NCBI RefSeq assembly: GCF_014652235.1
Contig: NZ_BMYK01000034.1
Location: 1 to 57,602, forward strand
Length of the DNA: 57,602 bases
Source of the DNA: Pseudorhodoferax aquiterrae
GTDB lineage: Bacteria; Pseudomonadota; Gammaproteobacteria; Burkholderiales; Burkholderiaceae_C
Direction of reading: 5' to 3'
The notes beneath the pieces are model-generated. The model saw nothing but the letters and a program-made list of their open reading frames with translations. It did not search any database and had not been told where the DNA came from. Numbering within the stretch: the first letter of the stretch is position 1; each line of letters opens with the position of its first letter. This document shows positions 1 through 57,602 of the stretch, in pieces. Both the position numbers and the translations under genes were made by a program.

Positions 1-148
1 TGACAAAGCGCAAGGTGCCCTTGCGCAGCCCATGGCGCTGCGCTCCTCGGCAGGGGCACAGGGGAAATTCCGATTCGGGCCATCGCTGCGCTCGGCCTGG
101 GACTCGGGCCTTCGCTGTGCTCGGCCCAGGGTGGGGAAGAGGCCCATG
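1..148. other. Gene-free left edge with a hairpin and a 29-bp imperfect tandem repeat
   Basis: No convincing gene is visible. A perfect 8-bp stem (GCGCAAGG / CCTTGCGC, 3-base loop) lies at 8-26. On the minus strand it is followed by TTTGTCA, so it could be a weak terminator for the receptor gene that ends at 149. At about 75-132 two imperfect copies of a 29-bp unit (core GGGCC.TCGCTG.GCTCGGCC) lie in tandem. Their function is unknown. Confidence 0.4.
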
Positions 149-2350
149 TCAGAAGTCGATGTGCAGTCCGACCAGCAGCTCCCGCCCTGGCATCGAGGTG
201 CCGCAGCCCCCGTTCTGGAAGGCTGGGTTCGCCGTGCAGGGCGAACGGTCCAGCGCGATGAAGACCGGGTGGCGGTTCAGGTCGAACAGGTTGTTCACGC
301 CGGCGAACAGCTTCACGCCCGGCGAGACCCGGTAGTCCGCGCGCAGGTTCCAGACCGTGAAGGCGCCCTTGCGGTGGATGAAGGTGCTGCCGGGCTCGCC
401 CTGCGGGATCAGCAGGATCTCCTCGGTGTCGTACCACATCGGACCGCGCAGCAAGGCAGAGACCTGCAGCGTCCAGGCGCCCGCATCGCGCGGGCCGCCC
501 TGGCCGTAGCGCACGCCGGCCGAGGCCTCGTAGCGGTACATGCGCTGCACCTTGTCGGTGTTGGCCGTGGCCGCCGCGCCCTTGTCGCGCATGTCGAGGT
601 GGTAGTAGCCGCTGGCGAAGGCGTCGAACACGCGGCCCGGCAGTTGCAGCGTCCGCGCAAGGTCCACGCTGCCCTGGAACTCGACGCCGCGCGCCACGAT
701 GTCGGCCGCGTTGTTGGCGTAGTCAGAGGTGTTGGTCGTGGGTCCGCGCGAAACCGTGGTGATGCGGTCCGAGATCGTGTTCTGGAACAACGCCGCATCC
801 AGCCGCCAGAGCGGCGCCTGCAGCGTGGCGCCCACCTCGATCTGCCGGCTGGTCTCGGGCTTCAGGTTGGGATTGCCGAAGATGCGGCCACCGCCCACGG
901 CCGTGAAGTCCGAGGCCAGCTCCGTGGCCGTGGGCGCACGGAAGCCCGTGGAGGCGCCCGCGCGCAGGTTCAACAGCTCGCTGGCCTTCCACGTCGCGCC
1001 CGTGGACCAGGTGTGGGTGTCGTAGCTGCGCGTGGTGCTCACCGCGAGCGGCAGGTTGGGCGTGGCGTCGAAGCGCGTCCGGCCCCAGGTCTTGCGCAGG
1101 CCCGCGCGCAGCGTGAGCCGGTCGTCGAGCAGGGTCTGCGCGTCCTCGAAGTACAGCGCGTGCACCTCTTCGGTCTGGTTGTTGTCGTAGGGCGCGACCT
1201 GGCCGCTGGGGCCGCCCGGCATGGCCACGCGCTCGCGCACCGAGCGCAGCCGGCTCTTCTCCCAGTCCAGGCCCAGCAGCAGGTCGTTGCCCTGCCCCAG
1301 CTTGAAGCGCGGCTGCAGGCGCAGGCCGCTCACGTCCAGCGTGCGCTTGTTGTGGTCGCGCGAGGTGCCCGGCACAGCCGCGGTGCCGGAGCGGACCACG
1401 GGCGAGGCCCAGTGGAGTTCGTCGATGTCGCTGAGGTCGTAGACCTGGGCCATCCAGCCGATGCGCTGGTCGGCCGTGGACCCTTCGTAGCTCAGGTCCA
1501 GCGAGTGGTTGGTGCGGTCGTCGCGGCTGTGGATGTTGGCGCCCGATCCGCGGAAGCCCGCGTTGTAGATGCCGTCGGTGCGCAGCTGCTGCTGCACACG
1601 GTGGTGGTCGGCCAGCTGCCAGCCCAGCGCGCCGCTGGCGCCGCGGCGCTCCCAGCCCGTGTTGGCCAGGGTGCCGCCGCCCCGGCCCGCATCGTAGTCG
1701 CCGCGCTCGCCGCCGGACAGGCCGATGTACCAGTCGAACCTCTCGCTGGCGCCCGCCGTCTGCGCATGGGCGCGCCACAGGCCCCAGGAGCCGGCCGTGA
1801 GGTCCACGCTGGAACCGGGCTGGGTCGCGCCGGTCTTCATGATGATGTTGACCACGCCGCCCATGTTCTGGCTGCCGTAGACGACCGAGCCCGGGCCGCG
1901 CACGATCTCGATGCGCTCCACGTCGGACGGGCTCAGCTTGGACAGATTGGCCGTGCCCGCGCGGCGGCCGTTCACGAGCACGAGCACCTGGCTGCGGAAG
2001 TCGCGTCCCTGGCCGTCGGTGGACGCGCCGCGGATGTTCATCGAGGTCTGGGCCGCGGTCCACTCGCTCAGAAAGCCCACGGCGTTCTCGGCCAGCAGGT
2101 CGGTGACCGAGCGCGCGCTGGAGCGCTCTATCGTGTCCCGTTCGATCGTCTGCGTGGTGGCCGCGATGCGGCTGCGGTCCTCGGGCCGGGCCGTGGCCGT
2201 GACGAACACCTCGTCGAGCGCGCCCGTGGTGGGTGCTTGGGCCTGGGCCGTGCCGCACAGGGCGAGCGCGGTGGCGAGGAAGGAGGAAGGGGCAAGGAAT
2301 CCGCGGAGCGCGGCCGCGCGGGGGCGGCTGCAGGGCTGGTGGTCGTGCAT
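149..2350 (-). CDS. btuB: TonB-dependent receptor, probable vitamin B12 transporter
   Basis: Outer-membrane beta-barrel receptor that would import a cobalamin-type ligand using TonB energy. The 733-aa product has a signal peptide ending near AQA at residue 37, a TonB-box-like segment DEVFVTATA at about 46-54, a plug domain to about residue 170 (NIRGAS, VRGPGSVVYGSQ) and a barrel ending in the terminal Phe typical of outer-membrane proteins. The length suits the family. The ligand is inferred mainly from the cobalamin riboswitch at 2490-2687 just upstream on the same strand; the protein sequence alone would only support a generic siderophore/cobalamin receptor. No btuFCD-like genes are adjacent. 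Confidence 0.9.
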   Translation of the reverse strand: MHDHQPCSRPRAAALRGFLAPSSFLATALALCGTAQAQAPTTGALDEVFVTATARPEDRSRIAATTQTIERDTIERSSARSVTDLLAENAVGFLSEWTAAQTSMNIRGASTDGQGRDFRSQVLVLVNGRRAGTANLSKLSPSDVERIEIVRGPGSVVYGSQNMGGVVNIIMKTGATQPGSSVDLTAGSWGLWRAHAQTAGASERFDWYIGLSGGERGDYDAGRGGGTLANTGWERRGASGALGWQLADHHRVQQQLRTDGIYNAGFRGSGANIHSRDDRTNHSLDLSYEGSTADQRIGWMAQVYDLSDIDELHWASPVVRSGTAAVPGTSRDHNKRTLDVSGLRLQPRFKLGQGNDLLLGLDWEKSRLRSVRERVAMPGGPSGQVAPYDNNQTEEVHALYFEDAQTLLDDRLTLRAGLRKTWGRTRFDATPNLPLAVSTTRSYDTHTWSTGATWKASELLNLRAGASTGFRAPTATELASDFTAVGGGRIFGNPNLKPETSRQIEVGATLQAPLWRLDAALFQNTISDRITTVSRGPTTNTSDYANNAADIVARGVEFQGSVDLARTLQLPGRVFDAFASGYYHLDMRDKGAAATANTDKVQRMYRYEASAGVRYGQGGPRDAGAWTLQVSALLRGPMWYDTEEILLIPQGEPGSTFIHRKGAFTVWNLRADYRVSPGVKLFAGVNNLFDLNRHPVFIALDRSPCTANPAFQNGGCGTSMPGRELLVGLHIDF

Positions 2351-2878
2351 GTGTCGTTGCGTTCAGGCCCCGCTCTCCCGCAGGGCCGATCTCTGGAACA
2401 CACCGCAGCCGCACAGGGCACGACCCGGGCCGCGCCGCCCGGGCGCAGAACCGCGTCGGACCAACGCACGCCCGCGGTGTCCGATTCGACTGCAAGGCCG
2501 GTATCCGGGCTCGCGGAGCGGTGCTTCGACAAGCACCAGGCCCCTCGCCTTCCCACGCCCTGAGGACGCAGTGGCTGCCGGCGCGAGGCGCCGGCATGAG
2601 GGGTTGTGATCCGCTGACCGTTGCGGGGGCAGCGCAGGCATCTCACCTGCTTCCCGTTTGACCTCCGACCTTGCGGCCGGCGGCACCTTGCAACCGGGGC
2701 GTGGCACCGACCTCCAGGAGGACGACCGCCACGGCCCGCGCGGATTATCGTCCAGCCGCGCGCAACGCCCTGTCGCCATAACACGCCTGCTATGCCGGAC
2801 ATGGCCTGGGCGTGGCTGTCGCCATGGCGCGGCGGTTCCTAGACTGTCTGCGACAGAGCCATTCCCGAGGAACCCACG
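2351..2878. other. Divergent intergenic region between receptor and binding-protein gene
   Basis: 528 bases without a gene. It holds the cobalamin riboswitch and leader of the minus-strand receptor (2351-2687), then about 190 bases that should carry promoters for both directions. A -10-like TAGACT lies at 2840-2845, followed by GAGG at 2867-2870 as ribosome site for the gene starting at 2879. I see no THI-box (thiamine) riboswitch, although the next gene has a THI5-like domain. Confidence 0.6.
2490..2687 (-). promoter_or_regulatory. Cobalamin (AdoCbl-type) riboswitch
   Basis: Read on the minus strand, the conserved blocks come in the right order. GGTGCC starts at 2687, followed by AACGGGAA and CAGGTGAGATGCCTG. 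Then come CCCCCGCAAC (about 2622-2633), GCCACTG (about 2570), GGGAAGGCG, and finally GAGCCCGGATACCGGCC (2496-2510 region). These are the diagnostic B12-box elements. The aptamer ends about 140 bases before the receptor start, leaving room for an expression platform that hides the ribosome site or forms a terminator. Cobalamin binding would be expected to lower receptor expression. Confidence 0.95.
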
Positions 2879-3889
2879 ATGCAACGCCGCCAACTGCTCA
2901 CCCTGGCCACCGCCGCCGCCCTGCCCGCGTTCAGCTTCGCGCAGAGCGGCAAGCTCCAGCCGCTCAAGTTCACGCTGGACTTCCGCATCTCGGGCCAGGT
3001 CGCGCCCTTCTTCGTCGCGCTGGCCAAGGGCTACTACGCGCAGGAGGGCCTCGCGCCCAGCTTCGACGTGGGCAGCGGCTCGGTGGCGGCCATCACGCGC
3101 GTGGCCAGCGGCGCCTACGACATGGGCTTTGGCGACCTCAGCGCACTCATGGAGTTCCAGGCCACGCAGGGGCCGCTGGTGCAGGCCGTCTACCAGTACT
3201 ACAACCGCGCGCCTTTCGTCATCATCGCGCGCAAGGACCGTGGCGTGAGCGACTTCAAGAGCCTGGCCGGCAAGCGCATCGCGGCGGCGGCCGTGGAGTC
3301 CACGCGCCGCGCCTGGCCGATCGCGGCCCGGCATGCGGGCCTGAAGGCCGATGCCTTCGAATGGGTCACGACGGACTTCTCGCAGCGCGACAACGTGATC
3401 GTGCGCGGCGACGTGGACGGCGCAACCTACTTCCACGACTCGGCGTTGTCGCTGTTCCAGCGCATCGATCCGGCCCAGCTGGCCGTGCTGTCGTATGCGG
3501 ACATCGGCGCCAGCCTCTACGGCAACGCCATCCTGGCCTCCAGCAAGCTCGCCAGCGAGAAGCCGGAGACCGTGCGTGCCTTCCTGCGCGCCACCAACCG
3601 CGGCATCCAGGATACGCTGGCCGATCCGCTGGCGGCCATGGCCTTCGTCAAGCAGCGCGAGCCCATGGTCGACGAAAAGCTCGAAGCCCAGCGCTTCGCG
3701 CTTACGGCCCGGTACATGGTGACGGCCGATACCCGCGCCCACGGCCTGGGCAGCGTGCAACACGAGCTGCTGGCGCGGCAGATCGAGGAGATCACGCAGA
3801 CCTTCGGTCTCAAGACGGCGCCGGTGGCCGCCAACGTGTTCAACGCGACGTTCCTGCCGGCGGCCGGCGAGCGCGCCATCAAGGCCTGA
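2879..3889 (+). CDS. ABC transporter substrate-binding protein, NMT1/THI5-like
   Basis: Periplasmic binding protein of 336 aa. It has an N-terminal signal peptide (MQRRQLLTLATAAALPAFSFA) and then a SsuA/THI5-like fold with LKFTLDF, AKGYYAQEGL and the G(A/S)YDMGFGD loop. Family members bind taurine, sulfonates, nitrate, pyrimidine precursors or similar small organics. The ATG is preceded by GAGG at 2867-2870. The gene is followed after 2 bases by a deaminase and then an oxygenase, so the three probably form one operon. No permease or ATPase gene is present in the window, so the partner transporter must be elsewhere. The substrate is not readable; the deaminase suggests a nitrogen heterocycle. 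Confidence 0.88.
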   Translation: MQRRQLLTLATAAALPAFSFAQSGKLQPLKFTLDFRISGQVAPFFVALAKGYYAQEGLAPSFDVGSGSVAAITRVASGAYDMGFGDLSALMEFQATQGPLVQAVYQYYNRAPFVIIARKDRGVSDFKSLAGKRIAAAAVESTRRAWPIAARHAGLKADAFEWVTTDFSQRDNVIVRGDVDGATYFHDSALSLFQRIDPAQLAVLSYADIGASLYGNAILASSKLASEKPETVRAFLRATNRGIQDTLADPLAAMAFVKQREPMVDEKLEAQRFALTARYMVTADTRAHGLGSVQHELLARQIEEITQTFGLKTAPVAANVFNATFLPAAGERAIKA

Positions 3890-3891
3890 GC

Positions 3892-4371
3892 ATGCAGCAA
3901 GGACTGGACGAAGCCGACGGCAGCTACCTGCGCCGGGCCATCGAACTGTCGGCCATCGGCAGCGCGCGCGGCAACCGGCCCTTCGGCGCGGTCGTCGTTT
4001 CGGCCGACGGCCAGCTGCTGGCCGAGGCCCACAACGACAACGCCGCCACGGGCGACTGCACGGCCCATGCCGAAGTCAATGCGCTGCGCCAGCTGCGGCG
4101 CGAGGCCATGGCCGGCGCGACCATGTACGCCTCGGGCGAGCCCTGCGTGATGTGCGCGGGCGCGATCTTCTGGAGCGGCATCCGCCGCGTGGTGTTCGGC
4201 ATCGACGCCGTGAGCCTGCGGCGCTTTCGCGCCAAGGACGCTTCCGCGGCCGACCTGCAAATGTCCTGCCGCGAGGTGTTTGCCCACAGCGCGGAGCCTT
4301 TCACCGTGATCGGCCCTGCGCTTCTTGCCGAAGCCACGGCGCCGCACCAAGCCTACTGGGGAATGGAATGA
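3892..4371 (+). CDS. Nucleoside/nucleobase deaminase (zinc-dependent)
   Basis: 159-aa member of the cytidine-deaminase-like superfamily, close to guanine deaminase/tRNA-adenosine deaminase type enzymes. The zinc site is intact: H59-A-E61 (TAHAEVNALR) and P84-C-V-M-C88. It would hydrolytically deaminate a purine or pyrimidine base or nucleoside in the cytoplasm. The start ATG lies 2 bases after the binding-protein stop, and its own stop overlaps the next start (ATGATGA), indicating translational coupling. It is not TadA by context. Which base it accepts cannot be told from sequence. Confidence 0.88.
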   Translation: MQQGLDEADGSYLRRAIELSAIGSARGNRPFGAVVVSADGQLLAEAHNDNAATGDCTAHAEVNALRQLRREAMAGATMYASGEPCVMCAGAIFWSGIRRVVFGIDAVSLRRFRAKDASAADLQMSCREVFAHSAEPFTVIGPALLAEATAPHQAYWGME

Positions 4372-5351
4372 TGAGCTATGCACTGCATGAACTGACCAAG
4401 GAATCGCGCATGGGCGCGGTCGGCACCGAAGCCGCGCGCGAGGTGCGCGTGATCGACCTGGCCGACTTCGAACACCGCCACGCCGAGATCGCCGACCAGC
4501 TTTGGGACGCCGCCGTCGACGTGGGCTTCTTTCAGCTGGCCAACCACGGCATCGCGCTCGAGAAGGTGCGCGAGGCCTTTGCGATGACGGAGCGCTTCTT
4601 CGCGCTGCCGGACGCCGTGAAGGCGCGCCACCCGCTCAAGAAGGGCCTGAACGCCGGCTGGGAGAGCCGCGCCCAGGTACGCCCTTCGACAGGCACGCCG
4701 GACCAGAAGGAGAGCTACCAGATCACGCGCCCGCACATGGAAGGCCTGTGGCCCGGCGAGGAGGTGCTGCCCGGTTTCCAGCAGACCATGCTGGCCTTCG
4801 AAGCCCAGGCCTGGACGGTGGCCATGCGCGTGCTGTCGTGCTTCGCCGTGAAGCTGGGCTTTGCGCGCGAGTTCTTCACGGCCGCGCACGATCCCAGCCA
4901 GCCGGACTACCAGAGCACGCTGCGCATGCTGCACTACTTCGCGGTGGACCCGGCCCTGCGCGACCAGATGGGCCTGTGGCGCGCCGGCGCGCACACCGAC
5001 TTCGATTGCCTCACCCTGCTGTTCCAGCGCAGCGGCCAGGGCGGGCTGCAGCTGCTGCCGGGCAAGGACATGGACACGCAGGCCTGGACCTCGATCACGC
5101 CGGCCGACGAGCTGATCACCTGCAACATCGGCGACATGCTGATGCGCTGGAGCGACGACCAGCTCCCCAGCAACTTCCACCGCGTGAAGAATCCCGCGGC
5201 GCACGAGTACCAGGGCGCGCGCTACAGCCTGGCCTTCTTCGCCCAGGCCAACCGCGGCACGCTGATCGAGACGCCCTCGGGCAAGTACCCGGCCATCACG
5301 GCCGGGGACTTCCTGCAGCAGCGCATCGCGGCCAACTTCAAGAAGTACTGA
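4368..5351 (+). CDS. Isopenicillin N synthase-family 2-oxoglutarate/Fe(II) oxygenase
   Basis: 327-aa non-haem iron oxygenase. The N-terminal DIOX_N region (VIDLADF, VGFFQLANHGI) precedes the 2OG-FeII core. Ligands are visible: H209 and D211 in GAHTDFD, H271 in NFHRV, and the R285-x-S287 pair that holds 2-oxoglutarate (RYSLAFF). The start overlaps the deaminase stop; a second ATG follows at 4371 and another at 4410. With the upstream binding protein and deaminase it forms a likely uptake-and-oxidation operon for a nitrogenous compound. The stop codon lies at the left edge of the inverted-repeat element at 5351-5572. Confidence 0.9.
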   Translation: MMSYALHELTKESRMGAVGTEAAREVRVIDLADFEHRHAEIADQLWDAAVDVGFFQLANHGIALEKVREAFAMTERFFALPDAVKARHPLKKGLNAGWESRAQVRPSTGTPDQKESYQITRPHMEGLWPGEEVLPGFQQTMLAFEAQAWTVAMRVLSCFAVKLGFAREFFTAAHDPSQPDYQSTLRMLHYFAVDPALRDQMGLWRAGAHTDFDCLTLLFQRSGQGGLQLLPGKDMDTQAWTSITPADELITCNIGDMLMRWSDDQLPSNFHRVKNPAAHEYQGARYSLAFFAQANRGTLIETPSGKYPAITAGDFLQQRIAANFKKY

Positions 5352-5572
5352 GAACGTGTGAACGAACCGCTCACACCCACGCGAGGCCCCGGTGAGCACC
5401 TGCTTCCATCCTGATCGTCGCGCCCGGGGCCTCGCCCTTCGGGCCGGGGCGCGCCAGGCCGCATGCGGGCGTTGCAGTCCTTGCCCGGGCACCAGCCCGG
5501 GCTGCGGCCTGCGCCTTCGCCTGCGGCCCGCCGCACCCCGTCGTGGGCGCGACCGGTTCATTCACACGTTCT
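5351..5572. repeat. 222-bp element with 22-bp terminal inverted repeats
   Basis: The left end at 5351-5372 begins AGAACGTGTGAACGAACCG. The reverse complement of the right end (5551-5572) begins AGAACGTGTGAATGAACCG. The two 22-bp ends match at 20 positions. The interior is GC-rich with several shorter palindromes and no gene. The left end abuts the oxygenase stop. The right end supplies the last codons (R-T-C-E-stop) of the convergent MBL gene. It could be a bidirectional terminator, a MITE-like insertion or a family of structured intergenic repeats. Confidence 0.75.
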
Positions 5573-6508
5573 GAGCCGCCAGAAGCCCTCGGCGTCGACC
5601 TGGACCTCGCCCTCTGCCAGCATTTCGTCGAGGTGCTGGGCGATGGTGCGCGTTTCGGCGGAATCGACCCACCAGCTCTGGTGGTCCGGCGGGTACAACA
5701 CCCGGCACGCGGCGAGTTGGCCCAGCGTCTTCGGCGACTCCGACAGCAGCGCGCGCAGGCGGGCGCTGCGTTCGTCGATCTTGGCCGCGAATGCGGCCAG
5801 GTCGCGCAGGAAGCGTTCGCGCTCGGTGTAGACGCCGCGGTGGTGCGAAGTCACCCAGACCTTGGCCGGCAGTTCCGGCAAGCGTCGCAGCGTGGCGCGG
5901 AAGTCGCGCAGGCTGGAGCCCGCGTCGGCGTAGTAGGGACCGAAGCCACTCAGGTCGATGTCGCCGATGAAGGCCACGCCCTCGGGCTCGACCAGCAGCA
6001 CGCTGTGGCCGGCCGTGTGGCCCGGCATGTGGAAGGCGCGGATGCGTGCGCCGCCGAGTTCCCAGCAGGCGCCATCGGCATAGCCCTGGGCATCCGGCCG
6101 CGGCGCGTAGAAGAAGTCGCGCTGGTAGCGGGCCAGCACCTCGTCGCCGAGCGCAGCACTGGCCACGCCCATGGCCGCGAGCAGGCCCGGCCAGCTCTGC
6201 GCGGCCGGCAGGTCGGCATGGTGCACGTGCACGGGGGCGTGCGGCAGGCGGTGCAAGCCGGCCATGTGGTCCTCGTGCACATGGCCCATGACCACGAGTT
6301 CGCTCGTGTCGAAGGCCGCGCCGATGAAGTTGGAGACGATGGGCGTGTCCATGGCCGCGCGCGTGTCCGTGCCGCGCACCAGCACCTGGTTGCCGTCGGG
6401 GTACTTGCCGTTGCGCTCGCCGAAGTAGACCGAGACACGGCCGAAGTCGAGGCGCTGCACGCCGACATGGGGCGCGCGGTCGCGCGCGGCGGTCTGGGGG
6501 GTGCTCAT
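5558..6508 (-). CDS. MBL-fold metallo-hydrolase
   Basis: 316-aa metallo-beta-lactamase-fold protein. The metal site is present: H76-x-H78-E-D80-H81 (MGHVHEDHMAG), the later HMPGHTAGHS and GDIDLSGF, and TSHHRG. The C-terminal 60 residues look like a small helical/winged module. A GTG at 6514 could add two residues. I prefer the ATG at 6508 because a TATGGT -10-like box (6518-6523, minus) would place transcription start next to the GTG. The last codons lie inside the inverted-repeat element, so the native C-terminus may have been altered by it. The substrate is unknown; hydrolysis of a thioester or ester is typical of the fold. Confidence 0.88.
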   Translation of the reverse strand: MSTPQTAARDRAPHVGVQRLDFGRVSVYFGERNGKYPDGNQVLVRGTDTRAAMDTPIVSNFIGAAFDTSELVVMGHVHEDHMAGLHRLPHAPVHVHHADLPAAQSWPGLLAAMGVASAALGDEVLARYQRDFFYAPRPDAQGYADGACWELGGARIRAFHMPGHTAGHSVLLVEPEGVAFIGDIDLSGFGPYYADAGSSLRDFRATLRRLPELPAKVWVTSHHRGVYTERERFLRDLAAFAAKIDERSARLRALLSESPKTLGQLAACRVLYPPDHQSWWVDSAETRTIAQHLDEMLAEGEVQVDAEGFWRLRTCE

Positions 6509-6570
6509 GGGCACGGCACCATAGCAGAGGGGAGCCGGCTCTGCTGTCGCGGGCGGCGCACAATCGCACC

Positions 6571-6987
6571 ATGCAAAGCATCTTCCATCTCGCCTTCAAT
6601 GTCCGTGACCTGGACGCGGCGCGCCGCTTCTACGGCGGCGTGCTCGGCTGCCGCGAAGGCCGCAGCACCGCCACTTGGGTCGATTTCGATTTCTTCGGCC
6701 ACCAGATCTCGCTGCACCTGGGCGAGCCCTTCGCCACGGCCCGCACCGGGCACGTGGGCGACAAGCTCGTGCCCATGCCGCACTTCGGCCTGATCCTGCA
6801 ACTGGCCGACTGGCAGGCGATGGCCAAGCGCTTGACCGATGCCGGCACCGACTTCGTGCTGGAGCCGCAAGGCCGCTTCGAAGGCCAACCCGGCGAGCAA
6901 TGGACCATGTTCTTCCTCGACCCCTTCGGCAACCCGATCGAGGTCAAGGGCTTCCGCTCGCTGGCGACGGTCTACGACGCGCAGTAG
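6571..6987 (+). CDS. VOC-family (glyoxalase/bleomycin-resistance-like) protein
   Basis: 138-aa single-domain protein with the paired beta-alpha-beta-beta-beta modules of the vicinal oxygen chelate superfamily. Likely metal ligands are the His in FHLAFNV, the His in ISLHLGE and the Glu in GNPIEVKGF. FFLDPFGNPIE is the usual C-terminal signature. It may be a lyase, dioxygenase-like enzyme or binding protein; the sequence does not say which. A CACAAT box at 6559-6564 ends only 6 bases before the ATG and no Shine-Dalgarno is visible, so the mRNA may be leaderless. It is divergent from the MBL gene. Confidence 0.88.
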   Translation: MQSIFHLAFNVRDLDAARRFYGGVLGCREGRSTATWVDFDFFGHQISLHLGEPFATARTGHVGDKLVPMPHFGLILQLADWQAMAKRLTDAGTDFVLEPQGRFEGQPGEQWTMFFLDPFGNPIEVKGFRSLATVYDAQ

Positions 6988-7041
6988 CGCCGCGGCGTGC
7001 GGGCTATCATCCCGCGACCCAAGAACATGAGGAGGGGCACC

Positions 7042-8076
7042 ATGGCCTTGATGGACTTCATCCGCAAGCAATTCATCGACGTCATCCAGTGGACGGAAGA
7101 CGGCGACGGCACGCTGGCATGGCGCTTTCCCATGCAGGACATGGAGATCCAGTACGGGGCCTCGCTGACCGTGCGCGAGTCGCAGATGGCGGTGTTCGTG
7201 AACGAGGGCAAGGTGGCCGACGTGTTCGGCCCGGGTTTGTACAAGCTCACCACGCAGAACATCCCGCTGCTGACCAACCTCAAGAACTGGGACAAGCTGT
7301 TCGAGTCGCCGTTCAAGAGCGACGTCTACTTCTTCAGCACGCGCCAGCAGGTCGACCAGAAATGGGGCACGCCCCAGCCCGTGACGATCCGCGACAAGGA
7401 CTTCGGCGCCGTTCGGCTGCGCGCCTTCGGCAACTACAGCTACCGCGTCGCCGACCCCCGGCTGTTCCACACCGAGATCTCGGGCACGCGCGAACGCTAT
7501 GGCGTGGCCGACCTGGACGGGCAGCTGCGCGGCCTGGTGCTGCAGCACCTGTCGGACGGCATCGCGCAGAGCGGCATCCCGTTCCTGGACCTGGCGGCCA
7601 ACCAGATCGCGTTCGCCAAGGCCCTGGCGGCCGAGCTGGGCCCGGCCTTCGCGGCCATCGGTCTCAAGCTGGAAGGCATGACGGTGCAGAACGTCTCGCT
7701 GCCCGAGGAGCTGCAGAAGATCCTGGACCAGAAGATCGGCATGGGCATGGTGGGCAACGACATGGGCAGGTTCATGCAGTACCAGACCGCCCAGGCCATC
7801 CCGAACATCGCCCAGGGCGGTGGCGGCAGCGGCATCGCCGGCGACGCCATGGGCCTGGGCGCCGGCGTGGCGCTGGGCCAGGTGCTCGCGCAGAACCTGC
7901 AGCAGGGTTTGCAGCAGCCAGCCCCGGCCGTGCCTGCGACCGCCGCAGCAGCAGTGCTCAAGCCGGAGGACGTGCTGGCCACGCTGGAGCGGCTGGGCGA
8001 ACTCAAGGCCAAGGGCATCCTGACGGACGAAGAGTTCGCCGGCAAGAAGGCCGAGCTGCTCAAGAAGCTGGTCTGA
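7042..8076 (+). CDS. SPFH-domain protein with C-terminal SHOCT module
   Basis: 344-aa protein, also called virion-core-like or YdjI-like. It has an N-terminal SPFH (stomatin/prohibitin-like) domain at about residues 25-240, a Gly/Ala/Gln-rich linker, and a C-terminal SHOCT segment (LERLGELKAKGILTDEEF). It probably assembles at membranes. The start at 7042 follows GAGGAGGGG, a strong ribosome site; an upstream in-frame ATG at 7027 lies within that site's leader. A TATCAT box is at 7005-7010. It is the first gene of the polyamine/membrane block that continues to 12997, with 66 bases to the next gene. Confidence 0.88.
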   Translation: MALMDFIRKQFIDVIQWTEDGDGTLAWRFPMQDMEIQYGASLTVRESQMAVFVNEGKVADVFGPGLYKLTTQNIPLLTNLKNWDKLFESPFKSDVYFFSTRQQVDQKWGTPQPVTIRDKDFGAVRLRAFGNYSYRVADPRLFHTEISGTRERYGVADLDGQLRGLVLQHLSDGIAQSGIPFLDLAANQIAFAKALAAELGPAFAAIGLKLEGMTVQNVSLPEELQKILDQKIGMGMVGNDMGRFMQYQTAQAIPNIAQGGGGSGIAGDAMGLGAGVALGQVLAQNLQQGLQQPAPAVPATAAAAVLKPEDVLATLERLGELKAKGILTDEEFAGKKAELLKKLV

Positions 8077-8142
8077 CCCTGCACCGCGCGGCGGCGTCGC
8101 CCTGACGGGCCGGGCCCGCCGTGCGCCTGCCGCACGCCCCGC

Positions 8143-9654
8143 ATGGCCAACGACATCCCACAGCGCAGCTACAGCGCGCCCTGCCCCGGCTGCGGCGCGC
8201 CGGTCACGTTCCTGCACGCGCAGTCCACCCACGCCGTCTGCGCCTACTGCCAGAGCACGGTGGTGCGCAACGGCGCGGTGCTGCGCCGGCTCGGCAAGAT
8301 GGCCGAGCTGTTCGACGACCACAGCCCGCTGCAGCTGCAGGCCAGCGGCATCTGGGATGGCCAGGCCTTCACGCTGATCGGCCGCTTGCAGTACCGCGGC
8401 AGCAACGGCACCTGGACGGAATGGGAGGCCTTGCTGGCCGACGGCAGCCTGGCCACCCTGGGCGAGGACAACGGCAGCTACGTGTTCAGCCGGCCCGGCG
8501 CGGCCCAGCAGGCCTTGCCCGCGGCCGGCACGCTCCGCGTGGGCCAGCGCGTGGAACTCTCGGGCACGGCCTACAGCGTCGCCAGCCGCGACCAGACCGC
8601 GCTGATCGCGGCCGCGGGCGAGCTGCCGCACCTGCCGCCGCTGGGCCAGGCCTTCGAGATGGTGGAGCTGCGCAGCGCCGACGGCGAGGTGCTCAGCATC
8701 GACCACGGCCGCCAGCCGCCGCTGGTGGCGCGCGGCCGCGCGGTACGGCTGGAGGATCTGCAGTTGCGCGGCCTGCGCGAGGCCATCGCCAAGGAAGAGC
8801 GCGCGCGCCAGTTCGCCTGCCCGCAGTGCGGCGCGCCCGTGCAGGTGAGCCTGGCCAGCAGCAAGACCGTCACCTGCCCGCAGTGCCACGCCGTGATCGA
8901 CCTGTCGGCCGGCACCGGTGGCGAGCTGCGCCATGCGCTGCAGGACGAACCGCTGCGCCCGCTCATCGCGCTCGGCAGCATCGGCCGGCTGCAGGGCGTG
9001 GACTGGCAGGTGGTGGGCTTTCAGCACCGGCTGGGCCGCGACCCCGAAGACCCCGACGAAAGCTTCGGATGGAGCGAGTACCTGCTCTACCACGCCAAGC
9101 GCGGCTTCTCCTTCCTGGTCGATGCGCAGGACGGCTGGAGCATGGTGGCGCCGACCACGGGCGCGCCCCAGCTCTCGGGCGATGGCCGCAGCGCGAGCTA
9201 CCTGGGCAGCCGCTACGAACTGCGCGAGCGCTACCAGGCCGAGACCGATTACGTGGCCGGCGAGTTCTACTGGCCCGTGCGGCGCGGCGACAAGACCAGC
9301 AACAGCGACTTCGCCAAGGGGCGCACGCTGCTGTCGATGGAGCGGACGGCGCACGAGATCACCTGGTCCAGCGGCGGCCAGCTGGACAGCGCCACCGTGG
9401 CCCAGGCCTTCAAGCTGGAGGGCCGCAAGGATCTGTTCCAGCGCAGCGACGCGGCGCCGCTGAGCGCGGCCGCGGGCCTGAGCCGCACCACCATCATCCT
9501 GGTCGTGCTGTTGGTGCTGGTCATCGTGCTCGTCGCGCGCTGCGACGGCTGCGACCCGCAGCGCGAGAACTGCAGCAGCAGCGGCAGCAGCTACTCCAGC
9601 CGCTCCAGCGGCGCCTCGTACGGGGGCTACACCAGCGGCGGTGGCCACAAATGA
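8143..9654 (+). CDS. Zinc-ribbon DUF4178 membrane protein
   Basis: 503-aa protein of unknown biochemical role. The N-terminal zinc ribbon uses C14-x2-C17 and C33-x2-C36, and a second ribbon (FACPQCG...TCPQCH) sits near residue 225-250. DUF4178-like beta-rich segments follow each ribbon. A single membrane helix (TIILVVLLVLVIVLVA) lies near residue 448-465, followed by a Cys/Ser/Gly-rich tail (RCDGCDPQRENC). The family is repeatedly found beside DUF350 and spermidine-synthase-like genes, as here. It may sense or scaffold at the inner membrane; that is inference. Confidence 0.85.
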   Translation: MANDIPQRSYSAPCPGCGAPVTFLHAQSTHAVCAYCQSTVVRNGAVLRRLGKMAELFDDHSPLQLQASGIWDGQAFTLIGRLQYRGSNGTWTEWEALLADGSLATLGEDNGSYVFSRPGAAQQALPAAGTLRVGQRVELSGTAYSVASRDQTALIAAAGELPHLPPLGQAFEMVELRSADGEVLSIDHGRQPPLVARGRAVRLEDLQLRGLREAIAKEERARQFACPQCGAPVQVSLASSKTVTCPQCHAVIDLSAGTGGELRHALQDEPLRPLIALGSIGRLQGVDWQVVGFQHRLGRDPEDPDESFGWSEYLLYHAKRGFSFLVDAQDGWSMVAPTTGAPQLSGDGRSASYLGSRYELRERYQAETDYVAGEFYWPVRRGDKTSNSDFAKGRTLLSMERTAHEITWSSGGQLDSATVAQAFKLEGRKDLFQRSDAAPLSAAAGLSRTTIILVVLLVLVIVLVARCDGCDPQRENCSSSGSSYSSRSSGASYGGYTSGGGHK

Positions 9655-9679
9655 AGACTCTTTCTGACGGAGGTTCCCC

Positions 9680-9901
9680 ATGGGACTGGAATGGTTGAAA
9701 CCCGGCGCCTTCTTCGGCTCCATCCTGTACGCGCTCATCGGCGTCGTGGTGTTCTGGCTGGCCTTCGTCGTGATCGACAAGATCACGCCCTACGACCTGT
9801 GGCAGGAACTGGTCGAGAAGCAGAACGTGGCGCTGGGCATCGTGGTCGGCGCCATGTGCCTGGGCATCTCCGTGATCGTCGCCGCCGCGGTGCACGGCTG
9901 A
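9680..9901 (+). CDS. DUF350 (YjfL-type) small membrane protein
   Basis: 73-aa protein with two membrane helices (ILYALIGVVVFWLAFVVI and VALGIVVGAMCLGISVIVAAAV) separated by a short charged loop (DKITPYDLWQELVEKQ), which matches one DUF350 repeat. A good ribosome site (ACGGAGG) precedes the ATG. It lies 25 bases after the DUF4178 gene and 4 bases before the aminopropyltransferase. In E. coli the relative YjfL is encoded beside a PspA-like protein and a glutathionylspermidine-synthase-like ATP-grasp, which also links the family to membranes and polyamines. Confidence 0.88.
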   Translation: MGLEWLKPGAFFGSILYALIGVVVFWLAFVVIDKITPYDLWQELVEKQNVALGIVVGAMCLGISVIVAAAVHG

Positions 9902-9905
9902 GCGC

Positions 9906-11429
9906 GTGACGAGCGCCGCTTCGCGGCCGGTGGCGGTCGCGCTGCTGGCCAGCGTCTTCGTCGTGGCCGCGTGCGGCCTGGTCTACGAGCTGGCCGCGGG
10001 CGCCCTGGCCTCCTATGTGCTGGGCGACTCCATCCTGCAGTTCTCCACCATCATCGGCAGCTATTTGTTCGCGATGGGCGTGGGCTCCTGGCTGTCGCGC
10101 TATTTCGAGCGCCAGCTGCCCGCGCACTTCCTGCGCATCGAGCTGCTGGTGGCGCTGGTGGGCGGCGCGCTGCCGGCCCTGCTGTTCATCGCCAACGCCT
10201 GGACGCCGGACGCCTTCCGGCTGCTGCTGTACGGCCTGGTGCTGCTGGTCGGCACGCTGGTGGGGCTGGAGATCCCGCTGGTCATGCGCATCCTCAAGCG
10301 CGACGTGGCGCTCAAGGACCTGGTCTCGCAGGTGCTGACCTTCGACTACCTGGGCGCGCTGGCCGTGTCGGTGGCGTTCCCGCTGCTGCTGGTGCCGCAC
10401 CTGGGGCTGGTGCGCACGGGCCTGCTGTTCGGCTTCATGAACGCGGCCGTGGCGCTGTGGGCGCTGTGGCTGTTCCGCCATGAGCTGCGCCAGTTTGGCG
10501 CCCATGCGCTGGCCTGCGCGTGCACGCTGGCCGTGCTGGCCACGGGCTTCGTCGGCGCCGACCGCATCACCACGCTGGCCGAGGACCGCTTCTACCAGGA
10601 CCGCGCCGTGTTCAGCGAACAGACCCCGTACCAGCGCATCGTGGTCACGCACGGGCGCGCCGGCCACAGGCTGTACCTCAACGGCAACCTGCAGTTCGCC
10701 GAGCACGACGAGTACCGTTACCACGAGGCCCTGGTGCACCCGGCCATGGCCGCCCATGGCGCGCCGCGCAAGGTGGCGGTGCTGGGCGGCGGGGACGGCA
10801 TGGCCGTGCGCGAGATGCTCAAGTACCCCACGGTCGAGCAGGTCACGCTGGTCGAACTGGACCCGGCCATGACGCGGCTGTTCCGCGACCACGAAGCGCT
10901 GGCCGCGCTGAACGGGCACGCGCTGCGCTCGCCCAAGGTCACCGTGGTCAACACCGACGCCTTCCGCTGGCTGGAGGAGACGCGCGAGATCTACGACGTG
11001 GTCGTCGTGGACTTCCCCGACCCGACCAACTTCTCCATCGGCAAGCTCTACACCAATTCGTTCTACGCACTGCTGGACCGGCACCTGGCGGCCAGCGGCT
11101 ACGCGGTGGTGCAGTCGACCTCGCCGCTGCTGGCGCGCCAGAGCTTCTGGACCGTGGTGCAGACCATCGAATCGGTGGGACTGCAGACCGCACCCTACCA
11201 CGCCCACGTGCCGAGCTTCGGCGAGTGGGGCTTCGTGCTGGCCGGGCGGCGGCCCTGGCGCACGCCGCCGCAGTTGCCCGAAGGGCTGCGCTTCCTCGAC
11301 CGCGCGGGCGTGGCGGCGCTGTTCGACTTCCCGCGCGACATGGCACGTGTGCCGGCCGAGGTGAACCGGCTGTCCAACCAGGTGCTCGTGAACCTCTACG
11401 AGGACGAATGGGGCAAGGCGCGCCCATGA
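9906..11429 (+). CDS. Membrane-anchored polyamine aminopropyltransferase (spermidine-synthase-like)
   Basis: 507-aa two-part protein. Residues about 10-215 form seven or so membrane helices; residues about 235-470 form a spermidine-synthase fold. Visible motifs are VLGGGDGMAVREML (decarboxylated-AdoMet site), VELDPAM, the TDAF segment and DFPDPTNFSIGKLYTNSFY near the catalytic Asp. It would transfer an aminopropyl group from decarboxylated S-adenosylmethionine to an amine acceptor at the membrane. Translation starts at GTG, 4 bases after the DUF350 stop, and the stop overlaps the next ATG (ATGA). The acceptor could be putrescine or another amine, including a lipid; the sequence does not decide. 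Confidence 0.9.
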   Translation: MTSAASRPVAVALLASVFVVAACGLVYELAAGALASYVLGDSILQFSTIIGSYLFAMGVGSWLSRYFERQLPAHFLRIELLVALVGGALPALLFIANAWTPDAFRLLLYGLVLLVGTLVGLEIPLVMRILKRDVALKDLVSQVLTFDYLGALAVSVAFPLLLVPHLGLVRTGLLFGFMNAAVALWALWLFRHELRQFGAHALACACTLAVLATGFVGADRITTLAEDRFYQDRAVFSEQTPYQRIVVTHGRAGHRLYLNGNLQFAEHDEYRYHEALVHPAMAAHGAPRKVAVLGGGDGMAVREMLKYPTVEQVTLVELDPAMTRLFRDHEALAALNGHALRSPKVTVVNTDAFRWLEETREIYDVVVVDFPDPTNFSIGKLYTNSFYALLDRHLAASGYAVVQSTSPLLARQSFWTVVQTIESVGLQTAPYHAHVPSFGEWGFVLAGRRPWRTPPQLPEGLRFLDRAGVAALFDFPRDMARVPAEVNRLSNQVLVNLYEDEWGKARP

Positions 11430-12997
11430 TCTCGCGGCGCGCCTGGCTGGCCGGCGCGGCCCTGCCGCTGCTGCCCGGCTGCGACGCGCCAGCGCCCCCG
11501 CTGGACGGCGGCTTCGTGGGCGCGAGCGCGGAGCGTGGCCATCTGCTGCGCACGGCCGTGGCGCAGGCGCCGGCACGCACGCAGCGCACGCGCGTGTTGA
11601 TCGCCGGCGGCGGCGTGGCCGGCTTGGCCGCGGCGCGCGCGCTGCGCCAGCGCGGCATGGAGGACTTCGTGCTGCTGGAGCTGGAAGACCAGGCCGGCGG
11701 CAACAGCCGCGCCATGCAACTGCAGGGCCTGCCCTGCCCGCTCGGCGCGCACTACCTGCCGCTGCCCACGGACGCGGCGCGCGAGGTGCAGGACCTGCTG
11801 GAGGAGCTTGGCCTGCGCCGGCGCGTGGCGGGCCGCTGGGAATACGACGAACGCCACCTGTGCCACAGCCCGCAGGAGCGGCTGTACCGCAACGGCCATT
11901 GGCAGGACGGCCTGCTGCCCGTGCAAGACATCGCCGCCGACACGCTGGCCCAGTACCGGCGCTTCGCCGCGCGTGTGGCCGCGCTGATGCGCAGCGCCCC
12001 GTTCGCCCTGCCCGCGCAGCGCGCGGCCTTCACGGCCGAACACGCGGCGCTGGACGCGCAGACCATGGCGCAGTGGCTGGGCCGCGAAGGCCTGGACGAC
12101 GCGCAGTTGCTCTGGTACCTGGACTACTGCTGCCGCGACGACTTCGGCGCCGGCCTGGCGAGCGTGTCGGCCTGGGCCGGCATCCACTACTTCGCCAGCC
12201 GGCACGGCTTCCATGCGCCAGGCGATGCCGATGCCGAACGCGAGGCCGTACTGACCTGGCCCGAGGGCAACGCCTGGCTTGCGCAGCGGCTGGCGCAGCC
12301 GCTGGGCGATCGGCTGCGCTGCGGCCGCGTGGTGCGACGCATCGCCACGCACCGGCACGGCGTGGCCGTGCAGGCGCTGGACCTTGGCAGCGGCCAGCTG
12401 GAGCAGTGGGAGGCCACGCACTGCATCGTCGCGCTGCCGGTGTTCGTGGCCACGCGCGTGCTGGCCGATGCGCCGGCGTTCGTGCACGACGCCGCGTCCG
12501 CGCTGCTCTACGCGCCCTGGCTGGTGGCCAACGTGCACCTGCGCGCCGCCCTGGCCGACCGCGGCGGCGCGGCGCCGAGCTGGGACAACGTGGTCTACGG
12601 CAGCCAAGGCCTGGGCTATGTCGATGCCGGCCACCAGGGCCTGGGGCAGCGCCGCCCAGACAGCCCGCGCGTGCTGAGCTGGTACCACGCACTGGGCCTG
12701 GCAACGGACGCGCGCAGCGCGCTACTGCAGCAGCCCTGGCAGCACTGGGCAATGCAGTTGTTCGACGAACTCGGCGCGGCCCACCCCGATCTGCGCGACA
12801 AGGCCAGCCACATCGCCATCGCGCGCTACGGCCATGCCATGGCCACGCCGGTGCCGGGCCTGGTGCGGCGGCTGCGCGCCAACCCGGCAACGCCACGGGC
12901 CGGCGCGCTGCTGTTCGCGCACGCGGACTGGTCGGGCTACTCGGTCTTCGAGGAGGCCTTCACGCGTGGCCACCTGGCGGGACTGGCGGCGGGATGA
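11426..12997 (+). CDS. Tat-exported, lipobox-containing FAD-dependent oxidoreductase
   Basis: 523-aa flavoprotein of the NAD(P)-binding/amine-oxidase-like superfamily. The N-terminus has a twin-Arg motif (ISRRAWLAGAALPLLPGC) ending in a lipobox-like LPGC, so export and lipidation are likely. The FAD Rossmann motif is IAGGGVAGLAAARAL, with LLELEDQAGGNS as the second strand. A membrane-anchored polyamine or amine oxidase is one possibility given the neighbours. The ATG overlaps the synthase stop by 4 bases. Its 3' end overlaps the convergent speD gene by 38 bp. Confidence 0.85.
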   Translation: MISRRAWLAGAALPLLPGCDAPAPPLDGGFVGASAERGHLLRTAVAQAPARTQRTRVLIAGGGVAGLAAARALRQRGMEDFVLLELEDQAGGNSRAMQLQGLPCPLGAHYLPLPTDAAREVQDLLEELGLRRRVAGRWEYDERHLCHSPQERLYRNGHWQDGLLPVQDIAADTLAQYRRFAARVAALMRSAPFALPAQRAAFTAEHAALDAQTMAQWLGREGLDDAQLLWYLDYCCRDDFGAGLASVSAWAGIHYFASRHGFHAPGDADAEREAVLTWPEGNAWLAQRLAQPLGDRLRCGRVVRRIATHRHGVAVQALDLGSGQLEQWEATHCIVALPVFVATRVLADAPAFVHDAASALLYAPWLVANVHLRAALADRGGAAPSWDNVVYGSQGLGYVDAGHQGLGQRRPDSPRVLSWYHALGLATDARSALLQQPWQHWAMQLFDELGAAHPDLRDKASHIAIARYGHAMATPVPGLVRRLRANPATPRAGALLFAHADWSGYSVFEEAFTRGHLAGLAAG

Positions 12998-13364
12998 GCC
13001 CGCGCTCCAGCGCCTGGCGCAGCACCTGGGCCGGTTCGAAGCGCGCCACCAGCGCCTCCAGCAGTGCCTGGGCCTGGCCACGGTGGTCGGCGCCGAAATT
13101 GCACACGTAGACGTCCAGCGTCACGGCCGCCTGTTCGGGCCAGGTGTGCACGCACAAGTGGGATTCGGCCAGCAGCACGGTGGCCGTCACGCCACCCGGG
13201 CCCTGCGCCGTGTCGGGGAAGCGGTGGACCAGCTGGCCCACGGGCTGCAGGCCGGCGTCGCGCACGGCCTGCACGCACCAGATGCCCAGCATCTGCGCAT
13301 CGACCAGCCACTGCGGTGCGCAGCGGCAGCCGTGCAGGTCGGCGGTCAGGTGCAAGCCGCGCAT
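12960..13364 (-). CDS. speD: S-adenosylmethionine decarboxylase (pyruvoyl type) proenzyme
   Basis: 134-aa SpeD of the small prokaryotic class. The self-cleavage site is E67/S68 (LAESHLC), which would make the pyruvoyl group on S68. H73 (HTWPE) and C88 (DVYVC) match the processing His and catalytic Cys. The N-terminus shows HLTADLHGC. It would supply decarboxylated AdoMet to the aminopropyltransferase encoded on the facing strand. The gene follows the FKBP gene by 16 bases on the same strand, so the two may be co-transcribed. It ends inside the FAD oxidoreductase gene (38-bp antisense overlap). Confidence 0.92.
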   Translation of the reverse strand: MRGLHLTADLHGCRCAPQWLVDAQMLGIWCVQAVRDAGLQPVGQLVHRFPDTAQGPGGVTATVLLAESHLCVHTWPEQAAVTLDVYVCNFGADHRGQAQALLEALVARFEPAQVLRQALERGLIPPPVPPGGHA

Positions 13365-13380
13365 GCTGCCGCCCGCAGCA

Positions 13381-13821
13381 TCACTTGCCGTTGATGCCGA
13401 GGAGTTCGACTTCGAACTGCAGCGTGGCGTTGGGCGGAATCACGCCGCCCGCGCCGCGCGAACCGTAGGCGATCGCCGCCGGGCAGGTCAGCTTGGCCTT
13501 GCCGCCGACCTTCATCTTCTGCACGCCCTCGGTCCAGCACGGGATCACGCCGTTCAGCGGGAACTCGATCGGGGCGTTGCGCTTGTAGGAGCTGTCGAAC
13601 TCCTTGCCGTCCAGGAACGTGCCGCGGTAGTGCACCTTGACCTTGTCGCTGGCGCCGGGGCTCGCGCCATTGCCGTCCTGCAGCGAACGGTAGACCAGGC
13701 CGGAGGCCGTGGTCTGCGCGCCGGGTTCCTTGGCGGCGGCTTCGAGCGTGGTGGTGGACTGGGCGAAGACGGCAGTGGTGAACAACGCGGCGAGCACGAC
13801 GACAGGGGTACGGATGGGCAT
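13381..13821 (-). CDS. FKBP-type peptidyl-prolyl cis-trans isomerase, exported
   Basis: 146-aa proline isomerase. A signal peptide ([21 protein letters not shown]) indicates periplasmic location. The FKBP domain at about 45-145 has [56 protein letters not shown] and LLGI. The start at 13821 is chosen for the signal peptide and for the AAGGAGA ribosome site just upstream; a longer frame to 13875 would spoil the signal peptide. It is divergent from the patatin gene. A role in folding exported proteins is family knowledge. Confidence 0.93.
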
Positions 13822-13911
13822 GCGGTCTCCTTCGAAAGCCATGGGGCAAAGCCGACCATTATGGCCAGGAGGCACTGCAGTCGCGGACCGCGGCCGGACG
13901 CTTCAGCGGCC

Positions 13912-13917
13912 TATACT
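13912..13917 (+). promoter_or_regulatory. Candidate -10 box of the patatin-like gene
   Basis: TATACT at 13912-13917, 48 bases before the GTG start of the patatin-like gene. No convincing -35 is seen. It argues for the GTG at 13966 rather than the ATG at 13862, which would lie upstream of transcription start. Confidence 0.4.
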
Positions 13918-13965
13918 GCATCGCAGCAATCGGACCCCAGTTCCGTCATCCCAGAAAGCGTCCCC

Positions 13966-15141
13966 GTGGCTACATCCCCTTCCACCGCGCGCAGCCTCGC
14001 AGCGCCAGCGGAACACTGTGTCCTCGTGCTGCAGGGCGGCGGCGCCCTCGGCGCCTACCAGGCCGGCGTGTACGAGGCGCTCGCGGAACGCGGGGTGGCG
14101 CCCGACTGGGTGGCCGGCGTCTCCATCGGCGCGATCAACGCCGCGCTGATCGCCGGCAACCCGCCCGAGCGTCGCGTCGACCAGTTGCGCACGTTCTGGG
14201 CCCAGGTTTCGTCGGGCCTGCCGCTGCCGGCGCTGCCGGCCCGTTATGGCGACGAGGCGCGCAGCCTGTTCAACACCACCAGCGCCGCGCTGGTCGCCAG
14301 CTTCGGCGTGCCGGGCTTCTTCATGCCGCGCATTCCGCCAGCGCCGCTGCAGCCGGCCGGCACCGTGGCGGCGCTGAGCTGGTACGACACGGCACCGCTC
14401 AAGAGCACGCTGGAACGCCTGGTCGATTTCGACCGCATCAACGACGCACACTGCCGCGGCAAGGTGCGGCTGTCGGTCGGCGCGGTGGAGCTGGAGACCG
14501 GCAACTCGGTCTACTTCGATTCCGCCGACCCGACCTGTACCCAGCCCATCGGTCCGGAGCACGTGATGGCCAGCGGCGCGCTGCCGCCAGGCTTCGCGCC
14601 CGTGCCCGTGGACGGCAAGTGGTACTGGGATGGCGGCGTGGTGTCCAACACGCCGTTGCAGTACGTGATCGACCAGCCCTCCGTGCAGGACATGCTGGTG
14701 TTCCAGGTCGACCTGTTCAGCGCGCGCGGCGCGCTGCCGCGCAACCTGGACGAGGTGGCCGAGCGTGCCAAGGACATCCAGTACGCGAGCCGCACGCGCA
14801 TGAACACCGACCTCGTGGCCGCGCAGCAGCGCCTGGCCGAGGCCGCGCAGCGCCTGGCCGACAAGCTGCCCGCGGCATGGCAGGACGACCCGGACCTCAA
14901 GGCCCTGCTGAACGCCGGCAACTGCAATGCCGTCACCGTCATGCACCTGATCCACCGCAGCAAGAGCCACGCCGGCCAGTCCAAGGACTACGAGTTCTCG
15001 CGCCAGACCGTGGCCGACCACTGGGCTGCCGGCCGCGCCGACGTGCAGGCCAGCTTCGCCGATCCGCGCTGGCGCGAGCGCCCGCGCAAGAAGGCCGGCA
15101 TCACGGTGCTCGACCTCGTCCCGCGGCCGGCCGGCCGCTGA
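13966..15141 (+). CDS. Patatin-like phospholipase with DUF3734-type C-terminus
   Basis: 391-aa Ser-Asp acyl hydrolase. The oxyanion loop is [14 protein letters not shown], the nucleophile elbow GVSIGAIN (GxSxG), and the catalytic Asp lies in [10 protein letters not shown]. The C-terminal third carries the helical region ([22 protein letters not shown]) seen in this bacterial patatin subgroup. GTG is the likely start, since the catalytic domain begins soon after and a TATACT box lies just upstream. It is followed after 32 bases by 3-hydroxybutyrate dehydrogenase. That pairing suggests a role linked to polyhydroxybutyrate or lipid turnover, which is inference. Confidence 0.9.
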
Positions 15142-15173
15142 ATGCTTCCCCCCGCTCCCCGAAAGGACCTGCC

Positions 15174-15953
15174 ATGAAACTCAAGGACAAAGTCACGCTC
15201 GTCACCGGCGCCGCCAGCGGCATCGGCAAGGAAATCGCCTGCACCTACGCGCGCGAAGGCGCGCGCGTGGCCATCGCCGACATGAACAAGGCCGCCGCCG
15301 ACGCCACGGCGGCCGAGCTGCGCGCGGCGGGCCACCAGGCCATGGGCGTGGCCATGGACGTGACCAGCGAGGAGCAGGTCAACGCCGGCGTGGCCGAGGT
15401 CGTGGCGGCCTGGGGCACGGTGGACGTGCTGGTCAGCAACGCCGGCATCCAGATCGTGCACCCGGTCGAGGAATTCCCGTTCGCCGAGTGGAAGAAGATG
15501 CTGGCGATCCACCTGGACGGCGCCTTCCTGACCACCAAGGCCGTGCTGCCGCTCATGTACAAGCAGAACAGTGGCTCCATCATCCTGATGGGCTCGGTGC
15601 ACTCCAAGCTGGCCTCGGTGCTGAAGGCGCCCTATGTCACGGCCAAGCACGGCCTTCTGGGTCTGGCCCGCGTGCTGGCCAAGGAAGGCGGCCCGCACAA
15701 CGTGCGGGCCAACGTGATCTGCCCGGGCTTCGTGCGCACGCCTCTGGTGGACAAGCAGATCCCCGAGCAGGCCGCCACGCTCAAGATCAGCGAGGAGGAC
15801 GTGATCAAGAAGGTCATGCTCAAGGACACCGTGGACGGCGAGTTCACGACCGTGGCCGACGTGGCCGAGGTGGCGCTGCTGTTCGCGGCCTTCCCGAGCA
15901 ATGCGCTGACGGGCCAGTCGCTGATCGTGAGCCACGGCTGGGCCATGGAATGA
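15174..15953 (+). CDS. hbdH: 3-hydroxybutyrate dehydrogenase (SDR family)
   Basis: 259-aa NAD-dependent short-chain dehydrogenase interconverting 3-hydroxybutyrate and acetoacetate. Visible motifs are TGAASGIG (cofactor), NAG (SNAGIQ), catalytic Ser in GSVHS and Y-x3-K in [27 protein letters not shown] and the C-terminal LIVSHGW fit the BdhA/HbdH subgroup rather than a generic SDR. The ribosome site GAAAGGA precedes the ATG. It is probably co-transcribed with the patatin-like gene. Confidence 0.94.
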
Positions 15954-15955
15954 AG

Positions 15956-15976
15956 AACGGGGGCCGCGGCCCCGTT
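15956..15976. terminator. Bidirectional terminator-like hairpin
   Basis: AACGGGGGCC-GC-GGCCCCGTT forms a strong near-palindromic stem in the 25-base gap between the convergent 3-hydroxybutyrate dehydrogenase and monooxygenase genes. A short GTTGTT follows on the plus strand. The position and strength suit a shared terminator. Confidence 0.65.
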
Positions 15977-15978
15977 GT

Positions 15979-16287
15979 TCAGACCGGCTCCATCACGTGG
16001 ATGGCCCGGTTCGCCACCCATTCCTTGGTCTTGGCGCCATAGGCCGCCATGTGCGGCGCCTTGGCATGGGCCTTGAGCGCGTCGAAGCTGGCCCACTTCT
16101 CGACGACGACGAAGGTGTCCGGTCCGAAGGTCGCCCAGCCGGGCGGCAGGTTGGCGGCGTCGACCACGGCGCCGTACTCGAGGCAGCCGTCCTCGGCCAG
16201 CACGGCGGCACGGTTTTCGTGGAAGGCGGCCAGCACGTCGCCGCGTTTGCCGGGGTGGGTGGTGATGATGGCCAGCACCTGGATCAT
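15979..16287 (-). CDS. Putative quinol monooxygenase (ABM domain)
   Basis: 102-aa dimeric ferredoxin-like alpha/beta barrel protein of the antibiotic-biosynthesis-monooxygenase/YgiN family. It starts MIQVLAIITTHPGKRGDVLAAF. The conserved core CLEYGAVVDA is followed by FVVVEKWASFDALKAH and PHMAAY. Members oxidise quinols or related aromatics without a cofactor. GGAGACCGATTCC before the ATG supplies a ribosome site. It stands alone between the 3-hydroxybutyrate dehydrogenase and efflux genes. Confidence 0.87.
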   Translation of the reverse strand: MIQVLAIITTHPGKRGDVLAAFHENRAAVLAEDGCLEYGAVVDAANLPPGWATFGPDTFVVVEKWASFDALKAHAKAPHMAAYGAKTKEWVANRAIHVMEPV

Positions 16288-16354
16288 GGAATCGGTCTCC
16301 TGAAGAAGGCGGCCCCACTGGCCGCCGGCGGCGCCGATTCTGCCCCTGGCCCCC

Positions 16355-17773
16355 TCAGCCCGTTGTCGCGGCCGGCGCAGCGGCCTGGGCCTGCCAGCCG
16401 CCGCCCAGCACCTTGTAGAGCGTGACGCGGTTGGCCTGGTCGGTCAGTTGCAGGCCGATCAGCGTCTGCTGCGCGGCGTAGAGCGCGCGCTGCGCGTCCA
16501 GCACCTCCAGGTAGCTGCCGCCACCGCCCTTGAACAAGGCCTGGGCCAGCTCGAAGCTGCGCGTCGTGGCTGCGACCAGGGCGCGCTGGGCCTCCAGTCG
16601 CTCGGCCAGCGTGCGGCGCTCGGCCAGCGCATCGGACACTTCGCGGAAGGCCGTCTGCAGCGTCTTCTCGTAGCTGGACAGCACGATGTCGCGCTGCACT
16701 TCGGTGGCGCGCAGCTGGTTGCGGCGCGCGCCGTTGTCGAACAGCGGCAGGCTGATCGAGGGACCGAAGCTCCAGGCCCGGCTGCCGCCTTCGAACAGGC
16801 TGGACAGGCTGGGGCTGGCCACGCCGGCCGAACCGGTCAGCGTGATGCGCGGGTACAGCGCGGCGCGCGCGACGCCGATGTCGTGGTGGGCCGCGCGCAG
16901 TGCGTGCTCGGCCGCCAGCACGTCGGGCCGCTGCTGCAGCACGCTGGACGGCAGGTCGGCCGGCGGCGTGGGCAAGGATGCGACCGCGACGGCCCCCTCG
17001 CCTGGCAGCAGCGCAGCCGGCAGCTGCGTGCCGGCCAGCAGCGCCAGCGCATTGCGGCCCTGCTCGACCAAGGTGTCGAAAGCCGCCACCTGGCCGCGCG
17101 CGGACTCCACGGTGGTCTGGGCCTGCGCCAGCGCCACGCCGGACTGCGCGCCCAACGCATGGGCCTGGCGGATCAGGTCGTAGGAGCGCTGCTGGCTTTG
17201 CAGCGTCTCGCGCGCGAGACGCAGCCGCTGCTGGTCGGTCGCCAGCTGCAGCCAGGCCTGGGCGACCGAAGCCACCAGGCTGATCTGCGCGCTGCGGCGC
17301 GCGTCCTCGGTGCGCAAGAACTCCTCGAGCGCCGAATCGGACAGGTTGCGCACGCGGCCGAAGAAATCCAGCTCGTACGACGTGAGGCCGAAGTTGGTGC
17401 TGAAGCGGTCGGCGATGCTGGCGTTGCCGCTCGTGGTCAGCGCCGCCGGCGTGCGCGCCCGGCTGGCAGCCGCGCCCAGATCGACCGATGGCAAGGTGGC
17501 GGCGCTGCTCACGCCGTACAGCGCCCGCGCGCGCTCGATGCTGAGCGCCGCGGAGCGCAGGTCACGGTTGTTGTCCAGCGCGAGCGCCAGCACGCCGCGC
17601 AGGCGCTCGTCCACGAAGAACTCCTGCCAGCCCGCCAGCGGCTGCGGCGCGGCCTGGCCGTCGGCCGGCCAGGCCTGCGGTATGGGGGCGGCGGGCTGCT
17701 CGTAGCGTGGTGCCAGGTTGGCGCAGCCGGACAGAGCGGCCACGACGGCCAGGGGAATCAGTGCACGGCGCAT
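16355..17773 (-). CDS. RND efflux outer-membrane lipoprotein (OprM/NodT family)
   Basis: 472-aa outer-membrane channel. It has a lipoprotein signal (MRRALIPLAVVAALSGC) with Cys at residue 17, then two OEP (TolC-like) repeats rich in long helices (ERARALYGVSSAATLPSV; QRPDVLAAEHALRAAHHDIGVARA; GGGSYLEVLDAQRALY). It forms the exit duct of the tripartite pump encoded immediately upstream on the same strand; its ATG follows the pump stop by one base. The Ala/Gly-rich C-terminus after KVLGGGW is short. No regulator gene lies in this operon. Confidence 0.93.
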   Translation of the reverse strand: MRRALIPLAVVAALSGCANLAPRYEQPAAPIPQAWPADGQAAPQPLAGWQEFFVDERLRGVLALALDNNRDLRSAALSIERARALYGVSSAATLPSVDLGAAASRARTPAALTTSGNASIADRFSTNFGLTSYELDFFGRVRNLSDSALEEFLRTEDARRSAQISLVASVAQAWLQLATDQQRLRLARETLQSQQRSYDLIRQAHALGAQSGVALAQAQTTVESARGQVAAFDTLVEQGRNALALLAGTQLPAALLPGEGAVAVASLPTPPADLPSSVLQQRPDVLAAEHALRAAHHDIGVARAALYPRITLTGSAGVASPSLSSLFEGGSRAWSFGPSISLPLFDNGARRNQLRATEVQRDIVLSSYEKTLQTAFREVSDALAERRTLAERLEAQRALVAATTRSFELAQALFKGGGGSYLEVLDAQRALYAAQQTLIGLQLTDQANRVTLYKVLGGGWQAQAAAPAATTG

Positions 17774-17774
17774 G

Positions 17775-20700
17775 TCAGCGGCCTCCCTGTTCGGCCAGCT
17801 GCGGCGGCTCGGCCGCCTGCTTGCGCTGGCCACGCCGTTCCAGCCAGCCGCGGATCAGCACGAAGAACAGCGGCACGAAGAAGATACCCAGCGCCGTGCC
17901 GATGGCCATGCCGCCCAGGACGGCGGTCCCGATGGCCACGCGGCCGCCAGCGCCGGCACCAGTGCCGATGGCCAGCGGCAGCACGCCGAAACCGAAGGCC
18001 AGCGAGGTCATCAGGATGGGCCGCAAGCGCAGACGCACCGCCTCCATGGTGGCGTCGAACACGCTGCGCCCCTGCTCCTGCAATTGCTTGGCGAATTCCA
18101 CGATCAGGATCGCGTTCTTGGACGACAGGCCCACCGTGGTCAGCAGCCCGACCTGGAAGTACACGTCGTTGGTCAGCCCGCGCATGCTCGTGAACAGCAG
18201 CGCGCCGATGATGCCCAGCGGCACCACCAGGATCACCGAGAACGGCACGGACCAGCTCTCGTACAGCGCCGCCAGGCACAGGAAGACGAACAGGATGGAG
18301 ATGGCGTAGAGCAACGGCGCCTGGGCGCCCGACAGCCGCTCCTGGTAGGAGGCGCCGGTCCACTCGTAGTCGATGCCGGCCGGCATCTCGCGCATGATCT
18401 CTTCCACGATCGCCATGGCGGCACCCGAACTGACGCCTGGCGCGGCGTCGCCCGTGAACTCGTAGGCGGGTGCGCCGTTGTAGCGCGCCAGCTGCGGCGA
18501 GCCATAGCTCCAGCGCGAGCTCGAGAAGGCATGGAAGGGCACCATCTGGCCCAGGCTGTTGCGCACGCTCCAGCGCTCGATGTCGGACGGCAGCATGCGG
18601 AAGGCCGTGTCGCCCTGCATGTAGACGCGCTTGACGCGGCCGTTGTTCAGGAAGTCGTTGACATAGGTGCCGCCCATGGCCGTGGACAGCGTGCTGTCCA
18701 CGGCACTGGTGGCCAGGCTCAATGCGCCGGCGCGCGCGTCGTCGATGTCGATGCGGAACTCTGGCGTGTCTTCCAGGCCGTTCATGCGCACGTTGCGCAG
18801 TTCGGGCCGGGCCTGCAGCAGCTCCAGGGTCTTGCGCTGCGCGGCCACCAGCGCGTCATGGCCCAGGCCGTTGATGTCCTTCAAGAAGAAGTTGAAGCCC
18901 GAGGCCGCGCCCAGGCCGCGCACCGCCGGCGGCAGTTGCACGATGATGCGCGCGTCGCGGATCTTGCCGAGTTCGCGGCCGGCCCGCGCCGCGATCGCAG
19001 CGGCCGAGGCCGAAGCCTCGGTGCGCTCGTCCCACTCCTTGAGCTTGACGAAGGCGCGTGCCGAGCTCTGATCGCCGTTCTGGCCGGTCAGCACGTTCAC
19101 GCTGACCACCTCGGGCTGCTGGGCGAAGTACTCCTGCACCTGGTTCACGACGGGTTGCAGCCGGGCGTTGGACGCGCCGGGCGGCAGGTTCATCTGCACG
19201 GTCACGAAGCCCTGGTCCTCGTCGGGCAGAAAGGCCGTGGGCAGGCGCATGAACAGCACCGTCACGCCGGCCAGGATCAGCGCATAGACGACCAGGCTGC
19301 GCTTGCCGCGTTTGAGGATCCCGCCCACCGCGCCCTGGTAGGCACCGGCGCTGCGGTCGAAGCCATGGTTGAACTTGACGAAGAAGCGGTCCACCCAGCC
19401 CAGCGGCCCGCGCCGCGGCGCCGCGCCGTGCGGGCTGTGCGCGCCCTTGGGAATGGGCTTGAGCAGCGTGGCGCACAGCGCGGGCGTGAGCGACAGCGCC
19501 ACCAGCACCGACAGCACCATGGACGAGACGATGGTGATGGAGAACTGGCGGTAGATCACGCCCGTGGAGCCGCCGAAGAAGGCCATGGGAATGAACACGG
19601 CCGACAGCACCAGCGCGATGCCGATCAGTGCCGGCGTGATTTCGGCCATGGATTTCTTGGTGGCCTCCTTGGGCGAGAGGCCTTCGTCGCTCATCACGCG
19701 CTCGACGTTCTCCACCACCACGATGGCATCGTCCACCAGGAGGCCGATGGCCAGCACCATGGCGAACATGGTCAGCGTGTTGATCGAATAGCCGGCCGCC
19801 GACAGCACGCCGAAGGTGCCCAGCAGCACCACGGGCACCGTGATCGCCGGAATCAAGGTGGCGCGGAAGTTCTGCAGGAACACGTACATGACGATCACGA
19901 CCAGCAGCACGGCTTCGAACAAGGCCTTGACGACCTCCTCGATGGATGCACTCACGAAGGGCGTGGTGTCGTAGGTCACGAAGCTCTCGAGCTGGTTCGG
20001 GAAGAACGGCTGCAGCTCGGCAATCTTGGCGTTGACGGCCTCGGCCACCTTGACGGCGTTGGCACCATCGGCCAGCACGATGCCCATGCCGGCGCCCGGG
20101 CGGCCGCGCAGGATGGAGCGCACCGTCAGGTTCTCGGCGCCGAGTTCGAGCCGGGCCACGTCCTTCAGGCGCACGACGGCGCCGTCCGGCGTCACGCGCA
20201 GCACCACGTTGCCGAACTGCTCGGGCGTCTCCAGCTTGCTGCGCGCGGTGATGGTGGCCGTGAGCTGCTGCTCGGCCACGGCCGGCAGTGCGCCGAGCTG
20301 GCCAGCCGAGACCTGGGCGTTCTGCGCCTGCAGCGCGCTGTTGATGTCCGACGGCATCAGCGCGTACTTGCGCAGCTTGTCCGGGTCCAGCCAGATGCGC
20401 ATCGCGTAGCCCGTGCCCAGCACCTGCACGTCGCCCACGCCATCGACGCGGCTGATCACGTCCACGAGGTTGCTCGTGATGTAGTCGCCCACGTCCACGG
20501 CCGAAGCGCTGCCGTCGCCCGAGTAGAAGGCGATGACCATCAGGAAGTCGTTGCCGCCCTTGGTCACGAACACGCCGCGGCTTTGCACCTGCTGCGGCAG
20601 CCGCGACATGGCGGGCTGCATCTTGTTCTGCACCTGCATCTGGGCCACGTCGATGTCGGTGCCGGGCGCGAAGGTCAGCGTGATGCGCGACTGGCCCGAG

Positions 20701-20951
20701 GAGTTGCTGCTGCTCTGCATGTAGAGCAGGTTGTCCAGGCCCTTCATCTGCTGCTCGATGATCTGGGTCACCGAGTCCTCGACCGTCTTGGCCGAGGCGC
20801 CCGTGTAGGTGGAACCCACGGACACGCGCGGCGGCGCGATGTCGGGGTATTGCTCGAGCGGCAGCGTGCGGATCGACAGCAGACCCGCGAGCATCACGAT
20901 GATGGACAGCACCCACGCGAAGATGGGGCGCTCGATGAAGAACTGCGCCAT
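17775..20951 (-). CDS. RND efflux pump, HAE1 family inner-membrane transporter
   Basis: 1058-aa proton-driven multidrug pump like AcrB/MexB. It starts MAQFFIERPIFAWVLSI and carries the standard twelve-helix plan with two large periplasmic loops. The proton-relay Asp pair is in GLLVDDAIVVVENVER (TM4). The docking and pore segments (QMQVQNKMQPAMSRLP, GFNFFLKD) and the late FLCLAALYESW are typical. The length fits the family. It is transcribed after the adaptor (18-base gap) and before the outer-membrane component. The substrate range cannot be deduced. Confidence 0.96.
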   Translation of the reverse strand: MAQFFIERPIFAWVLSIIVMLAGLLSIRTLPLEQYPDIAPPRVSVGSTYTGASAKTVEDSVTQIIEQQMKGLDNLLYMQSSSNSSGQSRITLTFAPGTDIDVAQMQVQNKMQPAMSRLPQQVQSRGVFVTKGGNDFLMVIAFYSGDGSASAVDVGDYITSNLVDVISRVDGVGDVQVLGTGYAMRIWLDPDKLRKYALMPSDINSALQAQNAQVSAGQLGALPAVAEQQLTATITARSKLETPEQFGNVVLRVTPDGAVVRLKDVARLELGAENLTVRSILRGRPGAGMGIVLADGANAVKVAEAVNAKIAELQPFFPNQLESFVTYDTTPFVSASIEEVVKALFEAVLLVVIVMYVFLQNFRATLIPAITVPVVLLGTFGVLSAAGYSINTLTMFAMVLAIGLLVDDAIVVVENVERVMSDEGLSPKEATKKSMAEITPALIGIALVLSAVFIPMAFFGGSTGVIYRQFSITIVSSMVLSVLVALSLTPALCATLLKPIPKGAHSPHGAAPRRGPLGWVDRFFVKFNHGFDRSAGAYQGAVGGILKRGKRSLVVYALILAGVTVLFMRLPTAFLPDEDQGFVTVQMNLPPGASNARLQPVVNQVQEYFAQQPEVVSVNVLTGQNGDQSSARAFVKLKEWDERTEASASAAAIAARAGRELGKIRDARIIVQLPPAVRGLGAASGFNFFLKDINGLGHDALVAAQRKTLELLQARPELRNVRMNGLEDTPEFRIDIDDARAGALSLATSAVDSTLSTAMGGTYVNDFLNNGRVKRVYMQGDTAFRMLPSDIERWSVRNSLGQMVPFHAFSSSRWSYGSPQLARYNGAPAYEFTGDAAPGVSSGAAMAIVEEIMREMPAGIDYEWTGASYQERLSGAQAPLLYAISILFVFLCLAALYESWSVPFSVILVVPLGIIGALLFTSMRGLTNDVYFQVGLLTTVGLSSKNAILIVEFAKQLQEQGRSVFDATMEAVRLRLRPILMTSLAFGFGVLPLAIGTGAGAGGRVAIGTAVLGGMAIGTALGIFFVPLFFVLIRGWLERRGQRKQAAEPPQLAEQGGR

Positions 20952-20969
20952 GGACGGGTCTCCCGGCGC

Positions 20970-22241
20970 TCAGCGCACGATCTTGGCGTCGACCAGCGGG
21001 CTGGCGCTGGCCACCGGGCCCGGTCCGGGACCGCCCTTGCCGTTGACCGGCGCCGGCGCACCGGTGCCGGCCTTGGGCGTCACCTCGCTGGCACGCACCA
21101 GGTCGCCGGCGCGCGCGCGCTGCGAGCCCTCGACCAGCACGCGGTCGCCGGCCTGCAGGCCATCGAGCACCTGCCAGCGGTTGGCCACGGCGCGGCCGAC
21201 CGTCACGGGGCGCTTGACCAGCTTGTCGTCCGGCCCCACCACGAGCGCCGAGGCGCTGCCATCCGGCGCGCGCGTCACGGCCTGCTGCGGCACCAGCAGC
21301 GCGTCCTCGGCCACGCCCTCCTCGAGCACGGCGCGCACGTACATGCCGGGCATCAGCATGCGGTCGGGGTTGGGCACCACCGCGCGCAGCGTCACGCTGC
21401 CGGTGCCGGCATCCACGGTCACGCCGGCGAAGGTCAGCCTGCCGGCATGGGGGTAGACGCTGCCGTCCTCCAGCAGCACGCGGATCGGCGCCTCGTCGGC
21501 GCGGCCGCGCGACAGGCGGCCGCTGGCCAGTTCGCGCTTCAAGCGCAGCAGCTCGGCGCTGGACTGCGTCACGTGCACGTTGATCGGATCGAGCTGCTGG
21601 ATCGTGGTCAGCGGCGTGGCCTGGTCGGCCGTGACCAGCGCGCCGGCCGTCACGCTGGACAGCTCGATCCAGCCGCTGATGGGCGCGACGATGCGCGTGC
21701 GCGCGAGGTTGATGCGGGCGGTCTGCTCGGCCGCGCGCGCCACGGCCACATCGGCCTCGGCCTGCTCGGCGGCGGCCTGGGTCTGCTCGTTGACCTGCTG
21801 GCTGATGGCGTCGATCTTGACGAGCTCGGCATTGCGCCTGGCCACGCTGCGGGCCGTGGCCAGCGTGGTCTCGGCGCGGCGCACGGCCGCGCGCGCGCTC
21901 GCGGCCGTGGCCTCGAAGCTGGCCGGGTCCAGTTGGTAGAGCACCTGGCCGGCCTTGACGTTCGAGCCTTCGGTGAACAGGCGCTGCTGCACGATGCCAC
22001 CGACCTGCGGCCGGATCTGCGCGATCACGGGTGCCACGGTGCGGCCGGCCAGTTCGGTCGTGACCGGCATGCGCTCGGTCTTGAGCGTCACCACGCCCAC
22101 GTCCTTGGCCTGGGGTGCGGCGGCCGGTGCAGCGGCCTTGCTCTCGCCCGTGCCGCGCGAACAGCCGGCGGCGGCCAGCAGTGCCAACAGCAGCGGCAGG
22201 CACAGGTCACGGGGACGCAAGAAAGGTTTCAGAATCGGCAT
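20970..22241 (-). CDS. RND efflux periplasmic adaptor (membrane fusion protein)
   Basis: 423-aa lipoprotein adaptor. The signal ends LLAAAGC (Cys near 26). Lipoyl/hairpin halves (IRPQVGGIVQQRLFTEGSNVKAG and ARTRIVAPISGWIE-type segment) flank a long coiled coil, followed by beta-barrel and membrane-proximal domains (NPDRMLMPGMYVRAVLEEG, VPQQAVTR). The start at 22241 gives a normal lipoprotein signal; upstream codons are open but lack one. The tail after RASEVTP is Gly/Pro rich. It is the first gene of the efflux operon, divergent from the dehalogenase across 265 bases. Confidence 0.94.
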   Translation of the reverse strand: MPILKPFLRPRDLCLPLLLALLAAAGCSRGTGESKAAAPAAAPQAKDVGVVTLKTERMPVTTELAGRTVAPVIAQIRPQVGGIVQQRLFTEGSNVKAGQVLYQLDPASFEATAASARAAVRRAETTLATARSVARRNAELVKIDAISQQVNEQTQAAAEQAEADVAVARAAEQTARINLARTRIVAPISGWIELSSVTAGALVTADQATPLTTIQQLDPINVHVTQSSAELLRLKRELASGRLSRGRADEAPIRVLLEDGSVYPHAGRLTFAGVTVDAGTGSVTLRAVVPNPDRMLMPGMYVRAVLEEGVAEDALLVPQQAVTRAPDGSASALVVGPDDKLVKRPVTVGRAVANRWQVLDGLQAGDRVLVEGSQRARAGDLVRASEVTPKAGTGAPAPVNGKGGPGPGPVASASPLVDAKIVR

Positions 22242-22506
22242 GGAAGAGACCTGTGGGGGACGGCGTGCTCTCGAAACCGGAACGGCCGGATCGGGCATGG
22301 CAGCGAGGGCGCCACGGTGGATCGGGCCGGCTCCGGTGAGTTCCCATCCACGGCCCGCGACGTACCAGCTTTGCAAACCAGACACAATGGCGGGGTTCCC
22401 GGACCACAAGCAAATGCGATGCCCGCGGCCAGCGCGCAACGATACACCGGCTTGAAACATTTGGTCATGAATGGGATGTAAAGCACGAACGAAAAGGAGA
22501 CTGCGC
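22242..22506. other. Divergent promoter region of efflux operon and dehalogenase
   Basis: 265 bases with lower GC content than the flanks, especially at 22380-22500 (TTTGCAAACCAG, TTGAAACATTTGG, TGTAAAGCACG). It must serve both the efflux operon and the plus-strand dehalogenase. AAAAGGAGA just before 22507 is the dehalogenase ribosome site. I see no clear regulator-binding palindrome and no regulator gene. Confidence 0.45.
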
Positions 22507-23205
22507 ATGCCACAGCCACCCGCCGTGCTGGCCTTTGACACCTTCGGCACGGTGGTCGACTGGCACGGCAGCATCGCCCGCGAGATCCGCGCGCTGCATC
22601 CGCAGGTCGATGGCGCGGCTTTCGCGCGGGCCTGGCGTGCCGGCTACCAGCCGGCCATGGAACGCGTGCGCTCGGGCGCGCTGGGCTGGACGCTGATCGA
22701 CGACCTGCACCGCCTGATCCTGGACGAGATCCTGCCGCGCTTCGGCCTGCAGGCCATGCCGGAGGACGCACGGCGGCAGCTCAACAAGGCCTGGCACCGG
22801 CTGGACCCCTGGCCCGACGTGCTGAACGGCCTGGCGCGCCTGAAGCGGCACTACACCATCTGCACGCTGTCCAACGGCAACATCGGCCTCCTGACCAACA
22901 TGGCCAAGCGCGCCGGCCTGCCCTGGGACTGCATCCTGTCGGCCGAGGTGTTCCGGGCCTACAAGCCGGACCCGGCCACCTACCTCGGCGTGGCGCGTGT
23001 GTTCGACCTGCCGCCCGGCGAGGTCATGCTGGTGGCCGCGCACCACAGCGACCTGGCCGCCGCGCGCGCCTGCGGCCTGCAGACGGCCTACATCGAGCGT
23101 CCGCTGGAATTCGGTGCGGACCAGCCCAAGGACGTGTCGCCACAGCCTGGCAACGACCTGCACTGCCGCGACTTCAATGACCTGGCCGCCCGGCTGGGTG
23201 CCTGA
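22507..23205 (+). CDS. Haloacid dehalogenase type II-like HAD hydrolase
   Basis: 232-aa HAD-superfamily enzyme. Motif I is [11 protein letters not shown] with nucleophile D11. Motif II lies in CTLSNGN and motif III in YKPDPATYL (Lys). The acidic motif IV is less clear: it reads [10 protein letters not shown] where VAAHxxDL is usual in L-2-haloacid dehalogenases. The family would hydrolyse 2-haloalkanoic acids, but a phosphatase-like role is possible. The ATG at 22507 has an AAAGGAGA site; an in-frame ATG at 22471 would add 12 basic residues and is less likely. Confidence 0.88.
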
Positions 23206-23252
23206 AGCACCACGCCAGCACGGTTTCGCGGGTCTGGCTAGCATCGCCGGCC

Positions 23253-24239
23253 ATGACCGCACTTTCCGTACTCGACCTCTGCCCCATCGTGGAAGGCGGC
23301 GACGCCGCCCAGGCCTTCCACAACAGCCGCGACCTGGCGCAGCACGCCGAGCGCCTGGGCTACCAGCGCTTCTGGCTGGCCGAGCACCATGGCATGCCCG
23401 GCATCGCCAGCGCCGCGACCTCGGTCGTCATCGCCCATGTGGCGGGCGGCACCAAGACCATCCGTGTGGGCGCGGGCGGCATCATGCTGCCCAACCACTC
23501 GCCGCTCGTGATCGCCGAGCAGTTCGGCACGCTGGAGTCGCTGTTTCCCGGCCGCATCGACCTGGGCCTGGGCCGCGCGCCGGGCTCGGACCAGGCCACG
23601 GCGCGCGCGCTGCGCCGCGATGCCTTCGAGTCGCCCGACCAGTTTCCGCAGGACGTGGTGGAGCTCATGCACTACCTCTCGCCCCAGGCCGCCCATGCGC
23701 GCATCCAGGCGATCCCGGGCACCGGGCTGCAGGTGCCGATCTGGATCCTGGGCTCCAGCCTGTTCGGGGCCCAGCTGGCCGCGGAGCTGGGCCTGCCCTA
23801 CGCCTTCGCCTCGCACTTCGCGCCGGCCGCGATGATGGACGCCATCGCGATCTACCGCGCGCGCTTCAAGCCTTCGGCCCAACTGGCCAAGCCGCACGTG
23901 ATGCTGGGGATGGGGGTGTTCGCCGCCGACACCGACGAAGAAGCGCAGCTGCTCGCCAGTTCCATGCAGCAGGCCTTCGTCAACCTGCGCAGCGGCCGGC
24001 CGTCGCGGCTGCAGCCGCCCAAGCCGGGTTATCTGGAGCAACTCACGGGGCCCGAGCAGGCCATCCTGGCCCAGACCATGAGTGCGGCGGCGATCGGTTC
24101 ACCGGACACGGTGCGTCGCCAGTTGAAGGAATTCATTGCCCGCACGGGCGCGGACGAGTTGATGGTCGCCACGCAGATCTTCGACCACGCGGCCCGTGTG
24201 CGGTCCTACGAGATCCTGGCGCAGGTGCACCAGGGCTGA
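23253..24239 (+). CDS. LLM-class flavin-dependent oxidoreductase
   Basis: 328-aa luciferase-like monooxygenase of the YhbW/MsnO8 type. It starts with [12 protein letters not shown], then has the family block [50 protein letters not shown] and [26 protein letters not shown]. It would use reduced FMN and oxygen on an unknown substrate. A TAGCAT box at 23239-23244 sits 9 bases before the ATG with no Shine-Dalgarno, another short-leader candidate. Confidence 0.92.
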
Positions 24240-24248
24240 TGCAGGCGC

Positions 24249-24449
24249 TCACCACTCTCCGACGGCGCGCACGCGCTGGTCCAGGTCGGGCCAGTCGCCC
24301 TGGCCGTCGGCGGCCTCCGGAGCCTGCGGCGCGGCGTCCGACCGGACCACGCCACGGCCTGCCAGGCGCTGCATGAACTGCTGGCCTTCATGCCGTGCGA
24401 AGGCGGCGAAGGACGGGGCGGAAGGCGGGGCGTCGTGGGGGGATGGCAT
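24249..24449 (-). CDS. Small hypothetical protein
   Basis: 66-aa unrecognised protein starting [21 protein letters not shown] and ending QRVRAVGEW. It is Ala/Pro rich with a short helical centre ([12 protein letters not shown]) and no signal or membrane segment. AGGAG lies 6 bases before the ATG, which supports translation. It is divergent from the ProQ/FinO gene and converges on the flavoprotein gene with a 9-base gap. It may be a lineage-specific small protein. Confidence 0.55.
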
Positions 24450-24590
24450 GGCGCGGCTCCTGTTGCGTTCGGGCAACGAAAGTGTAAGGAGCACCCGATG
24501 AACACCGCGTGACATGGGCACGCACGCAACGTGACGTATGCACGTTCCGACCCAGAAATTTGCAAACGGTTGTGACAACGGCCGGCTTCC

Positions 24591-24596
24591 TACAAT
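24591..24596 (+). promoter_or_regulatory. Candidate -10 box of the proQ-like gene
   Basis: TACAAT at 24591-24596 ends 10 bases before the ATG at 24607, so transcription would start about 3-4 bases upstream of the start codon. A TTGTGA at about 24570 is a weak -35 with non-ideal spacing. No Shine-Dalgarno lies between the box and the ATG. Confidence 0.45.
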
Positions 24597-24606
24597 CGCC
24601 CCCGCA

Positions 24607-25317
24607 ATGACTGACGCCTCCACCACCTCTTCGGCCCCCGCCGACGCACCCTCGCAGCAACGCAAGCGTCGCCGCCAGCCCGGCCGCAAAGGCCAGCAGC
24701 AGCGCCCGCAGGGCCGTCCGGTCCACCCGCTGCTGGAGCAGCTGGCCGAACTGCACCCGGCGCTGTTCGGTGCGCGCTTCCGCCCGCTCAAGCTCGGCAC
24801 TTTCCAGGACCTCATGGAGCGCCATGCGGGCCTGTTCGACCCTGCCGCACTGAAGGAGGCGCTGGGCCAGCACGCGCGTTCATCGCGCTATCTCGAGAGC
24901 CTGGCGCGTGGCGACCAGCGCCACGACCTGGACGGCCATCCCGTCGCGCCGCTGGCGCTGGACCACCAGCACCATGCCCTGGTCGAGCTGTTCAAGCGCC
25001 GCCAGGCCCGCAGCAAGGAAGATTTGCAGCCTGCGCTGCGTGCGCGCGTGCGCGAACTGTTCGTGCAGAGCGGGCTGGACCGCGCCGGCTATGCGGCCAC
25101 AGCCAAGGTGAATCCCGACACGCTGGCCGCTCTGCTGGACGCCGCGGACCAGGACCAGGCCGCCGACATCGCCCGGCGCGAGGCCCTGCTGCGCGCGTTC
25201 GAGTTGGGCGGGCTCAGCGAAGCGGTGTTTGCCGACCAGTACGGCCTTGCGCCCGAGGCCGTGGCACCCCTGCTCGCACAGGCCCGCGACGACCGCCGCG
25301 TGCGCGCCGCACGCTGA
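24607..25317 (+). CDS. ProQ/FinO-family RNA chaperone
   Basis: 236-aa RNA-binding protein. A disordered basic N-terminus (QQRKRRRQPGRKGQQQRPQGR, about 17-38) precedes a FinO/ProQ fold at about 40-150 (HPLLEQLAELHPALFG, RPLKLGTFQDLM, ALGQHARSSRYLESLARG, RHDLDG). A helical acidic-to-mixed C-terminal region follows. It would bind structured sRNAs and mRNA 3' ends and influence their stability. It stands alone, with a short palindrome (GCGCGGCCGCGC, 25318-25329) after the stop. Confidence 0.93.
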   Translation: MTDASTTSSAPADAPSQQRKRRRQPGRKGQQQRPQGRPVHPLLEQLAELHPALFGARFRPLKLGTFQDLMERHAGLFDPAALKEALGQHARSSRYLESLARGDQRHDLDGHPVAPLALDHQHHALVELFKRRQARSKEDLQPALRARVRELFVQSGLDRAGYAATAKVNPDTLAALLDAADQDQAADIARREALLRAFELGGLSEAVFADQYGLAPEAVAPLLAQARDDRRVRAAR

Positions 25318-25330
25318 GCGCGGCCGCGCC

Positions 25331-25813
25331 TCAGCGCGGCACCACCAGCACCGGGTTCTCGGTCTTGGGCTCGATGGTCACTTCGGTCTGGCCGGGCGGC
25401 ACGACCACCGTCTCGACCTCGCGGATCACGCCGCCGCCGCCCACGCTGCCGCTCTGGTTGCCGTAGCCCAGGACGCGCGCCGTGCAGGCGGCATGGTCTT
25501 CGCCGCCCAGCGCGTCGCAGCGGCGCATGGCATTGGCCGTCAATTGGTCCTGGCCCTGCGTCTGCAGCTCGCCTTTGCGCTTGTCGGCCTGGGCGTTGGC
25601 GGCCTCGCGCAGGCAGGTGTCCTGCGCCTGCGGCGTGGCCCCGCTCAGGCAGGCGGCGCGTTCACGCTCGTAGCTGCCGGAGTTGTCGATGCCCGTCTGG
25701 GTCGACGTCGCGACCTGGGCGCTGGCAGCGCCCACGGCCAGGGCGCAGACCAGCCCGAAGTACGCGAAGGGCCGGCTGCGCTGGAAGCGTTCGTTGCGGT
25801 ATTGCACAGACAT
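25331..25813 (-). CDS. Exported hypothetical protein
   Basis: 160-aa protein with a signal-like N-terminus (RPFAYFGLVCALAVGAASAQ). The mature part has two regularly spaced Cys pairs (RAACLSGATPQAQDTCLREAA and RRCDALGGEDHAACTARVLG), which could form disulfides, and a Val/Pro-rich C-terminus (VETVVVPPGQTEVTIEP). I do not recognise a named domain. Similar small Cys-paired exported proteins are common in this order. It converges on the ProQ/FinO gene with a 13-base gap. Confidence 0.75.
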   Translation of the reverse strand: MSVQYRNERFQRSRPFAYFGLVCALAVGAASAQVATSTQTGIDNSGSYERERAACLSGATPQAQDTCLREAANAQADKRKGELQTQGQDQLTANAMRRCDALGGEDHAACTARVLGYGNQSGSVGGGGVIREVETVVVPPGQTEVTIEPKTENPVLVVPR

Positions 25814-25989
25814 GGTGAACCTCTCGTGTTCTGGCTGACGATGTTCCGAAGTCTAGGAACGGTACAGCCGCCGGCGCGCCGGACGGCACCGGCGCCGTCC
25901 GCACCCCGAACGCCCGCCAGCCTGTAGGACAAGGCTGCCTGCAGGTCGCCGCCTACACTCGCGCCCGTTCCCATGACGAGACATCCACC

Positions 25990-26616
25990 ATGCTGACGCT
26001 CTACTACGCCCCCAAGACCTGCGCACGCGCTTCCCACATCGCCCTGGCGGAAAGCGGCCTGCCCTACCGCACCCAGCGGCTGAACTTCGCCGAGGGCGAA
26101 CAGCGCCAGCCCGCCTACCTGGCGATCAACCCCAAGGGCCGGGTGCCGGCCCTCGTCACCGAACGCGGCGCGCTGACGGAAACGCCTGCCATCCTCGCCT
26201 TCATCGCCCAAAGCGCACCGCAAGCCCGCCTCGCACCGCTGGACGACGCCTTTGCGTTCGCCGAGCTGCAGGCCTTCAACAGCTACCTGTGCTCGACCGT
26301 GCACGTGGCCCATGCCCACCGCTTCCGCGGCGCGCGCTGGGCCGACGACAAGTCGGCCCACGAATCCATGCAGCGCAAGGTCGCCTCCAACATGCGCGAG
26401 TGCTTCGAGCTCATCGAGGCGCAGATGCTGCGCGGCCCCTGGGTCATGGGCGCACAGTACTCCGTGGCCGACGCCTACCTGTTCACGATCGCCGGCTGGC
26501 TGGAAGGCGACGGCGTGGACCTGGCCGGCCTGCCGGCCACGCGCGACCACATGGAGCGCATGGCGCAACGGCCGGCCGTGCGACAAGCGCTGGCCGAGGA
26601 GGCTGCAGGCGCCTAA
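25990..26616 (+). CDS. Glutathione S-transferase family protein
   Basis: 208-aa GST. The N-terminal thioredoxin-like domain (MLTLYYAPKTCARASHIALAE) ends with the cis-Pro and glutathione-contact segment GRVPALVTERGALTETPAILAFI. The helical C-terminal domain has the N-capping motif VADAYLFT. Cys or Ser near residues 11-14 could activate glutathione. A TACACT box at 25954-25959 precedes it. Its TAA stop overlaps the stop codon of the convergent SUI1 gene. Confidence 0.92.
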   Translation: MLTLYYAPKTCARASHIALAESGLPYRTQRLNFAEGEQRQPAYLAINPKGRVPALVTERGALTETPAILAFIAQSAPQARLAPLDDAFAFAELQAFNSYLCSTVHVAHAHRFRGARWADDKSAHESMQRKVASNMRECFELIEAQMLRGPWVMGAQYSVADAYLFTIAGWLEGDGVDLAGLPATRDHMERMAQRPAVRQALAEEAAGA

Positions 26617-26969
26617 GCGCCAGCGCGCTTGACCTGGTAGCCCTGCTTGCGCAGGGCTTCCATGACCTGGCTGACGTGGTCGCCCTGCACCTCGATCTGG
26701 CCGTCCTTGACCGTGCCGCCCGTGCCACAGGCGGCCTTGAGCTGCTTGCCCAGTTTCTGCAGGCCATCCTCGTCGACGGGGACACCCCACACCACGGTCA
26801 CGCCCTTGCCCTTGCGGCCCTTGGTTTCCAGGCGCACGCGCACCGTGCCATCGCCCTGCGGCGCAGCGGACGCTTTCTTGCAGACGCACTGCGCCACGGG
26901 CTGGCGGCAGGCCGGGCACATGCGGCCGGCCTCGGTCGAATAGACCAGACCGCCACCACCGCCCTTCAT
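26613..26969 (-). CDS. SUI1/YciH-type translation factor homologue
   Basis: 118-aa protein. The N-terminus begins MKGGGGGLVYSTEAG and has a small Cys cluster (MCPACRQPVAQCVCKK) as in YciH. The SUI1 (eIF1-like) domain at about 48-115 shows RKGKGVTVVWGV, LKAACGTGGTVKDGQIEVQGD and LRKQGYQVKRAG. Bacterial YciH is linked to initiation fidelity on weak or leaderless starts. The ATG overlaps the upstream aminotransferase stop (TGATG), so the two are translationally coupled. Confidence 0.93.
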   Translation of the reverse strand: MKGGGGGLVYSTEAGRMCPACRQPVAQCVCKKASAAPQGDGTVRVRLETKGRKGKGVTVVWGVPVDEDGLQKLGKQLKAACGTGGTVKDGQIEVQGDHVSQVMEALRKQGYQVKRAGA

Positions 26970-28144
26970 CACAGGGCCTGGCCCAGCCGCGCGATGCCTT
27001 CCTCGATCTTCGCCACGTCGGCCGTGGCAAAGCTCAGCCGCAGCGTGGACAGGTCGGGGTCGTGCGCGAAGAACGGCGCGCCGGGCACGAAGGCCACGAG
27101 CTTCTCGATCGCGCGCTGCGCGAACGCGCTCGCGTCGCGGCCGCCGGTCAGCCGGGCCCAGAAGAACATGCCGCCCTTGGGCGCATCGAAGGTGATCGCG
27201 TCGCCCAATTCGGCGCGCAGGCGCGCGGCCATCACGCGCGCGCGCTCGGCGTAGACCTTGCGCACCTGGTCCAGCGCGCCTTCCAGGCGGTTCAGCGTCA
27301 GATAGTGCGCGGCCGTGGCCTGGGTGAGGTTGGAGGTGTGGGCATCGCTGAACTGCTTGCACATGGTCGCGTTGGCCAGCAGCGCCGGCTGGGCGATGAG
27401 CCAGCCCACGCGCAGACCGGGCGACAGGATCTTGCTCATGGAGCCGCAGTGCGCGAGCCATTCGCGGCTGCCCGGCACCTGCGCGGACAGCGCCAGCAGC
27501 GAGGGCGGCGCGGGCTGGTCGAAGTACAGCTCGCCATAGGGGTCGTCCTCGACCACCAGCGTGCCGGTGCGCGCGGCAATCTCCAGGATGCGGCGGCGGC
27601 GCTCCAGGCTCAGCATGGCGCCATGCGGGTTGCCGAAGTTCGGGATCAGATAAACCAGCTTGGGGCGGTGCTCCGCGATCAGGCGCTCGAGCGGCTCGAC
27701 CAGCACGCCGTCGGCATCGATGGGCGCGCCGATCACGTGGGCGCCATACAGGCGGAAGCACTGGATCGTGGCCAGGAAGGTCGGCGCCTCGACGATGACC
27801 TTGTCGCCGGGCGAGATCATGGTCTTGCCGATCAGATCCAGCGCCTGCTGGCTGCCCGTGGTCACGATCAGGCCCTCGGGCGCGACCTGCACGCCCTTGC
27901 CGGCCATGAAGCGGGCCAGTTGCTCGCGCGCCGGACCATAGCCCTCGGTGGCGCCGTACTGCAGCACCGGGCCAGGGGTGTCGCGCAGCACGGCGGCCGT
28001 GGCTTCGCGGATGCCTTCGACATCGAACAGCGAGGGGTCGGGAAAGCCGCCGGCGAAGCTGATGATGCCGGGCTTGCCCAGCAGCTTGAACAGCTCGCGG
28101 ATGGCGGAGGTTTCGACGTTCTGGAGACGGTCGGCGAATTGCAT
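26969..28144 (-). CDS. PLP-dependent aminotransferase (fold type I, LysN-like)
   Basis: 391-aa aminotransferase of the 2-aminoadipate/MocR-like class without an HTH domain. It starts FADRLQNVETSAIRELFKLL. FAGGFPDPSLF and TTGSQQALDLIGK are typical, the PLP Asp/Tyr lie in VVEDDPYGELY, and the Schiff-base Lys lies in GSMSKILSPGLRVGW. It could act on 2-aminoadipate, kynurenine or branched-chain/aromatic amino acids. It lies 18 bases after the gamma-glutamyltransferase gene and overlaps SUI1 by one base, so the three form one minus-strand operon. Confidence 0.93.
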   Translation of the reverse strand: MQFADRLQNVETSAIRELFKLLGKPGIISFAGGFPDPSLFDVEGIREATAAVLRDTPGPVLQYGATEGYGPAREQLARFMAGKGVQVAPEGLIVTTGSQQALDLIGKTMISPGDKVIVEAPTFLATIQCFRLYGAHVIGAPIDADGVLVEPLERLIAEHRPKLVYLIPNFGNPHGAMLSLERRRRILEIAARTGTLVVEDDPYGELYFDQPAPPSLLALSAQVPGSREWLAHCGSMSKILSPGLRVGWLIAQPALLANATMCKQFSDAHTSNLTQATAAHYLTLNRLEGALDQVRKVYAERARVMAARLRAELGDAITFDAPKGGMFFWARLTGGRDASAFAQRAIEKLVAFVPGAPFFAHDPDLSTLRLSFATADVAKIEEGIARLGQAL

Positions 28145-28162
28145 GCGTGTCTTTCGTGGGTA

Positions 28163-29773
28163 TCAGAAGCCCGCGGCCAGGCCGTCGCGGCGCGCATCGC
28201 TGGCAGCCACGTAGCCCTCGACCTTGGGATCGCCGGCGCGCCAGATGAACTGGCCGGCGCCGAAGTCCTGGTAGGAGTCCTGGATCACCTCCATGCGGTG
28301 GCCGCGGGCGGCCAGGCCTTCGATGGTGGCACTGCGCATGGCGGACTCGACGTTGAGCTCCAGGCCGGCGTTGTAGCGCCAGCGCGGCGCATCGCAGGCG
28401 GCCTGCGGGTTCTGGCCGTAGTCCAGCATGCGCACCAGGGTCTGCACATGGCCCTGGGGCTGCATGTTGGCGCCCATCACGCCGAAGCTCATGACCGGCT
28501 CGCCGTCCTTGGTCAGGAAGGCGGGGATGATGGTGTGGAACGGCCGTTTGCCCGGCGCCACCTGGTTGTGGCCCGGCGCCAGCGCGAAGCCGTGGCCGCG
28601 GTTCTGCAGGCTGATGCCGAAGTCCGGCTCCACCGCGCCCGAGCCGAAGCCCATGTAGTTGCTCTGGATGAAGCTGACCATCATGCCGTTCTCGTCGGCC
28701 GCGGTCAGGTAGATGGTGCCACCCTTGACCGGGTTACCGGCGCCGAAGTCCTGCGCGCGGCCCAGGTCGATCAGCTTGGCGCGCTCGCTCAGGTAAGCGT
28801 CGTCCAGCAGCTGCTCGGCCGTGACCTCCATGCTGCCGGGCTCGCCCACGTAGCGGTAGACGTCGGCGAAGGCCAGCTTCATGGCCTCGATCTGCACGTG
28901 CTGCGAATCCACGCCGTCCACTTCCATGCCGGCGATGTCGAACTTCTCGAGGATGCCGAGCGCGATGAGCGCCGCGATGCCCTGCCCGTTGGGAGGGATC
29001 TCGTGCAGCGTGTGGCCGCGGTAGTTGCGCGCGAGCGGCGTCACCCACTCGGGCTGGTAGGCCGCGAAATCCTGCGCCGTGAGGCTGCCGCCGTGCGCGG
29101 CCGAGAATCTGGCGATGGCGGCCGCGATCTCGCCGCCGTAGAAGGCTGCGCCACGCGTTTGCGCAATCGCGCGCAAGCCGCGCGCCGCGGCCTTGAACTG
29201 GAACAGCTCGCCCACGCGCGGCGCCCGGCCCCAGGGCAGGAAGGCGTCGGCGAAGCCGGGCTGGCTGCGCAGTTCCTCGGTCGCGGCTTCCCATTTCTGC
29301 TGCACCACCACGGGCAGCAGGTAGCCGCGCTCGGCGATGTCGATGGCCGGCGCGATGAGGTCGGCGAAGGGCAGCTTGCCGAATCGTTCGGACAGTGCCG
29401 CCCAGGCGCTCACGGCACCCGGCACGGTGACGGAGTCCAGGCCGCGCTTGGGCGGATGGGCCGCGTCCTTCCCGTACTTGGCCTGGAAATAGCCCGGCGA
29501 CCAGCTGGCCGGCGCGCGGCCCGAGGCGTTGAGGCCGTGCAGCTGCCGGCCGTCCCACAGGATGCAGAAGGCGTCCGATCCCAGGCCGTTGCTGACCGGC
29601 TCGACGATGGTCATCACCGCGGCCGCAGCGACCGCGGCGTCGACCGCGTTGCCGCCCTGCTGCAGCATGCGCAGGCCGGCCTGCGCGGCCAGCGGATGCG
29701 ACGTGCTGCAGACATTGCGTGCGAACACCGGCGTGCGCACGGAGGGATAGGGGTTGGCGAAGTCGAAATGCAT
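28163..29773 (-). CDS. Gamma-glutamyltransferase family protein
   Basis: 536-aa Ntn-hydrolase proenzyme. The conserved N-terminal block is STSHPLAAQAGLRMLQQGGNAVDAA. Autoprocessing should expose the Thr of KGGTIYLTAADENG as nucleophile; the usual TTH motif is replaced by TIY, so glutathione activity is not certain. SFGVMGANMQPQGHVQ is the typical C-terminal signature. No signal peptide is visible, which points to the cytoplasmic subgroup. The ATG at 29773 is preferred to a longer open frame. It is divergent from nth. Confidence 0.92.
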   Translation of the reverse strand: MHFDFANPYPSVRTPVFARNVCSTSHPLAAQAGLRMLQQGGNAVDAAVAAAAVMTIVEPVSNGLGSDAFCILWDGRQLHGLNASGRAPASWSPGYFQAKYGKDAAHPPKRGLDSVTVPGAVSAWAALSERFGKLPFADLIAPAIDIAERGYLLPVVVQQKWEAATEELRSQPGFADAFLPWGRAPRVGELFQFKAAARGLRAIAQTRGAAFYGGEIAAAIARFSAAHGGSLTAQDFAAYQPEWVTPLARNYRGHTLHEIPPNGQGIAALIALGILEKFDIAGMEVDGVDSQHVQIEAMKLAFADVYRYVGEPGSMEVTAEQLLDDAYLSERAKLIDLGRAQDFGAGNPVKGGTIYLTAADENGMMVSFIQSNYMGFGSGAVEPDFGISLQNRGHGFALAPGHNQVAPGKRPFHTIIPAFLTKDGEPVMSFGVMGANMQPQGHVQTLVRMLDYGQNPQAACDAPRWRYNAGLELNVESAMRSATIEGLAARGHRMEVIQDSYQDFGAGQFIWRAGDPKVEGYVAASDARRDGLAAGF

Positions 29774-29854
29774 GGCGGGGCAGTCTCCTGGCAAGCCGGC
29801 CATTGTAGGAGGGCACCCCGCGGGCACGCGGCCGTGCTCCTACACTGCCGCGCC

Positions 29855-30493
29855 ATGACATCCGACGACATCGCGCAGTTCTTCGCCACACTGCAGCAAG
29901 CGAACCCGACACCCGTCACGGAGCTCGAATACACCAGCGTGTTCGAGCTGCTGGCCGCCGTGCTGCTGTCGGCCCAGGCCACCGACGTGGGCGTGAACAA
30001 GGCCACGCGCCGGCTCTACCCCGTGGCCAACACGCCGCAAAAGATCCTGGCGCTGGGCCTGGAGGGTCTGGAGAGCTACATCCGCACCATCGGCCTGTAC
30101 CGCACCAAGGCGAAGAACCTGCTGGCCACCTGCCAGATCCTGGTCGAACGCCATGGCGGCGAGGTGCCGCGCACGCGCGAGGCGCTGCAGGCCCTGCCCG
30201 GCGTGGGCCGCAAGACCGCCAACGTGGTGCTCAACGTGGCCTTCGGCGAACCGACCATGGCCGTGGACACGCACATCTTCCGCGTCGCCAACCGCACGGG
30301 CCTCGCGCCGGGCAAGACCCCGGACAAGGTCGAGCAAGGCCTGCTCGCGCGCGTGCCGCCGCGCTACCTAGTCGACGCGCACCACTGGCTGATCCTGCAC
30401 GGCCGCTACGTGTGCCAGGCGCGCAAGCCCCAATGCTGGCGCTGCAGCGTGGCGCCGTGGTGCGATTACGAACCCAAGACCGTCGCGCCCTGA
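29855..30493 (+). CDS. nth: Endonuclease III
   Basis: 212-aa DNA glycosylase/AP-lyase for oxidised pyrimidines. The helix-hairpin-helix is LPGVGRKTANVV with catalytic K120; the catalytic Asp is D138 (AVDTHIFRV). The 4Fe-4S cluster ligands C187, C194, C197 and C203 have the same numbering as the E. coli enzyme. A TACACT box (29841-29846) sits 8 bases before the ATG with no Shine-Dalgarno. It converges on the GGDEF/EAL gene with 3 bases between stops. Confidence 0.97.
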   Translation: MTSDDIAQFFATLQQANPTPVTELEYTSVFELLAAVLLSAQATDVGVNKATRRLYPVANTPQKILALGLEGLESYIRTIGLYRTKAKNLLATCQILVERHGGEVPRTREALQALPGVGRKTANVVLNVAFGEPTMAVDTHIFRVANRTGLAPGKTPDKVEQGLLARVPPRYLVDAHHWLILHGRYVCQARKPQCWRCSVAPWCDYEPKTVAP

Positions 30494-30496
30494 GCC

Positions 30497-32668
30497 CTAC
30501 TGCTGCGGCTTGCCCGCGATCCAGTCGGCCAGCGCCTGCGCCGGCATGGGCCGGCCGTACAGGTAGCCCTGCACGATGGTGCTGCCGCGCTCGGCCAGCA
30601 GCTGCGCCTGCAACGTGTTCTCCACGCCCTCGGCCACCACCGTGAGCTTCAGGCTGTCGCCGATGCGCAGGATGGTGTTGGTCAGCGCACGCGCGGTGGC
30701 GTTGTCCGCCAGGTCGCGCACGAAGCTCTGGTCGAGCTTGAGCTCGTGGATCGGCAGGCGGTGCAGGTAGCTCAGGCTGGAGTAGCCGGTGCCGAAGTCG
30801 TCCAGCGACAGGTGCACGCCCATGGCGCGCAGCGCCTGCAGCGCGGCCAGCACGCTGGGCGTGGCGTCCAGCAGCATGCTCTCGGTCATCTCCAGCGTGA
30901 GGTCGCCGGGCACCAGGCCATGGGCGTCCAGCAGGCCGGCCACCATGGGCACCAGCCCCTCTTCCTCGAAGTTGCGCGTGGACAGGTTCACGGCCACGCG
31001 CGGCACCGGGATGCCCGCGCGCCGCCACTGCGCCATCTGGCGGCAGGCCTCGCCCAGCGCCCAGCGGCCCAGTTCGGCCACCAGGCCGGCTTCCTCGGCG
31101 AGCGGGATGAAGCGCGCCGGCGGAATCTCGCCCAGCTGCGGGTGCGACCAGCGCGCCAGTGCTTCCACGCCGTACAGGCTGCCCGAGCGCCGGTCGATCT
31201 GCGGCTGGTAGTGCAGGCGCAGGCCGCCGTCGCGCAGGCCCAGGCGCAGCGCGGCCTCCAGCGCCACGCGCTCGCGCGTGCGCTGCTGCATCTCCTCGTT
31301 GAAGAAGCGCGCGCCGCCGCGCCCGCCCAGCTTGGCCTGCGTGCGCGCCATGTCGGCGTGGTGCAGCAAGGTGTCCACGTCCGTGCCGTCATCGGGGAAC
31401 ATGGCCACGCCGATGCTGGCGGTCGGTTGCAGCGTCGCACCCGGCAGCACCAGCGGTGCCGCCACCGCCGCGAGCAGCCGCTCGGCCGCGGTCGCCGCCT
31501 GCCGCACCGGACAGGACGGCAGGATGACCGCGAACTCGTCGCCGCCGAGCCGGCCGGTCAGGTCGATGCTGCGCACGCAGCCCATCAGCCGCCGCGCGGT
31601 TTCGCGCAGCAGCTGGTCGCCGCTGTCCGGGCCCTGGGTCTCGTTGACGAGCCGGAAGCGGTCCAGGTCGAGGCACAGCACGGCCATGGGCGCGCCCTTG
31701 CCGGCCAGCTCCTCGAGCAGCTGCGTCGCGCGCGACTTGAGCGCGATGCGGTTGGCCAGGCCGGTCAGCATGTCGACGCTGGCCAGGCGCTCCATGCGCA
31801 GCCGGGCGCGCTCGCGCTCCAGCGCCAGCGCGCACAGGCGCACGCAGATCCCGGCCAGGCTGCGGTGGAACGCGCTGGGCCCCCGGCAACTGGCGAAGTA
31901 CAGGCCGAAGACGCCGACCACGGTGCCGTCGCTGGCCCGCACCGGGCAGGCCCAGCAGGCCTTGAGGCCCTGCGGCAGCACCAGGTGCAGCAGGCCCTGC
32001 CAGGCCGGATCGGCCGCAATGTCGACGACCTCCACGTCGGCGCCGGTCCAGGCCGCCGCCCCGCCGCCGCCGGTCTGCGGCCCGATCGGCAGACCGTCCA
32101 GTGCCTCGCCCAGTGCCCTCGGCAGGCTGGGGCCGGCCAGGGGATGCAGCCGGCCGAAATCGTCCACATCCAGCACGGTGCAGAAGAGCTCGGGCGCGAT
32201 GCGCTCGACCTCCTCGCAGACCAGGTCCATCAGCGCGGCCACCGGCAGCTCGTGCACCATGGCGTCGAGCACGCGGTGCTGCAGCACTTCGTGCACCTTG
32301 GTCAGCGTGATGTCCGAGAACATCGAACAGATGTACTGCACGCTGCCCTGGTCATCACGCACCACGTTGCTGGTGATCGACACCCACAGCGGCTGGCCGG
32401 CACGCGTGTACAGCAGCAGCTCGAGCCGGAAGTTGGCGGGCCGCTCCGGATCGCGCGCGGCGGCCAGGGCCTGCAGATCGGTCGAGGGGCCGGCCAGCAC
32501 GTCGGCCGGGCGCTTGCCCTTCAGATCCTCGAGCTGGTAGCCCATCAGCCGGCAGAAGCCGGGGTTGACGTACAGCGTGCGCAGATCGGGGCCGCAGACC
32601 ACGACCGCGTTGTCGCTGGCCTCGACCACGAGCGCCGCCAAGGTCTGCAGGGAAGCGTCGTGGGCCAT
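30497..32668 (-). CDS. PAS-GAF-GGDEF-EAL cyclic-di-GMP signalling protein
   Basis: 723-aa soluble sensor. A PAS domain (VVVCGPDLRTLYVNPGFCRLMGY) is followed by a GAF-like domain (VACPV-type region, WACPVRASDGTVVGVFGLYF). The GGDEF domain has an intact GRLGGDEFAV. The EAL domain has intact YGVEALARW, LTLEMTES, LSLDDFGTGYSS and VVAEGVEN. Both catalytic signatures are present, so cyclase, phosphodiesterase or both are possible. No membrane segment is seen. The gene starts 9 bases after the cobT stop on the same strand, so it is probably co-transcribed with cobT. Confidence 0.94.
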   Translation of the reverse strand: MAHDASLQTLAALVVEASDNAVVVCGPDLRTLYVNPGFCRLMGYQLEDLKGKRPADVLAGPSTDLQALAAARDPERPANFRLELLLYTRAGQPLWVSITSNVVRDDQGSVQYICSMFSDITLTKVHEVLQHRVLDAMVHELPVAALMDLVCEEVERIAPELFCTVLDVDDFGRLHPLAGPSLPRALGEALDGLPIGPQTGGGGAAAWTGADVEVVDIAADPAWQGLLHLVLPQGLKACWACPVRASDGTVVGVFGLYFASCRGPSAFHRSLAGICVRLCALALERERARLRMERLASVDMLTGLANRIALKSRATQLLEELAGKGAPMAVLCLDLDRFRLVNETQGPDSGDQLLRETARRLMGCVRSIDLTGRLGGDEFAVILPSCPVRQAATAAERLLAAVAAPLVLPGATLQPTASIGVAMFPDDGTDVDTLLHHADMARTQAKLGGRGGARFFNEEMQQRTRERVALEAALRLGLRDGGLRLHYQPQIDRRSGSLYGVEALARWSHPQLGEIPPARFIPLAEEAGLVAELGRWALGEACRQMAQWRRAGIPVPRVAVNLSTRNFEEEGLVPMVAGLLDAHGLVPGDLTLEMTESMLLDATPSVLAALQALRAMGVHLSLDDFGTGYSSLSYLHRLPIHELKLDQSFVRDLADNATARALTNTILRIGDSLKLTVVAEGVENTLQAQLLAERGSTIVQGYLYGRPMPAQALADWIAGKPQQ

Positions 32669-32677
32669 CGGGAAAGT

Positions 32678-33751
32678 CTAAACGGCCAGTTCGCCGCGCT
32701 TGGACACACCTGCGCCCGCGAAACTGGCCATTTCGCGCAACAACAGGCTGGCCGACTGCAGCAACGGCCAGGCCAGCGCAGCGCCCGAGCCTTCGCCCAG
32801 ACGCAGGCCCAGATCCAGCAGGGGCCGCACGCCCAGGTGCGCCAGCGCGATCGCGTGGCCGCGCTCGCCCGACAAGTGCGAGAACACGCAGTAGCCGCGC
32901 ACGGCCGGCGCCAGCGCCTGCGCCACTAGCACGGCCGCGGTGGTGATGAAGCCGTCCACCACCAGCACCCGGCGTTCGCGCGCGCCCTGCAGCAGCACGC
33001 CGACCAGCGTGGCGATCTCCAGGCCGCCGAAGGCCGCCAGCGCCGCCAGCGGCGTGCGCGCATCGGCATGGCGCAGATAGACGGACTGCAGCACGCGCAG
33101 CTTGTGCGCCAGCGCCGGGCCGACCAGGCCGGTGCCCGAGCCGGTGCAGGCCGCCACCTCGTGGCCGGTCAGGCGGGCGGTCAGCAGCGTGGCGGCCGAG
33201 GTGTTGGCGATGCCCATCTCGCCCAGCAGCAGTGCATTGCCGGGCAACTCGCGCACCAGGTCCATGCCGTGGGCGATGGCCTGGGCGCACTCGGCCGCGC
33301 GCATGGCCGGGCCGAGCGAGGCATCGGCCGTGCCGGGCGCCGCCTTGCGCACGCGCAGGCCGGGCCGGTCGCCGCCGAAATCGTGCGCCACGCCGCAATC
33401 GACCACCGTCAGCGCGATGCCGTGCTGGCGCGCCAGCACGCTCACGGCCGCGCCGCCGGCCAGGAAGTTCTCCACCATCTGGCGCGTCACTTCCTGCGGG
33501 AAGGCCGACACGCCTTGCGCCGCCAGACCGTGGTCGGCCGCGCACACCAGCATCTGCGGCGCCTGCAGCACGGGCGCCTCGCTGGCCAGGATCAGGCCCA
33601 GTTGCTGGGCCAGTTGCTCGATGCGGCCCAGGGATCCGGGCGGCTTGGTCTTGTCGTCCAGCAGTTGCTGCAGACGCAGGGCTTGCGCACTGTCCTCGGC
33701 ATCGGCGATGGCCGGCAGGCGCAGCAGGGAAAGGATGTCGGATTCGGTCAC
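32678..33751 (-). CDS. cobT: Nicotinate-nucleotide-dimethylbenzimidazole phosphoribosyltransferase
   Basis: 357-aa CobT, which makes alpha-ribazole phosphate for the lower ligand of cobalamin. Family blocks are KTKPPGSLGRIEQLA, AADHGLAAQGVSAFPQEVT, GEMGIANTSAATLL, FGGLEIA and LRLGEGSGAALA with the catalytic Glu. Translation starts at GTG (GTGACCGAATCC). No other cob genes are adjacent and no cobalamin riboswitch precedes it. The gene downstream is the GGDEF/EAL protein. It is divergent from the DUF3182 gene across 120 bases. Confidence 0.96.
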   Translation of the reverse strand: MTESDILSLLRLPAIADAEDSAQALRLQQLLDDKTKPPGSLGRIEQLAQQLGLILASEAPVLQAPQMLVCAADHGLAAQGVSAFPQEVTRQMVENFLAGGAAVSVLARQHGIALTVVDCGVAHDFGGDRPGLRVRKAAPGTADASLGPAMRAAECAQAIAHGMDLVRELPGNALLLGEMGIANTSAATLLTARLTGHEVAACTGSGTGLVGPALAHKLRVLQSVYLRHADARTPLAALAAFGGLEIATLVGVLLQGARERRVLVVDGFITTAAVLVAQALAPAVRGYCVFSHLSGERGHAIALAHLGVRPLLDLGLRLGEGSGAALAWPLLQSASLLLREMASFAGAGVSKRGELAV

Positions 33752-33871
33752 CGCACGATTGTCGCGCGCCGGGGCGTAGGCCGGCACCGACGCGCGATGA
33801 CGGGATCGGCGGATGGCAGACCGTGCGCCACCTTGGCGACAGTGGGGCACTTTGACCGCACGAGGTGCCCG

Positions 33872-35074
33872 ATGACATTGCTCCCGTCCCCCCTGGCCGC
33901 CATGAGCGCCCTGCCCGCCGAGCGGGCCGGGCCACTGGCCTGCCCGGCTGGGCCTGCTGCCCCGCGCGGTGCCGGCACGGCCATGGCCTACACCCAGGGC
34001 CTGCGCGGCTACGCCAGCGCCCATGAGCAGATGACGCGCATGGAGGTGGTGCGCCGCCTGGCCCGCCTCAAGGGCTACGCGGTGTCCGAGGAATTCGCCC
34101 AGGCGCCGCTGGGCCCGGTCTACCTCGTGCCCAGCGATACGCTGGTCGGCACCGAGCGCGCGCAGGCCCTGGGCATCCACGGCCGCGAGGACTTCTTCGG
34201 CGGCGTGGTGCCCTACCCCTTCGTCTCGACCAAGGCCATCACCCATCCGCTGGTCGCGGCCGACGCCCAGGCACCCGAAGGCTGGAACCCTGCCTTCAGC
34301 CGCATGGTCGGCGACGCCGTGCTGCCCGGCTACACGGCCTTCACGCGCGCCGATGCGGCGGTGGCGGCCGAAGAACTGCTGCAGGCCGGCCCGGTCCGCA
34401 TCAAGCTGGTGCGCGAAACCGGTGGCAACGGGCAGACCGTGGCCCGGGACCGCGCGGCCTTCGACGCCTGCCTGGCCGGCATTGCCGACGAGATGCTCGC
34501 GCAGGACGGCGTGGTCATCGAGCAGAACCTGCGTGAGGTGCAGACGCTCAGCGTCGGCCAGGTGCACGTGGCCGGCATGGTGGCGACCTACTTCGGCCAA
34601 CAGCGGCTGACGCACAACCACCAGGGCGCCGAGGTCTACGGTGGCTCGGATCTGACCGTGGTGCGCGGGGATTTCCAGGCGCTGCTGTCGCTCGTGCTGG
34701 CGCCCGAGGTGCGCACCGCGGTCGAGCAGGCACTGCTGTACGACAGCGCCGCCCAGGCCGCGTTCCCGGGCTTCTTCGCCTCGCGCATCAACTACGACGT
34801 GGCCCAGGGCCTGATGCCGGACGGGCAGTGGCGCTCCGGCGTGCTGGAGCAGTCCTGGCGCGCCGGCGGCGCCACCGGCGCGGAGATCGCCGCGCTGGAG
34901 GCGTTCCAGGCCGACCCGCAGCGCCAGGTCGTGCGCGCCAGCGGCTACGAGGTTTTCGGCCCGTGCGAGACGCTGCCGCCCGGCGCGGTGGTCTATTTCC
35001 GCGGTGTGGACGACCAGGTCGGCCCGCTCACCAAATACACCGTCACGGCGAGCGATGACCACCACCCGGCATAA
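33872..35074 (+). CDS. DUF3182 family protein
   Basis: 400-aa protein of a family without an assigned function. Visible segments include YTQGLRGYASAHEQMTRMEV, EDFFGGVVPYPFVSTKAITH, VRIKLVRETGGNGQTVARDR, GVVIEQNLREVQTLSVGQV and GGSDLTVVRGDF. The IKLVRETGGNGQ stretch followed by an acidic VIEQNL resembles an ATP-grasp Lys/Gly-loop and Glu pattern. That is only a suggestion. CGAGG precedes the ATG. The last 20 bases overlap the following hydrolase gene, so the pair is probably translationally coupled. Confidence 0.8.
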   Translation: MTLLPSPLAAMSALPAERAGPLACPAGPAAPRGAGTAMAYTQGLRGYASAHEQMTRMEVVRRLARLKGYAVSEEFAQAPLGPVYLVPSDTLVGTERAQALGIHGREDFFGGVVPYPFVSTKAITHPLVAADAQAPEGWNPAFSRMVGDAVLPGYTAFTRADAAVAAEELLQAGPVRIKLVRETGGNGQTVARDRAAFDACLAGIADEMLAQDGVVIEQNLREVQTLSVGQVHVAGMVATYFGQQRLTHNHQGAEVYGGSDLTVVRGDFQALLSLVLAPEVRTAVEQALLYDSAAQAAFPGFFASRINYDVAQGLMPDGQWRSGVLEQSWRAGGATGAEIAALEAFQADPQRQVVRASGYEVFGPCETLPPGAVVYFRGVDDQVGPLTKYTVTASDDHHPA

Positions 35075-35915
35075 CAGCATCCACATCCCGGTCGGCGACC
35101 GCAGCATCGCCGGCACCCTGGTCGGGCCCAACAGCCTGATGCCCGGCGTTATGCTCGTGCATGGCTGGGACGGCAGCCAGGAGCAGTACATCGCGCGGGC
35201 CCACGAGATCGCCGCGCTGGGCTGCATCTGCCTGACCTTCGACCTGCGCGGCCACGCCCAGGACCGCGCCGCCCGCGACGCCGTCACGCGCGAGGATAAC
35301 CTCGCCGACATGCTCGCGGCATACGACGTGCTGGTCGGCCACCCCTCGGTGGACGGCTCGGCCGTGGCGGTGGTCGGCAGCAGCTACGGCGGTTACCTGG
35401 CAGCCATCCTGTCCACCCTGCGCCCCGTGCGCTGGCTCGGTCTGCGCGTGCCGGCGCTCTACAAGGACGAAGACTGGCTGGTGCCCAAACGCGCCTTGAG
35501 CCGCGAGGAGCTCGTGGCCTACCGCAACAGCGTGGTCGCGCCGGCCAGCAACCGGGCGCTGTCGGCCGCCGCGCAGTTCGAAGGCGACGTGCTGCTGGTC
35601 GAGTCGGAGTTCGACACCATGGTGCCGCACCCGGTCATCAAGAACTACCTGGACGCCTTCCAGAAGGCCCACTCCATGACCTACCGCGTGATCAAGGGCG
35701 CGGACCACGCACTGTCGCAAAAGGCCTGGAGCCAGTCCTACACCAACGTGCTGGTCAACTGGGTGTGCGAGATGGTCAAGGGCGCCAAGGAAGAGGCCGA
35801 GGCCGCACGCAGCCGCAAGGCCGCCGCACGCGAAAAGAGCGGCGCCCCCAAGGTGCTGCACTCGGCCAGCGGCAAAGTGCTGGCCTCCGGCGCCGATTCG
35901 CCGGCCATCGCCTAG
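35055..35915 (+). CDS. Alpha/beta hydrolase (dienelactone-hydrolase/peptidase-like)
   Basis: 286-aa alpha/beta-fold hydrolase. The oxyanion segment is MLVHGWDGSQEQYI, and the nucleophile elbow is VGSSYGGYLA (GxSxG). The acid is likely in ESEFDTMVPH, and the His in KGADHALSQ. A 45-residue Lys/Ala-rich C-terminal tail (KEEAEAARSRKAAAREKSG) follows the fold. The start lies inside the end of the DUF3182 gene, which suggests the two proteins act together. The substrate is unknown. It converges on the MHYT kinase with a 5-base gap. Confidence 0.88.
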   Translation: MTTTRHNSIHIPVGDRSIAGTLVGPNSLMPGVMLVHGWDGSQEQYIARAHEIAALGCICLTFDLRGHAQDRAARDAVTREDNLADMLAAYDVLVGHPSVDGSAVAVVGSSYGGYLAAILSTLRPVRWLGLRVPALYKDEDWLVPKRALSREELVAYRNSVVAPASNRALSAAAQFEGDVLLVESEFDTMVPHPVIKNYLDAFQKAHSMTYRVIKGADHALSQKAWSQSYTNVLVNWVCEMVKGAKEEAEAARSRKAAAREKSGAPKVLHSASGKVLASGADSPAIA

Positions 35916-35920
35916 CTGCT

Positions 35921-38968
<3,048 letters not shown>

Positions 38969-38987
38969 AGTGTACTGATTTGTTGCA

Positions 38988-40472
38988 TTATGAGTGCATT
39001 AGTTCGCCGAGCACCGTCGGGTCGACATGGCCGTCCAGAAAGTCCGCGAGCCCGTCGAACACCTGGTCCAGCGTCTTGCCGGCGGCGCCGAACAACGCCC
39101 GCAGCACGCCCGGATCCTCGAACAAGCCATGCAGGTACAGCCCCAGCACACCGCCCTGCCCGCCCTGCCAGCCCAGCCCCCCGGGCAGCACGGCCGTCGC
39201 GAGGTCGCCGCCGTGCGCCATGGCCGCGTGGGCGGCGGTCTGCCCGTGGTGGATTTCGTAGCCCTGCACCGCCAGGCCGGACAGCGCCCGCCAGGGCCCC
39301 TGCAGGGTGCCGAAGCGCGTGCGCGTGGCACGCACCGTCTTGTCGGGCGCGAACTGCGTGACCAGCGGCAGCAGGCCCAGGCCGGGCGCGTTGCCATCGA
39401 TGCCATGCGGGTCGACCAGCGCCTCGCCCAGCATCTGCAGCCCGCCGCAGATGCCCAGCACGGCGCCGCCGCCGCCGGCGTGGGCCGCGATCGCGGCGTC
39501 CAGGCCCTGGGCACGCAGCCAGGCCAAATCGCCGCTGGTGTGCTTGGAGCCGGGCAACACGATCCAGTCGGTCGCCACCGACAGCCCGGCCAGCTGCGCC
39601 GGCGAACGCACCCACACCAGGCGCAGCCCGGCCACGTTCTTGAGCGGCTGGAATTCGTCCAGGTTGCTGATGCGCGGGTAGGCGATGACGGCCACCGTGC
39701 GCTGCACCTGGCCGGACGCCGTGCTGCGGTCGTCGAACACGCCGTCCTCCTCGGGCAGGCCGTGCTGCCACCACATCGGCAGCGTGGCCACCGTGGGCAC
39801 GCCCGTCATCTGCTCCAGCATCTGCGGTGCGGGTGCGAGCAGGGCCGCGTCGCCGCGGAACTTGTTGAGCACAAAGCCGCGGATCAGCGCACGCTGGGCC
39901 GGCGGCAGCAGCGCCCAGGTGCCGTACAGATGGGCGAAGGCGCCGCCGCGGTCGATGTCGGTCACGAGCAGGCAGCGCGCGCCGGCATGCTCGGCCACGC
40001 GCATGTTGACGATGTCGCTGTCCGCGAGATTGATCTCGGCCGGCGAGCCCGCGCCCTCGATGACCACCACGTCGTACTCCGCGCGCAGCGCGTCCAGCGC
40101 CTGCGCCACCTGCGGCCAGACCCTGGCGCTGCGCCCGCGCCAGGGCATGCCCGTCAGTTCGGCGTCGACGCGGCCCAGCAGCACCACCTGGCTGTGCGTG
40201 TCGCGTTCGGGCTTGAGCAGCAGCGGGTTCATGCGCACCTCCGGCACGGCGCGCGCGGCCAGGGCCTGGAAGTACTGCGCGCTGCCGATCTCGCCGCCCT
40301 CCACCACGCGCGCGTTGTTGCTCATGTTCTGGGCCTTGAACGGCGCCACCTTCAGACCCTGGCGCGCATACCAGCGGCACAGCGCCGTGGCGAGCCAGCT
40401 CTTGCCGGCGCCGCTGGTCGTGCCCAGCACCATGACGCAGCGCGCCGGCCCCTTGTTCTGCTTGCTTTGCAT
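38988..40472 (-). CDS. cobQ: Cobyric acid synthase
   Basis: 494-aa CobQ/CbiP that amidates adenosylcobyrinic acid diamide at four positions with glutamine and ATP. The P-loop-like [18 protein letters not shown] and [10 protein letters not shown] mark the N-terminal synthetase domain. The glutaminase nucleophile Cys is in [10 protein letters not shown] and the His in YEIHHGQT. The ATG at 40472 gives the usual N-terminus. It is divergent from the Pat-like gene across 41 bases, and the MHYT kinase gene follows it on the same strand. No riboswitch is visible upstream. Confidence 0.96.
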
Positions 40473-40513
40473 CAAGCGATTCTCGCGTCCGCGCCCTTCA
40501 CAATCGATCCACC

Positions 40514-43204
40514 ATGGACAAGCACTACCTGACTCCGCTCTTCGCACCGCAGGCCGTCGTCGTGCTGGCCGGCGACCCCGAGGCCCCCGACAGCCTCACG
40601 CGCGAGGCGCGCCAGTTGCACCAGGCCCTGCGCGCGCAGCGCTTCCAGGGAACGCTCAGCTTCCTGGACGTGCGCACCAGCGGCACGCTGGCCGACCTGG
40701 CCCAGGCCCGCGCCGACCTGGCCATCGTCGCGCTGCCGCCGGACCAGATCGCGCAGGCGCTGGACCTGGTCGGTCGCATCGCCTGCCGCGCCGCGCTGGT
40801 GCTGGGCAGCGGCATCGATGCGGGCCTGGCGTCCGAACTGCAGCGCATCGCGCAGCGCGAGGGCTTTCACCTGATGGGCCCCAACGGCCTGGGGCTGCAG
40901 CGCCCCGCGCTGGGGCTGAACGCCTCGGCCCTGGGCGCACTGGCCGCACCCGGGCCGCTGGGCCTCATTGCGCAATCGGGCGCGCTGACGGCCGCCATGC
41001 TGGACTGGGCGCGCAGCAATGCCGTGGGCTTTTCCTCGGTGGTGGCACTGGGCCCCCATCCCGGCGTGGACGTCGCCCAGGCGCTGGACTTCATGGCCAA
41101 CGACCCGGCCACGCACAGCATCATCCTGTACCTGGAGGGCATCCTGTGCGCGCGCCGCTTCATGAGCGCACTGCGCTCGGCCGCCAACGCCAAGCCCGTG
41201 CTGGTGCTCAAGGCCGGCCGGCGCCCGGCCGGCAACGCCGCGGCGCAGACCCACAGCGGCGCCATCGTCGGCGCCGACGAAGTCTTCGACGCCGCGCTGC
41301 GCCGCGCCGGCGCCGTGCGCGTGCGCTCCTTCGTCGAGCTGTTCTCGGCCGCCAAATGCCTGGCATCGCGCTACCGGCCCGTGGGCCGGCGCCTGGCCGT
41401 GGTCACCAACGGCGGCGGCCCCGGTGTGCTGGCGGCCGACTGGGCCAACGAGATCGGGTTGGCGCTGGGCCGGCTGTCCGATGCGACGGCGGCGGCGCTC
41501 GCGCCGCAGCTGCCGGCCCATGCCTCGCTGACCGAACTCGTCGACCTCTCGGAAGAGGCCGACGCCGCGCAGTACCGCGCGGCCGTGGAGGCCGCCGCAC
41601 GCGACCGCCAGGTCGATGGCGTACTGGCCATCTACTCGGCCAAGCCCGGTGGCCCGGCGGACGACGTGGCCCAGGCCCTGGCGGCGGCCAAGCCGGGCAT
41701 GTCCAAGCCGCTGCTGGCCTGCTGGATGGGCGACGCCTCGGTCGGCGCGGCGCGCCAGGCCCTCAACGCGGCCGCGATCCCGAACTTCCGCACGCCCGAG
41801 GCCGCAGTCGGCGCCTTCGGCAACATCGCCTCGTTCTACCAGAACCAGCAGCTGCTGCAGCAGACGCCGGCGCCGCTGTCCACCCTGGCCAAACCCGACA
41901 TCGAAGCCGCGCGCCTGGTCATCGAGAGCGTGCTGGCCGAACGCCGCAAGGTGCTGACCGAGATGGAGAGCAAGACGCTGCTGTCGGCCTTCCACATCCC
42001 GGTCACGCAGACCACGCTGGCACGCAACGCCACCGAGGCCATGATGATCGCCACGCAGCTGGGCTTTCCGGTGGCGCTCAAGATCGATTCGCCGGACATC
42101 ACGCACAAGAGCGACGTGCAGGGCGTGGCCCTCAACATCATGAGCGGCGCGGCCGTGCGCGACAGCTACCAGGACATGGTCGAACGCGTGGCACGCCTGC
42201 AGCCCGGCGCGACCATCCACGGCGTGACGGTGCAGAAGATGGCGCGCGCCCAGCGTGGCCGCGAGATCTGCATCGGCATGGTCACGGACGAGCCGTTCGG
42301 CCCGGTCATCGTGTTCGGCGCAGGCGGCACCATGATCGAGCTGATCCGCGACCGCGCCATGGAGCTGCCGCCGCTGAACCAGTTCCTCGCGCGCCGGCTC
42401 ATCGAGCGCGCGCGCGTGGCCGAAACCCTGGTCGAGTGGCGCGGCGCCGCGCCGGTGGACATGGAGGCGCTCGAGCGCGTGCTGCTGCGCGTGTCCGAAA
42501 TGGTCTGCGAACTGCCGCAGCTGCGCGAGATGGACATCAACCCGCTCATCGTCGACGAGAACGGCGTGGTGGCCGTGGACGCGCGCATCGTCGTCGACCA
42601 CGCACCGCAGAGCCTGGGCCAGGCCGGCGGCAGCTACGACCACCTGGCCATCCTGCCCTACCCCGCGCGCTACGAACAGCAGTTGCCGCTGCGCGGCGGC
42701 GGCGAGTACACGATCCGGCCGATCCACCCGGGCGACGCCCAGATGCTGCAGACCTTCGTGCAGGCGCTGTCGCCCGAGAGCCGCTACTTCCGCTACGTCT
42801 CTTCGATGACGCAGCTGCCGCCGTCCATGCTGGCGCGCTTCGCGCTCATCGACTATGACCGCGAGATGGCGCTGGTGGCCGTCATGAAGCAGCGCAGCGC
42901 GGCCACAGATGGCTCCATCGTCGAGACCGAGCGCGTGGTCGGCGTCTCGCGCTACGTCACCAACCCGGACCAGACCAGCTGTGAGTTCTCGCTCGTGGTG
43001 GCCGACGACATGGCCGGCAAGGGCATTGGCTCGCGGCTCATGGACGCCATCATGCAGGTGGCGCGCGACAAGGGCCTGTCGGAGATCCAGGGCCTGGTGC
43101 TCTCGGTCAACCCCAACATGCTCAAGCTCATGCGTTCGCTCGGTTTCGCGATCAAGCCGTTCCCGGAAGACCCGGACTTCCGGCTCGTGACGCACGCGCT
43201 GTAA
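40514..43204 (+). CDS. Bifunctional acyl-CoA ligase (ADP-forming)-like / GNAT acetyltransferase (Pat type)
   Basis: 896-aa protein with the YfiQ/Pat plan: a CoA-binding domain, a succinyl-CoA-ligase-like domain (LMGPNGLGLQ; His in QTHSGAIVGAD), an ATP-grasp domain (VALKIDSPDITHKSDVQGV, FGPVIVFGAGGTMIEL, DINPLIVDENGVVAVD) and a C-terminal GNAT domain from about residue 715 (IRPIHPGDAQ, EFSLVVADDMAGKGIGSRLM). In Pat the ligase part is regulatory and the GNAT part acetylates lysines such as that of acetyl-CoA synthetase. A CACAAT box (40499-40504) lies 9 bases before the ATG. Confidence 0.93.
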   Translation: MDKHYLTPLFAPQAVVVLAGDPEAPDSLTREARQLHQALRAQRFQGTLSFLDVRTSGTLADLAQARADLAIVALPPDQIAQALDLVGRIACRAALVLGSGIDAGLASELQRIAQREGFHLMGPNGLGLQRPALGLNASALGALAAPGPLGLIAQSGALTAAMLDWARSNAVGFSSVVALGPHPGVDVAQALDFMANDPATHSIILYLEGILCARRFMSALRSAANAKPVLVLKAGRRPAGNAAAQTHSGAIVGADEVFDAALRRAGAVRVRSFVELFSAAKCLASRYRPVGRRLAVVTNGGGPGVLAADWANEIGLALGRLSDATAAALAPQLPAHASLTELVDLSEEADAAQYRAAVEAAARDRQVDGVLAIYSAKPGGPADDVAQALAAAKPGMSKPLLACWMGDASVGAARQALNAAAIPNFRTPEAAVGAFGNIASFYQNQQLLQQTPAPLSTLAKPDIEAARLVIESVLAERRKVLTEMESKTLLSAFHIPVTQTTLARNATEAMMIATQLGFPVALKIDSPDITHKSDVQGVALNIMSGAAVRDSYQDMVERVARLQPGATIHGVTVQKMARAQRGREICIGMVTDEPFGPVIVFGAGGTMIELIRDRAMELPPLNQFLARRLIERARVAETLVEWRGAAPVDMEALERVLLRVSEMVCELPQLREMDINPLIVDENGVVAVDARIVVDHAPQSLGQAGGSYDHLAILPYPARYEQQLPLRGGGEYTIRPIHPGDAQMLQTFVQALSPESRYFRYVSSMTQLPPSMLARFALIDYDREMALVAVMKQRSAATDGSIVETERVVGVSRYVTNPDQTSCEFSLVVADDMAGKGIGSRLMDAIMQVARDKGLSEIQGLVLSVNPNMLKLMRSLGFAIKPFPEDPDFRLVTHAL

Positions 43205-43687
43205 GGGCTGTGCGCGCTGTGGCAGGCCGCGGCGCGAACACCGCGACACAGTTCCGCCACATTGCGCTGCTGCCGCGCAGAACAATCCGATCGCTCGACC
43301 AGGCCTGTGCCAGAAGTCAGCGACGCAGCCAGATCCATTGCAACGTCACGCCATTCGCGAGGCCCCATGACCATCCTGACCCTCTCCGCCATCGCACTCT
43401 TCGCCAGCATTGCCCGCGGTGCGATGAACGCTGGCGATCGGCTCGCGCAGATCTCGCGCCGGCGAATTCAAGACCAGGAGGCATCCCGGCGCGCCTGACG
43501 ACAGCCAGGTTCGCCCTCAGCCCAGGCGGGAAACCGGGAACGACATGCCCGGCACGTTGGCACAGGCGGGTGGCGGGCATCGACCGCACGTCGGGCGCGC
43601 GCCGCACGTTGCCAGAAGCGCCGGGCTGCGGTTTGTTGCGCAGGTTGAAGTTGGCACACTACGGCACCGCCCCATGCCCGTCGCGCC
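43205..43687. other. 483-base region with at most one small gene
   Basis: Between the Pat-like and phospholipase D genes. It contains the doubtful 43-codon frame described separately and, near its right end, a promoter-like pair TTGTTG (43633 region) and CACACT (43655-43660) with about 16 bases between them, pointing into the phospholipase D gene. No RNA gene or mobile element is recognised. Confidence 0.4.
43367..43498 (+). CDS. Possible small membrane protein
   Basis: 43-aa frame with a hydrophobic N-terminal segment (MTILTLSAIALFASIARGAM) and a basic, polar tail (RLAQISRRRIQDQEASRRA). CGAGG lies 6 bases before the ATG. The composition resembles single-helix small proteins, but the frame is short and the GC-rich background makes chance frames common. 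No family is recognised. Confidence 0.35.
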   Translation: MTILTLSAIALFASIARGAMNAGDRLAQISRRRIQDQEASRRA

Positions 43688-45289
43688 ATGCCCCCCTCCC
43701 CCACCAGCCGTGCCGCCGCCCTGACCCGCTGGATGCCATGGCTGTTGCTGGTCCTGTGCCTGGCCGGCTGCGCCAGCCTGCCGCCCGATCTGGCCGGGCC
43801 GCCTGCCCGGGCTCTGCCCGCAGTCGCCGACGCGCCGCTGGTGCGCACCGCCCGTGCCACCCAGCCCGACGCCGAACTCAGTGGCTTTCGCCTGATCCCC
43901 AGCGGCGACTACGGGCTGGACGCACGGCTGGCCTTGATCGCCGGTGCGCGCCACACGCTGGACGTGCAGTACTACCACCTGGAGACCGACGCCACCGGAC
44001 TCTTCTTCCTGCGTGCGCTGCGCGATGCGGCGCAACGCGGCGTGCGCGTGCGCCTGCTGCTGGACGACCTGTACACGGGCGGCGACGGCGCCCTGCTCGA
44101 CGCGCTGGCGGCCACGCCCAACCTGGAACTGCGGTTGTACAACCCGATCCCGCTGCGCAGCCCCAAGGTGGCGCTGCGCTTCGCCGCCTCGCTGTGGCAG
44201 TTCGACCGGCTGCAGCGCCGCATGCACAACAAGCTGCTGGTGGCCGACGGTGCGCTGGCCGTGGCCGGGGGCCGCAACATCGGTGGGCGCTACTTCTTCC
44301 AGACCGCGGGCGAGAATTTCCTCGACCTGGACGTGCTGGTGGCCGGCGCGCTGCTGCCGCGCCTGGGCGAACTGTTCGACCGCTACTGGAACAGCCCGCA
44401 CGTGGTGCCGCTGGCGCGCCTGGTCCCGCCCGACGGCGATGCCGCCGCCCGGCAGGCCCGCTTCGAGGCGCGAACCGATGCCACCCACGCCCCCGCGCCG
44501 CGCGCGCCACCGCCCAACGACATGCTGGGCTATGCACCGGTCTCGCAGGAGCTGCAGGCGGGCCAGCTCAGCCTCATCTGGGCCCCGGCCCAGGCCTATG
44601 CCGACACGCCCGAGCGCGCCATCGGCTACCAGGCCCAGTACGGCGGCGTGCCGCTGCAAGACGTGGACAGCGTGCGCTACAACCTGGTGGAGAGCATCCG
44701 CCGCGCGCGCCGCAGCGTGCTGCTGTGCTCGCCCTACCTGGTGCCCGGCGCGTACGGCCTGCAGGTGCTGCGCGAGGCCCGCGCGCGCGGCGCCACCGTG
44801 CAGCTCATCACCAACTCGCTGGCAGCCAGCGACGAGCCCTTCGTGCACACCGCCTACCGGCGCTACCGGGTCGAACTCGTGGCGCTGGGCGTGGAGATCG
44901 ACGAGGTCAGCAGCCGGCGCGTGGCCGGCAGCCCCCGGCTGCCGCTGTTCGGCGCCGCCGTCGGGCGCCTGCACACCAAGACCGCGGTGCTCGACGGCGA
45001 GCTGCTGTTCGTCGGCTCGCTGAACTTCGACCCGCGCTCGGAGCTGCACAACACCGAGATCGGCCTGTTCATCCGCAGCCGCCCGCTGGCGGCCCAGATG
45101 CTGCGGCTGGCCCAGGTGCTGCGCGAACAGGGCGTCTGGCGCGTGCGGGCCGGCGCGGGCGGCACACTGGAATGGCATGGCGAGGACGACGGCGCGCCCA
45201 CGGTGCTGCACAACGAGCCCGACGCGAGCTGGTGGGACCGGCTGCTGCTGGAACTCGTGGCGCCGTTCACGCCCGAGCACATGCTCTGA
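43688..45289 (+). CDS. Phospholipase D-family lipoprotein (cardiolipin-synthase-like)
   Basis: 533-aa protein with a lipoprotein signal ending LLLVLCLAGC (Cys about residue 28) and two HKD motifs: RMHNKLLVADGALAVAGGRN and RLHTKTAVLDGELLFVGS with NFDPRS. Both catalytic halves are intact. It resembles the ClsC/YmdC group, which makes cardiolipin from phosphatidylglycerol and phosphatidylethanolamine, but a phospholipase role is also possible. A promoter-like CACACT lies just upstream. Its stop is one base from the stop of the convergent YceI gene. Confidence 0.92.
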   Translation: MPPSPTSRAAALTRWMPWLLLVLCLAGCASLPPDLAGPPARALPAVADAPLVRTARATQPDAELSGFRLIPSGDYGLDARLALIAGARHTLDVQYYHLETDATGLFFLRALRDAAQRGVRVRLLLDDLYTGGDGALLDALAATPNLELRLYNPIPLRSPKVALRFAASLWQFDRLQRRMHNKLLVADGALAVAGGRNIGGRYFFQTAGENFLDLDVLVAGALLPRLGELFDRYWNSPHVVPLARLVPPDGDAAARQARFEARTDATHAPAPRAPPPNDMLGYAPVSQELQAGQLSLIWAPAQAYADTPERAIGYQAQYGGVPLQDVDSVRYNLVESIRRARRSVLLCSPYLVPGAYGLQVLREARARGATVQLITNSLAASDEPFVHTAYRRYRVELVALGVEIDEVSSRRVAGSPRLPLFGAAVGRLHTKTAVLDGELLFVGSLNFDPRSELHNTEIGLFIRSRPLAAQMLRLAQVLREQGVWRVRAGAGGTLEWHGEDDGAPTVLHNEPDASWWDRLLLELVAPFTPEHML

Positions 45290-45290
45290 C

Positions 45291-45956
45291 TCAGCGTGCG
45301 GCCGTGGGGACCAGCACCGCCTCGACCTGCACCAGCAGCCGCACGCGGTCCTCGAAGCCGAACTGCAGGCCCCAGTTGATGCCCCACTGGCTGCGCTGGA
45401 TCTCGGCCTCGAAGTCGCCGCCGCAGACCTGGCGCCCGTGCAGCGGACTCACATAGCAGTTGAAGCGCACGGCGCGCAGGTCCACCGGATGGGTCTGGCC
45501 CAGCAGCGTGAGCCGGCCCTGCAGCGCCTGCACGCGGCCCGCTTCGATGCGCACGTCCTCGGCCTGGTAGCGGCCGGTGGGGAAGTCGGCCACGTTCAGG
45601 AAGTCGCTGCTCTGCACATGGCGGTTCAGCAGGTCCACGCCGGTGTTGATGCTGGCCATGTCGAAGACGACGTCCACGCGCGCCAGCTGGCCGGTGGCAT
45701 CGACCTGCACCTGGCCGTCGCGCGTGCCGAAGCGGCCGCGGTTGGTGCTGGTGCCGTAGTGGCCCATCTCGTAGAGCACGAAGGTGTGGGTCGGGTCCAC
45801 CACGTAGCGGCCGCCGGGCTGCGGCGGCCCCGCGGGCCGGGCCGCCATCTCGGGCGCCGCGCCCGGGGCGGGCGACTGCGCATGGGCAGGCCCGGCGAGC
45901 AGCAGCGCCGCGGCCAGGCACAGGGGAAGGAGCGAAAGACGGCGGGCGATGGGCAT
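45291..45956 (-). CDS. YceI-family periplasmic lipid-binding protein
   Basis: 221-aa protein with a signal peptide (LSLLPLCLAAALLLAGPAHAQ). A Pro/Ala-rich spacer is followed by the YceI lipocalin-like barrel: YVVDPTHTFVLYEMGHYG, GRFGTRDGQVQVDATGQLARVDVVFD, LNRHVQSSDFLNVADFP, RLTLLGQTHPVDL and QWGINWGLQFG. Family members bind isoprenoid chains such as octaprenyl lipids. The start at 45956 gives a complete signal peptide. Divergent from the PanE-like gene. Confidence 0.93.
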   Translation of the reverse strand: MPIARRLSLLPLCLAAALLLAGPAHAQSPAPGAAPEMAARPAGPPQPGGRYVVDPTHTFVLYEMGHYGTSTNRGRFGTRDGQVQVDATGQLARVDVVFDMASINTGVDLLNRHVQSSDFLNVADFPTGRYQAEDVRIEAGRVQALQGRLTLLGQTHPVDLRAVRFNCYVSPLHGRQVCGGDFEAEIQRSQWGINWGLQFGFEDRVRLLVQVEAVLVPTAAR

Positions 45957-46015
45957 GGGGCGCGAGTGTAGGCGGGGCCGCCACAATGCAGCTCTCCCAT
46001 TTCGACCACCGTGCC

Positions 46016-46954
46016 ATGTCCCAGACCGCCTCGCTCCCCTCCCGCCTGCAGGTCGCCGTCGTCGGCGCCGGTGCCGTCGGCTGCTACTACGGCGGCATGC
46101 TGGCCCGCGCCGGCCATGCCGTCACGCTGATCGGCCGGCCGCAGCACGTGGACGCCATCCGTGCGCAGGGCCTGCGCATGCAGACGCTGGGCTTCGACGA
46201 GCAGGTCCGCGTGCAGGCCAGCACCGACCCCGCCGCCGTGGCCGGCACCGATCTCGTGCTGTTCAGCGTGAAGTCGCCCGACACCGAAGCCACGGGCCGC
46301 CAGCTGCTGGCCCACCTGCCCGGCCAGGCCCTGGTGCTGACCCTGCAGAACGGCGTGGACAACGCGGAGCGCCTGCGCACGGTGCTGCCGCAGGAGGTGG
46401 CGGCCGCGGTGGTCTACGTCGCCACCGAGATGGCCGGGCCCGGCCACATGCGCCACCACGGCCGCGGCGAACTGGTCATCGAGCCCGGCCCACGCAGCGA
46501 GGCGCTGGCGCAGCATCTGCGCGCGGCCAGCGTGCCGACCGAGGTGTCCGCCAATGCGCGCGCCGCGCTGTGGTCCAAGCTCGTGCTGAACTGCGCGTAC
46601 AACGCGCTGTCGGCCATCACCCAACTGCCCTACGGCCGCATGGTGCAGGGCGCGGGCGTGCCACAGGTCATGGCCGACCTGGTGGCCGAATGCCTGGCCG
46701 TGGCCAGTGCCGAGGGCGTGGCACTGCCGGCAGACATCCACCAGGCTGTCGAGCGCCTGGCGCAGACCATGCCCACGCAGAGTTCTTCCACGGCGCAGGA
46801 CCTGGCGCGCGGCAAGTCCACCGAGATCGACCACCTGAACGGCCTGGTGGTGCAGCGCGGCAAGGCGCGGGGCATCGCCACACCGGTCAACCGCGCCATG
46901 TGGGCGCTGGTCAAGCTGCTGGAGCAGGCGCCGCCGCCCCGCAGGGAGACTTGA
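46016..46954 (+). CDS. panE: 2-dehydropantoate 2-reductase (PanE family)
   Basis: 312-aa NADPH-dependent reductase of ketopantoate or a related 2-oxo acid. The Rossmann motif is VAVVGAGAVGCYYGGMLARAG. The catalytic Lys is in ALWSKLVLNCAYN, and HLNGLVVQRGKA with TPVNRAM closes the active site. An in-frame ATG at 45986 lies inside a CACAAT -10-like box (45982-45987), so the ATG at 46016 is preferred. It may be a true PanE or a paralogue; many Burkholderiales carry several. Confidence 0.88.
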   Translation: MSQTASLPSRLQVAVVGAGAVGCYYGGMLARAGHAVTLIGRPQHVDAIRAQGLRMQTLGFDEQVRVQASTDPAAVAGTDLVLFSVKSPDTEATGRQLLAHLPGQALVLTLQNGVDNAERLRTVLPQEVAAAVVYVATEMAGPGHMRHHGRGELVIEPGPRSEALAQHLRAASVPTEVSANARAALWSKLVLNCAYNALSAITQLPYGRMVQGAGVPQVMADLVAECLAVASAEGVALPADIHQAVERLAQTMPTQSSSTAQDLARGKSTEIDHLNGLVVQRGKARGIATPVNRAMWALVKLLEQAPPPRRET

Positions 46955-46980
46955 TCTGGCCCCCGCGCAAATCACGGCCA

Positions 46981-46997
46981 GCATTGGCGCGCAATGC
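46981..46997. promoter_or_regulatory. Inverted repeat, candidate enhancer site for the PEP-CTERM gene
   Basis: GCATTG-GCGCG-CAATGC is a perfect 6-bp inverted repeat with a 5-base spacer. It lies about 125-141 bases upstream of the candidate sigma-54 -24 element at 47122, a usual distance for an enhancer-binding activator such as PrsR. The role is inferred from position and symmetry only. Confidence 0.35.
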
Positions 46998-47121
46998 AAG
47001 CCGTTGATTTTGAAAGCACCTGTTGGCGCGCGCCCCACCGTGTCGACAAGATTTCCAGCCCGCCTGGCCGTCTCGTAAATTCCATACAAAATTTCTTTTG
47101 GAAACAACGCCGTCGCACATG

Positions 47122-47136
47122 TGGCATGCATGCTGC
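47122..47136 (+). promoter_or_regulatory. Candidate sigma-54 (RpoN) promoter
   Basis: TGGCAT-GCATG-CTGC matches the -24/-12 consensus TGGCAC-N5-TTGC at eight of ten fixed positions, including the key GG and GC with correct spacing. Transcription would begin near 47148, about 60 bases before the PEP-CTERM start. PEP-CTERM genes are known to be controlled by RpoN with the PrsK/PrsR pair in related floc-forming bacteria. Confidence 0.55.
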
Positions 47137-47150
47137 TATTTCTGACAGGG

Positions 47151-47164
47151 TCGACTGCAGTCGA
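47151..47164. repeat. Perfect 14-bp palindrome in the PEP-CTERM leader
   Basis: TCGACTGCAGTCGA is an exact palindrome, flanked by GGG on the left and TCCC on the right. It falls at about +3 to +16 relative to the inferred sigma-54 start. It could be an operator or a short RNA hairpin; chance is possible. Confidence 0.4.
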
Positions 47165-47206
47165 TCCCATTATGTTCAGACAGCATTGAATGCAAAAGGA
47201 GTACAC

Positions 47207-48016
47207 ATGAAAAAGACATCCATTGCCGCGATCGCGGCCGCCGGCCTCGCCCTGGCGATCGCAAGCGGCAATGCGGCCGCCGCCCCGATCAACTGGGACT
47301 ACACAGTCACCAGCTCCTTCTCGGTTCTCCCCGGTTCGACCACCTTCACCAGCGGCTCCGGCTGCCAGAGCGTCTCGGCTTCGTCCATCACCTGGGGGGC
47401 ATGTCCCACCGGTCCCGCCGGTCCCGGCCGCAGCGGCATCGGCATCAGCAACAACCCCCAGACCGGCATGTTGACGACCAACGGCGCAGCCGAAAGCGCG
47501 AACACCTACACGCACAGCAACAACGTGGTGTCCGGTGCCTATGCGACGCTGAAGAGCGCCACCATCAACGCCACGCTGGGACTGCGGGCCGCCGGCTCGG
47601 CCGATCCCTACATCTACAAGACCGCCACCTACAAGATCCTGTTCGCCGAAACGCCCAACACGGCCGGCACCTGTGCGGCGACCAGCCCGGTCGGCAATCC
47701 CTGCAACGACATCTGGGTGCTGGACGGTTCCCTGAACGAGACGATCACGCTGGGCGGTGACGAGTACTTCTTCAGCTTCTTCGCCGCTCCCGCACTGGCC
47801 ACGCTGCCCGATGCCGTTTGCGCCGCCGCGGGCGCCGCCGATGGCTGCATCGGCTTCACGACGGTCGAAGGCCAGGAGAACGCCGTCAACTTCCTGCTGA
47901 AGGTCACCAGCACGCCGCTGGTGGTCGAAGTGCCCGAGCCGGCATCGGTCGCACTGCTGGGCCTCGGCCTGGTGGGCCTGGCCGGCACGCGCCGCCGGCG
48001 GCTGAACAAGGCCTGA
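47207..48016 (+). CDS. THxN-family PEP-CTERM sorted protein
   Basis: 269-aa exported protein. The signal peptide is MKKTSIAAIAAAGLALAIA...AAAA. The mature domain contains NTYTHSNNVV, the THxN signature of this PEP-CTERM subfamily, and four or more Cys. The C-terminus is a full sorting signal: VPEPASVALLGLGLVGLAG then RRRRLNKA. Exosortase would cleave it during export; such proteins accompany exopolysaccharide. AAAGGAG precedes the ATG. The promoter looks sigma-54 type and a strong terminator follows. Exosortase and prsKR genes are not in this window. Confidence 0.94.
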   Translation: MKKTSIAAIAAAGLALAIASGNAAAAPINWDYTVTSSFSVLPGSTTFTSGSGCQSVSASSITWGACPTGPAGPGRSGIGISNNPQTGMLTTNGAAESANTYTHSNNVVSGAYATLKSATINATLGLRAAGSADPYIYKTATYKILFAETPNTAGTCAATSPVGNPCNDIWVLDGSLNETITLGGDEYFFSFFAAPALATLPDAVCAAAGAADGCIGFTTVEGQENAVNFLLKVTSTPLVVEVPEPASVALLGLGLVGLAGTRRRRLNKA

Positions 48017-48037
48017 ACAGGTCGTCGAGCCTCCAGG

Positions 48038-48061
48038 AACCCCGCCCCGGCGGGGTTTTTT
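48038..48061 (+). terminator. Rho-independent terminator after the PEP-CTERM gene
   Basis: AACCCCGCC-CC-GGCGGGGTTTTTT: an 8-bp-plus GC stem with a short loop followed by six T, 22 bases after the PEP-CTERM stop. It also lies just past the convergent chemoreceptor stop and could serve both strands. Confidence 0.9.
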
Positions 48062-48085
48062 GATGGGCCTTGGACGCCGCTGCGT

Positions 48086-49816
48086 TCAGAAGGATTCCCA
48101 GTCGCCCTGCTCGTGCGCCAGGGCCGGTGCCGGCCGGGCTGCCTTGGCCGGGGCGGGGGCAGCGGCCTTCAGCGCCGGAGCGCCCTTGACTGCGGCCACG
48201 GGACGGGCGCGCGGCGCCGGCTGCGGCTTCTTGCGCGGCGCCTGCGGCGCGGCTGCGGCGGGTTGCAGCGCGGGCCCGCCTTCGATCCGGAACACACTCA
48301 CGGCGCTCGCCAGCTGGCCGGCCTGGGCCTTCAAGGCGCCGGTGGCAGCGGCCGCCTCTTCGACCAGCGCCGCGTTCTGCTGTGTCACCGTGTCCATCTG
48401 CGAGACCGCCTGGTGCACCTGCTCGATGCCCTGGCTCTGCTCCTGGCTGGCGGCCGTGATCTCGGCCACCAGGTCGCTCACGCGCTGCACGCTCTGCACG
48501 ATGGCGTCCATGGTGCGGCCGGCCTCCGCCACCTGGGCGCTGCCCTCCTCGACCTTGGCCACCGAGTCGCCGATGAGCTGCTTGACGTCCTTGGCCGCGG
48601 CGGCCGAGCGCTGGGCCAGCGCCCGCACCTCGCCCGCCACCACGGCGAAGCCGCGGCCCTGCTCGCCGGCACGCGCCGCCTCCACGGCCGCGTTGAGCGC
48701 CAGGATGTTGGTCTGGAACGCGATGCCGTCGATCACGCCGATGATGTCGGCGATCTTGCGGCTGCTGTCGTTGATCGCGCCCATGGTGCCGACCACGCCG
48801 GCCACCACCTCGCCGCCCTGCACGGCGGTCTTGGACGCCGAGGCCGCCAACTGGTTGGCCTGGCGCGCGTTGTCGGCGTTCTGGCGCACGGTGCTGGTCA
48901 GCTGCTCCATCGAGGCGGCCGTCTGCTGCAGCGAGCTGGCCTGCTCCTCGGTGCGCGAGGACAGGTCCTGGTTGCCCGCGTCGATCTCGCTGGAGGCCGT
49001 GGCGATGCTGTCGGTGCCCGAGCGCACGCTGGCCACCACCTGCGCCAGGCTGGCGTTCATGTCCTGCAGCGCCTGCAGCAGCTGGCCGGTCTCGTCGCGC
49101 GAGTCCACGTGCACGCGGCTCGTGAGGTCGCTGGCGGCCACGGCGCGCGCCACGCGAACGGCCTGCGACAGCGGCCGCGTGATACCCACGGTCAGACGCC
49201 AGGCGAACAGCCCGCCGGCCAGCAGGCCCAGCAGGCCCAGGCCGGTCATGAGCAGCCGGCTCTGCGCGTAGATGCCGTCGATGCGCGCGGCGGTGGCGTC
49301 GATGCTGGCGCGCTGCATGTCCAGCAGTTTCTGGATCAGGTCGGTGTACTTGTCGGTGGCGGGCAGGTAGACCTGGGTCAGCAGGCGCTCGGCCTCCTCG
49401 GCCTGTCCGTCGGTCTTGGCCTTGACGGCCTGGTCGCGCGAGGACAGGTAGAGCACGCGCGCCTGCTGGATCTGGGCCCACAGCGCCTGCTCCTCGGGGC
49501 TGGTCAGCAGCGGCTCGATGCGCTTTTGCAGCTCGCCCGATTCCTTGGTGCTGGTGGCAGCGTCCGCGGCGAAGAACTGGCCGAGCGAGGGGTCGGTGCT
49601 CTTGACGATGGCCGTGGTGCGGCGCGCACCGCTGTACACGTAGCGGTACCAGTCGCTGATCATGCGCTCCATGGCCAGCGGCTGCTGGGTCATGGCTTGC
49701 GTGGCCTGGGCCACCGTCTGCAGCCGCCACAGGCCGACCGCCGTGATGAGGGCCATCACGACCAGGATGAGCGCGAAACCGCCGCCCAGGCGGGTACCGA
49801 TGCGTAGATTCTTCAT
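48086..49816 (-). CDS. Methyl-accepting chemotaxis protein with C-terminal pentapeptide
   Basis: 576-aa chemoreceptor. TM1 is at about 10-32 ([19 protein letters not shown]), a four-helix-bundle-type periplasmic sensor domain follows, and TM2 is at about 186-210, then HAMP. The signalling hairpin tip is intact ([32 protein letters not shown]). After an Ala/Pro-rich linker the protein ends DWESF, a W-x-x-F pentapeptide that tethers CheR/CheB as NWETF does in Tsr. The ligand is unknown. No che genes lie nearby. Confidence 0.95.
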
Positions 49817-50018
49817 GCGAGCAGAAACGAAAAGGACAAAGGCAGTGACCCGGCCCTGTCAGGGCGGGTGCATCAATTTGTCTATTTTCTGCGCAAATTA
49901 TTTCTGTTATTGGATCGGAATATCCGCTGACGACACGGATGCGACCGGCCATCGCACAGGCCTCGTCCGCAGGCCGCTCCCACGGCTGTGGCAAGCTTCG
50001 CCGCTTTGCACCGCTTCC
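49817..50018. other. Divergent chemoreceptor/DUF1653 promoter region
   Basis: 202 bases with an AT-rich centre (about 49873-49925: TTTGTCTATTTTCTGCGCAAATTATTTCTG). I looked for a sigma-28 flagellar promoter on the minus strand; CCGATCCAATAA is only a partial match. No gene is visible. Confidence 0.35.
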
Positions 50019-50252
50019 ATGGACGACGATCTGCCGCCCCTGCCCCCCATCGCGCCCGGCCGCTACCGCCATTACAAGGGCGGCGAGTACGAGGTGCTCG
50101 CCGTCGCGCGGCACAGCGAGACGCTGGAGCCGCTCGTCGTCTACCGGCCCCTCTACAACACCACGGGCTGGTGGGTGCGGCCGCACGCCATGTTCGTCGG
50201 CAGTGTGGAGATCGACGGCCGGGAGCAGCCCCGCTTCGCCTTCATCGGCTGA
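50019..50252 (+). CDS. DUF1653 domain protein
   Basis: 77-aa protein of a family with no assigned activity. The domain fills the protein: GRYRHYKGGEYEVLAVARHSET, EPLVVYRPLYNTTGWWVRP and MFVGSVEIDGREQPRF. The ATG at 50019 is the only start that leaves the domain intact without a long unrelated leader. It converges on the dihydrolipoyl dehydrogenase gene with an 18-base gap. Confidence 0.88.
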   Translation: MDDDLPPLPPIAPGRYRHYKGGEYEVLAVARHSETLEPLVVYRPLYNTTGWWVRPHAMFVGSVEIDGREQPRFAFIG

Positions 50253-50270
50253 CCGGGGCCGCGGGCGCGG

Positions 50271-51662
50271 CTACACGTGGATGGCCCGGCCCAGTGCGCG
50301 CAGGGCCGCCTCCTGCACGGCCTCGCCCAGCGTGGGATGGGCGTGGACGATGCCGCCCACGTCCTCCAGCCGCGCGCCCATCTCGATCGCGTAGCTGAAG
50401 GCCGCCGCGAGTTCGGACACGCCGTGGCCCACGGCCTGCCAGCCCAGCACCAGGTGGTTGTCCTGGCGTGCCACCACGCGCACGAAGCCCTCGCCGCCCT
50501 CCATCGTCAGCGCCCGGCCATTGGCCGCGAACGGGAACTGCGCAGCGAGCACCGCGATGCCGGCCTGCGCGGCCTGGGCCTGCGTGTGGCCCACGGCCAC
50601 CACCTCGGGGTCGGTGAAGCACACGGCCGGGATCGCCAGTGGCGCGAAGCGGCGCTTGTGGCCCGCGATGCACTCGGCCGCCACCTCGCCCTGGGCCATG
50701 GCCCGGTGCGCGAGCATGGGTTCGCCGGTGAGGTCGCCGATGGCCCAGACGTTGCGCATGGAGGTGCGGCCCGTGGCGTCCACCTTCACGGCCCGGCCCT
50801 CCATCTCCAGCTGCAGCGATTCGAGGCCGGCCGTGCGCGGGCGCCGGCCCGCCGCGACCAGCACCCGGTCGGCCGGCAGCACGAACTCGTCGGCATGCCG
50901 GCTGCGTACGCGCAGACCGCTGCCGTCGGCCGTGAGGCCCTCGGCCGTGCAGCCCAGGTGCAGCACGATGCCCATGCGTTTCAAGGCGGCCAGTACCGGC
51001 TTGCCCAGATCCTCGTCGTAGCCGGGCAGCACGCGCTCGGCCACGTCGACCACCGTGACCTCGGCGCCCAGCTTGCGCCAGGCCATGCCCAGTTCCAGGC
51101 CGATGTAGCCGGCGCCGACCACGACCAGCTGCCGCGGCACCTCGGTCAGCGCCAGCGCCTCGGTGGACGAGAGCACCTTGCCCCCGAACGGCAGCTGCGC
51201 CAGCGCCATGGGCTCGGAGCCCGTGGCCAGCAACAGGTGCTCGCACTGGATGCGCACGGCCTCACCGTCCTCGCGCGCCACGTCCACGGTCTTGCCGTCG
51301 ACGATGCGGGCCCAGCCTGCCACCACCTGCACGCCGGCCTTGCGCAGCAGTGCGGCCACGCCGCCCGTGAGCTTGCCGACCACACCCTCTTTCCAGGCCT
51401 GCGTGACCGCGAGGTCGATGCCGGCCGACCCTGCACGGATGCCGAGCGGCGAAGCGGTCGTGGCACGCCGCACGCGGTCGTATTCGTCGGCCGCGTGGAT
51501 CAGCGCCTTGGAGGGGATGCAGCCGATGTTCAGACAGGTGCCGCCCGGCGCCATGCCTTCCACCAGGGTCGTGGCCACGCCCAGCTGCGCCGCGCGGATG
51601 GCGGCCACGTAGCCGCCCGGCCCGCCGCCGATGACGAGCAATGTCGTTGTCTTCGATGCCAT
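50271..51662 (-). CDS. lpdA: Dihydrolipoyl dehydrogenase (E3) of the branched-chain complex
   Basis: 463-aa flavoprotein that reoxidises the dihydrolipoyl group of E2 with NAD. The FAD motif is [19 protein letters not shown]; the redox disulfide is in [13 protein letters not shown]; the NAD site is [16 protein letters not shown]; the C-terminal His-Glu pair lies in [10 protein letters not shown]. It is the last gene of the Bkd operon and starts 2 bases after the E2 stop. A GTG at 51668 would overlap E2; the ATG is preferred. Confidence 0.93.
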
Positions 51663-51664
51663 GG

Positions 51665-52939
51665 TCACTCCACGAACAACAGGGCCGGGGTTTCCAGCAA
51701 GGCGCGCACGGCCTGGATGAACTGCGCCGCGTCCATGCCGTCGACCACGCGGTGGTCGAAGGACGACGACAGGTTCATGAGCTTGCGCCCCACGACGGCG
51801 CCGCCACGGAACACCGGGCGCTCGACGATCTTGTTGACGCCGACGATGGCCACCTCGGGATGGTTGATGACGGGCGTGGTCACCAGGCCGCCCAAGGGGC
51901 CCAGGCTGCTGATCGTGATGGTCGAGCCCGACAGTTCGTCGCGCCCGGCCTTGCCGCTGCGGCCGGCCTCGGCCAGGCGAGCGATCTCGCGCGCGCAGGC
52001 CCAGGGATCCATGGCTTCGGCATGGCGCAGCACGGGCACCAGCAGGCCGTTGTCGGTCTGCGTGGCCATGCCCAGATGGACGGCCTCAAAGCGCGTGACC
52101 ACGCCGGCATCGTCGTCGAAGCGCGCATTCATCTGCGGGAAATCGCGCAGCGCGATCACCAGCGCACGGGCCAGCAGCGGCAACAGCGTGAGCTTGCCGC
52201 GCGTGGCCCCGTAGCGTTCGTTGAGCTGCGCGCGCAAGGCCTCGAGATCGGTGACATCGATCTCCTCCACGTAGCTGAAGTGCGGGATGCGGCGCTTGGC
52301 CTCCTGCATCTTTTGCGCGATCTTGCGGCGCAGGCCGATCAGCGGTACAGCCTCCTCGCCATGGCGTTGGGCGTAGCCGCTGCCCGCGCTGGGCGTGCGC
52401 GGCTGGCCGCCCGAGACGAGGTAGACGTCCAGGTCCTCGTGCGTGATGCGGCCGGCCGGGCCGCTGCCGTGCACGAACTGCAACGCGATGCCGAGTTCCC
52501 AGGCGCGCTGGCGCACGGCCGGCGAGGCGATCGGCTTTTCGCCGGGCGCGCGCATGGCCACGGGGGCGGCGACCGGTGGGCGCTGCACGGGGACCGGTGC
52601 TGCCGCTGCAGGGGCGGCGACCGGTGCGGCGACCGGTGTGGCGACCGGTGTGGCAACAGCGGCCACCTGCGGCGCTTTGGCCGCCACGTTGCCAGCGCCC
52701 GCGACCTCGAGCCGGATCAACTCGGCACCGACCGCCAGCAGCGCCCCGGGCTGGCCACCCAGTTCGAGCACCGTGCCCGCCACTGGCGAGGGGATCTCCA
52801 CGGTCGCCTTGTCGGTCATCACGTCGGCCAGGATCTGGTCCTCGGCCACCGTGTCGCCGGGCTGCACGCGCCATTCGACCAGTTCCACTTCGGCGATGCC
52901 TTCGCCGATGTCGGGCATCTTGATGGTGTAGTGGCCCAT
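51665..52939 (-). CDS. bkdB: Branched-chain alpha-keto acid dehydrogenase E2 (lipoamide acyltransferase)
   Basis: 424-aa E2. A single lipoyl domain (about 2-76) has the lipoylated Lys in [12 protein letters not shown]. An Ala/Pro/Val/Thr linker with VATP repeats leads to the peripheral subunit-binding domain (about 135-172, [14 protein letters not shown]...[12 protein letters not shown]) and the catalytic domain with SFDHRVVDG. The context and acceptor-domain features fit Bkd rather than PDH. It is preceded by the hairpin element at 52941-53015 that separates it from E1-beta. Confidence 0.92.
52614..52649. repeat. 12-bp tandem repeat encoding the E2 linker
   Basis: Three consecutive copies of G(C/T)GGCGACCGGT at 52614, 52626 and 52638, followed by a decayed fourth. 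On the coding (minus) strand each unit encodes a V/A-A/T-T-P type step of the flexible linker. Copy number is likely to vary between strains. Confidence 0.8.
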
Positions 52940-52940
52940 G

Positions 52941-53015
52941 TCAGTGCCGCCCGGCCGCCCGAAGGCACTGAAGCTCCCCCTCGGGGGGGCAGCGATACAC
53001 GCAGTGATGAGCGTG
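52941..53015. repeat. Triple-hairpin intercistronic element
   Basis: Between E1-beta and E2. Stem 1: TCAGTGCC (52941-52948) with GGCACTGA (52964-52971). Stem 2: GCTCCCCC (52973-52980) with GGGGGGGCAGC (52983-52993). Stem 3: CACGC (52998-53002) with GCGTG (53011-53015). It fills most of the 81-base gap. Such arrays resemble REP-type repeats; very similar strings recur, as I recall, between genes in Comamonadaceae genomes. It could protect or limit mRNA and tune E2 expression. Confidence 0.7.
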
Positions 53016-53020
53016 GGGGG

Positions 53021-54085
53021 TCATGATTTCTCCATCGCGCGTTGGAACGCGGCACCGACGCGGTCGGGCCCCGGGAAGTAGGCCCATTCCTGGGCGTGCG
53101 GGTACGGCGTGTCCCAGCCGGTCACGCGCTCGATGGGCGCCTCCAGCTGGTAGAAGCAGTGCTCCTGCACCAGGGCCGACAGTTCGGCGCCGAAGCCGCT
53201 GGTCTTGGTCGCTTCGTGCACGATCACGCAGCGGCCGGTCTTCTTGACGGATGCGACGATGGTGTCCAGGTCCAGCGGCCAGATCGAGCGCAGGTCGATG
53301 ATCTCGGCGTCGATGCCGGTCTCGCGCGCCGCGCACTCGGCCACCCAGGTCATGGTGCCGTAGGTCAGCACCGTGAGTTGGCTGCCGGGTCGGAACACGG
53401 CCGCCGACTCCAGCGGCACGCGGTAGTAGCCCTCGGGCACCATGCCCAGCGCATGCTTGGACCAGGGCACGACCGGCCGGTCGTGGTGGCCGTCAAAGGG
53501 GCCGTTGTACAGCCGCTTGGGCTCCAGGAAGATGACGGGGTCGTTGCACTCGATGGCGGCAATCAGCAGGCCTTTGGCGTCGTACGGGTTGCTGGGCAGC
53601 ACGGTGCGCAGCCCGCTGACGTGCGTGAACAGCGCCTCGGGACTCTGGCTGTGCGTCTGCCCGCCGTAGATGCCGCCGCCGCAGGGCATGCGCACCGTGA
53701 TCGGACAGGTGAAGTCGCCGGCCGAACGGTAGCGCAGCCGCGCGGCCTCGGAGACCAGTTGGTCCGAGGCCGGGTAGAAGTAGTCGGCGAACTGGATCTC
53801 GGCCACGGGGCGCAGGCCGTAGGCGCCCATGCCCACGGCCACGCCCACAATGCCGCCCTCGCTGATCGGCGCGTCGAAGCAGCGCGTCTTGCCGTACTTG
53901 GCCTGCAGGCCTTCGGTCACGCGGAACACGCCGCCGAAATAGCCCACGTCCTGGCCGAACACGACCACGTCGGGGTCGCGCGCCATCACCACGTCCAGCG
54001 CCGAGCGCAGGGCTTGGATCATGGTCATGGGCTTGCTGGTGGTCTCTGCCGTTTCCACCGCCGGGTTCTTGACTTCGGTCAGCAT
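53021..54085 (-). CDS. bkdA2: Branched-chain alpha-keto acid dehydrogenase E1, beta subunit
   Basis: 354-aa transketolase-like subunit that pairs with E1-alpha. It starts MLTEVKNPAVETAET, then SALDVVMARDPDVVVFGQDVGYFGGVFRVTEGL, FDAPISEGGIVGVAVGMGAYG, PCGGGIYGGQTHSQSPEA and the C-terminal DLRSIWPLDLDTIVASVKKTGR. The ATG lies 2 bases after the E1-alpha stop. The stop is followed by the hairpin element before E2. Confidence 0.94.
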   Translation of the reverse strand: MLTEVKNPAVETAETTSKPMTMIQALRSALDVVMARDPDVVVFGQDVGYFGGVFRVTEGLQAKYGKTRCFDAPISEGGIVGVAVGMGAYGLRPVAEIQFADYFYPASDQLVSEAARLRYRSAGDFTCPITVRMPCGGGIYGGQTHSQSPEALFTHVSGLRTVLPSNPYDAKGLLIAAIECNDPVIFLEPKRLYNGPFDGHHDRPVVPWSKHALGMVPEGYYRVPLESAAVFRPGSQLTVLTYGTMTWVAECAARETGIDAEIIDLRSIWPLDLDTIVASVKKTGRCVIVHEATKTSGFGAELSALVQEHCFYQLEAPIERVTGWDTPYPHAQEWAYFPGPDRVGAAFQRAMEKS

Positions 54086-54087
54086 CT

Positions 54088-55804
<1,717 letters not shown>

Positions 55805-55808
55805 GGGA

Positions 55809-56209
55809 TCAGGTCTGGGCGGAAGGCAGGTGTCGGGGGCCGAACGATGCCGGCAGCAGTTCGTCGAGTGTGAAGCTGGCCAGCACGCCAGCAGCGCCCG
55901 CCGCGTGCACGCGCGTGCCGTCGATGGCGAACTCGCGGATGCGTTGGCGGCAGTTGCCGCAGGGCGTGATGGGCTCGGGCCCGTCGCCCACGACCAGGAT
56001 CTCGGCGATGGCGCGCCCGCCGGCCGCAACCATGGCCGCGATGGCGCCGGCCTCGGCACAGGTGCCGCTCGGGTAGGCCGCGTTCTCCACGTTGCAGCCT
56101 GCGAACACGCGCCCGTCGGGCGTGGCCAGCGCGGCGCCGACCTTGTAGCGCGAGTACGGCGCATGGGCGTTGGCCTGGGCCGCGCGGGCTGCAGCCAGCA
56201 AGGCCTCGG

Positions 56210-56213
<4 letters not shown>
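55809..56213 (-). CDS. cdd: Cytidine deaminase
   Basis: 134-aa homotetrameric-type cytidine deaminase. Substrate segments are APYSRYKVGAAL and GCNVENAAYPSGTCAE; zinc ligands are C52, C85 and C88 (PCGNCRQ), and E54 is the proton shuttle. Translation starts at GTG, overlapping the upstream aldo/keto reductase stop (GTGA). It converts cytidine and deoxycytidine to uridine forms for pyrimidine salvage. The family's usual length is near 132. Confidence 0.94.
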
Positions 56214-57190
<977 letters not shown>

Positions 57191-57258
57191 GGGAGAGGCT
57201 TCACAGGAAAGGGAAGCAGGCCATGATAGACCCGCAGCCCCGTGCGGCGCTGGCTGTC

Positions 57259-57602
57259 TCAGGCCGTCGCCGCGATCACCACGCCCTGCTGGGCGGCGGC
57301 GTCGCGCAGCGCCTGCAGCGCCGCATCGAAATCGAAGTCCTGCACGGCCCGCGCGATGGCCGCCAGCGCCTCGGCCCCGCAGACCTGCACCAGCGCGGCG
57401 CGGTGCGCGGCCAGGTAGTCCTCGGCCTGGGCATCACAGTCGGCCAGCAGGCGCGCGAACGCCTGGGCGTGGCCGGCCGCTTCGGCCGCATCGAGGGCCG
57501 ACGCCGGGGGCCCTGGCGTGGGCATGGACGTTTCGCTGCCCCGGGCCCTGTGCAGCGCCTGCACCTTGGCATGCAGCTCGGCGCCGAAGGCGGCCAGCGC
57601 CT
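57259..57602 (-). CDS. C-terminal fragment of a gene cut by the window edge
   Basis: The minus-strand frame is open from the stop at 57259 through the right edge (57602), so the 5' end is missing. The visible part is helical: FGAELHAKVQALHRARG, then a Pro-rich linker (TPGPPASAL) and DCDAQAEDYLAAHRAALV with a final VQDFDFDAALQALRDAA. The last segment resembles the C-terminal tails of hybrid sensor kinases in this order (compare [13 protein letters not shown] at the end of the MHYT kinase here). The identity is therefore tentative. Confidence 0.55.
   Translation of the reverse strand, partial: ALAAFGAELHAKVQALHRARGSETSMPTPGPPASALDAAEAAGHAQAFARLLADCDAQAEDYLAAHRAALVQVCGAEALAAIARAVQDFDFDAALQALRDAAAQQGVVIAATA

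Follow-up and report, generated by a model that had tools for sequence, protein, structure and literature searches.

The catalytic domain of a membrane-anchored aminopropyltransferase (APT) encoded in a six-gene cluster of Pseudorhodoferax aquiterrae probably faces outward, on the periplasmic side of the inner membrane, judging from charge and hydropathy patterns shared by its homologues, and the enzyme may modify some envelope component instead of producing ordinary spermidine. For the cluster as a whole, we regard the case for an extracytoplasmic aminopropylation system as evenly balanced on the sequence evidence.

We analyzed a window of 57,602 nt (contig NZ_BMYK01000034.1) by reading the sequence and by Pfam and NCBIfam profile searches, which placed all six genes within positions 7042–13364 (Table 1). 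A preliminary description had named these six genes as neighbours and listed the processing and catalytic residues of SpeD. Both points were confirmed, with E67, S68, H73 and C88 invariant across 21 aligned cluster homologues, but SpeD is convergent with the flavoenzyme gene, and the two overlap at their 3' ends by 38 nt (12960–12997). On the opposite strand, the DUF350 stop codon (9899–9901) is followed by the GTG start of the APT gene at 9906, and the stop of the latter overlaps the flavoenzyme start in an ATGA (11426–11429). The SPFH/Band-7 protein is presumed to be a cytosolic scaffold, and the DUF4178 protein carries zinc-ribbon-like CxxC pairs, for which Pfam zinc-ribbon matches are weak and below cut-off. 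A Pfam scan of 17 genes of the window (positions 152–20951) detected neither PspA nor CesT/DUF2170; genes for both are present at some other APT loci. We also asked whether an FKBP gene adjoining SpeD belongs to the cluster as a seventh member and decided against it, FKBP being found in only 3 of 111 loci.

Table 1 Genes of the cluster, with their positions in the window and the matches and features that characterize them
Product	Position	Strand	Matches and features
SPFH/Band-7 protein, 344 aa, C-terminal SHOCT	7042..8076	+	Pfam PF13421, 258.4 bits; PF09851, 32.3 bits
DUF4178 protein, 503 aa, C-terminal hydrophobic helix	8143..9654	+	Pfam PF13785, 111.1 bits, in two stretches
DUF350 half-length membrane protein, 73 aa	9680..9901	+	Pfam PF03994, 54.7 bits (cut-off 26), profile positions 8-66 of 133, about half of the model; two hydrophobic stretches
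7TM-APT fusion, 507 aa, GTG start	9906..11429	+	NCBIfam NF002956/PRK03612 'polyamine aminopropyltransferase', 699.8 bits (cut-off 472)
FAD amine-oxidase-like protein, 523 aa	11426..12997	+	Pfam PF01593 (Amino_oxidase), 74 bits (cut-off 19.8); twin-arginine-like signal and lipobox
SpeD, class 1b AdoMet decarboxylase proenzyme, 134 aa, convergent	12960..13364	-	Pfam PF02675, 88.6 bits

The module is conserved across genera and phyla, so the main argument that the preliminary description had foreseen against it, a lack of co-occurrence, fails; co-occurrence of the cluster families is far above chance. Among 299 genomes of the phylum, DUF4178 was found in 19 of the 31 with a 7TM-APT and in 0 of the 268 without, and the flavoenzyme subfamily in 10/31 and 0/268, respectively, when the best first-look candidates were scored for each genome (up to four for NF002956 and up to five for the flavoenzyme); Fisher values for this co-occurrence ignore shared ancestry. 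With no flavoenzyme match in 21 of the 31 APT genomes, this protein cannot be needed everywhere. Across the 111 loci examined, DUF350 was found in 92; the SPFH protein was present in 41 of the 64 APT loci that have 7 kb or more of flanking sequence on each side. Close relatives are over-represented among the 80 named loci, which rank highest out of at least 559 relatives, but not in the 299-genome sample. From the set of 108 fusion homologues used below, we excluded loci with an APT match of fewer than 420 residues.

SpeD likely makes the dcAdoMet donor for the APT, as proposed beforehand, because PF02675 is matched in 25 of the 31 APT genomes and a class 2 enzyme (PF01536) is present in three of the six that lack it, giving an AdoMet decarboxylase in 28/31; the class 2 matches remove half of the counter-evidence to this idea. 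None was detected in the remaining three APT genomes (G037, G057 and the 71%-complete G169). The window SpeD aligns with 1tlu and 2iii and scores 74.3 bits against the equivalog TIGR03330 (cut-off 75.65). SpeD-derived ornithine and arginine decarboxylases (SpeDC and SpeDA) are described in PMC10407285, and we provisionally rejected such an assignment here, as the HTWPE motif is the same as in 1tlu and 2iii and P76 is invariant in 21 homologues.

The APT consists of helices at residues ~10–218 followed by a catalytic domain at ~219–507, with a match to Pfam Spermine_synth (125.5 bits) C-terminal to the membrane region. The dcAdoMet-type motif GGGDG (D297) is retained in 108/108 fusion homologues, in which D369, D372, Q403, D268 and E269 are likewise invariant. 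At the acceptor end of classical SpeE proteins lies a PxxY motif whose Tyr has a role in binding; the fusions have Phe438 (PSFGEWG) in 108/108, and the aligned residue is Tyr in 30/30 other SpeE-type proteins. Only this Tyr/Phe difference is universal, the exact motif PTYPSG, seen in 1iy9, being absent from most of those 30. Nearest among solved domains are 1uir/3anx, thermospermine synthase 6bq2 and 7xif, with spermidine synthase 1iy9 behind.

With catalytic residues intact, and with the fusion as the only strong APT and SpeD as the only PF02675 match in the window genome, the two could form an ordinary pathway that makes spermidine from putrescine; a second APT of ~100 bits or more is also absent from 27 of the 31 genomes with the fusion. 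We consider this improbable, given that the window APT scores 147.5 bits against the speE equivalog TIGR00417 (cut-off 249.55), that the acceptor-end motif is changed, that linkage to DUF4178 and the flavoenzyme, each 0/268 without the fusion, is unexpected for spermidine synthesis, and that bacterial fusion homologues are reported, in passages of PMC12803844 citing Li 2019, not to be involved in spermidine or spermine synthesis. Those passages back the earlier suggestion of an acceptor other than putrescine. Nothing found in this analysis points to a lipid in particular, as had also been suggested. Published tests on the fusion family, as far as available excerpts describe them, sought spermidine and spermine in cell extracts, and these excerpts name no acceptor.

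A domain of this kind might alternatively bind dcAdoMet or polyamines and control the helices and an SPFH/PspA complex, as a sensor or transporter with little or no catalysis. In Ravi 2024 (PMC11237479), systems linked to PspA are proposed to monitor either the level of polyamines or aminopropylation, and the fusion helices hold conserved polar residues (Y27, E28, E122, R128, D147, Y148 and N179) that would suit such a role. The inspected catalytic positions, however, vary little or not at all among the 108 homologues, a conservation that would be needless for a pure sensor, and we hold this reading to be very improbable.

The proposed outward orientation is suggested by the layout of the membrane region. 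In the family average, seven hydrophobic segments lie upstream of the APT domain, in agreement with the fusion to about seven helices recognized earlier; TM2 is weak (median hydropathy 1.33), and the side of the C-terminus is independent of it. Mean K/R content is 9.5 for loops 2, 4 and 6 versus 2.1 for loops 1, 3 and 5 over the 108 homologues, and the excess in even loops is seen in 108/108 homologues, in 29/29 of the phylum sample and in 20/20 sequences after thinning below 60% identity. These charges fit an N-terminus inside (108/108), which together with seven helices would place the catalytic domain outside. Hydropathy of TM7 reaches 1.6 in 91% of homologues (1.74 in the window protein), and the segment that follows is acidic (D/E 3.2, K/R 1.0).

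If TM7 did not cross the membrane, a cytosolic catalytic domain would instead modify a membrane-bound acceptor (a lipid headgroup or membrane protein) or an amine carried by the helices. Some topology predictions lean this way: a home-made predictor, which has small margins and at low helix bonus undercounts the helices of 12-helix controls, put the C-terminus outside in 19 of 21 settings for the family average, whereas for the window protein alone five to six helices with an inside C-terminus were favoured in 14 of 21. The first version of the predictor, which placed the C-terminus on the right side for all five E. coli controls of known topology, gave 77 outside and 31 inside over the 108 single sequences, with the window protein inside. 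At zero helix bonus, the family average was outside at two of three weights, yet with only three or five helices; the window protein was inside at all three, and the five E. coli controls were on the right side. Single-sequence prediction was tried and judged too weak. Also in keeping with an inward-facing domain, SpeD, for which no signal peptide was seen, would produce dcAdoMet on the cytosolic side, and the SPFH protein and the zinc-ribbon part of the DUF4178 protein are expected inside. The arrangement is close to the one pictured in the preliminary description.

Against an inward-facing domain stand the positive-inside pattern and the acidic tail after a hydrophobic TM7, together with the low cysteine content of the catalytic domain and the predicted export of the partner flavoenzyme. 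The catalytic domain has a mean of 0.27 Cys in ~251 aa over the 108 fusions, with none at all in 80, versus 4.03 (p = 4e-20) in other SpeE-type proteins from the phylum sample. The latter are the 30 best-scoring ones, drawn from 80 listed matches and assumed to be soluble on the basis of frame length (287–436 aa for 29 of them, more for one). The helix region of the fusions has a mean of 2.07. Cysteine depletion is not proof of an outside location, because the presumably cytosolic SPFH protein is even poorer in Cys (0.06 per 100 aa, below 0.11 for the APT catalytic domain).

The flavoenzyme is a putative flavin amine oxidase: its best solved relative is putrescine oxidase (E 1.6e-6), and its best NCBIfam match is HpnE at 41 bits, far under the cut-off of 283. 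Its predicted status as an exported lipoprotein, part of the earlier annotation, is supported by a twin-arginine-like RR motif and a lipobox (Cys19 in the window protein). The RR motif occurs in 66 of 72 homologues (the matches kept from 79 after dropping those under 300 residues) where shuffles gave 12.8, and, with the conserved GHxLR motif as anchor, in 60/71 versus 6.5 expected in a shuffled control; all 21 aligned sequences share the first Arg, and a lipobox is present in 50/72. Weighing both sides, we think an inward-facing catalytic domain rather unlikely.

With the catalytic domain facing outward, cytosolic SpeD would make dcAdoMet, and the seven-helix part would hold, and may also feed, the C-terminal APT domain at the periplasmic surface of the inner membrane. 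There, the domain would pass the aminopropyl group to an envelope amine other than putrescine (an amine on an exported protein or peptide, an aminolipid, or an amine that is itself exported), the twin-arginine-exported flavoenzyme would act outside on the same substrate or product, and the DUF350, DUF4178 and SPFH proteins, with PspA/DUF2170 in some other lineages, would build or place the membrane complex. We are not aware of any pathway that would carry dcAdoMet through the membrane. Tentatively, we propose that it passes through or beside the 7TM/DUF350 proteins, that the substrates of the periplasmic APT are exported proteins, peptides or aminolipids, with a mass gain of +57.058 Da, that the exported flavoenzyme processes the product, and that the fungal enzyme NHMT is a relative that uses AdoMet and shares this outward-facing design. 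If the active site is outside, the acceptor would be better sought among exported proteins and envelope lipids, for which the expected mass shift is defined; such a location would also help to account for the association of the family with envelope-stress scaffolds (SPFH, PspA). To our knowledge, it would also be the first outward-facing use of dcAdoMet.

The cluster is already in print, and the location proposal is what this analysis adds. Li et al. 2019 (Biochem J 476:2579) reportedly described MFS/7TM-SpdSyn-like fusions with AdoMetDC, a DUF350 neighbour and, in some genomes, a class 2 AdoMetDC, are said to have found the fusion with an AdoMetDC in thousands of bacterial genomes, and reportedly assigned no side of the membrane to the fusion. 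The window shares the fusion family, AdoMetDC and DUF350 with the clusters reported there, and differs in its convergent SpeD; a class 2 AdoMetDC in some genomes was likewise seen in the present sample. Ravi 2024 (PMC11237479) describes operons of a 7TM-spermine synthase, DUF350, DUF4178 and a lipoprotein, and a variant with a band-7/SHOCT protein (given a 2TM stretch there), AdoMetDC and polyamine oxidase; the window has likely counterparts of these genes and, unlike the PspA/CesT operons described there, lacks PspA and DUF2170 among the genes scanned. In B. subtilis, the SPFH protein YdjI and membrane partners act on envelope stress, and the pspA-ydjGHI operon, as presented in PMC8581546, comprises pspA and ydjG-I only, without APT, AdoMetDC, DUF350 or flavoenzyme. 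The comparison with E. coli drawn in the preliminary description is correct, in that the DUF350 protein YjfL of yjfIJKLMC adjoins PspA and the polyamine-handling enzyme YjfC, although that cluster differs in its ligase chemistry and has no APT. RefSeq now names YjfC 'peptide--spermidine ligase', so the earlier statement that the chemistry of the envelope-stress/polyamine theme is undefined no longer fully holds. A parallel in layout is the fungal methyltransferase NHMT, in which, according to PMC10349129, a 7TM region of ~215 residues precedes a SpdSyn-like domain that works in the ER after signal-peptide cleavage, that is, on the outer (lumen) side. The two are likened here by description rather than by sequence, and they differ at the acidic residue of GxG(D/E)G, which is Ile in the methylating NHMT and Asp in 108/108 bacterial fusions.

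The six-gene cluster that the preliminary description had read as a membrane polyamine module is real, and its gene-level reading was borne out by Pfam, NCBIfam and the sequence. The flavoenzyme start overlaps the stop of the 7TM-aminopropyltransferase fusion (APT), which is 95% identical to a Pseudorhodoferax APT, its nearest named relative among the matches listed. In the 7.1-Mb genome that holds the window (contig C34), a genome search returned SpeD as the only match to PF02675 and the fusion as the only strong match to PF01564, with two others at 27 and 21 bits. The Pfam scan covered 17 genes of the window, and no link to the cluster was seen for the flanking genes scanned (TonB receptor, NMT1-like protein, dioxygenase, metallo-hydrolase, glyoxalase-like, patatin, short-chain dehydrogenase, ABM, outer-membrane efflux protein and RND pump). 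SpeD is preceded, at 16 nt upstream and on its own strand, by a gene for an FKBP-type prolyl isomerase that probably carries a signal peptide; such a neighbor was found at only 3 of 111 APT loci.

Coordinates of the cluster genes, the neighbor of SpeD and related genes in other genomes
Feature	Position	Strand	Basis
SPFH/Band-7 protein with SHOCT	7042-8076	+	Pfam
DUF4178 protein, zinc-ribbon-like motifs and C-terminal helix	8143-9654	+	Pfam
DUF350, half-length	9680-9901	+	Pfam
7TM-aminopropyltransferase fusion (APT)	9906-11429	+	
Amine-oxidase-like FAD protein, twin-arginine-like and lipobox signals	11426-12997	+	
SpeD, convergent with the other five genes	13364-12960	-	
FKBP-type prolyl isomerase	13381-13821	-	
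AdoMetDC-APT-fusion-like frame (others in G102 and G270)	G082:C1:3827779-3828891		
AdoMetDC-APT-fusion-like frame	G196:C50:2711-3802		
E. coli YjfC	NC_000913.3:4413028-4414191		

The preliminary description had proposed searching genomes for co-occurrence and gene order, and linkage was found on both counts. Across 299 genomes of the phylum and 14 control genomes, the fusion exceeded its cut-off in 31 of the 299. DUF4178 was present in 19 genomes, all with the fusion (19/31 versus 0/268; Fisher 3e-22). The flavoenzyme subfamily (profile A3, E ≤ 1e-50) turned up in 10 genomes; each is one of the 31, with flavoenzyme and APT on a single contig (Fisher 3e-11). These p-values ignore shared ancestry. 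From the positions listed, DUF4178 lay within ~6 kb of APT in 17 of the 19 genomes, ~10 kb away in G207 and on a different contig in G169, a fragmented genome. AdoMetDC (PF02675) was found in 25/31 genomes with the fusion versus 46/268 without, and three of the six fusion genomes lacking it carried the class 2 enzyme (PF01536), which was absent from all 14 controls. Only one control (1/14), Corynebacterium glutamicum, had the fusion and DUF4178 together. A second APT of ~100 bits or more was present in only four of the 31 (G007, G082, G196 and G255). Separately, adjacent SpeD and SpeE-like domains in same-length open frames (410-451 aa) resemble AdoMetDC-APT fusions; in G082 and G196, which also carry the 7TM fusion, such a frame holds the only PF02675 match.

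Gene order was compared at 111 APT loci: 80 named best matches (from at least 559 relatives), 30 loci of the phylum sample, and that of the window itself. Using profiles grown from the window proteins on stretches of up to ~10 kb per side, many from short contigs, we found SPFH at 64 loci, DUF4178 at 82, DUF350 at 92, the flavoenzyme at 78 and SpeD at 54; the complete set occurred at 36, window included. Leaving the window aside, 64 loci had 7 kb or more of sequence on each side, and there the corresponding counts were 41, 48, 58, 45 and 34. The four non-SpeD partners were nearly always on the APT strand (40/41, 47/48, 57/58 and 45/45), with SpeD there in 14/34. In Acidobacteriota and Gemmatimonadota (L122, L126-L130 and L137-L140) the genes run in a single direction as SPFH-SpeD-DUF4178 (one or two frames)-DUF350-APT-flavoenzyme. 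The six-gene cluster is a module. One 8.2-kb contig (L109) contains two APT matches (5121 and 7373), a possible duplication or contig artifact.

The SpeD proteins of nine acidobacterial, gemmatimonadal and myxobacterial loci (L120, L122, L126, L128, L130, L136, L137, L140 and L145; alignment A4) carry HTFPE, save HSFPE in L137 and HTYPE in L126, and the Asp immediately ahead of the catalytic Cys region is replaced by Asn. Window SpeD, unlike these, has HTWPE and LDVYVC. The nine form a diverged subgroup of AdoMetDC, which may have a different substrate.

All 108 APT sequences retain the residues typical of decarboxylated AdoMet use (Q263, D268, E269, Y272, GGGDG with D297, D319, D351, D369, D372 and Q403). 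At the acceptor end the family motif is PSFGEWG, with Phe438 in 108/108; Tyr aligns there in 30/30 other SpeE-type proteins (best 30 of 80 listed), most commonly as P(T/S)Y-x-GG. The nearest solved sequences are 1uir and 3anx, both the aminopropylagmatine-type T. thermophilus enzyme (although 3anx bears the title spermidine synthase), and the thermospermine synthase 6bq2 together with 7xif, from P. calidifontis; spermidine synthase 1iy9 comes behind them. Because helix-region residues are conserved in 99-108 of the 108 sequences (Y27, G40, E122, P124, D147, Y148 and N179 in all; R128 in 107, E28 in 105 and D41 in 99), the alignment suggests that the membrane part is a working part rather than a mere anchor. 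Our guess is that it would move decarboxylated AdoMet.

If the N terminus is inside, seven crossings place the catalytic domain outside. Loops 2, 4 and 6 hold on average 2.80, 3.68 and 3.05 K+R residues, and loops 1, 3 and 5 hold 0.16, 0.88 and 1.05; even loops exceed odd ones in 108/108 APT sequences (29/29 in the phylum sample; 20/20 after thinning). Loop 6 exceeded the post-TM7 stretch in 102/108 and equaled it in 6, and TM7 matches TM5 and TM6 in hydrophobicity. The catalytic domain has no cysteine in 80/108 fusions, one in 27 and two in 1, versus 1-8 (mean 4.0) in other SpeE-type proteins (best 30 of 80 matches listed, phylum sample); the fusion helices hold about two. However, the SPFH protein, presumably cytosolic, is likewise almost without cysteine.

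We also applied our own dynamic-programming topology predictor, with ProP, EptA, AdiC, MelB and BasS as controls, whose topologies we assumed. Single sequences gave C-out for 77/108 and C-in for the window, in a run that placed all five controls on the correct side but counted too few helices. Over a 21-setting grid, C-out was obtained in 19 settings for the family average and in 7 for the window alone. At a helix bonus of 1.5, all controls except BasS were correct in helix number and side, and the family average was 7TM and C-out at 3/3 charge weights (window alone, C-out at 1/3). At a bonus of 0, where all five controls had the right side, the family average was C-out at 2/3 weights (3 or 5 helices); for the window, all three weights gave C-in. 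We propose, with confidence about evenly divided, that the cluster works on the outer face.

Using loose patterns and including the upstream reading frame, an RR-x-hydrophobic motif preceded the Rossmann motif in 66/72 flavoenzyme homologs (12.8 expected by shuffling the same stretches) and a lipobox was found in 50/72. When the RR motif and the lipobox had to lie 12-55 residues ahead of the conserved GHxLR, the counts were 60/71 (6.5 expected) and 43/71 (6.1 expected), respectively; several acidobacterial and gemmatimonadal proteins have the RR motif without a lipobox. Twin-arginine export would suit an enzyme that carries a cofactor. Its best solved relative is putrescine oxidase, at E 1.6e-6, and of the 60 solved-structure matches listed, many cover only the FAD-binding end, so no substrate can be assigned.

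Work by Li and colleagues in 2019 reportedly found that spermidine is absent and that an E. coli speE deletion is complemented by neither the full fusion nor the SpdSyn-like domain. The module itself is already known: Ravi et al. 2024 (PMC11237479) describe operons in which a 7TM-spermine synthase is accompanied by DUF350, DUF4178, a lipoprotein and PspA; one variant has band-7/SHOCT, AdoMetDC and polyamine oxidase. In line with that account, PspA (in neighbor clusters of 8 and of 4 loci) and DUF2170 (at 7 loci) are found beside APT in other lineages. The outer-face location is a proposal of this analysis; the main text of PMC11237479 has no word starting 'periplasm', and no title among the publications listed by a literature search concerned an extracytoplasmic aminopropyltransferase or aminopropylated lipids. 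The current RefSeq name of E. coli YjfC, 'peptide--spermidine ligase', hints that the theme shared by genes linked to DUF350 may be the joining of polyamines to peptides.

PMC12803844 cites Li 2019 for bacterial homologs taking no part in the synthesis of spermidine or spermine, and itself names these as the only non-fungal homologs of a P. oryzae membrane-APT fusion. The words 'histidine', 'methyltransferase' and 'LPMO' are all absent from PMC12803844, so it does not discuss NHMT, a fungal 7TM methyltransferase. According to excerpts of PMC10349129, NHMT is ER-located, methylates LPMO N termini after signal-peptide cleavage and is functional as a chimera with N-terminal mRFP; its described layout is like that of the bacterial fusion. 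For the exported flavoenzyme, a useful parallel is the twin-arginine-exported spermidine dehydrogenase proposed for P. aeruginosa in PMC11107197.
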